A stretch of 46,068 bases of DNA from assembly GCA_020050835.1 (NCBI GenBank), contig JAGVKB010000060.1:1-46068 (forward strand). Reading direction: 5' to 3'. The notes beneath the pieces were generated by a model that was not told the DNA's origin, did not search any database, and saw only the letters and a list, made by a program, of their open reading frames with translations. Positions within the stretch are counted from its first letter, which is position 1, and the number at the start of each line of letters is the position of its first letter. This DNA is from Candidatus Obscuribacterales bacterium. GTDB taxonomy: Bacteria > Cyanobacteriota > Vampirovibrionia > Obscuribacterales > Obscuribacteraceae. A program made the position numbers and the translations under genes. Shown here piece after piece: positions 1 through 46,068 of this stretch.

Positions 1-629
1 AGAATGCGGCTCAAGCGACCGTTGCCGTCCTGGAAAGGATGAATTTCCAGGAACACGACAGTGAACACAGCAACAATGAGCAAGGGATGTAGCCGGCACA
101 GGTCGCGAGCTTCTGCAAGCCAAGCGACCAGCTCAGCTATAAGGCGCGGCGTGTCGAAAGGCGTCGCCGTCTCGAACACAATGCCAATCTGTTTGCCCTC
201 CTCATCGAAGGCGGCAACGCTGTTGGACAGTTTTTTGTATTCGCCACGGTGCCGATCGTCCTTTTCGCTGTAGCGCAGAAGGTCGCGGTGAAGCTGCTTG
301 ATATGGTTTTCGTTGATGGGAATGTGCTGCCAGGCGTCAAAGACGGTTTCCATGACTCCGGCGTAACCAGCTACTTCCTGCTCGTCGCAGCTCTCGAATT
401 TCTTGATTTCTAGGTCGGCTAGCAACCGCTCGACCTCGCGGTCGGTCAGCATGCTGCCCTCGATGCGGGTGGAGGAGCCGATGCTTTCAATGGTGGCAAC
501 ACGGCGGAGAGCCATGAGCCGATCGGGCGCAAGGCTACCTAGGGCGCGCCAGGCACCTTTGAACTCGTCGATTTCAGTCAGCAACGCCAGCAAACCCGGC
601 GTTATCTGGATGGTATCTGTTTTCAGCAT
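1..629 (-). CDS. Fic/DOC family protein, C-terminus beyond window edge
   Basis: Fic enzymes transfer AMP (or another nucleotide/phosphate group) to hydroxyl side chains of target proteins. Reading the minus strand from the ATG at 629 gives 209 open codons that run off the left edge. The catalytic loop HPFQDGNGRLSR is complete at about residues 197-208 (His197 is the catalytic base). An N-terminal STRIEG at residues 53-58 fits the inhibitory (S/T)xxxE(G/N) helix, so this is an auto-inhibited class II Fic. The frame stays open upstream of the ATG to about 873, and a GTG at 689 would add a Gly-rich repeated N-terminus (see the 12-bp repeat). The start is therefore uncertain. The family assignment is firm; the target is unknown. 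It sits next to a toxin-antitoxin pair, a usual setting for Fic genes. Confidence 0.9.
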   Translation of the reverse strand, partial: MLKTDTIQITPGLLALLTEIDEFKGAWRALGSLAPDRLMALRRVATIESIGSSTRIEGSMLTDREVERLLADLEIKKFESCDEQEVAGYAGVMETVFDAWQHIPINENHIKQLHRDLLRYSEKDDRHRGEYKKLSNSVAAFDEEGKQIGIVFETATPFDTPRLIAELVAWLAEARDLCRLHPLLIVAVFTVVFLEIHPFQDGNGRLSRI

Positions 630-640
630 CTGATTGACTC

Positions 641-692
641 CACCCGTATTATCACCCGATTGTCCACCCGTAAATCCGCCCGATTTCACCCG
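641..692 (-). repeat. 12-bp tandem repeat with CACCCG core upstream of fic
   Basis: The hexamer CACCCG (CGGGTG on the minus strand) starts at 641, 653 and 665. A one-base variant CGCCCG starts at 677, and another CACCCG at 687, so the spacing is 12, 12, 12, then 10. On the minus strand the repeats are in frame with fic and would encode a Gly-rich tetrapeptide repeat (TGGQ, SGDN, TGGV) just before the annotated ATG. The repeat may therefore be coding from a GTG at 689 rather than a binding-site array. The sequence alone does not settle this. Confidence 0.6.
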
Positions 693-919
693 ATGACTGC
701 CGCGTCCGCGCCCACCTAATTCGACCGCTGGTAAGGTGATGGACCCGGAAGCAAAGGCAGCACTTATGCGTCGGATGTGATTTTTTTGAATGCCACCGTA
801 AGCGATGGCATTATGGACCACAAAAAGTGCCAAAAACAAGAATCTGGTTATATGGGCGCTTCTGGAACGGTCTCACTTCGAAAATGGATAAAAGAATTTC
901 TTGATATCACTGCCATCAA

Positions 920-931
920 AATGCTAGCATT
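920..931. promoter_or_regulatory. Palindromic operator candidate for the FitA/FitB pair
   Basis: AATGCTAGCATT is a perfect 12-bp palindrome 27 bp upstream of the antitoxin ATG. It is followed by a partial repeat of the same half-site (AATGCATAG). Ribbon-helix-helix antitoxins of the FitA/VapB type bind inverted repeats in their own promoters, so this is a plausible autoregulatory operator. Position and symmetry are seen; binding is inferred. Confidence 0.45.
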
Positions 932-957
932 GAATGCATAGTTATGGAGGTGCAATC

Positions 958-1194
958 ATGGCATCAATCACAGTACGAAATTTGCCTGATGAAACACACA
1001 GAGCCTTGCGGGTACGCGCGGCTCAACATGGGCGCAGCACAGAAGCAGAGATCCGCGCAATCTTGGAAGAGGCAGTTAGACCGAAAGAGCGGCTAAAGAT
1101 CGGCTCCGAGCTTGCCGCCTTCGGAGACAAATTTGAGCTGGACCTGGAAATCATAAGAGATAGAGAACCCATTCGTATAGCAACTTTTGAATGA
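958..1194 (+). CDS. FitA-like ribbon-helix-helix antitoxin
   Basis: This 78-residue protein starts with the typical MASITVRNLPDE beta-strand of FitA/VapB-type Arc/MetJ (RHH) antitoxins. A helix-turn-helix-like segment follows (residues 14-38, with RAAQHGRSTEAEIR), then a short acidic tail that would bind the toxin. GGAGG at 946-950 fixes the ATG at 958; an upstream in-frame ATG at 934 has no such site. Its last codons overlap the toxin start by 4 bp (ATGA), indicating translational coupling. It is expected to neutralise the PIN toxin and repress the operon through the upstream palindrome. Confidence 0.88.
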   Translation: MASITVRNLPDETHRALRVRAAQHGRSTEAEIRAILEEAVRPKERLKIGSELAAFGDKFELDLEIIRDREPIRIATFE

Positions 1195-1616
1195 TTATTC
1201 TTGATACAAACGTCGTATCGGAGGCTATGAGGGTCGGCAGAGACCCGGCAGTAGTGGCGTGGCTCGACCGGCAATCAGCCCAAACCCTGTATTTGACGGC
1301 AACCAGCCTATCAGAACTTTCGGTAGGAGTTGAAATTCTGCCAGCTGGTAAGCGAAAGGACGGACTTAGCGCAGGTCTTAGCGATCTGCTCGCAAAGCTT
1401 TTCGGCTCGCGTATATTGCCTTTTGACCGGGAGGCTGCAATAGCCTACGGTGCTCTCGTCGGTGCCGCCAGGACCGCCGGAAAGACTGTATCCATGCCAG
1501 ATGGACAGATCGGCGCTATTGCAAGCGTGCGCAGCTTCACCGTGGCGAGCCGCGATACGGCGCCTTTTGTTGCTCTTGGTGTGCCAACTATAAATCCCTG
1601 GGATGGGCCTTGTTGA
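1191..1616 (+). CDS. FitB/VapC-type PIN-domain toxin (RNase)
   Basis: This 141-residue PIN-domain protein is a predicted Mg2+-dependent ribonuclease of the FitB/VapC class. The acidic centre is visible: Asp5 in ILDTN, Glu42 in LSELSVG and Asp104 in MPDGQIGA. The C-terminal TVASRDTAPF corresponds to the usual (A/T)-T-R-N-x-x-D-F region; the fourth acid is less typical here. The length matches the family. The start overlaps the antitoxin stop by 4 bp. It is chromosomal, next to a Fic gene, which suggests a small stress or addiction region. The cellular RNA target is unknown. Confidence 0.88.
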   Translation: MIILDTNVVSEAMRVGRDPAVVAWLDRQSAQTLYLTATSLSELSVGVEILPAGKRKDGLSAGLSDLLAKLFGSRILPFDREAAIAYGALVGAARTAGKTVSMPDGQIGAIASVRSFTVASRDTAPFVALGVPTINPWDGPC

Positions 1617-1793
1617 TTCGCCACCCATACTGTTATTGGCAAACTTATACTGGCGGGGATAGTATGAGTTTAAAACAGTTAGAAACAGTGGTAAGGATCA
1701 ATTTGGCAGCCAACCGATTTCACTGATTGTAGTCGGCTCGGCTACCCGAACTTATGGCTGTGCTTACTTTCCAGCGATGCGAGGGCGCGAAAC

Positions 1794-2870
1794 GTGACAC
1801 AAGGAATGGCAACAGCACCGACTGCAACCATGTTTATCCTGACTGATTGGCTAACCAGAGCCACTCAACTGCACGCCAGCGATGCTCACTTTCATACCGG
1901 TTATCCGCCACTGTTCCGGCTGAACGGCAATATTACTCCGATTAGTAATGAGCTTTTAACGGACGCTTTGTTGCGCTCCGAGATCTTGCCGATCCTGAAT
2001 GACTCTGAGAAACAGACCTTTCTAGAGAGAAAGGATGTCGACTTTACCTTCGAGATACCAGGCACCGGTCGCTACCGTGGCAGCTTGTTCATCGGTCAAT
2101 CGGGCATCAATGCCAATTTCAGAATTCTTGCGCCCGAAGCCTCGACTCTGGAAGCGCTCAGCTTGCCGGCAGAGCTTGCCAGATTCACTCAGTTTCACCA
2201 CGGACTCTTGCTGGTCACCGGGCCTGCCGGCAGCGGCAAAAGCACTACTTTAGCGGCGCTCATAAATTTGATCAACGAACAGCACCAGGGCAGTCACATT
2301 TTGACGCTGGAGGATCCAATCGAGATCATTCATCGCCACAGAGGCTGCATCGTCAATCAGCGCCAGGTCCCGCTTCACACTGAGAGTTACGCGCGGGCGA
2401 TGAGAGCGGCTCTGCGTGAAGATCCCGATGTCATAGTGGTCGGCGAGATGCGCGATGCGGAGACGATCAGCTTGGCTATGACCGCAGCTGAAACCGGTCA
2501 CCTGGTGATCGCTACCATGCACACCACCGATGCCGTGAAATCAATCACACGGATTGTCGATAGCTTTCCGCCGGACAAGCAAGCTCAAATCAGGACCATG
2601 TTGGCGGAATCGTTGCAAGCCGTCTTCAGCCAGCTCCTGCTGCCGACGATTGATGGAAAGTCTCGGGCTTTGGCCTACGAACTCTTGTTCGTCAACGCCG
2701 CTATTGCCAACATGATCAAAGATCGCAAGACATTTCAAATTCCACAGGTAATGCAGATTGGACGGGCTCAGGGAATGATGACTCTTGGCCTTTCAATCGC
2801 CGATCTCGTTCGCAACGGCCGGGTCAGTCGAGAAGTAGCGAAAAAGTACGTCGAGGATGCCTACATGTAA
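1794..2870 (+). CDS. PilT/PilU-family pilus retraction ATPase (first of two)
   Basis: A hexameric secretion-type ATPase that would power type IV pilus disassembly at the inner membrane. It has 358 codons from a GTG at 1794; an ATG four codons later (1806) is an equally good start. Visible motifs are Walker A GPAGSGKST (near residue 143), the Asp box TLEDPIEI, Walker B DPDVIVVGEMRD and the His box GHLVIATMHT. The Walker A has Ala where PilT usually has Thr. The C-terminal region (SNMIKDRKTFQ-like, MMTLGLSI) is less canonical than in its neighbour, so this may be the PilU-like accessory copy. The second copy starts 17 bp after its stop, so they are probably co-transcribed. No other pilus genes are in the window. 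Confidence 0.87.
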   Translation: MTQGMATAPTATMFILTDWLTRATQLHASDAHFHTGYPPLFRLNGNITPISNELLTDALLRSEILPILNDSEKQTFLERKDVDFTFEIPGTGRYRGSLFIGQSGINANFRILAPEASTLEALSLPAELARFTQFHHGLLLVTGPAGSGKSTTLAALINLINEQHQGSHILTLEDPIEIIHRHRGCIVNQRQVPLHTESYARAMRAALREDPDVIVVGEMRDAETISLAMTAAETGHLVIATMHTTDAVKSITRIVDSFPPDKQAQIRTMLAESLQAVFSQLLLPTIDGKSRALAYELLFVNAAIANMIKDRKTFQIPQVMQIGRAQGMMTLGLSIADLVRNGRVSREVAKKYVEDAYM

Positions 2871-2887
2871 GGCGGTGCAGAGGGACA

Positions 2888-3967
2888 ATGGCGAAACTGG
2901 ATACACTGTTCAATCAAATCAAAGAAGTCCAGGGATCCGACCTTCACCTGGTGGTCGGGCAACGCCCTAAGATGCGTGTGCATGGAACAATTATTGATGT
3001 TCCCAACTCCGAGGTCTTTGCCGCTCAAAGCTTGCGCGAGTGGCTGGTGGAGATCCTGAGAGAAGATCAACTCAAAGCTTACAGCTCCGATCGCGACATC
3101 GACTTTGCCTATGCGCTGCCTGGCGTCGGTCGATTCCGCTGCAATTACTTCGTACAAAACTCCGGGCCGGCCGCTGTCTTTCGCATGATTCCGGAAAAAA
3201 TCGTCGCTCTCAAAGAGCTGTCCTTACCACCTGTTTTAGGACAGCTAGCCGACCTGGAGCGAGGATTGATCCTCGTGACCGGACCGACCGGAAGCGGCAA
3301 ATCCACAACGCTTGCCGCAATCATCAACGAGATCAACGAGAGACACGCCAAGCATATCGTCACGATCGAAGATCCGGTCGAATTCGTCCATCAGCCCAAA
3401 AAGGCGCTCATCACTCACCGCGAGGTCGGGCAACACTGTCTCAGTTTCGAGTCGGCCTTGCGAGCAGCCGTGAGAGAAGATCCCGACGTGATACTGGTCG
3501 GTGAGATGAGAGATCTCGAAACTATCCGGCTGGCGCTCACCGCTGCTGAAATGGGTTTCCTGGTCTTCGGCACTCTCCACACCAATTCGGCTTCCAAAAC
3601 AGTCGACAGAATTGTCGATGTCTTTCCAGAAACCATGCAATCAGCGGTGAGAACAATGCTGGGCGGCTCGCTGGCCGCAATCGCATCGCAACTCTTGATC
3701 AAGACGGCTAACGGCGCTGGCCGCTGCTGCGCAAATGAGATACTGCTAGCAAGCCCGGCTCTTTCCAATGCCATTCGTGACGGCAACATCAATATGATCA
3801 AGACGATTATTCAATCAGGCGGAACTCGTGGCATGCAGCTGATGGACGAATCCCTGGAAAAACTCTGCCGAGACGGCAAAGCCGATCCGCACGACGCTTA
3901 CTTGAAAGCGACCGAAAAGCAACGCCTGCAAAGGTACCTTACCCCGCAGAAGATGGGAGCGGTGTGA
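2888..3967 (+). CDS. pilT: PilT twitching motility retraction ATPase
   Basis: A 359-residue PilT-type ATPase that removes pilin subunits during pilus retraction. All family motifs are present: Walker A GPTGSGKSTT near residue 132, Asp box TIEDPVEFVH, Walker B DPDVILVGEMRD, His box GFLVFGTLHT, then NSASKTVDRIVDVFP. ALSNAIRDGNINMI matches the AIRNLIRE-type retraction motif of PilT and distinguishes it from PilB. Length and N-terminal PAS-like region are normal. It lies 17 bp downstream of a paralogue in the same orientation. A strong hairpin follows about 150 bp after the stop. Confidence 0.9.
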   Translation: MAKLDTLFNQIKEVQGSDLHLVVGQRPKMRVHGTIIDVPNSEVFAAQSLREWLVEILREDQLKAYSSDRDIDFAYALPGVGRFRCNYFVQNSGPAAVFRMIPEKIVALKELSLPPVLGQLADLERGLILVTGPTGSGKSTTLAAIINEINERHAKHIVTIEDPVEFVHQPKKALITHREVGQHCLSFESALRAAVREDPDVILVGEMRDLETIRLALTAAEMGFLVFGTLHTNSASKTVDRIVDVFPETMQSAVRTMLGGSLAAIASQLLIKTANGAGRCCANEILLASPALSNAIRDGNINMIKTIIQSGGTRGMQLMDESLEKLCRDGKADPHDAYLKATEKQRLQRYLTPQKMGAV

Positions 3968-4114
3968 TACCACCGGTAATGCGCGCTGGCTGCAACCGAG
4001 GATTCCACTAATCAATCTAGTACCACCCGAAATCAAAAAAGCCTATCATGTGGATCTTTGCAAACAGATGCTTGAGCCCTGGTTTTGCCTTGCAGCAAGC
4101 GATCATAGAAAAGC

Positions 4115-4154
4115 GGGAAGATGCCACAGCGACAAGCGCTGGCGGCATCTTCCC
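4115..4154. terminator. Bidirectional terminator-like hairpin between convergent genes
   Basis: A perfect 11-bp stem (GGGAAGATGCC with GGCATCTTCCC) encloses a further 5-bp CAGCG/CGCTG stem and a short ACAAG loop. It lies between the plus-strand pilT and the minus-strand DUF4139 unit. On the minus strand it is followed by GCTTTTCT, a short U-rich tail; the plus-strand side is weaker. Confidence 0.65.
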
Positions 4155-4203
4155 TTTGGATTGTTAACGCACCGACCTCAATCGAGCCTGCAAATCACCG
4201 GCG

Positions 4204-4314
4204 CTAGGCAGCGTGATAGTGAAAATGCAACTCGATGACAGCGGCGGTGGTCGCCAGGAGCTTTGCGCAGAAAAGCGCCGCTCCCAGCAATGCGCGCAAG
4301 ATCTTACGCAGCAT
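4204..4314 (-). CDS. Possible small hydrophobic protein, 36 residues
   Basis: A short minus-strand reading frame with an ATG at 4314 preceded by GGAGCG at a suitable distance. It would encode 36 residues: a basic start (MLRKILR), a hydrophobic stretch of about 20 residues that could span the membrane, and an unusual HFHYH tail. It lies about 90 bp downstream of the DUF4139 stop on the same strand, so it could be the last gene of that unit. No family is recognised. Support is limited to the ribosome site, composition and context. Confidence 0.35.
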   Translation of the reverse strand: MLRKILRALLGAALFCAKLLATTAAVIELHFHYHAA

Positions 4315-4405
4315 GGCACGCTCCGTTCATTCTGTTTCGACTCGCAGCTATTAACTGTATTCGTGAAACGTGGGGGCGAAACCGCTACTCATTGCCGGTC
4401 CGTCT

Positions 4406-5983
4406 TTAGCGGACGCGCTCCTTGACCGAGAGTTTGACCTCGGACTGGCCGCTCTTGGGCACCGAGAGAGTCGTGCGAGCCTGCTCGATGCTGTCCTTCA
4501 GCTTCCAGGGCGCTCCGACCGTTTGATTGGTCGGGAAATAGACCTCGATCACCACTTCGACGTCTCGGTCGCGCTTGAAGTTGGAGACCACGAACTTGTA
4601 AGTCTTGAGCTCCCAGACCTCTTCATTGTTCGGCTGAGCCGGGGCAGCGCGCCCGGTTTTGGGACCGGCAGCTCCTGCGCCGTTGGGGCTGGCGACTTCC
4701 TGCCGGTCGACCAGCAGCCGCTCCCATTTGATGTCGGACGACGTGCCGATCACCATCTGGAAAATTTCATCGACGGCCTTATGCCCGATGCGAGCGCTGC
4801 CGGTGAGCTGGAGCTTGCCTGCCTTATTGCGCTGGTAGATCTTCACGGATCCCGAAGGCAATGCCTTTCCGAGATTCTTGGCCTCGCAATTGTCCACCTC
4901 GAGGCGGATGGAGACTTCCTGCTTACCGGTCCGGTAGTAACCGTTGTCGGAAGCAATGTAGTACTCGCGCTTGACCGGAACATTGGCCGCCCGGAACAGC
5001 GGTACCTGACGCGACTGTCCTTCCACCAGGGCGACTTCGCCCGGCAGCGTGTAGGACTTCTGGTCGCCCACGCTCTCGACGGACGCGTCGCGCAATCCGG
5101 CGCTTTCCGCCATCGGCCCGGCGCGATACATCTTGCCTTCGCCGCCGGCGTCAGCAACGCTGGAGGACAGCAAGCGAACGGTGGCTTTCTCGAAGGTGGT
5201 GCCGGAGTTGTTGTCGATCGCAACCGAGCTCTCCCAGCTCTCGACGTTGCTCTTCTCATCATCGTAGATGAGCGAGTGCTTGGCGTTCCAGGTGATGCCG
5301 TCGGTGTCGTAGAGGAAGTTAAGGTCGTAATCACCTTCGACCGCAGCCCAGACTTCGAGCACCAGCGCCGCGGTGTTGGACAGCCCCTTGGGCGCGCTGG
5401 CAAGAGTCGCATTGTAAGCAGGCAAGATGGAAGTCTTGCCGTCATCCGTTTGAATGACCGCCATGCCACCGGTGATGTTTACGAGCACTCCCTCGATATC
5501 GGCGCTGCCAGCACCGGACGCATTCTTGATCGTCACGCGCTTGCCGACGGAGCCGGCCAGCAACTTGTCCGGAGTGAGATTGGCCGGCCGATAAGTTGCA
5601 GACAGATAGCTGAACGCTTTCGGTCCGCCGGCGGCAGGATTGGCCGACTTCGGATTGAGAACATTCGTTCTGACAAGCTTTGCGTCGACAACGCGCAGCG
5701 AGTCCGGGCGGTAATGCGCAGCGATGCCATCAAGCAGGATGCGATTGTCGCCAGCCTGCAGATGCACGCGGCGGGTCTCTTCGATCTGCGCAAAGCGGTT
5801 GCCGTAGATGGTGACGTCCACGCTGCTTGCCCGTTGCGCTCTGACCAAGCCCTCATCCGCAGCGGCTGCGGCGTTCTTGGGCGGCTCCGCGGCCTCTGCC
5901 GAGCGCAGCCCGACACTGGCCATCGCGATCAACATCGCGAAGAGAACCGTTGCGACTCCGAACTTCCAGAAGCTTTTCATCAT
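4406..5983 (-). CDS. Exported DUF4139 domain-containing protein
   Basis: A 525-residue protein starting at the tandem ATGs 5983/5980, preceded by AAAAGGAAT. A longer in-frame start 24 codons upstream lacks such a site. Residues 1-32 form a type I signal peptide (MMKSFWKF, hydrophobic core, cleavage near AEA-A), so the product is exported. The N-terminal third (VDVTIYGNRFAQIEETRRVHLQ, then LLDGI) and the C-terminal beta-rich part (EVWELKTYKFVVSNFKRDR, VEVYFPTNQ) match DUF4139-type proteins of unknown function. Codons are strongly G/C-ending. The long open frame on the opposite strand is an artefact of this bias. A role in the envelope is likely from the signal peptide; nothing more specific is justified. 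Confidence 0.82.
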   Translation of the reverse strand: MMKSFWKFGVATVLFAMLIAMASVGLRSAEAAEPPKNAAAAADEGLVRAQRASSVDVTIYGNRFAQIEETRRVHLQAGDNRILLDGIAAHYRPDSLRVVDAKLVRTNVLNPKSANPAAGGPKAFSYLSATYRPANLTPDKLLAGSVGKRVTIKNASGAGSADIEGVLVNITGGMAVIQTDDGKTSILPAYNATLASAPKGLSNTAALVLEVWAAVEGDYDLNFLYDTDGITWNAKHSLIYDDEKSNVESWESSVAIDNNSGTTFEKATVRLLSSSVADAGGEGKMYRAGPMAESAGLRDASVESVGDQKSYTLPGEVALVEGQSRQVPLFRAANVPVKREYYIASDNGYYRTGKQEVSIRLEVDNCEAKNLGKALPSGSVKIYQRNKAGKLQLTGSARIGHKAVDEIFQMVIGTSSDIKWERLLVDRQEVASPNGAGAAGPKTGRAAPAQPNNEEVWELKTYKFVVSNFKRDRDVEVVIEVYFPTNQTVGAPWKLKDSIEQARTTLSVPKSGQSEVKLSVKERVR

Positions 5984-6536
5984 GAGATTCCTTTTAGTCA
6001 GTGTGTCCGAGACGTCGAACACACAACACGCCATCAGACCGGCGTGAAAAGTCACTTTCCTTCATCCGTTGCTCTGGCTCAGGCGCTTCTTCCGTAACAA
6101 ATACCTTCCAGTCCGGGAAGGAGAGGTCGGAAGCGAGCGGTTTATTGAGATTACAGAGCGGCTTGGGTTCTAGTTGGTTTTCTTGAAAATGCGGATGTCT
6201 GGAAAGCCCTTAAAACCTAAGACGCCAGCCGGAACCGTTGCAACCAGGCATTTCATTTTGTGGCGCTGTTGGCGGCGCCCTGTTTACAACAGGACAAGTC
6301 CGCCGCCAGACGTAAATATCAGCAGTCGAGCCACTTGTCACGACCTAGGTCAAGTGCGCTAGCACAGGTTTAACTGTGGCTAACAGAGCGATTCTTAAGA
6401 CATCATATTAGAACAGACTGGCTGCTCATTCAGCGAGAATTGCGTCAATTACCGGCTCTTCATCGGCCCAAGCTTGTCCGCGTTATCGCTCAAAACCGCT
6501 GATCGATCGCTAAGCATCAGACAGACAGCAACGGTT
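5984..6536. other. Divergent intergenic region, about 550 bp, no gene seen
   Basis: This lies between the starts of the minus-strand DUF4139 gene and the plus-strand glycosyltransferase, so it must hold both promoters. A small CCTTCC/GGAAGG hairpin (6104-6121) is visible. The frames here are short and show no convincing start or coding bias. A TTG at 6474 opens the glycosyltransferase frame but is a poorer start than the ATG at 6537. Confidence 0.5.
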
Positions 6537-7622
6537 ATGATTATCCTCCGGGAAGACTCCCATTTAAAATCCTCTCCTCTCTCAAAATCAGGCTCTCCGA
6601 GTCAAGTTGCCTTGTCAGAACTTTCAGCAACGATCATCATTCCCACGCACGATCACGCCGATACGCTTTATGCATCGGTCAAATCCGCTCTTCTTCAAAC
6701 GGTGCAAGCGATCGAAGTAATAATCATCGGAGATGGAGTTCAGGATGTAACCAGGCGGATAGTCCGCGACCTCCAGTCGGATTCCAGAGTGACTTTTCTC
6801 GATCGTCCGAAAAGTCCAAGAACCGGTGAGCTTTACAGGCATCAGGCGCTGCAGAATGCCAGAGGAAAGATTGTTTGCTACCTATCCGATGACGACCTTT
6901 ACTTTCCAGATCATGTTGAGCATATGCTCCGGCTGCTGGAGAATGCCGATTTCGTCAACGCATTGCCGCTCAGACATGAAGGAGAAACGCTTACCATCAA
7001 CTCCGTCGACCTGACTCAGGCATCTAACCTCAGCCGAGTTGCCGACGGCTCGATCGCTCGCTTCGGACTATCATTTGCCGCTCACACCATCGACTTTTAT
7101 CGAACTCTGCCCTACGGTTGGCGCACGACTCCCGCCGGCACCTGGACCGATCAGTACATGTGGCGCCAGTGCCTTTCTCAGCCGAATTGTCGAGCCGTGA
7201 GCAGCTTTCTGCCAACGGTGCTAGGATTTCCAGCCCCGTCGCGCTCGACCGTCGAGCCTCCCGAACGGCTGGCAGAGCTGCAGCGCTGGCTGGAGCGATT
7301 GCTAGACCCGTTTGAACGAGAGCAGATAAGAAGCTCATGCCTGCAGTACGCCGTTAAGTCAGCCGCTCAGGAGGTAGGCGAATTAGCGTTAGTGCGTGAG
7401 CAATTGCAACTTTGGCTGGACTCGCATCAAACCCAGGAGCAGTTAGCGCGCAACTGGGAAGAAGGACATCGGGCGCTCGAGCAGAGATTGACAGCGCTTG
7501 AAAGCAGTCCGTTGCTGAAGGCACGCGCCAAACTGCTGGCTGCTCCCCTGGTAGCCAAGATCGCTCGGGCTGCCGGCCCCATCCTTCGACGACAATCAAG
7601 ATCATTTATCCGATTTGAATAA
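6537..7622 (+). CDS. Family 2 glycosyltransferase
   Basis: An inverting GT-A-fold glycosyltransferase expected to move a sugar from a nucleotide donor onto a surface glycan or lipid-linked intermediate. About 20 residues after the chosen ATG is the canonical start TIIIPTHDHADTLYASVKSALLQT. IEVIIIGDG follows (the usual DDGS is altered to GDGV), and YLSDDDLYFPDH is the metal-binding DxD region. The C-terminal 100 residues are helical and charged, ending in a basic tail. The frame extends upstream to a TTG at 6474 without a good ribosome site. Two sugar-related genes follow, suggesting a small glycan locus. Confidence 0.82.
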   Translation: MIILREDSHLKSSPLSKSGSPSQVALSELSATIIIPTHDHADTLYASVKSALLQTVQAIEVIIIGDGVQDVTRRIVRDLQSDSRVTFLDRPKSPRTGELYRHQALQNARGKIVCYLSDDDLYFPDHVEHMLRLLENADFVNALPLRHEGETLTINSVDLTQASNLSRVADGSIARFGLSFAAHTIDFYRTLPYGWRTTPAGTWTDQYMWRQCLSQPNCRAVSSFLPTVLGFPAPSRSTVEPPERLAELQRWLERLLDPFEREQIRSSCLQYAVKSAAQEVGELALVREQLQLWLDSHQTQEQLARNWEEGHRALEQRLTALESSPLLKARAKLLAAPLVAKIARAAGPILRRQSRSFIRFE

Positions 7623-7723
7623 CCATTTCAGATGCTACCGCTGGTGGTGCCCAACAGACAAGAAGGCGATACCGTCAGCATTAAGATTCCAGCTCGCTAC
7701 AGATCTCGCCGGGAGTGAAAAAG

Positions 7724-8662
7724 ATGAAACGAAAGACCAGAGTGGGACTTGTCGGCTGCGGTCGATGGGGCGCATACTGTTTGCGAGACCTCAATCAACT
7801 CGACTGCGAGGTCGTGGTAGTCGCCGTTTCCGATCAGACGCTGGAGCGCGCAAAAAGTGGTGGCGCCGCTAAGATTGTAAGCTCCGCAGACGAGCTTGGC
7901 CAGGTTGATGGCATCGTCGTGGCTACACCAACCTCGACACACGCCGATGTGGTCGAATCCCTGCTCGATCTAAACATACCGATTTTCGTCGAGAAACCGA
8001 TCACAGCCGATGCAGCACGCGCTCGCAGTATCGCGGCAGCGGCTCCGGATCGCGTTTTCGTCATGGATAAGTGGCGATATCATCACGGCATCGAAGCGTT
8101 GCGAGACCTAGCCACAAGCCAGGAGCTGGGGCCGGTGCTCGGACTGAGACTTACCCGCATGCAGTGGACTACACCGCATACAGACGTCGACGATGTTTGG
8201 ATCCTGGCACCACATGATCTCTCCATCTGCCTGGAAATTCTCGGTGTCATTCCCAAGCCGAAAGCGGCTGCTGGAGAGTTGATTGATGGCCAGGCAACCA
8301 GCCTGACGGCGGTGATGGGCGACAAGCCCTGGTGCGTGATCGAAACCTCTGGCCGGCACCCGAGGTATAGGCGCGAAGTGCGTTTGCACTGTCGCGATGG
8401 CATCGCCGTGCTGGACGATGGATACGCGGAGAGCCTTCAAATTTATCGTTCGAGCTCTGTTCGAACCACTCAGGAGCCCGAGCCGGAATTAAGAGAGCTT
8501 TCCGGCGAGTTTCCTCTTTTAAGAGAGTTGCGAGCATTTGTCGAGCACCTACAAGGTGGTCCTCCTCCTCGCAGCAGCGTCGCCGAAGGGGCGATGATAG
8601 TGTCAGTGCTGGCCGAACTCAGACAATTGGCCGGACTCGAGCCTGCAGCTCTCGCGCGATAA
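7724..8662 (+). CDS. Gfo/Idh/MocA-family NAD(P)-dependent oxidoreductase
   Basis: A 312-residue Rossmann-fold sugar or cyclitol dehydrogenase. The dinucleotide motif is in VGLVGCGRWGAY at the N-terminus, followed by VVATPTSTHADVV and the catalytic-lysine motif FVEKPITAD. The C-terminal alpha/beta domain (WRYHHGIEALRDL and beyond) would bind substrate. GGGAG at 7711-7715 supports the ATG at 7724 over the GTG at 7715. With the neighbouring glycosyltransferase and RmlC-like cupin it probably makes or modifies a nucleotide-linked sugar; the substrate cannot be read from the sequence. Confidence 0.85.
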   Translation: MKRKTRVGLVGCGRWGAYCLRDLNQLDCEVVVVAVSDQTLERAKSGGAAKIVSSADELGQVDGIVVATPTSTHADVVESLLDLNIPIFVEKPITADAARARSIAAAAPDRVFVMDKWRYHHGIEALRDLATSQELGPVLGLRLTRMQWTTPHTDVDDVWILAPHDLSICLEILGVIPKPKAAAGELIDGQATSLTAVMGDKPWCVIETSGRHPRYRREVRLHCRDGIAVLDDGYAESLQIYRSSSVRTTQEPEPELRELSGEFPLLRELRAFVEHLQGGPPPRSSVAEGAMIVSVLAELRQLAGLEPAALAR

Positions 8663-8701
8663 CTCAAGTCCACAAGCTGCAGAGCTCATCCCAATCAGCC
8701 G

Positions 8702-9262
8702 TTAGAACTGTACTCCTTCCAGCGTCTTGATTAGCACGGACAGTGGTGGCAAGCAGCCGTCCCGCTCGGAGACTATCGCTTCCGGTTCCGGCCAGGCAAG
8801 CCCAAGCTCGGGATCAGCCCAATAGCAGCCGAGTTCGTCTGCTAAATCCCAATAATGGTCGACAGCATAAATGTGTATCGACTGCTCGTGATAATAAAAA
8901 CCGTGCGCGACTCCCGGTGGTATTTCTACCGCCGTCAGCCTTTCACCAGTCAGCTCGACGCTGCAAGCGAGACGCTCGGTTGCTGAACCGGAGCGCAAGT
9001 CAACCAAACCAAGGCTCATTCGCCCCTGCAGCAACAACAAATAGTCACTGTGCTTGAGATGCAGGTGTACGCCCCGCAGCACACGCGGGCTCGAGACTAC
9101 TGTGTTCCACTGGATAGGCTCGACCCGAGCTCCCCATTCCGCTCGAAAGATCTCGGTGACGGCACCGCGCGCATCTTTGTGCATCGCCAGATCGCGCAGC
9201 ACAACCCCATCTGGCAACCTGGTCGGTCTGACTCTTGGTTCGCTTCGTACTTCATTCGTCAT
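8702..9262 (-). CDS. RmlC-like (dTDP-4-dehydrorhamnose 3,5-epimerase-type) cupin
   Basis: A 186-residue cupin related to dTDP-sugar 3,5-epimerases. Supporting motifs are RGVHLHLKHSDYLLLLQGRMSLGLVDLR (the RGxH histidine of RmlC), IPPGVAHGFYY and the C-terminal WADPELGLAWP, which resembles the WnDPxxxIxWP of the family. The start is placed at the ATG at 9262, preceded by GGATCTACG; the frame opens at a TTG at 9280. It converges on the oxidoreductase gene with about 40 bp between the stops. It may be an epimerase or only a sugar-isomerase-like cupin. Confidence 0.78.
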   Translation of the reverse strand: MTNEVRSEPRVRPTRLPDGVVLRDLAMHKDARGAVTEIFRAEWGARVEPIQWNTVVSSPRVLRGVHLHLKHSDYLLLLQGRMSLGLVDLRSGSATERLACSVELTGERLTAVEIPPGVAHGFYYHEQSIHIYAVDHYWDLADELGCYWADPELGLAWPEPEAIVSERDGCLPPLSVLIKTLEGVQF

Positions 9263-9458
9263 CGTAGATCCGGTTCCCAATTACGGAATACAGAGCAATA
9301 AAACCTTGCCGCCTCTGCCAACACCTGCTCCAGGCATTTCACGCAAGGCAGTATTATAGCTGCCAAGCTCTGTCCATCAGCCCGTCTTAAGATTCAATGC
9401 TGGCTTGAATTGTTATACTACTTCTTATCGTATCTATCAAAAGAGAAAAAGTGACAGG

Positions 9459-9508
9459 GCCTGAAGCAGCGAGGTTATCCACTTGGGATATCCCCGCTGC
9501 TTCCAGGC
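9459..9508 (-). terminator. Rho-independent terminator after the small membrane protein
   Basis: The stem GCCTGxAGCAGCG / CGCTGCTxCCAGGC encloses a 17-nt loop. On the minus strand it is followed by a U-rich tail (CACTTTTTCTCTTTT). It lies about 45 bp beyond the stop of the gene at 9553-9909. Confidence 0.7.
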
Positions 9509-9552
9509 GCTCTGCCGAAGCTTGAGACAGGCGGTGTTATACCGGCGACAGT

Positions 9553-9909
9553 CTATCTGCGCCCGAAGATTCTTTTCACGAGCGAGATAGTGCCAACCCA
9601 GATTGAGACGACTACCCAGGCCAGGAAAGCCAACACCAGAATCGCCACGACCATCAGAACTACCAGAATCAGTGGTGTAGCAACCAGCGCCAGCAGGAGC
9701 GTGGCCAGTGCCAGCATATTGTCCGGCACGAAGAAGAGAATCTGGTCGAGCAAGCGATTGCTGCTGGCCCAAATCCAGGTGAACGTGTAGTAGGCCAGCG
9801 CGAAGGTCAAAAGAGCCCAGGCGATTCCGAAAACGAACGAGGTTGTCGCCCCGAACGCCTCCAGAAACCAGCTCTTGACCTTGATGAGGTTATCTTTCAG
9901 CGACATCAT
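9553..9909 (-). CDS. Small multi-pass membrane protein, unknown function
   Basis: A 118-residue protein starting at tandem ATGs (9909/9906) behind AAGGATCTC. It has three hydrophobic stretches: about residues 20-48, 62-80 and 80-108 (the last two nearly continuous, rich in Leu and Val). It ends in a basic tail, KRIFGRR. No domain is recognised. It is a single-gene unit between hairpins at 9459-9508 and 9964-9998. Its initiation region closely resembles that of the DUF4139 gene. Confidence 0.65.
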   Translation of the reverse strand: MMSLKDNLIKVKSWFLEAFGATTSFVFGIAWALLTFALAYYTFTWIWASSNRLLDQILFFVPDNMLALATLLLALVATPLILVVLMVVAILVLAFLAWVVVSIWVGTISLVKRIFGRR

Positions 9910-9963
9910 GAGATCCTTTGCAACCAGGTGGGAGCGAATCTAAAGCTGCTGTTTGTTTAGACG

Positions 9964-9998
9964 GCAGGGCCGGACGTTTTCAGACCGGCCGGCCCTGC
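9964..9998 (-). terminator. GC-rich terminator-like hairpin downstream of APC transporter
   Basis: GCAGGGCCGG and CCGGCCCTGC form a perfect 10-bp stem with a 15-nt loop containing TTTT, 24 bp beyond the stop of the transporter at 10022. There is no U-tract after the stem on the minus strand, so termination by this element is inferred. Confidence 0.5.
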
Positions 9999-10021
9999 TT
10001 GGTCCAACTCAAGCGCCGTAC

Positions 10022-11815
10022 TTACTTCTTCGAATCATCCGACTCGCGAAGCTTGCTGTGATAGCGCCCGTAGATGAAATAGATGCCCGCACCGATCGCC
10101 AGCCAGGCGATAAAGCGAACCCAGGTTACCCAGGGCAACGAGAGCATGAGCGCCAGGCTGATCGCGGCGCCTCCGGCCGGAATCCAGGGGATGCCGAGGA
10201 AGCGCTGCATAAGCCAGAGAACAATGCTGCCGGCAGCCATACCACCAGTGACCAGCACCCAGAGGCTGTCAATGCCGTTCAGCTGCATGACACCAGCGGC
10301 GATACCGCCTCCGACTCCCAACAAAATGGGAACGTATGGGGCATCCGGGCAGCGGAACTTGCGGGGACGATCCGGCTCCAGCTTGCGCAGGACGATCACG
10401 CCCACGCAGACAAGGACGAAGGCAGCCAGCGTTCCGATGCTGGTCAGCTCGGCGAGCTCACCGATCGGCAGCAGCGCCGCCAGAAGGGCAATCACGGCTC
10501 CGCAACACCAGATCGACCGGTAAGGAGTCTGATACTGCGGATGTACCTTGCTGAAGAAGGGCACAACCAGCCCGTCCTTCGACATGCGCATCATGATGCG
10601 AGCCTGCGAAGACAGCGACAGGAGGAGCACCGAAGTGATGCTGGCGATCACGCCGACGGCCAGCACGGGCACTGCCCAGTGATAGCCGAGACGGTCCAGA
10701 ATGGTGATGAACGCCGCTCCTTCTTGCTGCGGCTGACCGGGTACCGCCAGCGTAGTCCAGGAAACGGCACCGATGATCGTGACCGCCACCAGCACGTAAA
10801 CGAAGGTGCTGATGCCCAGACTGCCCAGGATGCCCCATTTCATGTCGTTCTGCGGGTCGCGACACTCCTCGGCGTGACAGGTCAACGCATCGAAGCCGAT
10901 GAAGGCGAAGAAGATCGCCCCGGCACCGGCCATCATGCCGCGCAGCCCATTGGGCATGAACGGATGCAAGTTGACCGGGTCGAAATGCCAGATGCCCAGC
11001 ATGACGAAAAGCGCAATCACGGCCAGTTTGACGACCACGAAAATGCTCGTCACCTTGGCGGTGTGCTCCATCCCCTTCACGAGCAGGAAGTTGAGCGCCA
11101 CCACGATGCCGATTGCGCAGAGATCAATGCTGGTCAGGTGGCGGAATACGTCGAAGGCCATCACACCACCGCAGACCAGTGCGATCAGCGAGGCGACCAG
11201 GGCGGTCACCGTCTTGACGCGGCTCTTATCGGCGGCGTTTGGATGGCGCAATTCAGCAATCGACCTCAACGTCACTGCCACACCGACTGTCAGCATGATC
11301 AGCGCGAGAACCATGCTGCCCCAGGGCACCACTTTCGGTGCGTGCGAGAGATAGTCGGGCAGGTGAATCCCAACGACTGCCAGAATGCCTTGCAGGTATG
11401 AGCTCCACCCAACAGCGACCGCCGAAGCGCCGAAGGCATACTCCAGAATCAGGTCCCAGCCGATGATCCAGGCCGGCAGCTCACCCAGCGTGGCATAGAC
11501 GTACGTGTAGGAGGATCCCGACGCTGGAATCAATGCGGACAGCTCGCCAAAGGCGAATGCCACCAGCAGAAGCGCCAGCCCGCACAGCAGGAAGGACATG
11601 ATGATCGACGGACCAGCCGAGAGTTCCGGGTGGTCCACATTCAAGATGGCCGGGCCGGTCAGGACGAACAGTCCAGTACCGATGATGCCGGCCACACCCA
11701 TCGAGATCAGACTGCGCGCGGTCAGCACTTTCTTCAGCTGCGGACCGTCAGCGGTGTCATCACCACCTTGCAGGTGGTCGAGCGTCTTGCGACGAAAGAG
11801 ACTTTTCATGCTCAT
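10022..11815 (-). CDS. APC-superfamily amino acid permease (cationic amino acid transporter-like)
   Basis: A 597-residue inner-membrane transporter with about 14 hydrophobic segments. The N-terminal LTARSLISMGVAGIIGTGLFVLTG is the unwound TM1 substrate-binding motif of APC carriers. AFAFGELSALIPASGSSYTYVYATLGELPAWIIGWDL and FFAFIGFDALTCHAEECRDPQ are characteristic of the CAT/YfnA branch. It probably imports an amino acid by H+ symport or exchange; the substrate is unknown. The AAAAGGGG ribosome site lies 9 nt before the ATG at 11815. Codons are strongly G/C-ending, which creates a long false frame on the plus strand. A second APC carrier lies immediately upstream on the same strand but is a separate unit. 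Confidence 0.88.
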   Translation of the reverse strand: MSMKSLFRRKTLDHLQGGDDTADGPQLKKVLTARSLISMGVAGIIGTGLFVLTGPAILNVDHPELSAGPSIIMSFLLCGLALLLVAFAFGELSALIPASGSSYTYVYATLGELPAWIIGWDLILEYAFGASAVAVGWSSYLQGILAVVGIHLPDYLSHAPKVVPWGSMVLALIMLTVGVAVTLRSIAELRHPNAADKSRVKTVTALVASLIALVCGGVMAFDVFRHLTSIDLCAIGIVVALNFLLVKGMEHTAKVTSIFVVVKLAVIALFVMLGIWHFDPVNLHPFMPNGLRGMMAGAGAIFFAFIGFDALTCHAEECRDPQNDMKWGILGSLGISTFVYVLVAVTIIGAVSWTTLAVPGQPQQEGAAFITILDRLGYHWAVPVLAVGVIASITSVLLLSLSSQARIMMRMSKDGLVVPFFSKVHPQYQTPYRSIWCCGAVIALLAALLPIGELAELTSIGTLAAFVLVCVGVIVLRKLEPDRPRKFRCPDAPYVPILLGVGGGIAAGVMQLNGIDSLWVLVTGGMAAGSIVLWLMQRFLGIPWIPAGGAAISLALMLSLPWVTWVRFIAWLAIGAGIYFIYGRYHSKLRESDDSKK

Positions 11816-12132
11816 GTGAATTGACCCCTTTTAAAAGCGAATGTCCCCGGCTCACGAACCGAAGACATCAGAAAGGTGGACTACAACGAGAGCGCAATTG
11901 CGCCCCGAAGGAATCAGTTAACTCAGCGACTTTTTTCCAGCCAGGACTAGTTATGACTCCTTTCAAACTCAAAAAAATGCAGGTACTGTACCAAGCTAGA
12001 GAAATAGCCTCTTGAGAATCAAGAGCTACTGCCAGACATTAAGATCTACATGTGCGCTAGCTGTAATGAAGGAGGTCGGCAGTCAATCACTTGACAACAA
12101 CTCGAGCTGCTTGTCCTGTGAGGCAAGGCCTC
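11816..12132. other. Intergenic region between two APC transporters
   Basis: No gene is visible in these 317 bp. A hairpin at 12005-12028 (TAGcCTCTTG / CAAGAGCTA) lies about 105 bp beyond the stop of the upstream transporter and may serve as its terminator. The promoter of the 10022-11815 gene must lie in the part nearest 11816. Confidence 0.45.
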
Positions 12133-13632
12133 TTATTGCTTAGCTTGATCGACTTGCGAGCGATACCACCAATAAATCGGCACGCCGGCCGCCAACAGGA
12201 GAATCCCGGTTAGTTGATGCATGCGCCCGGCGCAAATGAAAGCTGCAAAGCCGTAAACCAGAGTCGTGAAAACTGTCATTAACCAGGCGACGGCATTGCC
12301 TTTGCTCCCCAGACGAAACGGACGAGGCATCTCAGGATCTGTGTATCGAAGACCGATCAGACAAAAGCCGTACAGCATCGCCGCAAATGCATAAATAAAC
12401 CCGAACACTTCGCACAAGAATGAGTATGCGTCCGGACAATATCCGGTGCGAGCCAATAGATTCGCGCCGACACCGATGCCGCACAAACACCAGAATTGGA
12501 ACCAGAGCGTATAACTCGGCACTTTAGTACGCTCATTAAGACGCCCGAATTGAGCGGGAAACAATCCTGTCTTTGCCATGGAGAAACCGACCCTGGCACA
12601 GGTCAGCAAGCACGTGAAACTGCAGCCAACGATTGAAACGACCACAGCAGCGAACATCAGAGTTCCGGCCAGCTTGCCGCCGAGAAATCCCGCCAGCGCA
12701 GCACAATTGGCTTGAACACCGGTTCCAGCAATTACCATCGTGGTTTTGTCGGCGCTCAAGACGTAAGGGGAGGCGACGCTGACACAAAAGCACATCGCCA
12801 TGTAAATGATTCCTACCGCAAACAGCGTCGATAGAATCGCCCGTGGAACCGTCTTTTGAGCATTCGCCGTTTCGGACGAAGTGCATCCAGCTAACTCCAC
12901 TCCACCGTATCCAGCTACAGCAAGCATCAGCACTCCAGCCACATTGGACCAGAAATCGGCATCGCCCGACGGAGCCTGGGCATGCATCAAATTAGCTAGA
13001 GAGGTCGATGGTGCCTGGAACACCAGCGCTCCAAATGCCACTGCCGCAAACAACTTAATCAGTGTTATTACATTGTTGAGCGTCGTCGCCTGCCCGACAT
13101 TCATCAGATTGAGCACTGTCGTCGTTGCAAACAATCCGACGATTACGACGGGACCGAACCAGAGTGGCGCACCGCTGGGATTGCCCCAATAGGCGCTCGT
13201 CAACAGATCGGCCAGACCGTTAGACATGCAGCTCAAACCGGTCAGCATCGCTATCCAGAAAAGCCAGCCGGTCAAAAAACCGATCATCTCTCCGGCTCCG
13301 GGAATCATGCGCTTGAACGCATAATACTTGTAGACATAAGGGCCGCCGGCAGCGGGAAACATCGATGACAGCTCAGCCAGGATCAACGCTAAAGGCAAGG
13401 TCATCAGGCAAGACAGCCCCCAGGCGGTGAGCGCGGCCAACGGACCGGCTTTAGCGATCATCGGACCGTGGATGAGCCACGCCATCGAACCGATAATGGA
13501 CCCGACTCCCAGCATCCATGCGCCAAATGGGCTAATGCCCACTTTCATATTGGCGCCAATTTGAGCGGTCTCGACTACAGCAGACTTGCTCGATGGGCCT
13601 TCTTTGATAACTTCGTTCGAGGCAACTGGCAC
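12133..13632 (-). CDS. APC-superfamily amino acid permease
   Basis: A 499-residue transporter with about 12 hydrophobic segments. The N-terminal MKVGISPFGAWMLGVGSIIGSMAWLIHGPMIAKAGP matches the TM1 region of APC amino-acid/polyamine carriers; ILAELSSMFPAAGGPYVYKYYAF matches TM3. It starts with GTG at 13632 behind AGGAG at good spacing; no closer ATG fits. The C-terminal YRSQVDQAKQ tail is short and polar. Codon use is less G/C-biased than in the neighbouring permease, so the two are not recent duplicates. The substrate is unknown. Confidence 0.85.
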   Translation of the reverse strand: MPVASNEVIKEGPSSKSAVVETAQIGANMKVGISPFGAWMLGVGSIIGSMAWLIHGPMIAKAGPLAALTAWGLSCLMTLPLALILAELSSMFPAAGGPYVYKYYAFKRMIPGAGEMIGFLTGWLFWIAMLTGLSCMSNGLADLLTSAYWGNPSGAPLWFGPVVIVGLFATTTVLNLMNVGQATTLNNVITLIKLFAAVAFGALVFQAPSTSLANLMHAQAPSGDADFWSNVAGVLMLAVAGYGGVELAGCTSSETANAQKTVPRAILSTLFAVGIIYMAMCFCVSVASPYVLSADKTTMVIAGTGVQANCAALAGFLGGKLAGTLMFAAVVVSIVGCSFTCLLTCARVGFSMAKTGLFPAQFGRLNERTKVPSYTLWFQFWCLCGIGVGANLLARTGYCPDAYSFLCEVFGFIYAFAAMLYGFCLIGLRYTDPEMPRPFRLGSKGNAVAWLMTVFTTLVYGFAAFICAGRMHQLTGILLLAAGVPIYWWYRSQVDQAKQ

Positions 13633-13896
13633 GACTGAGCGCTCCTGACAGTCCGGGAAACTGAGAATGTTACACCGCCAGATAGTTCATGTCACTCGTG
13701 GTTTCACCGGTAAGACTGCCGCCCACCTCGAAGTTCTGACCGGCTTGCGGTCAAAACGAGCATTGTTCGTGCCATAGCGTATACGGTCCGGCTCCAGCTA
13801 AGTTAGCGCTAACGATCGGACTATTTTGAGAGTCAAACCAGAAAGCGCTCGCTTGCTCTTACCTTTTACGCTTACTACATCTACTCGTATTAACTC

Positions 13897-13942
13897 AAAA
13901 AAAGGGGGGCAGAGGCGATATTTAAATCACCCCTGCTGCCCC
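13897..13942 (-). terminator. Rho-independent terminator of the 14014-15066 gene
   Basis: GGGGCAG at 13906-13912 pairs with CTGCCCC at 13936-13942 around an AT-rich loop. On the minus strand seven consecutive T residues follow directly. It lies about 70 bp beyond the stop. The remaining sequence from 13633 to 13896 holds the transporter promoter and no visible gene. Confidence 0.85.
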
Positions 13943-14013
13943 AATTGAAATCAATGCCAAGACCGCCGGCTAACCGATTTTACGTGGTCAATCACCGCCT
14001 CCCGAGCCTCGAC

Positions 14014-15066
14014 TCAGGAGTACAGCGTCGGCTTCATGGCGCGAGCCTTGTCATTCAGGGGCTTCCACAGCCAGAGATTCGGCAAGGTGATATTGTCCTG
14101 CTGCCACTTGGCACCACCCAGGTTGTACTCCTGGGGAATGTGCTTTTGCGGCAGGCTCTGGAGAGCGGTAATCCAGGACTCCTGGCGACGCGTCAGTTTG
14201 GCTCCGGCAGCCTTGACCCGGGCGATGCCGGCCGTCAGGTCGGCCATGTTCTTATCCTGGTCGGGAATGGTATACCGGTATCCCGACGCCTCGCACCACT
14301 TCGCCACGTGGAAATGGCTGGCTGCGACTTCCATGATGTCGTAGCCCATGGTCTGGCAGAGCTGGGTGAAGTTCTCCTCCATCAGGTCGGCCGCATCCTG
14401 AATCGGCTCGGCCCACTGACCCGGCGCACGTTCGGAATCCCACGCCCGGGCAAACAACTTGAGGAAGAGCTCCGGACGGTCGGCGAACTTGTAAGGGTTC
14501 GCGTCGAACGCCTCCAGCTCCTTGTCGCCACAGGCACCACTGACGGTGGAGCCCGGCGAGTAGCAGAACAAGTACAACTCGACGGTCTTCGCCTCCGGGA
14601 AGAAGTTGCCGTTGAGCTTGGCGTCGCTGTACGGAAAGTGCTCGAGAGCACAGTCGTCAGCTTCCTTGGTGCCGTCGTAGCGGCGGTCACGCAGCGCCAC
14701 CTTCCAGATCAGCTGGTGCTGCTTGGCGCGGGCGTCGCCGTAGGCAGCGAACACCTCGAGCTTGATGCCGTCGCGGCGGATGATCAGCTTGCCCCGCTTG
14801 AACCGGTAAACCGTGTGGAAGTAGGGATAGCGAGCCTTGTCCGTCTTGCCGTCGATCACGTGTCCGTTGAGGTTGAACACCGTGTCCTCCGGAATCTCCA
14901 GGGCCGCATCATCCCTGAGTCGCGGGCCGTCCGAAGAGCGAAACGGACCAAGGAGGGCTTTCACCACCGGAGTGACGAGCATGTTCCAAACTTGCTCGTC
15001 GGTGATCTCCGCTACCGGCGTCTGCCTGGCGAGAGCCTTGGGATCGTGCTGCAGGAATTTCATCAT
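14014..15066 (-). CDS. Hypothetical protein, about 350 residues, no family recognised
   Basis: Starts at tandem ATGs (15066/15063) behind GAAGGAAG, giving 350 residues. No signal peptide or membrane segment is seen, so it is predicted to be cytoplasmic. The middle is rich in aromatic and charged residues (YPYFHTVYRFKRGKLIIRRDG, a beta-rich stretch). There is a YSPGSTVSGACGD segment near residues 180-192 and a helical C-terminal third ending in WLWKPLNDKARAMKPTLYS. Strongly G/C-ending codons, a good ribosome site and a textbook terminator all indicate a genuine, well-expressed single gene. The long plus-strand frame over it is a shadow. I cannot assign a function. Confidence 0.75.
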   Translation of the reverse strand: MMKFLQHDPKALARQTPVAEITDEQVWNMLVTPVVKALLGPFRSSDGPRLRDDAALEIPEDTVFNLNGHVIDGKTDKARYPYFHTVYRFKRGKLIIRRDGIKLEVFAAYGDARAKQHQLIWKVALRDRRYDGTKEADDCALEHFPYSDAKLNGNFFPEAKTVELYLFCYSPGSTVSGACGDKELEAFDANPYKFADRPELFLKLFARAWDSERAPGQWAEPIQDAADLMEENFTQLCQTMGYDIMEVAASHFHVAKWCEASGYRYTIPDQDKNMADLTAGIARVKAAGAKLTRRQESWITALQSLPQKHIPQEYNLGGAKWQQDNITLPNLWLWKPLNDKARAMKPTLYS

Positions 15067-15523
15067 TGCAATCACTTCCTTCTTGCTGCAGTCTTACTTG
15101 AAATGCGTTGGACGGCTGCAGAACAGCCAACGCCTTCAGCGCAGAAGCCTCGAAGAATGAGCTGCCAGCCACCCGTGGCTAACAGTTCGCCCGATTGGCA
15201 AACCCAAGAAGTACATTCGGCACAAAACGCCATTCACAAAGTGAAGGAGCTGTTTGTCGAAATCTCCAGGAGTCAAACCTTGCGGGGTAGATATCCTTCT
15301 TGTAAAAAAGAAACGTGTGTTTTAGAGCCTATGCTTGATCGCCTGGCTCATTCAAGAGCAGCAGCAATAGCTTTTAAGCCTTCTAATGCTCAACAAGTAA
15401 ACAGTCTCTCAGGAAGACCGATTCGTACCCAGTTGATCGATTTGTCAAGCCTTAGCCATTGGCGCAACTAACCGAGCTGGTAAAAAGAGCCTTGACTGCT
15501 CTTCTGAAATGAGCGGCCCACAC
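15067..15523. other. Intergenic region, about 460 bp, no confident gene
   Basis: It contains the promoter of the minus-strand hypothetical gene. A plus-strand frame stays open to 15471, but it is the tail of the antisense shadow of that gene. A GTG-initiated piece near 15241 has no good ribosome site. A short AGCCACccGTGGCT inverted repeat lies near 15166. Nothing else stands out. Confidence 0.45.
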
Positions 15524-16651
15524 TCACCCGTTGACAACGTCAATTAATTCGCGAACATCAACTCCGACCAATCCGAGATCGCTCAGTCCACGCCCATCTT
15601 TTCGCAGATCACATTCAGTTACTACGGAAGCAAGCTGAATGATGGAATCGATGACCGGTACGGGAAGCCGAGCCAGACGTGCAAACTCCTCGATCAGTAC
15701 AAACGTCTCAGTGACGTCTCTTCGCAATTTCTTGCGCAAACTATCGACTGATTGTCGCGTCGAGCCATCTTCCAACATAAAGTCAGCCAAACCGGAGAGC
15801 ATTTCGCTCAGCGAACTGCCAGCAGCTCCGGTGTAATCGACCAGTGTTTGCGCCAATCCTGGCAGCGGTACGGCAAACTCCCTGGCGACCGCTTGGAGCT
15901 CTCCTGCCAGCGCCGAGATAATCGATACCATCGCCGGTGTCATCAGTCCGGCCGATTTCGGGGTCTCCGCTCCCTTGGGAGAGACGATTCTGAAGAGTCT
16001 CAAGGCAGTTCGAATCAATCTTTCCACTTCTGCGAATCCTCGCTCCAAAACATTGGAAGCAGGGACCAACCCTCCCCACAAGCTGCTGACAACCAACAAT
16101 CCTCGGTGGGTTTCGTTTCTAGATAAACCACAAATGCTGACTCGCTTACGAGGACCTATCAAGAGCGCTACGCTGCCCTCGATTTTCACCGAGTCGTATA
16201 GTCTTCCCATTTCGAGCACATTTACCTGCATTCCCGGCCTGGCAACATTGAGCAGGCGCGTAAACTGCAGAGCTGCTCCCAACGGAGCTTCGGCCAGTAA
16301 AATCGTTTGTCCACTGGAAATTTGAGGAGCAAGAGCGCTGAGAGTCGCACCGTATTCGATGGCGGGCACTGATAGCAGCACAACCGGAGCTCCCTTGAGA
16401 ACATTACCGATCTGGTCCGATACTAAAGTAAACCTGGTCCGCCCTCGAACGTGTCCAACCCGGGCATTGCGCTCGCGCACCTCGCACTCTTCCGGCGCCG
16501 AACCATCGCTCGACCAAAGCCTCACTGCCTGCCCGGAAGCAGCAAGCATAGAAGCGATCGCCAGACTGACTTTGCCATCGCCGATGATGGCTAGTTCCGG
16601 CGGCGATACCGGGGTGGAGGCCGATTGAATAGTATGGACTGGAACAGGCAT
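15524..16651 (-). CDS. Opine/octopine dehydrogenase-like NAD(P) oxidoreductase
   Basis: A 375-residue two-domain protein. The N-terminal Rossmann part begins ELAIIGDGKVSLAIASMLAASGQAVRLWSSD (an altered GxGxxG with Asp and Ser), with VVLLSVPAIEYGATL further on. The C-terminal helical half (LMTPAMVSIISALAGELQAVAREFAVPLPGLAQTLVDYTG) resembles the substrate domain of the NAD/NADP octopine/nopaline dehydrogenase and 6PGDH-like families. Such enzymes reductively couple amino acids to 2-oxo acids, but the substrate here is unknown. The ATG at 16651 is preferred over a GTG two codons earlier; no strong ribosome site is visible. It is divergent from a KARI-like gene 250 bp away, which makes a shared pathway plausible. 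Confidence 0.62.
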   Translation of the reverse strand: MPVPVHTIQSASTPVSPPELAIIGDGKVSLAIASMLAASGQAVRLWSSDGSAPEECEVRERNARVGHVRGRTRFTLVSDQIGNVLKGAPVVLLSVPAIEYGATLSALAPQISSGQTILLAEAPLGAALQFTRLLNVARPGMQVNVLEMGRLYDSVKIEGSVALLIGPRKRVSICGLSRNETHRGLLVVSSLWGGLVPASNVLERGFAEVERLIRTALRLFRIVSPKGAETPKSAGLMTPAMVSIISALAGELQAVAREFAVPLPGLAQTLVDYTGAAGSSLSEMLSGLADFMLEDGSTRQSVDSLRKKLRRDVTETFVLIEEFARLARLPVPVIDSIIQLASVVTECDLRKDGRGLSDLGLVGVDVRELIDVVNG

Positions 16652-16902
16652 ATGCACGCTGGATAACTTAAGGGATATCGGATATCTGAAGCGCTATATT
16701 TTTTTACAAAACCGGCTCAATCAGCTAATCCAAAGCTGGTCACCACCGGGCAAATTAGTTCGGGTTCACAAAGGATAGTCAAGATTGATCGGGATTGCAA
16801 GCTTCACAACGAATCTTTAATCTCGATTAGACACAACCGGCGATAGTAGAATTCGTATCCTACTTCTCGAATTTAGTCATCCAGAGAAGCTCAGGAGAAA
16901 CA

Positions 16903-17886
16903 ATGGCAAAAGTCTTTTTGGAAAACGACGCTGACCTAGATCCGCTCTCACAATGTTCCATAGGCGTTATCGGTTACGGCAATCAGGGGCGCGCTCACGC
17001 ACTCAATCTCAGGGACAGCGGGCTGACTGTACAAGTCGGGACTAGAGACGGCAGCCGATCGCGCGAACAGTCGTTAAAGGACGGTTTTGCTGTTAACACA
17101 GTCGAAGCGGTGGCGAACAACTGCGAAGTGCTGGCGATCATGCTGCCTGACGAGGCAATTCCTCATGTTTATGCAGAGTCGATCGAGCCTTATCTCGAAG
17201 CGCATGATACTTTCGTATTCGCGCATGGATTCACGGTCTACCACAAAACAATCAGACTGCCGGATGATGCAGACATAGTGCTGGTTGCTCCGACCGGACC
17301 CGGACGCCAGGTGCGCTCGCTCTATCTGGAAGGGGCCGGATTACCAGCGCTGCTGGCAGTCGAACAGAACGCATCGGGCTTAGCTTGGAATCGCTGTCTT
17401 GCTTATGCAAGAGCGATCGGCTGCCTGCGCGCCGGTGGAATTGAAACAACGTTTTCCGAAGAGACTATTACCGATCTCTACTGCGAACAATCAGTCCTTT
17501 GTGGCGGTCTTCCGGAGCTCATAAAAGCTAGCTTCGACACTCTCGTCGAGAAAGGATATCAACCAGAACTCGCTTACATCTCTTGTTTGAAAGAAGTAAA
17601 ACTAATCGCCGACCTTCTCTTCGAAAGGGGAATCGACGGCATGAGAGAAGCAATTTCCAATACGGCGAAATACGGTTCGGCAATCAGCGGTCCAGAGCTG
17701 ATCAATTCTTCCACCAGACATCAATTGCGAAAACTACTCGACCGAATTGAATCGGGAAAGTTCGGTAAGCTCTTTCTAGATGAAGCAGCTGCCGGCTCGC
17801 CGACCATCAAAGACCTTTTGCGCTCAGAAAAACACTCTCAGATCGCTCGAGTCGGAAGGGAACTGCGAACCACTCTTGACTTCTAA
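16903..17886 (+). CDS. Ketol-acid reductoisomerase (IlvC) paralogue with altered active site
   Basis: A 327-residue class I KARI-like protein. The N-domain has GVIGYGNQGRAHALNLRDSG and the NADP loop GTRDGSRSREQSLKDG. The C-domain has FAHGF, ETTFSEETITDLYCEQSVLCGG, PELAYISCLKEVKLIADL and ISNTAKYGSAISGP. True KARIs convert acetolactate to dihydroxyisovalerate in branched-chain amino acid synthesis. Here the active-site lysine of APKGPG is Thr131, and the first metal-binding Glu of AYFE is Ser227. Asp191, Glu195, Glu231 and the active-site Ser are kept. Canonical Mg-dependent isomerase activity is doubtful, so this may be a repurposed reductase. There is no ilvB, ilvN or ilvD nearby; the neighbour is an opine-dehydrogenase-like gene. 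The ATG lies behind CAGGAGAAACA. Confidence 0.85.
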   Translation: MAKVFLENDADLDPLSQCSIGVIGYGNQGRAHALNLRDSGLTVQVGTRDGSRSREQSLKDGFAVNTVEAVANNCEVLAIMLPDEAIPHVYAESIEPYLEAHDTFVFAHGFTVYHKTIRLPDDADIVLVAPTGPGRQVRSLYLEGAGLPALLAVEQNASGLAWNRCLAYARAIGCLRAGGIETTFSEETITDLYCEQSVLCGGLPELIKASFDTLVEKGYQPELAYISCLKEVKLIADLLFERGIDGMREAISNTAKYGSAISGPELINSSTRHQLRKLLDRIESGKFGKLFLDEAAAGSPTIKDLLRSEKHSQIARVGRELRTTLDF

Positions 17887-18412
17887 CTCCGATCGAAACG
17901 AAATCAAGATGACTGCGCCTCGCTAGCAAATGCGCTCGATCGACTTTGCAAAGAATCTAAGCATCCATTGGTCCACACTTCGACCTCAGCAGCGCGAAAC
18001 ACCTGTCGCAGCTTGAATTCAAGAGCTTACCAGGCCTGCTTGTCCAAACAGAATCTCTTTCAATTTCACAATATATTTCTTTGCTTGGAGCACTCTTAAG
18101 CGTTAAGTTCCAAGTGTTCAATTGTCCTTTCTCAATCGCGGAGACAGCCGCTCGACCGCTTTACCTGATTGATTCAACTTCACATCTCGATGTTTGCAGT
18201 AAAACTGTCGACTCTGTCTTGCGTGCGATTTGAGATCAACAGCTAATACGAGTCGTTGACTATAGGCGTAGTCAGCACGCTCATCCGCTCAGGCTACACC
18301 GGATGGTGTCGTCTAGAACACTTTGCTAATACGGCTACGAGTACCGGCTGAGACTTGCGGCAACAAGAGGTTGCTGCCGGTCTCAGTTGTTCAAGAGTCC
18401 CGGAGATTCTCC
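17887..18412. other. Intergenic region, about 525 bp
   Basis: No gene is visible; all frames are short and lack coding bias. The last 65 bp contain a strong hairpin (18348-18386) ahead of the next gene. Confidence 0.5.
18348..18386 (+). promoter_or_regulatory. Structured 5' leader hairpin upstream of hypothetical gene
   Basis: CTGAGAC pairs with GTCTCAG, and inside it GCAAC pairs with GTTGC around an AAGAG loop, with small internal bulges. It ends 26 nt before the ATG at 18413, just upstream of the GGAGA ribosome site. It could be an mRNA-stabilising or regulatory leader, or the terminator of an unseen upstream transcript. No known riboswitch consensus was recognised. Confidence 0.45.
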
Positions 18413-18970
18413 ATGCGCATCAAAACCATTGGTTATAAAACCACCACAGATGGTGCGGCTCTGCGCTACACGCGCCCGTCATTAATCGTGGTCGGCCAGT
18501 ATCCGATCCGCGACGTCCCTGGCGTCCGGCGATCCAACGAACTGGCGATTCATCGCGAGCTGTACGGCGACTATCTCGGCAGCTGCTGCCTCTGGGAGCA
18601 GAGAGACCGCTGGTGGCTGTTCCCTCACAACGACGATGGCACGCCATACCATGTCGGCTGCGAACACCTGACCGCTGACTACATAATGGCTATTTTCGAC
18701 GTCGATTCCGGCCCGTACGACAACGTCTCTTTTGAGTACGAGCCGGACCGGGTCTTTGCCCACGGCTACACCCCGACCAAGAAAGGGCGCAAAGAAGGAA
18801 TTGCAGTCATCATGGCGGTCGGAGAGGAAGTCACTGTCGTGCGCTCGGATACGCCACCATCGCTCTTGGAACGCTGGTTTCCCAACCTCTATTCCCAGCG
18901 CACCATCCAGACGCCGGAACGGCTGACTGTGCGCTGGGACGGTCGTCAGCTGCGCTTCATCGAGAGCTGA
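18413..18970 (+). CDS. Hypothetical protein, paralogue of the 36614-37288 product
   Basis: A 185-residue soluble protein starting at the ATG at 18413 behind GGAGA. No known domain was recognised. The C-terminal part, GEEVTVVRSDTPPS then ERLTVRWDGRQLRF, closely parallels GQAVTVIRSAPSF then ERLILRWNGKKLSL in the protein at 36614-37288, so both belong to one unrecognised family. The middle contains HNDDGTPYHVGCEHL and acidic DVDSGPYDNVSFEYEPD stretches. G/C-ending codons and a structured leader suggest good expression. It lies 114 bp upstream of another unrecognised gene in the same orientation. Confidence 0.68.
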   Translation: MRIKTIGYKTTTDGAALRYTRPSLIVVGQYPIRDVPGVRRSNELAIHRELYGDYLGSCCLWEQRDRWWLFPHNDDGTPYHVGCEHLTADYIMAIFDVDSGPYDNVSFEYEPDRVFAHGYTPTKKGRKEGIAVIMAVGEEVTVVRSDTPPSLLERWFPNLYSQRTIQTPERLTVRWDGRQLRFIES

Positions 18971-19084
18971 TCGCACCGCTTGGCTGGCTCTGTCCGCCCG
19001 CCGTCGTTCCGCCTGGCCCCACAAAGAGCCCCAAACAACAATGCTCGAACTTTTCAAAACGAACAATTAAAGGAGAACACAGCC

Positions 19085-19900
19085 ATGAACCTTGAAGTAA
19101 CACTGGCAATCTCAGCGGCCACCGCCGCCGAGGCTCTCTCCCTGGCCGCCAGCCTTGAGGGCTTCGCGCCGAACCAGTCAAGGCAGCCCGATCTCATTCA
19201 GGACGGTATCTTCGGCGTGGCCGGCATCCTATCCAAGCCGGTCGAGCATCGGCTGGTAGTCGGCTTCCTGCGGAGCAACCTCGGGAAGCTGGACCCGCTG
19301 CTGCGCAGCATGGTCGCGCAACTCGAAGCTCGTCTTCAACTCTGCCCGAATTGCAGCGATTTGCCGCTCTTCGGCGGCTGTCTGCGAAAGAACTGCGAAT
19401 CCGCAGACTGCCGAGCGACTCGCTTCACCGCCGGTATCGACCGCGCCCTGAAGTTCTGTTACAACTGCTGCGAAAAGAGCGGTCGCTGCCAGCGCTGCGG
19501 CACTACTTTCAAGAGCATCCCGCAACCACCGAACCTTCAGCCTGGTGGCCAGCCGGCCGGTCACCCAAGCATCCCTGAACCCAGGCGCCGCGGCTACTAC
19601 CTCTCCTACCTCCACCAGACCACCGGGGAGCAGCCGCTCAAGCGCGGCATGGGCGCGAAGCTTCGTTCCCAGCGAATCGCTGAGCACAAGAGGATTACCG
19701 AGCAGTGCGCAGCCGAACTCCGCAAGCAATTCCCCGGTCTGCGCGTGACGGTCATCGGCCCGCTGATCGTCAACGTCTACGGCAAGAGCATTGCCACCCT
19801 CTCCCGCTTGCCGGAACAGTGCGGCACGTTTATCCGAGGAGAAGCGCAGCGCGAACCCGAACCGCTCCTTGCCAACCCGTTTAAATCAACCATTCGGTAA
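19085..19900 (+). CDS. Hypothetical Cys-rich, probably zinc-binding protein
   Basis: 271 residues from the ATG at 19085, which follows AAAGGAGAACACAGCC. Residues about 1-75 are Ala/Leu-rich and helical. Residues about 80-145 contain dense cysteines (CPNCSDLP, GGCLRKNCESADCRA, then FCYNCCEKSGRCQRCG). This pattern suggests two or more zinc ribbons or a Cys-based metal centre. A Pro/Gly linker follows (near 150-165), then a basic C-terminal domain (LRVTVIGPLIVNVYGK). No family is recognised. It sits between two other unknown genes and could act with them. Confidence 0.62.
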   Translation: MNLEVTLAISAATAAEALSLAASLEGFAPNQSRQPDLIQDGIFGVAGILSKPVEHRLVVGFLRSNLGKLDPLLRSMVAQLEARLQLCPNCSDLPLFGGCLRKNCESADCRATRFTAGIDRALKFCYNCCEKSGRCQRCGTTFKSIPQPPNLQPGGQPAGHPSIPEPRRRGYYLSYLHQTTGEQPLKRGMGAKLRSQRIAEHKRITEQCAAELRKQFPGLRVTVIGPLIVNVYGKSIATLSRLPEQCGTFIRGEAQREPEPLLANPFKSTIR

Positions 19901-20003
19901 GCAAGGACGACCCGCGGCAGTCAGGCGTCGGTCCAAGGCAATTAGCAACCAGCGCTTAGTTTGTAGAAGGACTTGGGAACTCCCCTCGGCTTTCTCAGTG
20001 CCG

Positions 20004-20024
20004 GGGCGGCTCTTGTCGCCGCCC
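20004..20024 (+). promoter_or_regulatory. GC-rich hairpin in the leader of the 20061 gene
   Basis: GGGCGGC and GCCGCCC form a perfect 7-bp stem with a TCTTGTC loop, about 25 nt upstream of the AAAGGAAGG ribosome site. It may be a weak terminator of the preceding gene or an mRNA leader structure. Confidence 0.4.
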
Positions 20025-20060
20025 TGTTCGTCTACCGCCAATCCAAAAGGAAGGTTTATC

Positions 20061-20552
20061 ATGCCACAACGTCCCTACAGCTACCTCGAATCGCTACCAC
20101 TCACGGATGAAGAGAAAGAGAAGATTACCAACCAGGGCTACGACTCGCCAGCCTGCCTGTACGGCATCATCAAAGCCGGCGGCGACGTCGTCTGGCAATG
20201 GCTCGGTCGCAAATGTCACGACGAGCTGGTAGCCGCCCTCGAAAAGCAGCTGACGGCCGATGAGCTCAATGAGCTCAACAAGCCGGTGCCGCGCTACCCA
20301 GCAATGGGCTATGTCGCCCCCAAGATCGGCGATGTTCTGCTGGAGATTCGGGCTGCCAGCGCCGATGAAGCAACTTTGATCGCGCAGTCCATTGCCGGCT
20401 TCACCCCCCGGGATGGGGAGCCGATACCTTGCAACACCGACACCTTCATCGTCGCCGGGTATGCTACGCAGCCGCCTGCCCACCCGCAATTGGTGTCTGT
20501 TCACCCCAACAGCCAGATCAACATCCCACCGCCTGACAGCGACGTTCAATAG
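20061..20552 (+). CDS. Hypothetical protein, 163 residues
   Basis: The ATG at 20061 follows AAAGGAAGG with good spacing. The N-terminal part (SLPLTDEEKEKITNQGYDSPACLYGIIKAGG) looks like a small helical domain. The middle (LEKQLTADELNELNKP) is helical and acidic, and the C-terminus is Pro-rich and probably flexible (THPQ, NIPPPDSDVQ). There is no signal peptide or membrane segment. I do not recognise the family. It is the last of three unknown plus-strand genes and is followed by two strong hairpins. Confidence 0.6.
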   Translation: MPQRPYSYLESLPLTDEEKEKITNQGYDSPACLYGIIKAGGDVVWQWLGRKCHDELVAALEKQLTADELNELNKPVPRYPAMGYVAPKIGDVLLEIRAASADEATLIAQSIAGFTPRDGEPIPCNTDTFIVAGYATQPPAHPQLVSVHPNSQINIPPPDSDVQ

Positions 20553-20584
20553 GCAATGAGCGGCTAGACCGGTCAACTGTAGAA

Positions 20585-20643
20585 GTGGGAAGGGAACAGG
20601 CGCGAGGCCCAAACAGCCAAACGCCTGTTCTTCTTCACTTTTT
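20585..20643 (+). terminator. Rho-independent terminator after the 20061-20552 gene
   Basis: GTGGGAAGGGAACAGGCG pairs through CGCCTGTTC and TTCTTCAC (with G-U pairs) around an 18-nt loop. TTTTT follows directly. It starts 33 bp after the stop codon. Confidence 0.85.
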
Positions 20644-20651
20644 CAAACTTT

Positions 20652-20692
20652 GGGCTATCGCGTTAGCTCCGAAACGCGTTTAGCCCTTTCGT
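20652..20692 (+). terminator. Second hairpin, possibly tandem terminator
   Basis: GGGCTA pairs with TAGCCC, and inside it CGCGTT pairs with AACGCG. TTTCGTTTT follows. It lies 9 bp after the previous terminator and about 60 bp before the decayed transposase, so it may instead belong to the left end of that element. Confidence 0.5.
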
Positions 20693-20754
20693 TTTCGGGG
20701 TATGTTAACGATAGAATATGGTATATCCACATAACATGCGGAGGTGCAGAGTTA

Positions 20755-21408
20755 ATGCTAGAACCAATGAGCGCACTCGAATTTCAAGATCGATTCAGAA
20801 CGGAAAAGGATTGCTTGGAATATATCCGACAACTCAGATGACCAAATGGTTTCATTTGTCCGAACTGCGGACATGACTTTGCCTACGAATTAAAAGATGG
20901 TAGTCTCTATCAATGTTCTGTATGCCGCAGGCAGACTTCTGTGACAGCCGGCACAATCTTTCATAAGACCAGAACACCCTTGCGAAAGTGGTTCTGGATG
21001 ATCTATCAGATGACCCAGGATAAGGGGGGCGCGTCTGCTTCCAGGCTGGCCAAACAGCTTTGCGGTTTTCAGAGCACCGATTGGAATCAACTGCAGAAGC
21101 TGCGCCATGCAATGGGGCGCCGCGATGAATCCATTACACTTGCTGGTTTCATCGAACTGGACGAAGCTGTCATCGGTCCGCATGCACGAGAAACTGGACG
21201 GCGCAAAAAAAACGACGACGACAAGAAGGGTCCACAACGCTTTCTCATTGGCACATACCATGGTGTTAGCTCTAAGTACTTGCAGCTCTACCTGAGCGAG
21301 TTCGCGTTCCGTTGGAATCGCCGCGACTCGGAAGAAACACTCTGGACTAGCCTCCTCAAAGCCGCTTCCTTCGCGGCTCCCATGCAATATGCTGAACTGA
21401 GACTATAA
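20755..21408 (+). pseudogene. Decayed IS1595/ISXO2-type transposase
   Basis: The reading frame spells an IS1595-family transposase but is broken twice. The N-terminus FQDRFRTEKDCLEYIRQLR is followed by TGA at 20839-20841 exactly where the family has Trp (LRWPxGFxCPxCG), so a TGG-to-TGA change is likely. The zinc-ribbon part continues in frame (NGFICPNCGHDF, CSVCRRQTSVTAGTIFHKTRTPLRKWFW). After FIELDEAVIGP the central DDE segment is missing: a Lys/Asp-rich stretch (about KKNDDDKKGPQ) joins straight to LIGTYHGVSSKYLQLYLSEFAFRWNRR of the C-terminus. The start has GGAGG at 20740. It cannot be active. Terminal inverted repeats were not identified with confidence. Confidence 0.85.
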
Positions 21409-21522
21409 CCCTATCTCAAACTGCTTATACTGGAAAGTTTAGTATATCAACAAACCAATGTAAGCATTCGGTCAGTACAGGTACTGGCATGAAAGCAGGT
21501 GGTTGGGCGGAGACACGCAGCA

Positions 21523-21541
21523 GGCGGCTGCCAGAGCCGCC
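21523..21541. terminator. Short hairpin beyond the panC stop
   Basis: GGCGGC and GCCGCC form a 6-bp stem around TGCCAGA, about 70 bp beyond the panC stop on the minus strand. No U-tract follows, so its role as a terminator is weakly supported. Confidence 0.3.
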
Positions 21542-21613
21542 CCTACGAAATTTTCTACCTGTGCTGTCCGAACATTTACAAGCCAATCTGTCGATCTGTC
21601 CGAGCTTTTCGCT

Positions 21614-22498
21614 TTAGCGCACAGGCAGGTTGTCGATCAATCTTACATCGCCAAATTTAGCGGCGACCAGAACGACAAACGGCCGATCGGCAGTGTCCAC
21701 AGGCTTGAGTGTATCGAGATCGCATGCTTCGAGGTATTGAAGTTTCACTCCCGGAAGTTTTGCTAAAGTCTGGCGGCCTTCTTCGAGAGCCTCCAAAATA
21801 GACACTTTGGCTGACTTCGCTCGCGCTTGAACCTGGCGCAAAGTCTCAAACAGAATCGGCGCCTGCTTGCGCTGCTCTGCAGTCAGATAAACATTCCTGG
21901 AGCTGAGCGCCAATCCATCCGGTTCTCTGACCGTCGGCACACCTACGACTTTCACGGCAGTATTGAGATCTTTTACCATTCGTTTGATCACTGCCAACTG
22001 CTGAAAGTCCTTTTCGCCGAAGTAGCCGACATCAGGCTGAACAAGCGAAAACAACTTGGTTACAACCGTCGCCACACCGGCGAAATGGCCGGGACGGAAC
22101 GACCCGCACAGGCGCTCGGTCAGTTCGGCCGGTGGAACAATGACTGTTGTACCCACACGTCCGGCTGGGTACATTTCGCTGTCGCTTGGGTGAAAGATCG
22201 CATGAACTCCAGCATCTCGACAGAGCTCAATATCAGATTGCAATGTTCTGGGATACTTCGCCAGATCTTCGGTCGGTCCGAACTGTAGTGGATTGACGAA
22301 GACGGAAACGATCACATTTTGGCACTCAACCTGCGCCTGTTTAACGAGCGACATATGTCCTTCATGCAACGCTCCCATCGTCGGCACAAGACCCAGTACC
22401 GGTTTCGCTCCGGAGGCGCAGTTAAAGGCGAGTTCGGCTCGCCAAGTCTTCAATTCACTAATCTTCGAGAAACATTCGATAGCAACCGCTGATTTCAC
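21614..22498 (-). CDS. panC: Pantothenate synthetase (pantoate-beta-alanine ligase)
   Basis: Catalyses the ATP-dependent condensation of pantoate with beta-alanine to pantothenate, the precursor of coenzyme A, in the cytoplasm. The HIGH-type motif PTMGALHEGH, VSVFVNPLQFGPTED, FRPGHFAGVATVVTKLF, GYFGEKDFQQL and the KMSKS-like VREPDGLALSSRN are all present. The length (294 residues) is normal. The GTG at 22498 follows CGGAGG by 6 nt; the frame also opens at a TTG at 22516, but that lies on the wrong side of the ribosome site. No panB or panD is adjacent. A CoaE-like fusion lies 8 kb away, but no link can be claimed. Confidence 0.95.
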   Translation of the reverse strand: MKSAVAIECFSKISELKTWRAELAFNCASGAKPVLGLVPTMGALHEGHMSLVKQAQVECQNVIVSVFVNPLQFGPTEDLAKYPRTLQSDIELCRDAGVHAIFHPSDSEMYPAGRVGTTVIVPPAELTERLCGSFRPGHFAGVATVVTKLFSLVQPDVGYFGEKDFQQLAVIKRMVKDLNTAVKVVGVPTVREPDGLALSSRNVYLTAEQRKQAPILFETLRQVQARAKSAKVSILEALEEGRQTLAKLPGVKLQYLEACDLDTLKPVDTADRPFVVLVAAKFGDVRLIDNLPVR

Positions 22499-23360
22499 CT
22501 TCAACCTCCGGGGCAATCCTTCCAGCCAGCTGAAAACTAGCGATCAGATTACCGTGACCAGCCGAAAAGTTCGACCCCTTTCCGGTAAAAATGAATGTTT
22601 TGCTGGGTAAATTGGGAGCTAGAGTATCTGGACGGACCACAAAACACAAGGGCGCCGATCGATTTGGTAGTTAATAAAACAGACAACTAAGCACGATAAG
22701 TCTTGGTCAACTGAAGCCCAAGCAACTTTCAAGCAAACAAATGGCGACCGGATCGACTGCTAAATGAGTAAGACCAGCCCCAGCTTGACAGCCCCAACCT
22801 GGCACACATTTTCTTCAATCTGCAAGGCAATTATGCTTTGGCTCTTCGATCAATGAGCATACCGGTACGCTCACGAGCTAGCGAGCTACGATCTCAACTC
22901 AGCATCTTCTCAGCTCGCCCCACGACTCAACTCTGTGCAATTTGCTCATTGTAGACACAAACAAGACTAGTACTTGATTTTAGAGAGACTTGTACAAGTT
23001 CGTTTTGCTGAGGACTTGCCAAGCCTATTCTCGCTACTCCTCATGCGGATTACGCAATTGGACGTATACAGTGTTTCCGCAGCAGTCAAACGATATCCCC
23101 ACAGACCTTCTTGAAAATATTTTCGACATACAACGATCGCCCCTTAGTTATACACCCTAGAGCCCCTTGGTGTATTCGGCGTGTATCCGCACTCTATCTA
23201 GCGTAGATCCAGATCTGCTCAGCGTTTCAAGCAACTCATGCCTTGCAAATCCTAGACCAGGCTGTTAACTTTGATGTGCCAAGCAAGACTGAAGCTTGGT
23301 AAGTCTGCCGGTAATGAACTACCGGAGGATTTGCCGGATAGTTAAACTTGAGGACGTCTT
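22499..23360. other. Intergenic region, about 860 bp, AT-richer
   Basis: No convincing gene on either strand. The part next to panC holds its promoter. A TACACC/GGTGTA inverted repeat is visible near 23150-23175, and a palindrome lies at 23308-23325. Base composition is more AT-rich than the flanks, as in the DUF3800 region that follows. Confidence 0.45.
23308..23325. promoter_or_regulatory. Inverted repeat upstream of the DUF3800 gene
   Basis: CCGGTAatgaacTACCGG is a perfect 6+6 inverted repeat 35 bp before the GTG start at 23361, a usual position for an operator or leader hairpin. A further CCGG pair follows (CCGGaggatttgCCGG). A repressor site is a guess. Confidence 0.35.
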
Positions 23361-24062
23361 GTGAAGTTCGAAGTCTATTGCGATGAATCATATCCAGACC
23401 TTCTCTCATCTCAGAAGCCACCCGTGAAGTATCTGGTTATCGGCAGCCTTTGGCTCGAGGCCGACATTCGCAGCAAGCTGAAAGAGGAAATTCATGAGCT
23501 ACGACACAAGCACAATATTGGTCCGGAATTTAAATGGGGCAAAGTGTCAAAAAACAAACTCGCCTTCTATGATGAGCTTGTAGGCCTGTTTTTCGCATTT
23601 GGTACTCAAGTTCGCTTCCGTTGCATCGCCGTGGAACACGATAAAGTTGATTTGGTTTCCTACCACAACGATGACCAAGAGCTGGGTTTTTACAAGTTTT
23701 ACTATCAGCTTATTCATCACTGGATTAGTGATTTCAACGAGTACTCAATTTTCACGGACTTCAAGAAGAACCGCGACCGGAGCCGATTGCACGTGCTACA
23801 TCGATGCCTGCAATCTTCCAATCTTGCATCGGTGATCCATCGCGCTCAGCCGATTGAATCATCTCAATCAGTGCTGGTACAAACTGCAGACGTCCTTACA
23901 GGTGCAGCATCAGCAGCTTTGAATGAACGCCTAAGACCTACCTCTGCAAAGGAAGGGCTAGTTCGAAGTATTGAAGCTCGCATTGGTCGCAAAATTGCAG
24001 GAACTGGACCACATGAACAGAAGTTCAACGTGTTTCAAATTGATCTGACAGGAGGTTGGTAG
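23361..24062 (+). CDS. DUF3800 domain-containing protein
   Basis: A 233-residue protein with the DUF3800 landmarks: FEVYCDES at the N-terminus (acidic RNase H-like strand), KYLVIGSLWL, FTDFKKNRD, and near the C-terminus QTADVLTGAASAALN. DUF3800 proteins are widespread, often on mobile or defence-associated DNA, and are thought to have a nuclease-like fold; their activity is not established. The GTG start at 23361 follows TTGAGGA. The downstream gene starts inside the stop codon (TAGTGA), so translation is coupled. Codon use is more AT-rich than in most of the window, which supports acquisition by transfer. Confidence 0.8.
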   Translation: MKFEVYCDESYPDLLSSQKPPVKYLVIGSLWLEADIRSKLKEEIHELRHKHNIGPEFKWGKVSKNKLAFYDELVGLFFAFGTQVRFRCIAVEHDKVDLVSYHNDDQELGFYKFYYQLIHHWISDFNEYSIFTDFKKNRDRSRLHVLHRCLQSSNLASVIHRAQPIESSQSVLVQTADVLTGAASAALNERLRPTSAKEGLVRSIEARIGRKIAGTGPHEQKFNVFQIDLTGGW

Positions 24063-24502
24063 TGACTTATCCTCCACTCCTGAGGCTGCCCGCAGTGAAG
24101 GATTACATCCTGCATTACAGGGCGAATTACTCTAAGGTTGAAGTTCGGACTTGGGATGGCGTAGTAGTCAAATTTGAAGGAGCGCACTTTTATCATCTGT
24201 TCTACGAGGACAACGACCGTGATGGCAACAAAGACCAGTTTTCATGGCAAAGAGCAGAGCACATCAACTGGATTAAGCAAGCACTGCAAGATTTTTCTGC
24301 AACTCACTACCAGGGGTGGAATAACAAACACAAGCGCTATGACCCAACTAGACGATTAGTTGTTGCCGAAGGAAATTATGTCGTAGTCATTCAATTACTG
24401 TCTGACACAAAAGCGTTCATAGTCACACACTTCTTCGCTGATAATCCAACATTGGCTAAGATCAGGCTAAGTCCGCTTTGGAAGGGTTTTAACAAGCCAT
24501 AA
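24062..24502 (+). CDS. Hypothetical protein translationally coupled to DUF3800
   Basis: 146 residues from a GTG at 24062 that overlaps the DUF3800 stop codon; AGGAGG lies at 24050-24055, 6 nt before it. An in-frame TTG at 24056 is too close to that site. The protein is rich in aromatic, His and Asn residues (FEGAHFYHLFYEDNDRD, INWIKQALQDFSATHYQGWNNKHKRYD, FIVTHFFADNP) and has no signal or membrane segment. The H-x-x-x-F and W-I-K-Q-A-L pattern with a late VVxIQL strand recalls small phage-type nuclease or BECR-fold domains. That resemblance is only suggestive. The pair probably functions as a unit. Confidence 0.7.
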   Translation: MTYPPLLRLPAVKDYILHYRANYSKVEVRTWDGVVVKFEGAHFYHLFYEDNDRDGNKDQFSWQRAEHINWIKQALQDFSATHYQGWNNKHKRYDPTRRLVVAEGNYVVVIQLLSDTKAFIVTHFFADNPTLAKIRLSPLWKGFNKP

Positions 24503-24505
24503 AAA

Positions 24506-24553
24506 TACCGCTGATCGCCTCTTTGGGCGGGCTCAGCGGTCAAGCCTTTGCTG
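24506..24553 (+). repeat. 48-bp hairpin repeat, copy 1
   Basis: Begins 4 bp after the stop of the 24062 gene. ACCGCTGA pairs with TCAGCGGT, with a GATCGCC/GGGCGGG-type interior, followed by CAAGCCTTTGCTGG. A second, 48-bp copy lies 106 bp downstream with about seven substitutions. It may be a terminator, but the duplicate and conserved tail suggest a repeated element. Confidence 0.65.
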
Positions 24554-24611
24554 GGACAGTGACACTAGGTCATGTTCCATCCGGAAAACTAATGCCAGAA
24601 GTGGGAAAAGT

Positions 24612-24659
24612 TACCGCTGATCGCTTCTAGAGCGGGCCCAGCGGTCAAGCCTTTGTTGG
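24612..24659 (+). repeat. 48-bp hairpin repeat, copy 2
   Basis: The same element as at 24506: TACCGCTGATCGC, a variable middle, GCGGGC, CAGCGGTCAAGCCTTTG. Most differences fall in the loop and one stem position (CTCAGCGGT here CCCAGCGGT). Conservation of the non-stem tail argues against two independent terminators. Confidence 0.65.
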
Positions 24660-25601
24660 TTCTACAACTCTAGGTTGAGAACACTATATATATACACCCT
24701 TTTGCCACCGTTTTAACACTGTGTCAGGAAATACTTCTGAGATCGATCGAATACAAAGACAATATCTTTAACGCCCACAAACCACATCCGCTTGAGCAGC
24801 AGAAATTACCACCGCCGGATACGCGCCAAACATCCCCCTGACAAGCGTTAAAGTTTGTAAATAGTTAGCAGCGCCACCTCTTTCTATGTGTCTGCAGTAG
24901 ACTGTGTGACTTCTCCTATTGCTTGAGAATTGGCAGCGCTACCCGCTTCGTCTGATCTTACTCAGTTTGACTTGCCCTCTTCGTGCCAGGTGAACAGGAT
25001 GTGAACGAAATCGCTCAACGTTGAATCTTGCCACCCTTCATACGAACTAGAAACTACATGGGCTCAATCGGGGTCCTGCACTTGCTTCCAAACTCATACT
25101 TCGCCTGATTGGAAAGGTTGCTGCCTTTCCATCTTACTTTCCTGTTCCTACCATCTTTGCTTACCTGGATTGATACCATTGTTCAACAAAGCTGCCGCTT
25201 CAATCGAAGCGCCTCGTGCTTGACTAACAATTTTTGGTGTGCGTGAGTCTTTCTTGAGAACGAAGACGCGCTTACCGCTCACTGTTACCTTTAGCCTGGA
25301 AGACGGATAACTTACCATCTGTGTGCAAGCCTCTGATTGACAGATACACCCGAAAGAAAATCCTTTTCGGTTGTCACTTTTGAAGTCCTTCGGTAGGGAT
25401 ACCTAGCAACTACTAGGCATCCACTTCTTTTGAAATCCAACGGGGACAATATGGTAATTAGCACAAGTTAGGGAGTGAGAACTGGTAGGGCTATTAGAAG
25501 CCAGAAAAGATAACTGAAAACAGAGAGTAACTCACCCAACAGATATAGTTTTTTGGGATAATGTCCTGTTCATGCTCTAAGTTTGTTATTGGAGAAGTTC
25601 C
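24660..25601. other. Long poorly coding region before the protease-TPR gene
   Basis: About 940 bp, AT-richer than the flanks and without a long frame. A GGAAAGGttgctgCCTTTCC hairpin lies near 25110-25130 and a CCTAG/CTAGG repeat near 25402-25417. One possible short minus-strand gene (25148-25318) is listed separately. With the preceding DUF3800 pair and 48-bp repeats this looks like a decayed or acquired segment. Confidence 0.45.
25148..25318 (-). CDS. Possible small protein or gene remnant, 56 residues
   Basis: A minus-strand frame from the ATG at 25318 (AGAGG lies about 10 nt upstream) encodes 56 basic residues, including RLKVTVSGKRVFVLKKDSR and IVSQARGASIEAAALLNNG. The amino-acid composition looks protein-like. 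The frame is open about 60 bp upstream of the ATG, including FSFGCICQSEACTQ, before a stop at 25405. It may be the surviving end of a longer broken gene. No family is recognised. Confidence 0.33.
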   Translation of the reverse strand: MVSYPSSRLKVTVSGKRVFVLKKDSRTPKIVSQARGASIEAAALLNNGINPGKQRW

Positions 25602-27980
25602 ATGTCATACGGTAGCCTGTCGCGACGACACGGGCTATGCACCCGTCAAACATGCATTGTGACGGGGCTCTTATGTCTAAGCGTGATTAACTTGGGCCAG
25701 CTCCCAGCAAAGTCTGCTCAGCCAGCCGCCGAGAGAAACTCGCCGCCGGAGACCGCGGTCCAATCCACCCAATCCGAGGCAGCAAAAGATCTCGCAGCCA
25801 AGATAGTGACAGCATATGGCGGCGCCGCTCGACTGAAGGAGCTGAAGAATCTTGCTTACAAGAGTCACGGCACTCATTCAGTCGTCTCCGGCGTTTCCGG
25901 CGCATCAAACTCGTTGGTTTGCAGCATCGTCGGGCAGGGAGACAAAATTCGGCTGGAGACGAGATTGATTGGCCAGGAGATGATCTTGGGGTTCAACGGA
26001 AAGGACAGCTGGACTCAATTTGGCGACTGGGTAAATCCGAGCACCGAGACAACCGTCAAAAGGCTCTCAGACGAAATCAGGCATGGACTCAATCTTCTGG
26101 CTGACATAAGCGATCCCCAGCGCCGGCTTGAGCTCACCGGCAAGAAGGCGGTACAAGGAAAAACTTGCTACGTTTTGATGGTCTACGCAGATGACGGTAA
26201 ACCATCCACATTTTACTGCGATCAAGCCACGCATCTGGTCTTGCGCAGCGAATTCATCGGAGTCGACCATGAACAGGGCGTGCCGGCTCTGCAGGCGGTA
26301 GAGTATTTCGATTATCGCCCGATCGCCGGCACGGTAACGCCCTACAAAACAGTCGAATATACCGGGCAGAAGAAGACTTCCGAGACAGTGCTCGATGCAA
26401 TTGAGATTGGCTTGACCGTCGATGACAAACTTTTCGAGATGCCGGCCGAATCAGAAGTAGCTCGAGTCAAAGAAGGACCAGTCACTGTCCCGTTCGACTT
26501 CATAGCCAACGAGATCATCGTTAAGGTCAAGATCGGCTCTTCCGATTACAAATTGATTCTCGATACCGGTGCCAGTCAGTCAGTCATTGACAAGTCGGTC
26601 GCCTCGACGATCGGCTCCGTTTCGCAGGCCGATTTCTCAATCACGGCCGGTTCCAAAGCGGTCCCTCTCAGCTATTTGACTGTGCCGAGTCTCACCATTG
26701 GTGATATTACTCTCAATAGTGTCCCGGCGCTCGTTACCGACCTCTCATCCTTCGCCAAGGCGATCGGAGAACGCCCAGCTGGGTTGCTTGGAGCCAACAT
26801 TCTCAGGAGATTCTTAATTACGATCGACTTCCGAGACAAGAAGCTCGTCTTTGCAGATCCGCATAAAGTCTCCATCCCGGAAGGAGCCACCGTCATAAAA
26901 ACATCTCCAGTTTACGGTGCTACCGCTCTGGTTATCCCAGGAAAGCTAGACGACAAGCTGTCTTTGAACTTCCTGGTCGATACCGGTGCCAGCTTCAGCA
27001 ATCTTCCCCAGACAGCTGTAAAACCGATCAATTCCGTACCGCTCTTGCCGGTCGGCCAAATCTTCGGTATCGACGGCAAGAAGCAAGATATCGGGTCGAT
27101 TCGATTGAGCACATTGAAGCTCGGCGCTCTACAACTTAAAGACCCGGTCTTTGCGCTCTCCCCCGAAGGCGCCAGTACAACCGGTGGCTCCGGTCTCTTT
27201 ACGGCCGGTTCGATGGGAATCCTTGGCACTCCTATCTGGAGTCAATTTCGAATGACAATCGACTATCGAAATGAAAGGCTGATTCTCGAGCCGATCGCTA
27301 CTAGAACCAAAAATCTCGCAACCAATGCCAAGCTCAGAGCGATTGAGCGGGCTTTTCACAGAGGAAGGAATATCGATCTGGCAATTAAGGCATGCGAAGA
27401 GATCGTGAGTGACGCTCATCCCAAATATGAATACGGCACCGAAGCGCTCGGTCTGGCCGCGCTCGCCGGGTACTACATGGATAAGAGCACGCTGACAAAA
27501 AATCCGCTCTGGCTGTCGCTTGCCGGTCGCGAATACGCGCGCGCCTCGTCCCTGGCCAGGCAAGCCAACGATAAAGAAATCAGCGGCAACGTTATGGCGC
27601 AGTGGGCCGGTTACTATCTTTCCAACGCTAAGAGCCCCTCCGATTTACTCTCGGCACGCAGCCTTTTGCAGCAAGCGGCGGCGACCGCCCCCACCGATGC
27701 GACTGTTTTCGTCTGGCTGGGAGCAATGTTGTTGAAAGCTAACAACTTGGAAATGGCCGAAAAGACGCTCGACCAAGCCTTAATGCTCGATCCCTCCAAC
27801 TGGCGAGCGCTCTGGAGTCAATACGAGCTTTCCAAAGCTCAGAACAATTCACGCATGCAGTACCTGGTCATCAACCAGCTCAAGCATTACTATGGAGATT
27901 CCCCCGAGGTCTTAGCGATTGCTGGACAAAAATCAGCTCCTGCTGTCAAGAAAGCAGCCGCTAGCGTGAAACCGAAATAG
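25602..27980 (+). CDS. Exported protein with two retroviral-type aspartyl protease domains and C-terminal TPRs
   Basis: 792 residues from an ATG behind TTGGAGAAG. An N-terminal hydrophobic segment (about residues 17-38, CIVTGLLCLSVINLGQLPAKSA) suggests export. Residues about 60-290 form a beta-rich region (KIVTAYGGAARLKELKN) like outer-membrane lipoprotein-sorting/LolA-type repeats. Two pepsin/retropepsin-like half domains follow: LILDTGASQSVID with Asp321, and LVDTGASFSNL with Asp460, each with a downstream Gly-Leu-Leu-Gly or GILG strand (GLLGANIL, GILGTPI). Residues about 590-770 contain TPR-like helices (FVWLGAMLLKANNLEMAEKTLDQALMLDPSN). Tandem DTGA lobes in one chain could form an active intramolecular dimer in the periplasm. 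The substrate is unknown. Confidence 0.8.
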   Translation: MSYGSLSRRHGLCTRQTCIVTGLLCLSVINLGQLPAKSAQPAAERNSPPETAVQSTQSEAAKDLAAKIVTAYGGAARLKELKNLAYKSHGTHSVVSGVSGASNSLVCSIVGQGDKIRLETRLIGQEMILGFNGKDSWTQFGDWVNPSTETTVKRLSDEIRHGLNLLADISDPQRRLELTGKKAVQGKTCYVLMVYADDGKPSTFYCDQATHLVLRSEFIGVDHEQGVPALQAVEYFDYRPIAGTVTPYKTVEYTGQKKTSETVLDAIEIGLTVDDKLFEMPAESEVARVKEGPVTVPFDFIANEIIVKVKIGSSDYKLILDTGASQSVIDKSVASTIGSVSQADFSITAGSKAVPLSYLTVPSLTIGDITLNSVPALVTDLSSFAKAIGERPAGLLGANILRRFLITIDFRDKKLVFADPHKVSIPEGATVIKTSPVYGATALVIPGKLDDKLSLNFLVDTGASFSNLPQTAVKPINSVPLLPVGQIFGIDGKKQDIGSIRLSTLKLGALQLKDPVFALSPEGASTTGGSGLFTAGSMGILGTPIWSQFRMTIDYRNERLILEPIATRTKNLATNAKLRAIERAFHRGRNIDLAIKACEEIVSDAHPKYEYGTEALGLAALAGYYMDKSTLTKNPLWLSLAGREYARASSLARQANDKEISGNVMAQWAGYYLSNAKSPSDLLSARSLLQQAAATAPTDATVFVWLGAMLLKANNLEMAEKTLDQALMLDPSNWRALWSQYELSKAQNNSRMQYLVINQLKHYYGDSPEVLAIAGQKSAPAVKKAAASVKPK

Positions 27981-28122
27981 CCTGCCGACTGCTTCTTAGT
28001 TGCCGACAACCAGGCTGCCGAATCTTCACCAGCTATGATACCAAACTCCAACTCTGCTCCCGATTGCCAATTCCGTCGCCGGCAGCTGATCGCTTAGCAC
28101 AGACCAGCTAATCACCGGCTTG

Positions 28123-28539
28123 TTAGCAGACAGCTTCCGGAGAGATTTGCACGACTTGAAATGGCAGGCTGCCTGAGTCTTCGCCTTCCAGAGCAAGCAC
28201 TATGTTGTACATTCCTTCTTCGCGAAAGGTAAGCCCGGTGAAAGCGCTGATGATTTTATGGGTCATATTCCGGTTTGGCAGAGGCTCGACCTTTGCAACG
28301 GGCGAGTTGGCGATGATCTGTCCCTGCCGATCGACAATCCGAAACTGATAACTAAATTCACTGTGAGACCCGGTCAGCTGCGCGAAAGCATAGACGAGCG
28401 GAATGACAGCAGGAAAGGTATGAACCGAGACGCCGTTGTGTATGTTGATGCAGGAGATGGCATCTCTGCGCAGAACATCTTGCAGCACTCTTTCGCAAAG
28501 AATGATTCCGATAACTTGTGGACGGTCGGATTTACTCAA
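28123..28539 (-). CDS. DUF6941-like protein
   Basis: A 138-residue protein: ERVLQDVLRRDAISCINIHNGVSVHTFPAVIPLVYAFAQLTG followed by a beta-sandwich-like half (FSYQFRIVDRQGQIIANSP, LTFREEGMYNIVLALEG). This matches DUF6941-type proteins of unknown function. The frame opens with TTG at 28539, 12 nt after AGGAGG. That spacing is long, but no ATG or GTG is better placed, so the start is uncertain. It converges on the protease-TPR gene with 140 bp between the stops. A cytoplasmic location is likely (no signal or membrane segment). Confidence 0.65.
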   Translation of the reverse strand: MSKSDRPQVIGIILCERVLQDVLRRDAISCINIHNGVSVHTFPAVIPLVYAFAQLTGSHSEFSYQFRIVDRQGQIIANSPVAKVEPLPNRNMTHKIISAFTGLTFREEGMYNIVLALEGEDSGSLPFQVVQISPEAVC

Positions 28540-28684
28540 GTTCTTGCCAAACCTCCTAAGTGAGCTCCCCTGATTATACGGGACGATAACCGGCGGACGA
28601 ACGGCTGTGCCATCCCTGGCTTCAAGTCGGTTTGCATGATATTTTGCTACCAGGACGGTTGAGTGTCGGATTTGGTGCTACCTA

Positions 28685-28813
28685 ATGTTGGATCCGGAAG
28701 AGCTCACATTTGTGCAGTGGTTCTGGATTGTATTTGCAATCGTGGTCGTAGTTTGCTGGTTTTGTTGCTGGGTGGACGTTAATTACCAGTTCACCAACAT
28801 GCCATCCGGCTAG
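28685..28813 (+). CDS. Possible small membrane protein, 42 residues
   Basis: A short frame (ATG at 28685, TAG at 28811) encodes an acidic start (MLDPEELTF), one strongly hydrophobic aromatic/Val helix (WFWIVFAIVVVVCWFCCW) and a short polar tail. This is a typical single-span small protein. No clear ribosome site is visible, and it lies alone in the 460-bp gap between the DUF6941-like and GGDEF genes. The rest of the gap shows nothing else. Support comes from composition alone. Confidence 0.35.
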   Translation: MLDPEELTFVQWFWIVFAIVVVVCWFCCWVDVNYQFTNMPSG

Positions 28814-29002
28814 ACGGACAGGCAATTTGAAGCCTTGATTTAAGCAGCGGTAGCGCGCGGCCGGTCGACATTTTTGCACTGCAGCGACACAGCGTGCAGC
28901 CCTGGCAACCGTTTCGACAATCGCAGATAAAAAATCTGCTTATCACTCCAATCCTCTGGGAATAGAATGGATGTAGTGGGCGCCTTGTAAGTGAGTTGGG
29001 TT

Positions 29003-29716
29003 ATGGCTAAGAATCCAAAGGACGAAGAATGGGCATGGTCTGGGAGGGAATCACCCTTTCAGCGCAAGCTTGCCAATCTACGCAGCGACGCCTATTCGGG
29101 CGGCGCCACACCGGGGCGAACAGCACCGACCAATCAGCATCAGACCCACTCGATAGACCCAAGCGCCTTATTGCGTGACACTCAACAGAGCCTGGCTCAG
29201 ACCAGACCGGAAGACCTCGAAGCGCAGGCCTTGCTAGACTCTCAAACCGGTCTCCTCAACTCTCGGCAGTTTCTCAAGAAACTGGAATACGAGCTGAAGC
29301 GCGGGATGCGTTACAAACGCCCGGTGGCTTTATGCATGATTTCAGTGGACGGCACGAAAGAAGTGAAGAAGATGTACGGAGCACCGACCGGAGAGAAATT
29401 GGTAAAGCTGGCGGCAGATGCGATCCTTGGATCGGTGAGAGATGTTGACTATGCAGCTCGCTATTCAGCCGAAGTGTTGGCCATTATCTTTCCGGAAACC
29501 AATTCCAACGGCGTCAAGGTTCCCGCTGAACGTATTCGTCAGAAGATTCGCAATCAAGTGACCGATATTGGCGGCGAAGCCGTTTACATTACAGCAAGTC
29601 TAGGCTGTGCTTCCTTTCCGGCTCACGCTCGAGAACCCAACGAACTGATTACCAAGGCGATTTTAGCTCTGGAAACCGGCACACAACGGGGCGGCGACGT
29701 CGTAATCATCTCCTGA
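29003..29716 (+). CDS. Degenerate GGDEF-domain protein
   Basis: 237 residues (ATG 29003; a GTG at 28991 is an alternative). The first 75 residues are polar and probably disordered. The GGDEF fold begins at LDSQTGLLNSRQFLKKLEYELKRGMRYKRPVALCMISVDG and continues to DYAARYSAEVLAIIFPETN and ITASLGCASFPAHAREPNELITKA. The signature GG(D/E)EF is replaced by SAEVL at residues 155-159, so cyclic-di-GMP synthesis is not expected. It may bind GTP or act as a scaffold or signal receptor. No sensor domain or membrane segment precedes it. Confidence 0.82.
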   Translation: MAKNPKDEEWAWSGRESPFQRKLANLRSDAYSGGATPGRTAPTNQHQTHSIDPSALLRDTQQSLAQTRPEDLEAQALLDSQTGLLNSRQFLKKLEYELKRGMRYKRPVALCMISVDGTKEVKKMYGAPTGEKLVKLAADAILGSVRDVDYAARYSAEVLAIIFPETNSNGVKVPAERIRQKIRNQVTDIGGEAVYITASLGCASFPAHAREPNELITKAILALETGTQRGGDVVIIS

Positions 29717-30424
29717 AAAGATCGGTTCGTCCGAAGCACGATGCAAAATCGGCCGCTGACAGCGTGTCTAAAATGGACCGGCCGAATCAGTCTTCATCTG
29801 GGCTAATACGCTTGTCTCGCGCACCTGCGCCATTCACGTCTGTTAACCAGTAACCAAGAACCAACTACAAGAACAATCTCTGCTCAAATCATTTGACAAC
29901 CCTGGTGTCGGTTAATTCCGGGGTTGTTAATCGGCAGAGATCACCGCTCATGACAGGAAAATAAGTTAACCATTATGGTTGATTTCAGCCAAAAGGTCTT
30001 AATAGAGTTATTTACATCTGTTTCCTAACCACACGGCACGTCTCACCAAACAAGCGTAACAATACTCTCTAGCGCTCACCATAAGACTTTCCAGAGCTCC
30101 AGCTTCAACAGCACGAGCAGCAGGAGATTTTACAGGCAGCACCAGAGAGCCACTTACGCCACCGATTTGGCGACCAGCATTACTTGCTTTCGCGTACCCA
30201 TCAGACTGGGTCCACGCGCAGGCTGGGAATTCCTTGACCTCACGCAATGGTGCTCAAGCGCTCGCTTGCCTCAACGGAAAGCCGCCGCCGGAGCACGATT
30301 TCAATGTCACTCCTACGTTCAGCACGGCTACGACGGTTAGACGCCGTCGACCTCTGTGCGTTCCAAAAACGCAAAGGCGTCAAGCATTGCTGACGTCGGA
30401 GCACCTACACAAAGGAACCTTTCT
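29717..30424. other. Intergenic region, about 700 bp
   Basis: An inverted repeat at 29896-29927 (ACAACCC / GGGTTGT around TGGTGTCGG and so on) may terminate the GGDEF transcript. A perfect palindrome AACCATTATGGTT lies at 29968-29980. A minus-strand frame at 30008-30247 has no convincing start. The last 70 bp are the leader of the CoaE-fusion gene. Confidence 0.45.
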
Positions 30425-32410
30425 ATGAACGAGACAAAGTCTTCAGCCCGAGCCGGGCTGACAGAGGCGGGCGCCCCCGGGCGGCCCTATGTCCTCGGCA
30501 TTACAGGCAGCATCGCCTGCGGAAAGGGTTTGATTGCGGATTGCGCGCGAGCGGCTGGGATCCCGGTGGAAGACACCGACAAGATCTCTCACTCGTTGCT
30601 CGACACGCCAAGCTCCGATCCCAACTCGGCTTACCAGAAGGTAATCCAACGATTCGGTTCTGATCTCGTCGATGCCCACACCGGCAAGATCGACCGCAGC
30701 AAATTGCGGAAAGCCGCTTTTGCAGATGCTCAGAGCAAGGCGGACCTGGAGGCGATCCTGCATCCAGCCATCCTTGTCCTCACCGAAGAACTTCTCCGGA
30801 AGCACGCAGCGGCCGGGCAGGCAATCGTTGCGGTCGAGATGCCGCTGCTCCATGAATCGAACCTCGAGTCGATGTTCGATGAGATCTGGGCGGTCGTCTC
30901 TTCGCTCGCGGTGCAGGTCAAGCGCCTGATGGAACGCGACGAAGTCTCGGAGCAGGAGGCGCTTTTCCGCATCGGCAAACTGTGGCCGCAGAAGGCGAAA
31001 GCCGCTCTGTCCCATCGCAAGATCGACAACTCCGGCACCAAGGAGGAGACCGGCAAGCAGGTAGAACACTGCATCGCGCTTGCCCGGGCTTCGCAGAAGG
31101 AGAGTCGTCTGATCATCTGCGAAGACGACCACTGTCAGTGCTGCGTCACTCCGCTTGCTCTGGCCGTCGCCAATCAGCCGACTGGCACGCCGGGCGCAGA
31201 GCGGAAGTCGCGCAACGAGCAATATCGCGATCTGCTCAGGCGTGGAGCGGCTCTGGCCACCGACGATGCTCTGGACAAGATGGGAGACATCGCGACGACT
31301 TGCCATAAGCAAGCCGACGCGCATGTCGCCATCGAAGCCACCGCGGACAAAGTCGGACCGGACGGCTCCAAGTCGCTGGCCGGCAGCGAGCTGCTCGTGC
31401 GAGTGCTCATGTCGGTTAAGAACAGCGGCGACAATTGCCACTCACCGCCACCCGGTGACTGCAGCTGCGGTTGCGGCAAGACCTGCCGAGTTGCTTGCGC
31501 CTGCCAACCCGACTGTGGTTGCAAGTGCACGCCGCCGCCACCACCGCCGCCGCCACCTCCTCCACCACCTCCGCCGCCTCCTCCACCACCTCCGCCGCCT
31601 CCTCCACCGCCGCCACCTCCTCCACCGCCACCTCCTCCGCGCCGGTCGAGCGAGTGGTGGCTCGGTTTGATCACACTGCTCCTCGGCGTTGTGGTCGCTC
31701 TGCTGTTGGTCGGAGGAGCCACAGCGCTCTGGTGGTACCAGCCCTGGGTGAAGAAGCCGTGTCCGCCACCGGTGGTGGTGAACCCTGATCCACCCGGACC
31801 GGTCAAGCCGCCGGTTGTACCGCCAGTGTTAGTACCACCGGTAGTGCCGTCCGGCACTTTCCCTCCGCCTGCGGATCCCTGCCCGACCGGAACGGTGCGG
31901 TCGGGCGACGCTCCTAAATTTACCCTGCCTTACCTGCACAACCAGGTTCGGCAGAGAGCAACGGAGTATGTCGTAACCTACCTGCCTGATTGCCAGGGAG
32001 CGACGCTCGAATGCTGGTATCAGGACAGCAGCGGCACCAGACTGTTGCTGAACAGGCAGGAGTATGGTCCCAACCTGGCATTCAGCCAGCAATGGATCAT
32101 CACCTACTCTCAGTTCGGCAATTACGTCTGGGTCGACCAGTTCAAGGCTCCCAACCTGTTTGTCAGTCGCTTCGTCTACGAGTACGACAGCGCCGGCAAG
32201 ACGATTCGGTTGCGGCGTCTCGACGGTTATCAGCGCATGCTGACCAGAGTGACGGTGGCAGGCGGCTCTGATCCGGGCGCCGGACAGGTCGTCACTCTCG
32301 AGCGGTTCAACCAGTTCGGCGTTGCAATCGAAGTGCGTCGGCTGAGTTCGCTCGACGACTCTGCAGTGATAAGCGAGTTCTACATGTTCGACCGGTTTGG
32401 GCGGAAGTAA
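30425..32410 (+). CDS. CoaE-like kinase fused to Cys-rich segment, 36-Pro tract, TM helix and outer domain
   Basis: 661 residues from the ATG at 30425 behind AAAGGAA. Residues about 20-225 follow dephospho-CoA kinase along most of its length: GITGSIACGKG P-loop region, VEDTDKIS, FGSDLVDAHTGKIDRSKL, EAILHPAI, VAVEMPLLHESNLE, KIDNSGTKEETGKQ. The P-loop ends Gly-Lys-Gly instead of Gly-Lys-Ser/Thr, so ATP binding or phosphotransfer is doubtful. About residues 225-345 form an unrecognised helical region. A Cys-rich stretch follows (CSCGCGKTC, CACQPDCGCKC), then exactly 36 prolines (residues 370-405), one membrane helix (WWLGLITLLLGVVVALLLVGG) and a Pro-rich linker. The last ~140 residues form a beta-rich outer domain with FDRFG-type repeats. 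Orientation N-in/C-out is inferred. PPK2 lies downstream. Confidence 0.85.
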   Translation: MNETKSSARAGLTEAGAPGRPYVLGITGSIACGKGLIADCARAAGIPVEDTDKISHSLLDTPSSDPNSAYQKVIQRFGSDLVDAHTGKIDRSKLRKAAFADAQSKADLEAILHPAILVLTEELLRKHAAAGQAIVAVEMPLLHESNLESMFDEIWAVVSSLAVQVKRLMERDEVSEQEALFRIGKLWPQKAKAALSHRKIDNSGTKEETGKQVEHCIALARASQKESRLIICEDDHCQCCVTPLALAVANQPTGTPGAERKSRNEQYRDLLRRGAALATDDALDKMGDIATTCHKQADAHVAIEATADKVGPDGSKSLAGSELLVRVLMSVKNSGDNCHSPPPGDCSCGCGKTCRVACACQPDCGCKCTPPPPPPPPPPPPPPPPPPPPPPPPPPPPPPPPPPPPRRSSEWWLGLITLLLGVVVALLLVGGATALWWYQPWVKKPCPPPVVVNPDPPGPVKPPVVPPVLVPPVVPSGTFPPPADPCPTGTVRSGDAPKFTLPYLHNQVRQRATEYVVTYLPDCQGATLECWYQDSSGTRLLLNRQEYGPNLAFSQQWIITYSQFGNYVWVDQFKAPNLFVSRFVYEYDSAGKTIRLRRLDGYQRMLTRVTVAGGSDPGAGQVVTLERFNQFGVAIEVRRLSSLDDSAVISEFYMFDRFGRK

Positions 32411-32438
32411 AACTCCGTCCAGCCGGCCACCGGCTACT

Positions 32439-32468
32439 GGCGCTCCCGGCATTCAAACCGGGAGCGCC
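32439..32468 (+). terminator. Perfect hairpin between CoaE-fusion and PPK2 genes
   Basis: GGCGCTCCCGG and CCGGGAGCGCC form an 11-bp perfect stem with an 8-nt loop, 28 bp after the stop of the fusion gene and about 30 bp before the PPK2 ribosome site. No U-tract follows. It may attenuate or process the transcript rather than fully terminate it. Confidence 0.5.
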
Positions 32469-32509
32469 TCGTTACGTTCATGACCACAACTTCAAAGGAA
32501 AAGGACAAC

Positions 32510-33808
32510 ATGTCAGACAAGAAATTCAGGAAAGCCGAAGCAGGCAAAGACTATCAGCGCCTCGACAACGGCGTCGTCTTCGTCCGCCGCCAGTTCGACA
32601 ATCTGCTCGTCCCGTACCAGGAAGAGCAGATCCCCGACATCCTCGGCGCGGTCGATCACGGGCAGCGCATCGCCAGCACCAAGGTCTACGAGAAGATGGA
32701 AGCGCGCCAGCAGCTCGAATTCAACGCGCTCGTCCGGCTCCTGGAAGGAGCCAAACTCTCGGTGATCTTCGCCTTCCAGGGTTGGAACGGTGCCGGCAAG
32801 AGCGGCGCCATCACGCGCCTGGTGGGTGCCACCGGACACGATCCCAAGATCATCAAGTGGATCCCGATCGGCCCGCCCACCGACGACGACAAGAAGCACG
32901 ATCACCTCTGGCGCTTCTACGACAACGACCGGATGCCGCGCGTCGGTCAGGTCAGCTGCTTCGACCGCAGCTGGTTCGAGCGGCTGATGATCGAGAAGGT
33001 CGAAGAGCTGACCGACGGCAAGCTGATTCGCCGGTCCTACGAGGAGATTCGCTCCTTCCAACAGGGGCTTTCCAGCCGCGGCGCCATCATGATCAACATC
33101 TGGATGGACGTCACGCAGAAGAAGCAGCTGAAGCGCCTGGAAAAGCGCCTCAAGAGCAACCCCTGGAAATGGAATCCGGCCGACATGGAGGAGCGGAAGC
33201 ACGTCGCCGAGTATCGGAACGCCATCAACGAGATGTTCTACCGAACCGGCACCCAGTTCGCCCCCTGGCACGTCATCTCGAGCGAGAGCAAGAAGTACAG
33301 TCGAGTGACTGTCCTGCAGGTGGCCAACCAGGCGATCATCGAACGGCTGCGCGACGAACTCGGCGAACCGGAGCTGGTCAAGCGCCTCGTCGAGCTGCTC
33401 GGGCAGATCATGAGCGCCAAGCGGCTGATCAAAGTCATGCGCCGGCTGCTCGGTCGCATCATGACTCAGGAGAAGATCAGCGAGTCGCTCACCGAGAAGA
33501 AGCTGCGCGAAGTCCTCGGCGACAAGCTGCTCCGCAAGATCTTGCAAGGCAAGAAGCTCGAGAACGTGATCGCCGAAATCGACAAGGAAGAGCGCGAGAA
33601 GCGCGAGAGACAGCGCGAACGCGACAAGCTCCGCTGCCAGAAGCAGACCGCCGAAACCCAGGAGAACGACAAGCTCCGCCAGGTTCTCGGCGACGAGCTG
33701 GTGAGCGCGATCGCGTCTGGCACCAAGCTGAAGAAGATCGCGGACAAGCTCAAGAAACGGGCCAAGCAGGAGAAGAAGCGCCGGCAGGAAGCCAGCGAAA
33801 AGAGCTGA
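32510..33808 (+). CDS. Polyphosphate kinase 2 family protein with repeated C-terminal extension
   Basis: PPK2 enzymes move phosphate between polyphosphate and nucleotides. The core is clear: IFAFQGWNGAGKSGAITRL (Walker A near residue 91), IKWIPIGPPTDDD, CFDRSWFERLMIEKV (Walker B/lid area), NPWKWNPADMEER and APWHVISSESKKYSRV. PPK2 proteins are typically 230-300 residues; here about 150 extra residues follow. They contain two copies of a KLR-x-VLGD-x-L helix motif (near residues 330-357 and 386-413) separated by a highly charged Arg/Glu/Lys helix. The extension may mediate oligomerisation or nucleic-acid/polyphosphate binding. The ATG at 32510 follows AAAGGACAAC; an upstream ATG at 32480 is less well placed. 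Codons are strongly G/C-ending, and both long antisense and shifted frames are shadows. Confidence 0.86.
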   Translation: MSDKKFRKAEAGKDYQRLDNGVVFVRRQFDNLLVPYQEEQIPDILGAVDHGQRIASTKVYEKMEARQQLEFNALVRLLEGAKLSVIFAFQGWNGAGKSGAITRLVGATGHDPKIIKWIPIGPPTDDDKKHDHLWRFYDNDRMPRVGQVSCFDRSWFERLMIEKVEELTDGKLIRRSYEEIRSFQQGLSSRGAIMINIWMDVTQKKQLKRLEKRLKSNPWKWNPADMEERKHVAEYRNAINEMFYRTGTQFAPWHVISSESKKYSRVTVLQVANQAIIERLRDELGEPELVKRLVELLGQIMSAKRLIKVMRRLLGRIMTQEKISESLTEKKLREVLGDKLLRKILQGKKLENVIAEIDKEEREKRERQRERDKLRCQKQTAETQENDKLRQVLGDELVSAIASGTKLKKIADKLKKRAKQEKKRRQEASEKS

Positions 33809-33879
33809 TTTCAAGCCGGTTACAGCGCTTCCCAGCAGATTTAGTGGCGACTCAATCGCCCATTTTCGATGGACAATCA

Positions 33880-33892
33880 GGAGGAAACCTCC
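33880..33892 (+). promoter_or_regulatory. Hairpin that sequesters the OsmC ribosome-binding site
   Basis: GGAGG at 33880-33884, the Shine-Dalgarno sequence, is followed by AAA and its exact complement CCTCC. The stem ends 2 nt before the ATG at 33895. In RNA this would fold into a 5-bp stem with a 3-nt loop and hide the ribosome site. Translation could thus depend on temperature, ribosome coupling or a factor that opens it. Confidence 0.55.
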
Positions 33893-33894
33893 GT

Positions 33895-34353
33895 ATGAAT
33901 AGCGCCACCGCCACTGCCAGGCCGGGAAGCCCATACCAGCTGGAAATCGCGGCACGCGGACACCTGATCGTGTCCGATGTGCCGCTCAAGCTGGGCGGCA
34001 AAAACACCGGCATGACCCCCCACGAGATGTTTCTCGGCGGCATCGCCGGTTGCATCGCTGACACCCTCTGGATGCACGCCGTGCTGAAGAGCTGGGATCT
34101 CCAGGAGCTCTCGGTTACGATCACGGAAACGCTGGTCGACGACCCGAATCAACCAGGACAGAAGATTCCGCGTCTCGACGAGCAGATCCAGACCAAAGGC
34201 AACCTTGCTCCAAACCAGGTTCAAAGACTGCTTGCCCTGGCGCCGAAATGCCCGGTACACAAGCTCTTTACTGGCAACAAGCTGGTCAACACCACCATCT
34301 CGCACGTGCCACCAGCGGCTACTCCAGGCGTGCCGGCCGGGCAGCAGCCGTAA
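33895..34353 (+). CDS. OsmC-family thiol peroxidase
   Basis: A 152-residue OsmC/Ohr-like protein. The two peroxidatic/resolving cysteines are in GGIAGCIADTLWM (Cys53) and LAPKCPVHKLF (Cys119). The lead-in GGKNTGMTPHEMFLGG matches the family signature. Such enzymes reduce organic hydroperoxides using two Cys in an intertwined dimer. The ATG at 33895 is preceded by GGAGG inside a hairpin. It lies about 90 bp downstream of PPK2 and probably follows its transcription; no transcriptional regulator is next to it. Cytoplasmic. Confidence 0.85.
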   Translation: MNSATATARPGSPYQLEIAARGHLIVSDVPLKLGGKNTGMTPHEMFLGGIAGCIADTLWMHAVLKSWDLQELSVTITETLVDDPNQPGQKIPRLDEQIQTKGNLAPNQVQRLLALAPKCPVHKLFTGNKLVNTTISHVPPAATPGVPAGQQP

Positions 34354-34363
34354 TCGAATGGCT

Positions 34364-34391
34364 GAGCTCACCGTCGATCGGCGGTGAGCTC
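34364..34391 (+). terminator. Terminator-like hairpin after osmC
   Basis: GAGCTCACC and GGTGAGCTC form a perfect 9-bp stem around a 10-nt loop, 11 bp after the OsmC stop. No U-tract follows. The next ~280 bp show no gene. Confidence 0.5.
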
Positions 34392-34596
34392 GAGCCCGGC
34401 TCAAGTGCTTCCGCGACCACTTTTCACGTCATCTTCTGTAGTTTTCTTTATCGGTTGGCACAAGAGCAACTAGTCGTTTAGCAAGCCACCGTTGGACCAG
34501 AACGCAGCGCAACACGACGATGGCGAGCAGCTGAAGCTGCGCCGCCCGATCGCCATAGGTTGCTACCGCGCTGGAAGTCAAATTAACCGGACGAGC

Positions 34597-34621
34597 AGAA
34601 GCGCATTTTAAAAGCGCTTCT
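34597..34621 (+). promoter_or_regulatory. Inverted repeat upstream of the BT1-type transporter
   Basis: AGAAGCGC and GCGCTTCT flank an ATTTTAAAA centre that is itself palindromic. The element ends 47 bp before the ATG at 34669. It could be an operator or a leader hairpin; no known site is matched. Confidence 0.35.
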
Positions 34622-34668
34622 AACTGGATTCACCTCGCGCCGGTTCTCCCTGGAAAGGGAATCGAACA

Positions 34669-36048
34669 ATGAATGCACCCACCCCGACGCCGGACGAACA
34701 GAAGAAAAATGTCCGGCGTCTGATGATTTTCTTCGCATTGGTCTACATCGCCGAGGGACTAGGGCAAGTCGGTGGGCTGATCCACCAGCCGCTCAATTAC
34801 TTCCTCGTCAAAGGGCTCGGCTGGGAAGCGGACAAAATCGCCGAATTCCTGGCCGTGCTCACCTTCCCCTGGGTGATTAAGCCTCTCTACGGGCTGATTT
34901 CAGACTTCATCCCGCTCTTCGGCTACCGCCGCCGGACATATCTCTTCCTGGCCAACGGTTTGGCTGTAGGCGGATATCTCTGGCTGACCGGGCTGACCGC
35001 CCCGAGCCAGATCCTGATTGCGCTTATGCTCACCGCTTTCGGCATGGCCATCTCCAGCACTTTGTGCGGCGCAGTAATGGTCGAGAACGGCAAACGCACC
35101 GGCTTGAGCGGCAGCTTTGTCAACCAGCAATGGCTCTGGTTCTACATCGCCTCCATTATCACCTCCTTTCTGGGAGGCTGGCTGATTAGCATCAGTCCTT
35201 CACCGCAAGCGGCCATGCAAATCGCGGCGTTGATCGTCGCCGTCTCACCTGTCGGCGTGATGGTCGGATGTTGGTTCTTGATCCAGGAGGAGAAAACTCA
35301 GATCAACCTGGTCGGTCTGAAGGCCTCCAGCGGCAGCCTCTGGAAAGCGCTCAAGTCGAAAACGCTCTGGCTGGTGGGATTGTTCCTGTTCTTCTACAAC
35401 TTCTCCCCGGGATTCGGCACACCGTTGTTCGTCCATATGACAGATGTGCTCAAGTTCGATCAAACCTTCATCGGTGTGCTCGGCTCCGTGTCAGGTGTCG
35501 GAGCGATCTTGGGCTCATTCGCCTACATGTGGTTGCAAAAACGCATGACCATGAAGGGATTGCTCAATCTGAGCATCATTCTGGGAGCGCTTAGTCAGGC
35601 TACATTCGTGCTGCTCTGCCTGGGCACGATTCAAGTCGGCGCTTTCACTCTGGACCTCAGCGCTCATTCCGTCGCCATTGCTGTCGTCGTCAACCTGATC
35701 AACGGCATCATCGGCATGATCGCGCTGGTTGCCTCGCTGACGCTTGCCGCCGACTACTGTCCGGATGGCTCGGAAGGGTTTAGCTATGCCCTCCTCATGT
35801 CGCTCAACAACCTGGCATCGCAGCTTTCCGCCAACGTTGGAGCGTACATGTACGTGCGCATGTTTAACCACGTGCTGACACCGTTGATTGTGGTGTCGTC
35901 CGTAGTCACACTGGCCGCCTTCCTGCTTGTACCGATGCTGCGCCTCGGCAAGCGTCGACCCGGTGAAAAGAATTCGCCGGATCGGACGAAAGACGATCAG
36001 GCCGGCAAGACAGATCGTGACGGTTCCGACAAAAACACCAAGGAATGA
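34669..36048 (+). CDS. BT1/folate-biopterin-type MFS transporter
   Basis: A 459-residue inner-membrane carrier with about 12 hydrophobic segments and a hydrophilic Lys/Asp-rich C-terminal tail. FPWVIKPLYGLISDFIPLFGYRRRTYL matches the characteristic W-x-x-KPlyGlisD-x-x-PlfGyrRrxY motif of the BT1 (folate-biopterin transporter) family, and NFSPGFGTPLFVHMTDVLKFD is the matching second-half motif. These are found in cyanobacteria, plastids and trypanosomatids. The substrate here may be a pterin or folate but is not established. The ATG follows GGAAAGGGAATCGAACA. A small membrane protein starts 21 bp after the stop, so they are probably co-transcribed. Confidence 0.83.
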   Translation: MNAPTPTPDEQKKNVRRLMIFFALVYIAEGLGQVGGLIHQPLNYFLVKGLGWEADKIAEFLAVLTFPWVIKPLYGLISDFIPLFGYRRRTYLFLANGLAVGGYLWLTGLTAPSQILIALMLTAFGMAISSTLCGAVMVENGKRTGLSGSFVNQQWLWFYIASIITSFLGGWLISISPSPQAAMQIAALIVAVSPVGVMVGCWFLIQEEKTQINLVGLKASSGSLWKALKSKTLWLVGLFLFFYNFSPGFGTPLFVHMTDVLKFDQTFIGVLGSVSGVGAILGSFAYMWLQKRMTMKGLLNLSIILGALSQATFVLLCLGTIQVGAFTLDLSAHSVAIAVVVNLINGIIGMIALVASLTLAADYCPDGSEGFSYALLMSLNNLASQLSANVGAYMYVRMFNHVLTPLIVVSSVVTLAAFLLVPMLRLGKRRPGEKNSPDRTKDDQAGKTDRDGSDKNTKE

Positions 36049-36069
36049 AATCCGAAAGGAAACACTCCC

Positions 36070-36477
36070 ATGAACCATTTCGTGAAAGTCCTCATTTACG
36101 CTTGCTTCGCCGCTGTCGCGACGTTGCTTCTCGGCGCCGGAGCGCACCTCAATGGATCGTTGCTCATGGCCGTTCCGCTGGCGGCAGCTGTCGGCTTCGT
36201 CACCCTGGTGGCCGGCGTCGCCAGCTTGATCGCCACCCGCCAGATCTTCAAGCTCAGCCAGTCCGGGCGCGTAATTGAAATCAGCGCCTTCTGGCTGATC
36301 GGCAGCCTCGTCTTCAAGGTACTCGGCGCTCTAGCGCCGGCCTGGTTGACGGTGACCAGCCCGCTCCTGGCCGGTGCAGTGCTTGTCCTGAGCGTGGTGG
36401 TGCTGGCCTTTGTGACCGGCAACATCGCCATGTTCGGCCGCCGGGCCCTTTTGCCGCAGCGGATGAAGTCCGAGTAA
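36070..36477 (+). CDS. Small four-helix membrane protein, unknown function
   Basis: 135 residues with four hydrophobic segments (about residues 7-25, 28-52, 70-92, 97-118) and a basic tail (GRRALLPQRMKSE). Its ATG follows GAAAGGAAACACTCCC and lies 21 bp after the BT1-type transporter. A role with that transporter is possible. No domain is recognised. A perfect 13-bp hairpin follows about 45 bp after the stop. Confidence 0.68.
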   Translation: MNHFVKVLIYACFAAVATLLLGAGAHLNGSLLMAVPLAAAVGFVTLVAGVASLIATRQIFKLSQSGRVIEISAFWLIGSLVFKVLGALAPAWLTVTSPLLAGAVLVLSVVVLAFVTGNIAMFGRRALLPQRMKSE

Positions 36478-36521
36478 CGGCTGCCGCAGGTGAGTACGCC
36501 GCAGCCTCAACCGTGTTCGTC

Positions 36522-36553
36522 GGGAGCCCCGGCAGCTAGTTGCCGGGGCTCCC
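36522..36553 (+). terminator. Perfect 13-bp hairpin after the membrane-protein pair
   Basis: GGGAGCCCCGGCA and TGCCGGGGCTCCC pair without mismatch around a 6-nt loop. No U-tract follows, and the element is 60 bp upstream of the next ATG, so it may act as terminator, leader structure or both. A small CCGGA/TCCGG stem lies between it and the next gene. Confidence 0.55.
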
Positions 36554-36613
36554 AAGTGTTGTTCAGCACAATGCTGCGCCGGAAGACAAAGTCCGGCAGA
36601 ATAAGGAGTTCCG

Positions 36614-37288
36614 ATGCGCTGTTTCGAAGTCGCCACCAAAATCTATCGTCCCAACGGCTTTCTGGAGCTCTTTCTCCCGCCCACGGAGGACGAGTACCCA
36701 ACCATTTATCCGGACTTTCCCTGTAGCAATTACGAAACCGAAGCATTTGCTTGGCTTCGAGCCGGACTGCCGGTTATCCCGGTCGACAAAGCGGCCTTTG
36801 AGAAGAAGGAAGCCTTCCGCACCGTCACCTACGATCACACGCCCTACGGCGTGACGATGCGCGATCACTTTCTGCTCCACGCCACGCTCAAACGTGACGG
36901 AAAGGGGTACAGCCTGCTACCGGAAGCGGATTCCGACCAGGAGAACGCCCTGATCAGCCTGCGCCCCGGTCTCGGGAAGCATCAGTTCTTGAAGGTCGAG
37001 GCTCCGCCCGATTCAATCATTGACAGCACCGAGGAAGGAGACAGTCGCAAGAGCTTCTTGCTGTCGCTGTCGCCGGGGCAAGCAGTGACGGTTATTCGCA
37101 GCGCTCCTTCCTTCTGGCGCTATCTGGGCGGACGGAAACAGACGGAGATGGAGCGGCTGATCTTGCGCTGGAACGGGAAGAAGCTCTCCTTGATGCTGCC
37201 GAACGGTCAGGAGCTCAGCGTCTCCAGCGAGCCCGACGAAGCCTGGTATCAGAATCTGGCCCGGAAAACTCGATTCGTACGCGCCTGA
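36614..37288 (+). CDS. Hypothetical protein, paralogue of the 18413-18970 product
   Basis: A 224-residue soluble protein. The ATG at 36614 follows AATAAGGAGTTCCG. GQAVTVIRSAPSF and ERLILRWNGKKLSLMLPNG near residues 150-195 resemble GEEVTVVRSDTPP and ERLTVRWDGRQLRF of the 18.4-kb protein, so they share a C-terminal module. The N-terminal half (FLELFLPPTEDEYPTIYPDFPC) has no counterpart I can align. There is no signal or membrane segment. It forms a separate unit between two perfect hairpins. Function unknown. Confidence 0.68.
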   Translation: MRCFEVATKIYRPNGFLELFLPPTEDEYPTIYPDFPCSNYETEAFAWLRAGLPVIPVDKAAFEKKEAFRTVTYDHTPYGVTMRDHFLLHATLKRDGKGYSLLPEADSDQENALISLRPGLGKHQFLKVEAPPDSIIDSTEEGDSRKSFLLSLSPGQAVTVIRSAPSFWRYLGGRKQTEMERLILRWNGKKLSLMLPNGQELSVSSEPDEAWYQNLARKTRFVRA

Positions 37289-37300
37289 CGGCTGCGTTTT

Positions 37301-37350
37301 GGTTGGTAGCTCTGCCTCCCTCGTTGTTGAAACAGGCAGAGCTACCAACC
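37301..37350 (+). terminator. Perfect 17-bp inverted repeat, terminator-like
   Basis: GGTTGGTAGCTCTGCCT pairs exactly with AGGCAGAGCTACCAACC around a 16-nt loop, starting 12 bp after the stop of the 36614 gene. It is the longest perfect stem in the window. U-tracts are absent on both sides. Confidence 0.6.
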
Positions 37351-37517
37351 TCCAGCCATTCAGGCTTCAGACACATATATTTTTGGAGGTTTCTATTAGC
37401 TCCTATAGTGATTTTAATCAAACCCATGATTCAAGTAACACGTGTTGCTGATTGTTCGAGCGCTCCAATTTACCGGGAATAACCAAAGAGGAGTTACGCC
37501 TTCTTCGGACAAAAGCA

Positions 37518-38441
37518 ATGTCGAAACGACCCGCCGGCGAAGCTGAAAAACAGCACGAAAAGGAGTTATCTAAAGCCACCAGTTTGAGTGATTTAGCTCA
37601 ACTGCATTGCGCTCAGGGTGATTATAAACGCGCGGAGCAAACTTACCGGCAGGCCCTTCTTGCCTACGAGGACTTGCTTGGTCCGGCTCATCCGGACCTG
37701 ATTGTAAGCGTTCATAAATTGGCGCTGGTTTGTCGAGCGCTCGAGAAGAACGAGCAGGCAGCAGGGTTGTACACAAGAGCATTACTGTTAGCCGAGCAGA
37801 ATTTTGGCCCAACCGACCTGCGCGTCGCGACCAGACTTAACTATCTGGCCGGCGCCTACAACGCAAACCGTAACTATGCGCTGGCAGAGACAATTGTAAT
37901 CCGGTCGCTGGACATCTATGAATCAGCGCTCGGTCCGGAGCACCACAATGTAGCGCTGGCTTTGTTGGCTCTGGCCATTCTTTGCCAGCGTCAAAACAAG
38001 GCTGAAGAGGCCGAAAGTTACTTTCAGCGTAGCGCCGAGATCAACCGGAAGCAACCTGGTTGCGGCTATCCTGGCACAGCCGAGAGCTTGAGTAAGCTGG
38101 CGCAAGCCTTTTACAGCCAGTCACAACTCGACAAAGCCGAATTGCTTTTCAGATATTCTCTCCTGCTGGCAGAAGAGGCGTCCTTTCCCGATCACCCGTT
38201 CGTCGCGCAGGCCCTTTCCGGGTTGGCCAGCTGGTTTATCGAACAAGACCGCTACCGGGAGGCTGAGCCACTCTGCAAACGAGCGCTGCAAATCTGGGAA
38301 GATCTTCTGGGCAGTGAGCACCCCGAAGTTGAACGCGTCTTGCGTGACTATGCAGCCGTCCTCAGAAAATTGGACCGTCCCTTGAAAGCCGAGCGGCTGG
38401 AGGCAAGAGCAGCAGAGATCAGCCGCACGCTTTCCAATTGA
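37518..38441 (+). CDS. Kinesin-light-chain-type TPR protein
   Basis: 307 residues from the ATG at 37518; the frame also opens at a TTG at 37452, and the intervening PGITKEELRLLRTKAM looks coding, so the start is uncertain. At least five 42-residue TPR units are visible, with the KLC-type core A-x-x-L-Y-x-R-A-L-x-I-x-E and G-P-x-H-P or GxEHPEV turns (LLGPAHPDLI, LGPEHHNVA, FPDHPFVAQ, LGSEHPEVE). Such repeats bind protein partners. No signal peptide or catalytic domain is present, so the partner is unknown. Confidence 0.8.
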   Translation: MSKRPAGEAEKQHEKELSKATSLSDLAQLHCAQGDYKRAEQTYRQALLAYEDLLGPAHPDLIVSVHKLALVCRALEKNEQAAGLYTRALLLAEQNFGPTDLRVATRLNYLAGAYNANRNYALAETIVIRSLDIYESALGPEHHNVALALLALAILCQRQNKAEEAESYFQRSAEINRKQPGCGYPGTAESLSKLAQAFYSQSQLDKAELLFRYSLLLAEEASFPDHPFVAQALSGLASWFIEQDRYREAEPLCKRALQIWEDLLGSEHPEVERVLRDYAAVLRKLDRPLKAERLEARAAEISRTLSN

Positions 38442-38542
38442 ACGTCATGCAGCGATAAAGATCGCCAGAGCTTGCGACTGCCCGCTCAATTCAAAGTTTC
38501 GGCGCTCTACTTCTTGCTGTAGTATCACCAAGCAAAGAAAAA

Positions 38543-38583
38543 GCGAGGCGAGCCAGACCGAGAGCCGGTTTTGCTCGTCTCGC
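38543..38583 (-). terminator. Rho-independent terminator of the DUF4013 gene
   Basis: GCGAGgCGAGC and GCTCGtCTCGC form an 11-bp stem with one mismatch. On the minus strand TTTTTCTTT follows. It lies 70 bp beyond the stop of the minus-strand gene at 38653 and could also stop the convergent TPR transcript. Confidence 0.75.
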
Positions 38584-38652
38584 AAAAACTATTGGATGAG
38601 TGATGCTATCGAAGGCACCGACAGTCCAATTCAGCAGTCAACAATGCAACTG

Positions 38653-39357
38653 TCAGGCTGCGGTGCGGTAGACTTGCGCCCAGATGCTGGCAGCGATCAC
38701 ATGCGCCAGGAAGGCGGCTGTCGGCTGCAAGATGATCGTGAACGACAGCAATCCGGCCAGAATGGTCAGGCCAATCAGGCTGAGGACCGCCAGGATCACG
38801 TTGCCGGGATTGGCGGCGAGCTTGCTCACAATGGTGCCAACCTCGAAGCAAGCCACGAAGCTTTGCTTGTGAGCGTAGTGCGCGGACATGAGCGGCACGA
38901 ACAGTACGAACAGGAAGAAAGCCGCCAGTGCGAACATGACCCAGACCGCCAGCACCGCCCCCGGTACCGTCACCGCTTGACCGGCCATCGCCTCGCTGAG
39001 CAAGGCCGACGCACCGAGCACGGCAGTGGAGATGATGAAAAGTCCGCCCAGAACGAAAGCGTAGATCATGTTTGCAGCCGTCAGCAGCAACCCGTCCTGA
39101 ACCAGCCCGGACCAGTCGCTCCATTCCGGAATGGCTGTGGGCAGGGCGGTCGGACTCGCGTTGCTCTCCTGGCGCATCACCCGCACGGAGTAGCCAAGGG
39201 TGATAGAAGCCAAGAGGAGTTTGAACAGCCAGCCGATCTGTGGGATGAGCGAAACAGCAGAGACAGCGAGCATGATTACGCTGCCGATCAGGATCTTCTC
39301 GATCCAACGGTCTCCTCGAAAGCTGTTCTGGAAAGCTCGCTTGATATCAAGACTCAT
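38653..39357 (-). CDS. DUF4013 membrane protein
   Basis: 234 residues from the ATG at 39357, which follows AAAGGAGCTTTCC; the longer frame to 39582 has no supporting site. FQNSFRGDRWIEKILIGSVIMLAVSAVSLIPQIGWLFKLL, GYSVRVMRQE and LPEWSDWSGLVQDGLLLTAANMIYAFVLGG match DUF4013 membrane proteins. About five to six hydrophobic segments are present. The function of the family is unknown. It is convergent with the TPR gene, separated by a U-rich terminator. Confidence 0.78.
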   Translation of the reverse strand: MSLDIKRAFQNSFRGDRWIEKILIGSVIMLAVSAVSLIPQIGWLFKLLLASITLGYSVRVMRQESNASPTALPTAIPEWSDWSGLVQDGLLLTAANMIYAFVLGGLFIISTAVLGASALLSEAMAGQAVTVPGAVLAVWVMFALAAFFLFVLFVPLMSAHYAHKQSFVACFEVGTIVSKLAANPGNVILAVLSLIGLTILAGLLSFTIILQPTAAFLAHVIAASIWAQVYRTAA

Positions 39358-39759
39358 GATGGAAAGCTCCTTTGACACGAGGCGAAGCACAAGTTTGCTT
39401 CGCCTGTTGATTGCGCTTGGCGAACAGCTGAAAGCCGACGCCTGAGCGCTGAAGTTTGAGCAAAGCAAGTTCAGCCTGTACCTCAACGTTTGCCTTTCGG
39501 CAAAAAAAACACGTCCGGTTGTGTTCGATCCGTTGGGAATACTTGTGTTCGGCTGAGTTTTCGCTTGGTTGTGGAGATGCAATTAACGACTTAGCCTAAG
39601 GGACAGGCACCAATCAACTCAACCAGCCTCAGCCTCTTGGAAATAAAATAGTTCCAAAGTCTTGTTTCGCGAACGCATCCACGACACTGAATTCGTGGTT
39701 CAATTTGGCTTTGAATATCTCGAACCTTACCAAGAGCAACCCTTCCCAGGCACACTTAC
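39358..39759. other. Divergent intergenic region, about 400 bp
   Basis: It contains the promoters of the minus-strand DUF4013 gene and the plus-strand gene at 39760. The frames here are the upstream tails of those genes and show no independent start. No strong hairpin was seen. Confidence 0.45.
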
Positions 39760-40386
39760 ATGCAGCTAATCAACCATCCGAGCTTGCCTTCGCAAGTCGT
39801 GCGCCACAATCCATTTGCAAGCAACTCAGCACTCAAGTTTTTTTCGATTCTTGCAATTATGTTTTGCGTCTTAAGTCTTACCTGCTGTCAAAGCCCGGAG
39901 CAAAAGCGCAAAGCCAAACAAGCAGCCATGGAAAAGTTTTGCATCGGTGCTGTGAAGCACTTGCTGGACCACAATCCAGATACCATTCGTGAATCAATCA
40001 CACACTTGCAACGCGAAGAGCTTACCGAAGGTGTCTTTGAGAAGATGCAAAGTGAGGATGTTCTGCCCGAAACCGAGCTGGGAGTATTGAAGATCATCCA
40101 GGAAGCGCAGGAAGCCGGAACCAGCAATGTGATCGAAGTGACTTCGATCAAACCGGTCGGAGACCTCGACAAGGATTTAGTTACCTTTCAGCTAACCGGA
40201 GTAGAAACGGCAAAGGCAAAAGGAAAGCCCGATCAGAAACGAGAATTCGCCTGCACCATCTCCTGCAGACTGATCGAAGGTTACGGGCAAGTGGTTGAAG
40301 TGATCGGGCTGGGAGCACCGCATGTGAAACCACAACCGAAAGCGGAAGAGCCGACCAAATCGAAGAAGAAGCGCCGACGTCGCTAG
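39760..40386 (+). CDS. Exported or membrane-anchored hypothetical protein
   Basis: 208 residues; ATG at 39760, with an internal ATG at 39859 as an alternative. A hydrophobic segment at about residues 26-44 (FFSILAIMFCVLSLTCC) is followed by QSPEQKRKAKQ. The Cys pair resembles a lipoprotein signal but lacks the small residue usual before Cys, so lipidation is uncertain. The body is helical then beta-rich (VIEVTSIKPVGDLDKDLVTFQLTG, with DUF4878-like features). It ends in an extremely basic tail, KSKKKRRRR. No catalytic motif was recognised. Confidence 0.65.
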   Translation: MQLINHPSLPSQVVRHNPFASNSALKFFSILAIMFCVLSLTCCQSPEQKRKAKQAAMEKFCIGAVKHLLDHNPDTIRESITHLQREELTEGVFEKMQSEDVLPETELGVLKIIQEAQEAGTSNVIEVTSIKPVGDLDKDLVTFQLTGVETAKAKGKPDQKREFACTISCRLIEGYGQVVEVIGLGAPHVKPQPKAEEPTKSKKKRRRR

Positions 40387-40830
40387 AATTAGCCCCCTGG
40401 CTAAATGTCAAGAAGAACTCCACAAATTCTTAACGCTACCTAGCGCAAGAATTCAATTTCACTGCACTTCTTCTCCAAGCGCTCAAACGAAGCATTGGAC
40501 AGGTTGTCTTGCTCGTTAGCAAAACTCGCACAACTACGAGCTTTCGAAAAACTCACTTAACAAGTGTCCCTTTCCAGTTGAGGATTACTGCTCCTTTTTT
40601 CTAAGTTCTAATTCTTGATCTTTAGATAACAGTCAGTCAGCAGGTAGTCGCTTTACACAAACCTTTTGCAACCAAAAGCTCTAAAAAGCTCGCCCTCTAA
40701 TCGAGGTTGGTGATCAGCAGAGTTTTGTGTTCCGCATCGACTGCTGCTGATTGCAATATCCGCCCGATCATAAAGCGCACTTGCGATGGTGGCGCTACGA
40801 CTGTTCCCTTGCGGAAGATTGGAGAGTTTG
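40387..40830. other. Intergenic region, about 440 bp
   Basis: No gene or strong hairpin seen on either strand. The end near 40830 carries GGAGAG, the ribosome site of the small gene that follows. Confidence 0.45.
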
Positions 40831-41010
40831 ATGAAGGAGCCCAAAGGCTGGTCCAGCGAAATTATCGTGTCGATCGTGATCGCCCTCATTTTGATCATCT
40901 CGATCGCTGTCGGCACGGTGATTTGCCACCATGGGGCCACACAGAACAACAGGGCCAGCTCCCTGCAAACCAAGCCGCTCGGACCCTTCCCGAGCAAACC
41001 GTGGAGATAG
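40831..41010 (+). CDS. Small single-span membrane protein, 59 residues
   Basis: The ATG at 40831 follows GGAGAGTTTG, a good ribosome site. A short N-terminus (MKEPKGWSS) precedes one strong helix (EIIVSIVIALILIISIAVGTVI). A polar C-terminal part ends in Pro-rich TKPLGPFPSKPWR. A longer in-frame upstream ORF is not supported. It lies 95 bp before the HEAT-repeat gene in the same direction and may share its transcript. No family recognised. Confidence 0.62.
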   Translation: MKEPKGWSSEIIVSIVIALILIISIAVGTVICHHGATQNNRASSLQTKPLGPFPSKPWR

Positions 41011-41105
41011 GCGAACAGTCCCGCCGTCTCAGCAACTCATTGCCAACAAAGTGCTGTGCCTGCGAAGGCGCAGCCGCACAACCTCCTTTCAAGGAACCGA
41101 TCTAC

Positions 41106-41675
41106 ATGACCTCAAAAGAACGATTTGGTTTGTCGTCGCTCCTGGTCTTCGCGTTAGCTGCGCCGTTCCTCGTGATCAGCTTCTGTTCGGCTCTCGCGCA
41201 GCCGAACGGCGAATCTGAGAACCAGTCCATGATTCGGGCAGCCGTACGCAAGCTTCAGCACAGCAAAGAAGTCAGCGTCCGTCTGCAAGCGGTCGTAACG
41301 ATCGCCTCGCATGCAGAAATTGTGACGAGCCAGACTCAATCCCAGCTGACCGAGTCCCTGGTTTCGGATACCGATCCACTCGTGCGTGGAGCGATTGCTA
41401 CCACGTTCGCCCAGATTGCCGCCAAGCAGGCCAAGGGCATCGAACCGGGACCAAATGAAGAGAGGATGGTCACCGCTCTTTCAAAAGCGTTGTCACTTGA
41501 GCCGGATGAGTCTGTTCGCCGGGCGATCGCCACCGCCGCCGCGCGTTTCAATCACAATGACGCGGAGAAGCTGCTCAACGCTGCGCAATCCGACTCTAGC
41601 CGGTCGGTTCAGCAGGCCGCGCGCCAGGCCAAACTGCTTCGCGATCAACGTCGCATGAAACTCACGACCGGTTGA
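41106..41675 (+). CDS. Exported HEAT-repeat-like protein
   Basis: 189 residues from the ATG at 41106 behind CAAGGAACC. A signal-peptide-like N-terminus (MTSKERFGLSSLLVFALAAPFLVISFCSALAQ) predicts export. The rest is built of three to four helical HEAT/armadillo-type repeats (SVRLQAVVTIASHAE, LVRGAIATTFAQIAA, SVRRAIATAAARF, SVQQAARQAK), each with the helix-initial Val-Arg pattern. Such proteins serve as scaffolds. The frame is open upstream but has no convincing start. A 10-bp hairpin follows. Confidence 0.72.
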   Translation: MTSKERFGLSSLLVFALAAPFLVISFCSALAQPNGESENQSMIRAAVRKLQHSKEVSVRLQAVVTIASHAEIVTSQTQSQLTESLVSDTDPLVRGAIATTFAQIAAKQAKGIEPGPNEERMVTALSKALSLEPDESVRRAIATAAARFNHNDAEKLLNAAQSDSSRSVQQAARQAKLLRDQRRMKLTTG

Positions 41676-41697
41676 CTCCGACGCTTTGCTCTTTCGA

Positions 41698-41726
41698 CCG
41701 GCAAGCACTGTCAATCTGCTTGCCGG
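41698..41726 (+). terminator. Hairpin after the HEAT-repeat gene
   Basis: CCGGCAAGCA and TGCTTGCCGG form a perfect 10-bp stem with a 9-nt loop, 22 bp after the stop. No U-tract follows. Confidence 0.5.
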
Positions 41727-41841
41727 CTGGTGCCTTCATGCCGGCGAGACCAGGGCTGCGATGCAACTCAGGCGCGCTGGCACTACTGCTGCTTTGGCAC
41801 TGCCACGCAGCAAAACAAATGAACAGGACGGTGTTCGCATC

Positions 41842-42417
41842 ATGAGTAATGAACGAGAGCTGATTCCCACTCCCCAGCAAGTCAAAGGACCCTACTTCCT
41901 CGCCAACAGCCCTTTCCGGCGGAAGCTCATCCCCAAGGAGCTGACCGGTCAGAAGATGGTCCTCAGCGGCCAGGTGCTCAATACCGCCGGCAACACCATC
42001 GCCGGGGCGATCGTCCATCTCTGGGTAGCCGATCCCAGCGGCCGGTACGACAACCAGCTGGATAGCGGCGCGCCGTCCCAGCTCGATCCCAGCCAGCACA
42101 AGCTGCGCGGTCGGCAGCACACCAACAAGAACGGCTGCTACCGCTGGATCTTCCTGCGTCCAGGCAACTACCCGCTGGTACCGGGCGGCAGCCAGAAACG
42201 GCCCGCGCACCTGCACGTGCTGATCGAAGCGCCCGGCTACAAGAGCCTGGTCACCCAGATCTACATGCCCGACGACTATTGGAACACCAGGGACATCAAG
42301 GACGGACGCGAGGACGACTTCTTCCAGCCCGAGCTGGTAGTGCACCTGGCGCCGGCCGTTCCGCACGGCAAGCAGACGCAGGTCGGCACCTTCAACTTCG
42401 TCCTCTCGAAGGCGTAA
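41842..42417 (+). CDS. Intradiol ring-cleavage dioxygenase-like protein
   Basis: A 191-residue beta-sandwich protein of the protocatechuate/catechol dioxygenase family, Fe(III)-dependent. The start TPQQVKGPYFLANSPFRR and the four iron ligands are visible: Tyr69 in GRYDN, Tyr100 in CYRWIFLRPGNYP, and His123 and His125 in RPAHLHV. The spacing matches the family. It lacks the extra N-terminal dimerisation part of longer catechol dioxygenases and has no signal peptide. The aromatic substrate is unknown, and no pathway genes are adjacent. The ATG at 41842 follows AGGACGG at a longer than usual spacing. Codons are strongly G/C-ending. Confidence 0.83.
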   Translation: MSNERELIPTPQQVKGPYFLANSPFRRKLIPKELTGQKMVLSGQVLNTAGNTIAGAIVHLWVADPSGRYDNQLDSGAPSQLDPSQHKLRGRQHTNKNGCYRWIFLRPGNYPLVPGGSQKRPAHLHVLIEAPGYKSLVTQIYMPDDYWNTRDIKDGREDDFFQPELVVHLAPAVPHGKQTQVGTFNFVLSKA

Positions 42418-42442
42418 GAGACGCCACAAGCCAACTTTCACG

Positions 42443-42476
42443 GAGATCGGCACCGGAAAGACCGGCAGCCGATCTC
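42443..42476 (+). terminator. Terminator after the dioxygenase gene
   Basis: GAGATCGGC and GCCGATCTC form a 9-bp stem with an inner CCGG/CCGG pair, followed by TTTG. It begins 26 bp after the stop. Confidence 0.6.
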
Positions 42477-42553
42477 TTTGCTCGGTCGCTTCAGCACAGT
42501 GCCGGGCGACTTGAAACGGTTCGACCACAGTTCAGAGCTAAGGAGCTAATCCC

Positions 42554-43696
42554 ATGACCCAACTCGCCGCTTCCACCAATCAGTTCGCCTTCGGTCTCTT
42601 CGCCGAAGCGCTCAAGACCGACGCCGGCAAGAACGTCTTCATCTCGCCGGCAAGCGTGTCGCTGGCTCTGGCCATGACGCTCAACGGCGCTCAGGGCGAG
42701 ACCCGCAAGGCGATGCTGCGCACGCTCGGACTGCCGCCGCGCGCCACCGTCAAGCAGCTCAACGCTGCCTGCGCGCAGCTCCTCGAGACGCTGGCCAAGG
42801 GCGACCCCAAGGTCACCCTCGAAATCGCCAATTCGCTCTGGGGCAAGCAGGGCGTCGACTTCAAGCAGACCTTCCTCAACCGCAACAAGCAGTTTCACAA
42901 GGCCGAGGTCGAGACGCTCGACTTCGAAGGCGACGAGGCCGGCTCGCTCAAGCGGATCAACGGCTGGGTCGCCGAAAAGACCAAGGGCAAGATCGACTCG
43001 ATCCTCGACGAGATCAACGCCGACGCCATCCTCTACCTGGTCAACGCCATCTACTTCTACGGCCCGTGGAAACACACCTTCGACAAGAAGCAGACCCGCC
43101 CGCGCGACTTCCGCCAGCTGGACGGCAAGAAGATCAAGACCGACATGATGTTGCAGTCCGGCGACTACGACTACTACGAGGACAAGGACTGCCAGGCGAT
43201 CAGCCTGCCGTACGGCGACGGGCGCTACAGCATGATGGTGCTGCTGCCCAAAACCGTCGACTCCAAGAAGTTCGCCTCCAGTCTGTCGGCCGACGCCTGG
43301 TCCCGCCTGACCAGCCAGATGCGCAGCGCCGAAGGCGACATCGCGCTTCCCAAGTTCAAGCTCGAGTACAAGATCGAGCTCAAGGACGCGCTCTGCAAGC
43401 TCGGCATGGGCATCGCCTTCGATGACCGGGACGCCAACTTCAAGGGAATCTGCCCGGTCCGCCCCGGCGAGAACGTGTCGATCAGCAAGGTGAAGCACAA
43501 GACCTTCGTCGAAGTCAACGAGGAAGGCACCGAAGCGGCCGCCGTCACGGCCATCGAGATGGTGCGCACCACCTCGGTCATGATCCCGCCCAAGCGCTTC
43601 TATATGGCGGTCGATCGCCCGTTCGTCTGCGCGATCCGCGACAACAACACCGACACCATCCTCTTCCTGGGCTCGATCGTCAATCCCAACGAGTAG
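42554..43696 (+). CDS. Serpin-family serine/cysteine protease inhibitor
   Basis: A 380-residue serpin of normal length with NVFISPASVSLALAMTLNGAQGET, LVNAIYFYGPWKHTF, VKHKTFVEVNEEGTEAAAVTA and the C-terminal YMAVDRPFVCAIRDNNTDTILFLGSIVNP. The hinge EEGTEAAAVTA (P17-P7, residues 323-333) has small residues throughout, as in inhibitory serpins that trap proteases. Counting from the hinge puts P1 at about Thr339 (P2 Arg), so the target is hard to predict. No signal peptide is present, so cytosolic location or non-classical release is expected. The ATG follows AAGGAGCTAATCCC. Codons are extremely G/C-ending, suggesting high expression or recent transfer. Confidence 0.93.
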   Translation: MTQLAASTNQFAFGLFAEALKTDAGKNVFISPASVSLALAMTLNGAQGETRKAMLRTLGLPPRATVKQLNAACAQLLETLAKGDPKVTLEIANSLWGKQGVDFKQTFLNRNKQFHKAEVETLDFEGDEAGSLKRINGWVAEKTKGKIDSILDEINADAILYLVNAIYFYGPWKHTFDKKQTRPRDFRQLDGKKIKTDMMLQSGDYDYYEDKDCQAISLPYGDGRYSMMVLLPKTVDSKKFASSLSADAWSRLTSQMRSAEGDIALPKFKLEYKIELKDALCKLGMGIAFDDRDANFKGICPVRPGENVSISKVKHKTFVEVNEEGTEAAAVTAIEMVRTTSVMIPPKRFYMAVDRPFVCAIRDNNTDTILFLGSIVNPNE

Positions 43697-43721
43697 TCGA
43701 GACACGCAGCCAACAATTCTC

Positions 43722-43757
43722 GAGCAGCGGCACGAACAGTTCGTGCCGCTGCTCTTT
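43722..43757 (+). terminator. Terminator after the serpin gene
   Basis: GAGCAGCGGCACGAA pairs perfectly with TTCGTGCCGCTGCTC over 15 bp with a 3-nt loop; TTT follows. It begins 26 bp after the serpin stop. Confidence 0.8.
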
Positions 43758-43955
43758 CGCCCAGTAGTCGAACCTCCCGGCAGATCGCGAAGAAGAGCGT
43801 TGTCGCTCGTAAACAACCATTCGAGTGGAAGCGTAGTCGGCTCAGGCCGGCAACCCCCTCCACTCCCATTTCCTTTTGCTACTTTTTGGCATCTCTTTAA
43901 AACCACTCACCCATCTAGGCTGAGCTGCTCCTTTGAAATAGGGAGGAGACCTTAC

Positions 43956-45899
43956 ATGCAAAAAGATAACAAACGGTGTGGGCACGAAGCCTGCTCCTGC
44001 TGCTGTACGGCTCAGGTATCGTCTGCCGGAGACCAGGTATTCTCCTGGCCTGACCTGATCCGCATCATTGTTACCGCGGTCTCCATCGCGCTGGTTTGGC
44101 TGAAAGTCTGGGAGCCATTGGAATCGATCAGCCTGCTCGGTGTAGCTGCGACTCTCATTTGCGGCTTTCCGATTTACCGTCAGGCATTCTTCCAAATCAA
44201 AGCCAAGCGCATGACCATGGAGCTGTCGATGACAATCGCTCTGCTGGCTGCGCTGGCTATCTCTGAAGTGTTCAGCGCGCTGGTGATCGTGTTCTTTGTT
44301 CTTCTGGCGCAAGAGATTGAGAAGCACACACTTGCACGTGGAAGACGCTCGATCAAACGGCTGCTTCAGACGCTGCCATCGACAGCCAATGTGTTTCGCG
44401 CCGGAACGATTGAACCGCTGCCGGTAGACAAGTTGTCCGCCGGTGACATCGTCATTGTCAGACCGGGAGCAGCCGTGCCGGTCGATGGCAAGGTCCTGGC
44501 CGGCAGTTCATTCGTCAATGAAGCGGCGATCACCGGTGAGGCTCTCGCTGTGGAAAAGTTGCCTGGTTCGCTGGTTTACGCCGGCACCATCAATCAATCC
44601 GGAGCGCTCCAGGTAGAAACCACGCGCGTCGGACCAGATACCGCCTACGGCAAGATCATCGCCACCGTCGAAGAAGCAGAGCGAGCACGAGCCTCGATTC
44701 AAAAGACTTCCGACCGCATGGCCGGTCAGTTGGTGTATTTCGCGCTCATCTGCGCAGCCTTTACCTTCCTGGTCACCGGCGACCTGCGTGCCACCATCTC
44801 TGTCATCCTGGTGACCGGAGCTTGTGGATTGGCAGCCGGCACGCCGTTGGCGATTCTCGGAGCGATTGGCAGCGCAGCCCAAAGCGGAACGATTATCAAA
44901 GGCGGACTTTACCTGGAGCAGCTCGGCACAGTCGATACAGTAGTTTTCGACAAGACCGGTACGCTCACTACCGGCTCGCCTCGAGTAACCTCCGTTCTGC
45001 CAGAGGCACCGGCGACGGCCGATGAGCTTTTGTCGGCAGCTGCTACCGCCGAACTTGTCTCCGAACACCCGCTCGGCAAGGCGATCGTTCGCCGAGCCAA
45101 GGATCTGTCTCTGCCGGTGGTATCACCGACGGCATTCAACTACCTGCCCGGTCGCGGCATCGTCTGCAACGCCGGCAGCGACGAGATTACGATTGGCAGT
45201 CGCAAGTTTTTCGCCGAACGCGGTCTGACCCTGACGGACCCCGAAGTCAACCATGTATCGCAAGTTTTCGTAGCAAAAAACGGCGCGGTCCTGGGCCAAA
45301 TTCAGGTCGCTGACACGATTCGCCCGGAAGCCAAGCAAGCGATCGCCGCTCTTAAGAGTCTCGGCATCAAGCCAATTCTCATGACCGGTGATTCCCACGC
45401 AATCGCCGAAGCTGTGGCTGGACAGCTCGGCATCGAGCAATATGCCGCCGCTCTTCGACCGGACGACAAACGGCAGCAAATCGCCGCTCTGACAGCTTCC
45501 GGCAAGAGAGTAGCGATGGTGGGAGACGGCATCAACGACGCGCCTGCCTTGATGGAAGCTCTGGTCGGAGTGGCCGTCGGCTCGGGTACGGATGTTGCCA
45601 GAGAAAGCGCCGATGCCGTCTTGATCGGCAACGACCTGCTAAAGCTGGTCGAAGCGATCAAGATCGCCCGCAAATGTCGTCGCGTGATCATCGCCAATTT
45701 CGTTGGCACTCTTGTGGTTGACGGATTGGGCGTCGTTCTGGCAGCGTGCGGATTGCTCAACCCGCTGTTCGCCGCTTTCATTCACGTCACCTCTGAATCG
45801 GTGTTCATCCTCAATTCAGCTCGACTGCTGCCGGCTTTCTCTCGCAAGAAAGCCAAGCCAGCACACGAACGAGCGAAATCGCACCGGCACGAGCACTAA
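43956..45899 (+). CDS. P1B-type heavy-metal-transporting ATPase with atypical GAC motif
   Basis: A 647-residue metal pump. The family motifs are intact: TGEA phosphatase loop, phosphorylation DKTGT (Asp332), SEHPLGKA of the nucleotide domain, MTGDSHA and MVGDGINDAPAL. The membrane motif that selects the metal is usually CPC, SPC, TPC or APC; here the aligned position is Gly288-Ala-Cys290 (TGACGLAAGTPLAILGAIG), without the proline. There is no full HMA domain; instead the N-terminus has CGHEACSCCC and the C-terminus is His-rich (SHRHEH), both likely metal ligands. The metal is unknown. The ATG follows GGGAGGAGACCTTAC. Confidence 0.9.
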   Translation: MQKDNKRCGHEACSCCCTAQVSSAGDQVFSWPDLIRIIVTAVSIALVWLKVWEPLESISLLGVAATLICGFPIYRQAFFQIKAKRMTMELSMTIALLAALAISEVFSALVIVFFVLLAQEIEKHTLARGRRSIKRLLQTLPSTANVFRAGTIEPLPVDKLSAGDIVIVRPGAAVPVDGKVLAGSSFVNEAAITGEALAVEKLPGSLVYAGTINQSGALQVETTRVGPDTAYGKIIATVEEAERARASIQKTSDRMAGQLVYFALICAAFTFLVTGDLRATISVILVTGACGLAAGTPLAILGAIGSAAQSGTIIKGGLYLEQLGTVDTVVFDKTGTLTTGSPRVTSVLPEAPATADELLSAAATAELVSEHPLGKAIVRRAKDLSLPVVSPTAFNYLPGRGIVCNAGSDEITIGSRKFFAERGLTLTDPEVNHVSQVFVAKNGAVLGQIQVADTIRPEAKQAIAALKSLGIKPILMTGDSHAIAEAVAGQLGIEQYAAALRPDDKRQQIAALTASGKRVAMVGDGINDAPALMEALVGVAVGSGTDVARESADAVLIGNDLLKLVEAIKIARKCRRVIIANFVGTLVVDGLGVVLAACGLLNPLFAAFIHVTSESVFILNSARLLPAFSRKKAKPAHERAKSHRHEH

Positions 45900-45916
45900 C
45901 TGATTTTTCCGTGTAC

Positions 45917-45968
45917 GGAGACCGGAAGTGGCCGAATTCTTTGGCCATTTCCGGTCTCCGACCTTTTT
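45917..45968 (+). terminator. Rho-independent terminator of the P1B ATPase gene
   Basis: GGAGACCGGAAGTGGCC pairs with GGCCATTTCCGGTCTCC (one G-U pair). GACCTTTTT follows. It begins 18 bp after the stop. Confidence 0.9.
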
Positions 45969-46032
45969 CATGGGGATGTCCTGGGTGTCGTTGATCTTCG
46001 TCGACCAGCCCTGACCAAGACCATCTTAGCAA

Positions 46033-46068
46033 TTGCAAATGGCGACCTGTTCTGGTCGCTTTTTGCAA
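46033..46068. terminator. Terminator-like hairpin at the right edge
   Basis: GCGACC and GGTCGC form a 6-bp stem around TGTTCT, followed on the plus strand by TTTTT; an outer TTGCAAA/TTTGCAA pairing extends it to 46068. On the minus strand the stem is preceded by TTGCAA. Its transcript is not visible in this window. Confidence 0.6.

Follow-up and report, generated by a model that had tools for sequence, protein, structure and literature searches.

A dephospho-CoA kinase paralogue joined to a membrane helix and a predicted outer beta-meander domain in Obscuribacterales

Introduction

The closest described relatives of the protein studied here are the dephospho-CoA kinases (CoaE; Pfam PF01121, NCBIfam TIGR00152), and in the Mycobacterium tuberculosis enzyme Lys14, Asp32 and Arg140 have been shown to be important (PMC3019153). 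Mycobacteria also have a CoaE-UPF0157 (GrpB) fusion, in which an N-terminal CoaE carries an extra C-terminal domain and UPF0157 aids folding (PMC2765170). Human COASY is a bifunctional CoaD-CoaE protein whose N-terminal part reportedly directs it to the outer membrane of mitochondria (PMC2765170, PMC10054636).

We analysed a window of 46,068 nucleotides, from a non-photosynthetic relative of the cyanobacteria, that encodes a protein comparable to all three. Its first domain matches CoaE nearly end to end and has K34, D52, R171 and the HP, PLL and DNSG motifs; it differs in being a distinct paralogue (CoaE2) fused to a middle domain, a stalk, a transmembrane (TM) helix and a C-terminal domain (CTD), and in having Gly35 in the query lineage. 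Like the mycobacterial fusion, it has CoaE at the N terminus with an added C-terminal domain, but no TM helix or outer domain is described in the mycobacterial protein. Pfam gave no UPF0157/GrpB match in the query, and the NCBIfam model PRK03333 reached 95 bits against a cut-off of 215, spanning the CoaE part only. Both COASY and our protein, the latter by prediction, have a membrane-held dephospho-CoA kinase domain that faces the cytosol, whereas COASY is bifunctional, has another anchor and has no outer domain. Our searches returned no membrane-spanning CoaE fusion outside this Obscuribacterales family, and we found no published description of one in the open-access literature; the architecture is apparently undescribed so far. 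The novelty of domain order proposed in the initial annotation is upheld, no Pfam family covering the middle or the C-terminal part.

Results

Architecture of the fusion gene

The coordinates of the fusion gene, its parts and its neighbours are collected in Table 1. From N to C terminus the protein consists of a near-complete CoaE, a small helix-hairpin domain, a cysteine cluster, the proline run, one TM helix and a C-terminal beta domain, which confirms the order first read from this DNA. AAAGGA sits just 5' of the ATG at 30425; a longer alternative would start at GTG 30356, from which the frame is likewise open.

Table 1. Features of the fusion gene and its surroundings in the window
Feature	Position	Strand	Remark
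IlvC ketol-acid reductoisomerase	16903..17886	+	
PanC pantoate-beta-alanine ligase	21614..22516	-	
DUF6941	28123..28539	-	conserved locus marker
GGDEF protein	28991..29716	+	beside the fusion only in query and G017
Whole fusion gene, 661 aa	30425..32410	+	one open frame
CoaE2 domain, dephospho-CoA kinase fold, residues 22-206	30488..31042	+	Pfam PF01121 5e-36
P-loop GSIACGKG, Gly35 for Ser/Thr	30506..30529	+	
Middle domain, helix and beta-hairpin	31199..31426	+	found only within the fusion's Obscuribacterales family
Cys cluster CxCxC...CxCxxxCxCxC, CSCGCGKTCRVACACQPDCGCKC	31460..31528	+	
Run of exactly 36 Pro codons, mixed CCN	31532..31639	+	
Single transmembrane helix, residues 412-437	31658..31735	+	
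CTD, C-terminal beta-meander domain, predicted extra-membrane	31892..32407	+	AlphaFold2 pLDDT 95.3
PPK2 polyphosphate kinase-like gene	32480..33808	+	70 bases downstream of fusion
Small protein, presumably OsmC-like	33895..34353	+	

A full-length AlphaFold2 model built from 18 sequences gave a confident CoaE fold, a disordered stalk, the membrane helix and the beta domain; the middle domain was modelled with medium confidence as a helix (256-286) followed by a beta-hairpin (294-332). Nothing reliable was found for the middle domain among Pfam or PDB entries, and its profile matched only proteins that also bear the TM helix and CTD, in 20 of 53 genomes of the order (in G072 the halves lie on separate contigs). 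The cysteine cluster is missing from about half of the relatives, and none of the separate small Cys-rich proteins checked among weak matches had its motif. A PADLOC search for a defence system gave no match and this interpretation was dropped.

Distribution of the fusion

Relatives were collected from the same order by protein search and a CTD profile, and a genome was counted when a single open frame contained CoaE, TM helix and CTD. Intact fusions were found in 18 genomes of Obscuribacterales (Ca. Melainabacteria), mostly at the same chromosomal place (G000, G001, G004, G007, G009, G010, G012, G017, G018, G022, G025, G027, G030, G035, G064, G069, G070 and G071; G numbers denote compared genomes, G000 being the query genome, to which the window belongs, and C numbers denote contigs). 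The relatives belong to Ca. Obscuribacterales and Melainabacteria, including Ca. Obscuribacter phosphatis. Since 18 genomes share the domain order in one frame, the arrangement is beyond chance and no frame error; the architecture is real and family-wide.

Three further genomes (G023, G032 and G072) apparently have the same gene split by contig ends. These breaks within the gene could be cited as signs that assembly or reading frame went wrong at the proline tract, an explanation we regard as extremely improbable: the 18 intact copies come from independent assemblies and keep the frame across many differing linker sequences, which rules the artefact out. The frame error or misjoin that the initial annotation had considered was thus not found. 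It had also raised the prospect of relatives in which the region forms two separate genes, and one does exist: the locus of G021 retains only the TM helix and half of the CTD, with CoaE2 as a separate gene elsewhere, but this indicates modularity and not an artefact. At the same locus G014 has the middle domain, TM helix and CTD with no CoaE part, so that the kinase is dispensable there.

Other long CoaE frames occur in the phylum. Four were checked among the matches listed: one is a fusion of another kind, and the remaining three look like extensions of the open frame. Elsewhere in the phylum, one genome has CoaE in frame with a periplasmic-binding-like domain (L228:766, minus strand).

The longest proline run varies from 2 to 36 among the fusion proteins compared, and further members also have long runs. 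The query genome encodes large, repetitive and probably secreted proteins, L208, L209, L210 and L211, with 42, 32, 39 and 20 consecutive prolines, respectively. Ribosomes that stall on runs of proline are rescued by EF-P (PMC6023141), and an EF-P gene is present in the query genome. Given these other tracts and EF-P, the earlier suggestion that the tract should stall ribosomes unless EF-P works well is a weak argument, and we no longer treat poly-proline as an exceptional feature.

CoaE2 as a separate lineage

The CoaE part matches PF01121 over profile positions 1-178 of 180 with 124 bits (cut-off 27) and TIGR00152 with 126 bits (cut-off 65.55), the two together assigning residues 22-214 to the dephospho-CoA kinase family. 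A second, housekeeping coaE, which the initial annotation had proposed looking for, stands alone on contig C84 of the query genome, and most fused genomes also carry one. The fused copy is the sole CoaE match in G001 and G009, both incomplete drafts (89% and 92%) in which the absence may be an assembly gap.

When CoaE domains were placed in a tree, the stand-alone copies from these genomes grouped as one clade (support 100/99), with the fused copies outside it. Forcing the fused copies into one clade raised the likelihood, and this single clade was not rejected (AU p 0.65). The stand-alone CoaE2 of G021 and G031 and the CoaE2 of G015 fell near the fused clade, not clearly inside. By its sequence, then, the CoaE part is a paralogue distinct from housekeeping coaE, and duplication followed by one fusion would be the simplest account, with the exact branching left loose by the tree. 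In G015, a fumarase/aspartase-like C-terminus lies in frame with CoaE2 with a GKN P-loop, at a contig edge where the start is missing (L178:2185-3378, minus strand). Stand-alone CoaE matches are split near profile position 60 in G004, G025, G027, G035 and G060-G062, which suggests an insertion in those genera.

Catalytic residues and selection

K34, D52 and R171 were invariant in all 20 fused domains aligned; we equate them with Lys14, Asp32 and probably Arg140 of the mycobacterial enzyme by motif position, not by superposition of structures. The glycine noted earlier after the P-loop lysine is confirmed in the query, whose GSIACGKG departs from the Walker A pattern GxxxxGK[S/T]. GKS is kept in 18/20 fused domains; Gly35 is confined to the query and its sister genus G017, and the G015 relative has Asn at this position. 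Several conserved positions are lost in G007; almost every fused copy retains its catalytic sites. In P-loop enzymes this Ser normally coordinates Mg2+, and its loss probably lowers or alters activity in the query lineage.

Pairwise dN/dS, obtained with our own Nei-Gojobori script, was 0.09-0.13 for CoaE2 versus 0.11-0.12 for stand-alone coaE (two pairs; a third stand-alone pair was saturated and excluded). The retained Lys, Asp and Arg, together with dN/dS values like those of coaE, point to a functional CoaE2 domain in most members, the query itself being left undecided.

These data bear on the initial proposal of a sensor or pseudokinase, which can be framed as a catalytically silent CoaE fold that would bind CoA, dephospho-CoA or a nucleotide and signal across the membrane. 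The P-loop substitutions in the query, G017 and the G015 relative, the further losses in G007 and the separate housekeeping coaE of most genomes fit such a sensor, but the prevalence of GKS, the near-complete retention of the other conserved sites and selection resembling that on an active enzyme leave it unsupported as a general reading, and we judge it fairly unlikely; a sensor role is conceivable, and a pseudokinase state is possible above all in the query and G017. We consider it quite unlikely that CoaE2 is an active kinase near the membrane with an altered acceptor substrate: the ancient duplication, the long separation from housekeeping coaE and the retained phosphotransfer residues would suit this, but the PLL motif and adjoining acceptor-side positions are kept and there is no candidate substrate.

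Membrane topology

The hydropathy profiles of the members examined each have a single strong membrane segment and, in five cases, additional weak peaks; none shows a strongly hydrophobic N-terminus. The tethering to the envelope proposed at the outset is supported. Lys and Arg are commoner before the helix than after it in 16/22 proteins, the rest being tied or reversed; the bias is weak in some members, and the query is itself tied (2 vs 2). This excess makes an N-in/C-out orientation likely for the family.

The C-terminal domain and its J-domain relatives

The CTD (last 172 residues), modelled alone, formed an open beta-meander. It has no Pfam family; RHS_repeat gave a weak match in 1/25 CTD members (E 0.0026). 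Foldseek and VIA-align returned look-alikes including 3msw (Z 9.8), Rhs proteins (Z about 6-8), OspA (Z 6-7) and teneurin, with low TM-scores of 0.2-0.5. The CTD thus resembles RHS/YD-repeat and OspA-type open beta-meanders in overall arrangement but has no sequence family in common with them, and since middling structure scores are common we claim for the model only this general arrangement, not membership.

When 339 genomes of the phylum were scanned with a CTD profile, the only matches beyond the query genome were weak stray ones in 2/338; other members of the order lay outside this sample. The CTD was also found behind J-domains: in G034 and G068 a J-domain with HPD is followed by a charged helical region, a TM helix and the CTD (L043:1363-2847 and L073:1294-2592), one such protein occurs in G017, and the query genome has two J-domain-like/TM/CTD paralogues on contigs C104 (L181:5959-6957) and C146 (L182:221-1219), whose J-domains are degenerate, HPD apparently being lost (ADE or ADD). 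As it is joined to CoaE2 or to J-domains, the CTD is, as far as sequence tells, a module combined with differing cytoplasmic parts.

A further possibility is that the work is done by the outer domain and its anchor, and that CoaE2 plays no part in metabolism but is a passenger or serves for docking. G014 and G021, with no CoaE part at the locus, and the J-domain proteins agree with this; however, purifying selection on CoaE2 is at least as strong as on the rest of the protein in 3/4 pairs and stronger than on the linker in 4/4, and we find the explanation unlikely.

Gene neighbourhood

The fusion gene is placed between DUF6941 and the PPK2-like gene, with PanC and IlvC upstream. PPK2 directly follows the fusion on the same strand at 18/21 fusion loci; in the window its product has a long charged C-terminal extension past the PPK2 domain. 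The order PanC-protease-DUF6941-PPK2-OsmC-MFS is also seen in fusion-less genomes: an MFS-like gene occupies the place of the fusion in G006, G011, G016 and G019, and in G026 and G034 PPK2 follows with neither the fusion nor the MFS-like gene. The neighbourhood is thus mostly inherited synteny; we dropped a functional link to PPK2 or PanC-IlvC, and a link to the pantothenate genes is suggestive at most.

Discussion

We tentatively favour, at somewhat less than even confidence, a single-pass inner-membrane protein with CoaE2 in the cytoplasm, probably active in most relatives, a Cys/Pro stalk and the beta-meander outside. The order and conservation of the parts, the single TM helix, the distinct CoaE2 lineage, the kept catalytic residues and the purifying selection are read from the sequences; the function we infer. 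The preference is due to the 18 fusions in one open frame, the fused clade lying outside the stand-alone one, the retained K34, D52 and R171, the dN/dS values, the fused copy being the sole CoaE match in G001 and G009, the one TM helix with more Lys and Arg before it in most proteins, and the confidently folded, reusable CTD; it is weakened by the draft state of G001 and G009, the query's lack of the P-loop Ser, the losses in G007, the absence of CoaE from G014 and the weak charge bias. In an N-in/C-out protein, CoaE2 would be held on the cytoplasmic face and the beta-meander on the outer face; in most relatives CoaE2 may still phosphorylate dephospho-CoA, and the outer domain might place or control it by binding an envelope partner.

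A broader proposal, conceivable and in our view doubtful, is that the outer beta-meander and TM helix form a mix-and-match receptor for a CoA kinase or a J-domain, through which the state of the envelope would control CoA synthesis or chaperone recruitment.

Two uncharacterised domains, the CTD and the middle domain, would each define a new family. If CoaE2 is active, the last step of CoA synthesis would take place at a bacterial membrane, in parallel to the membrane-held human COASY.
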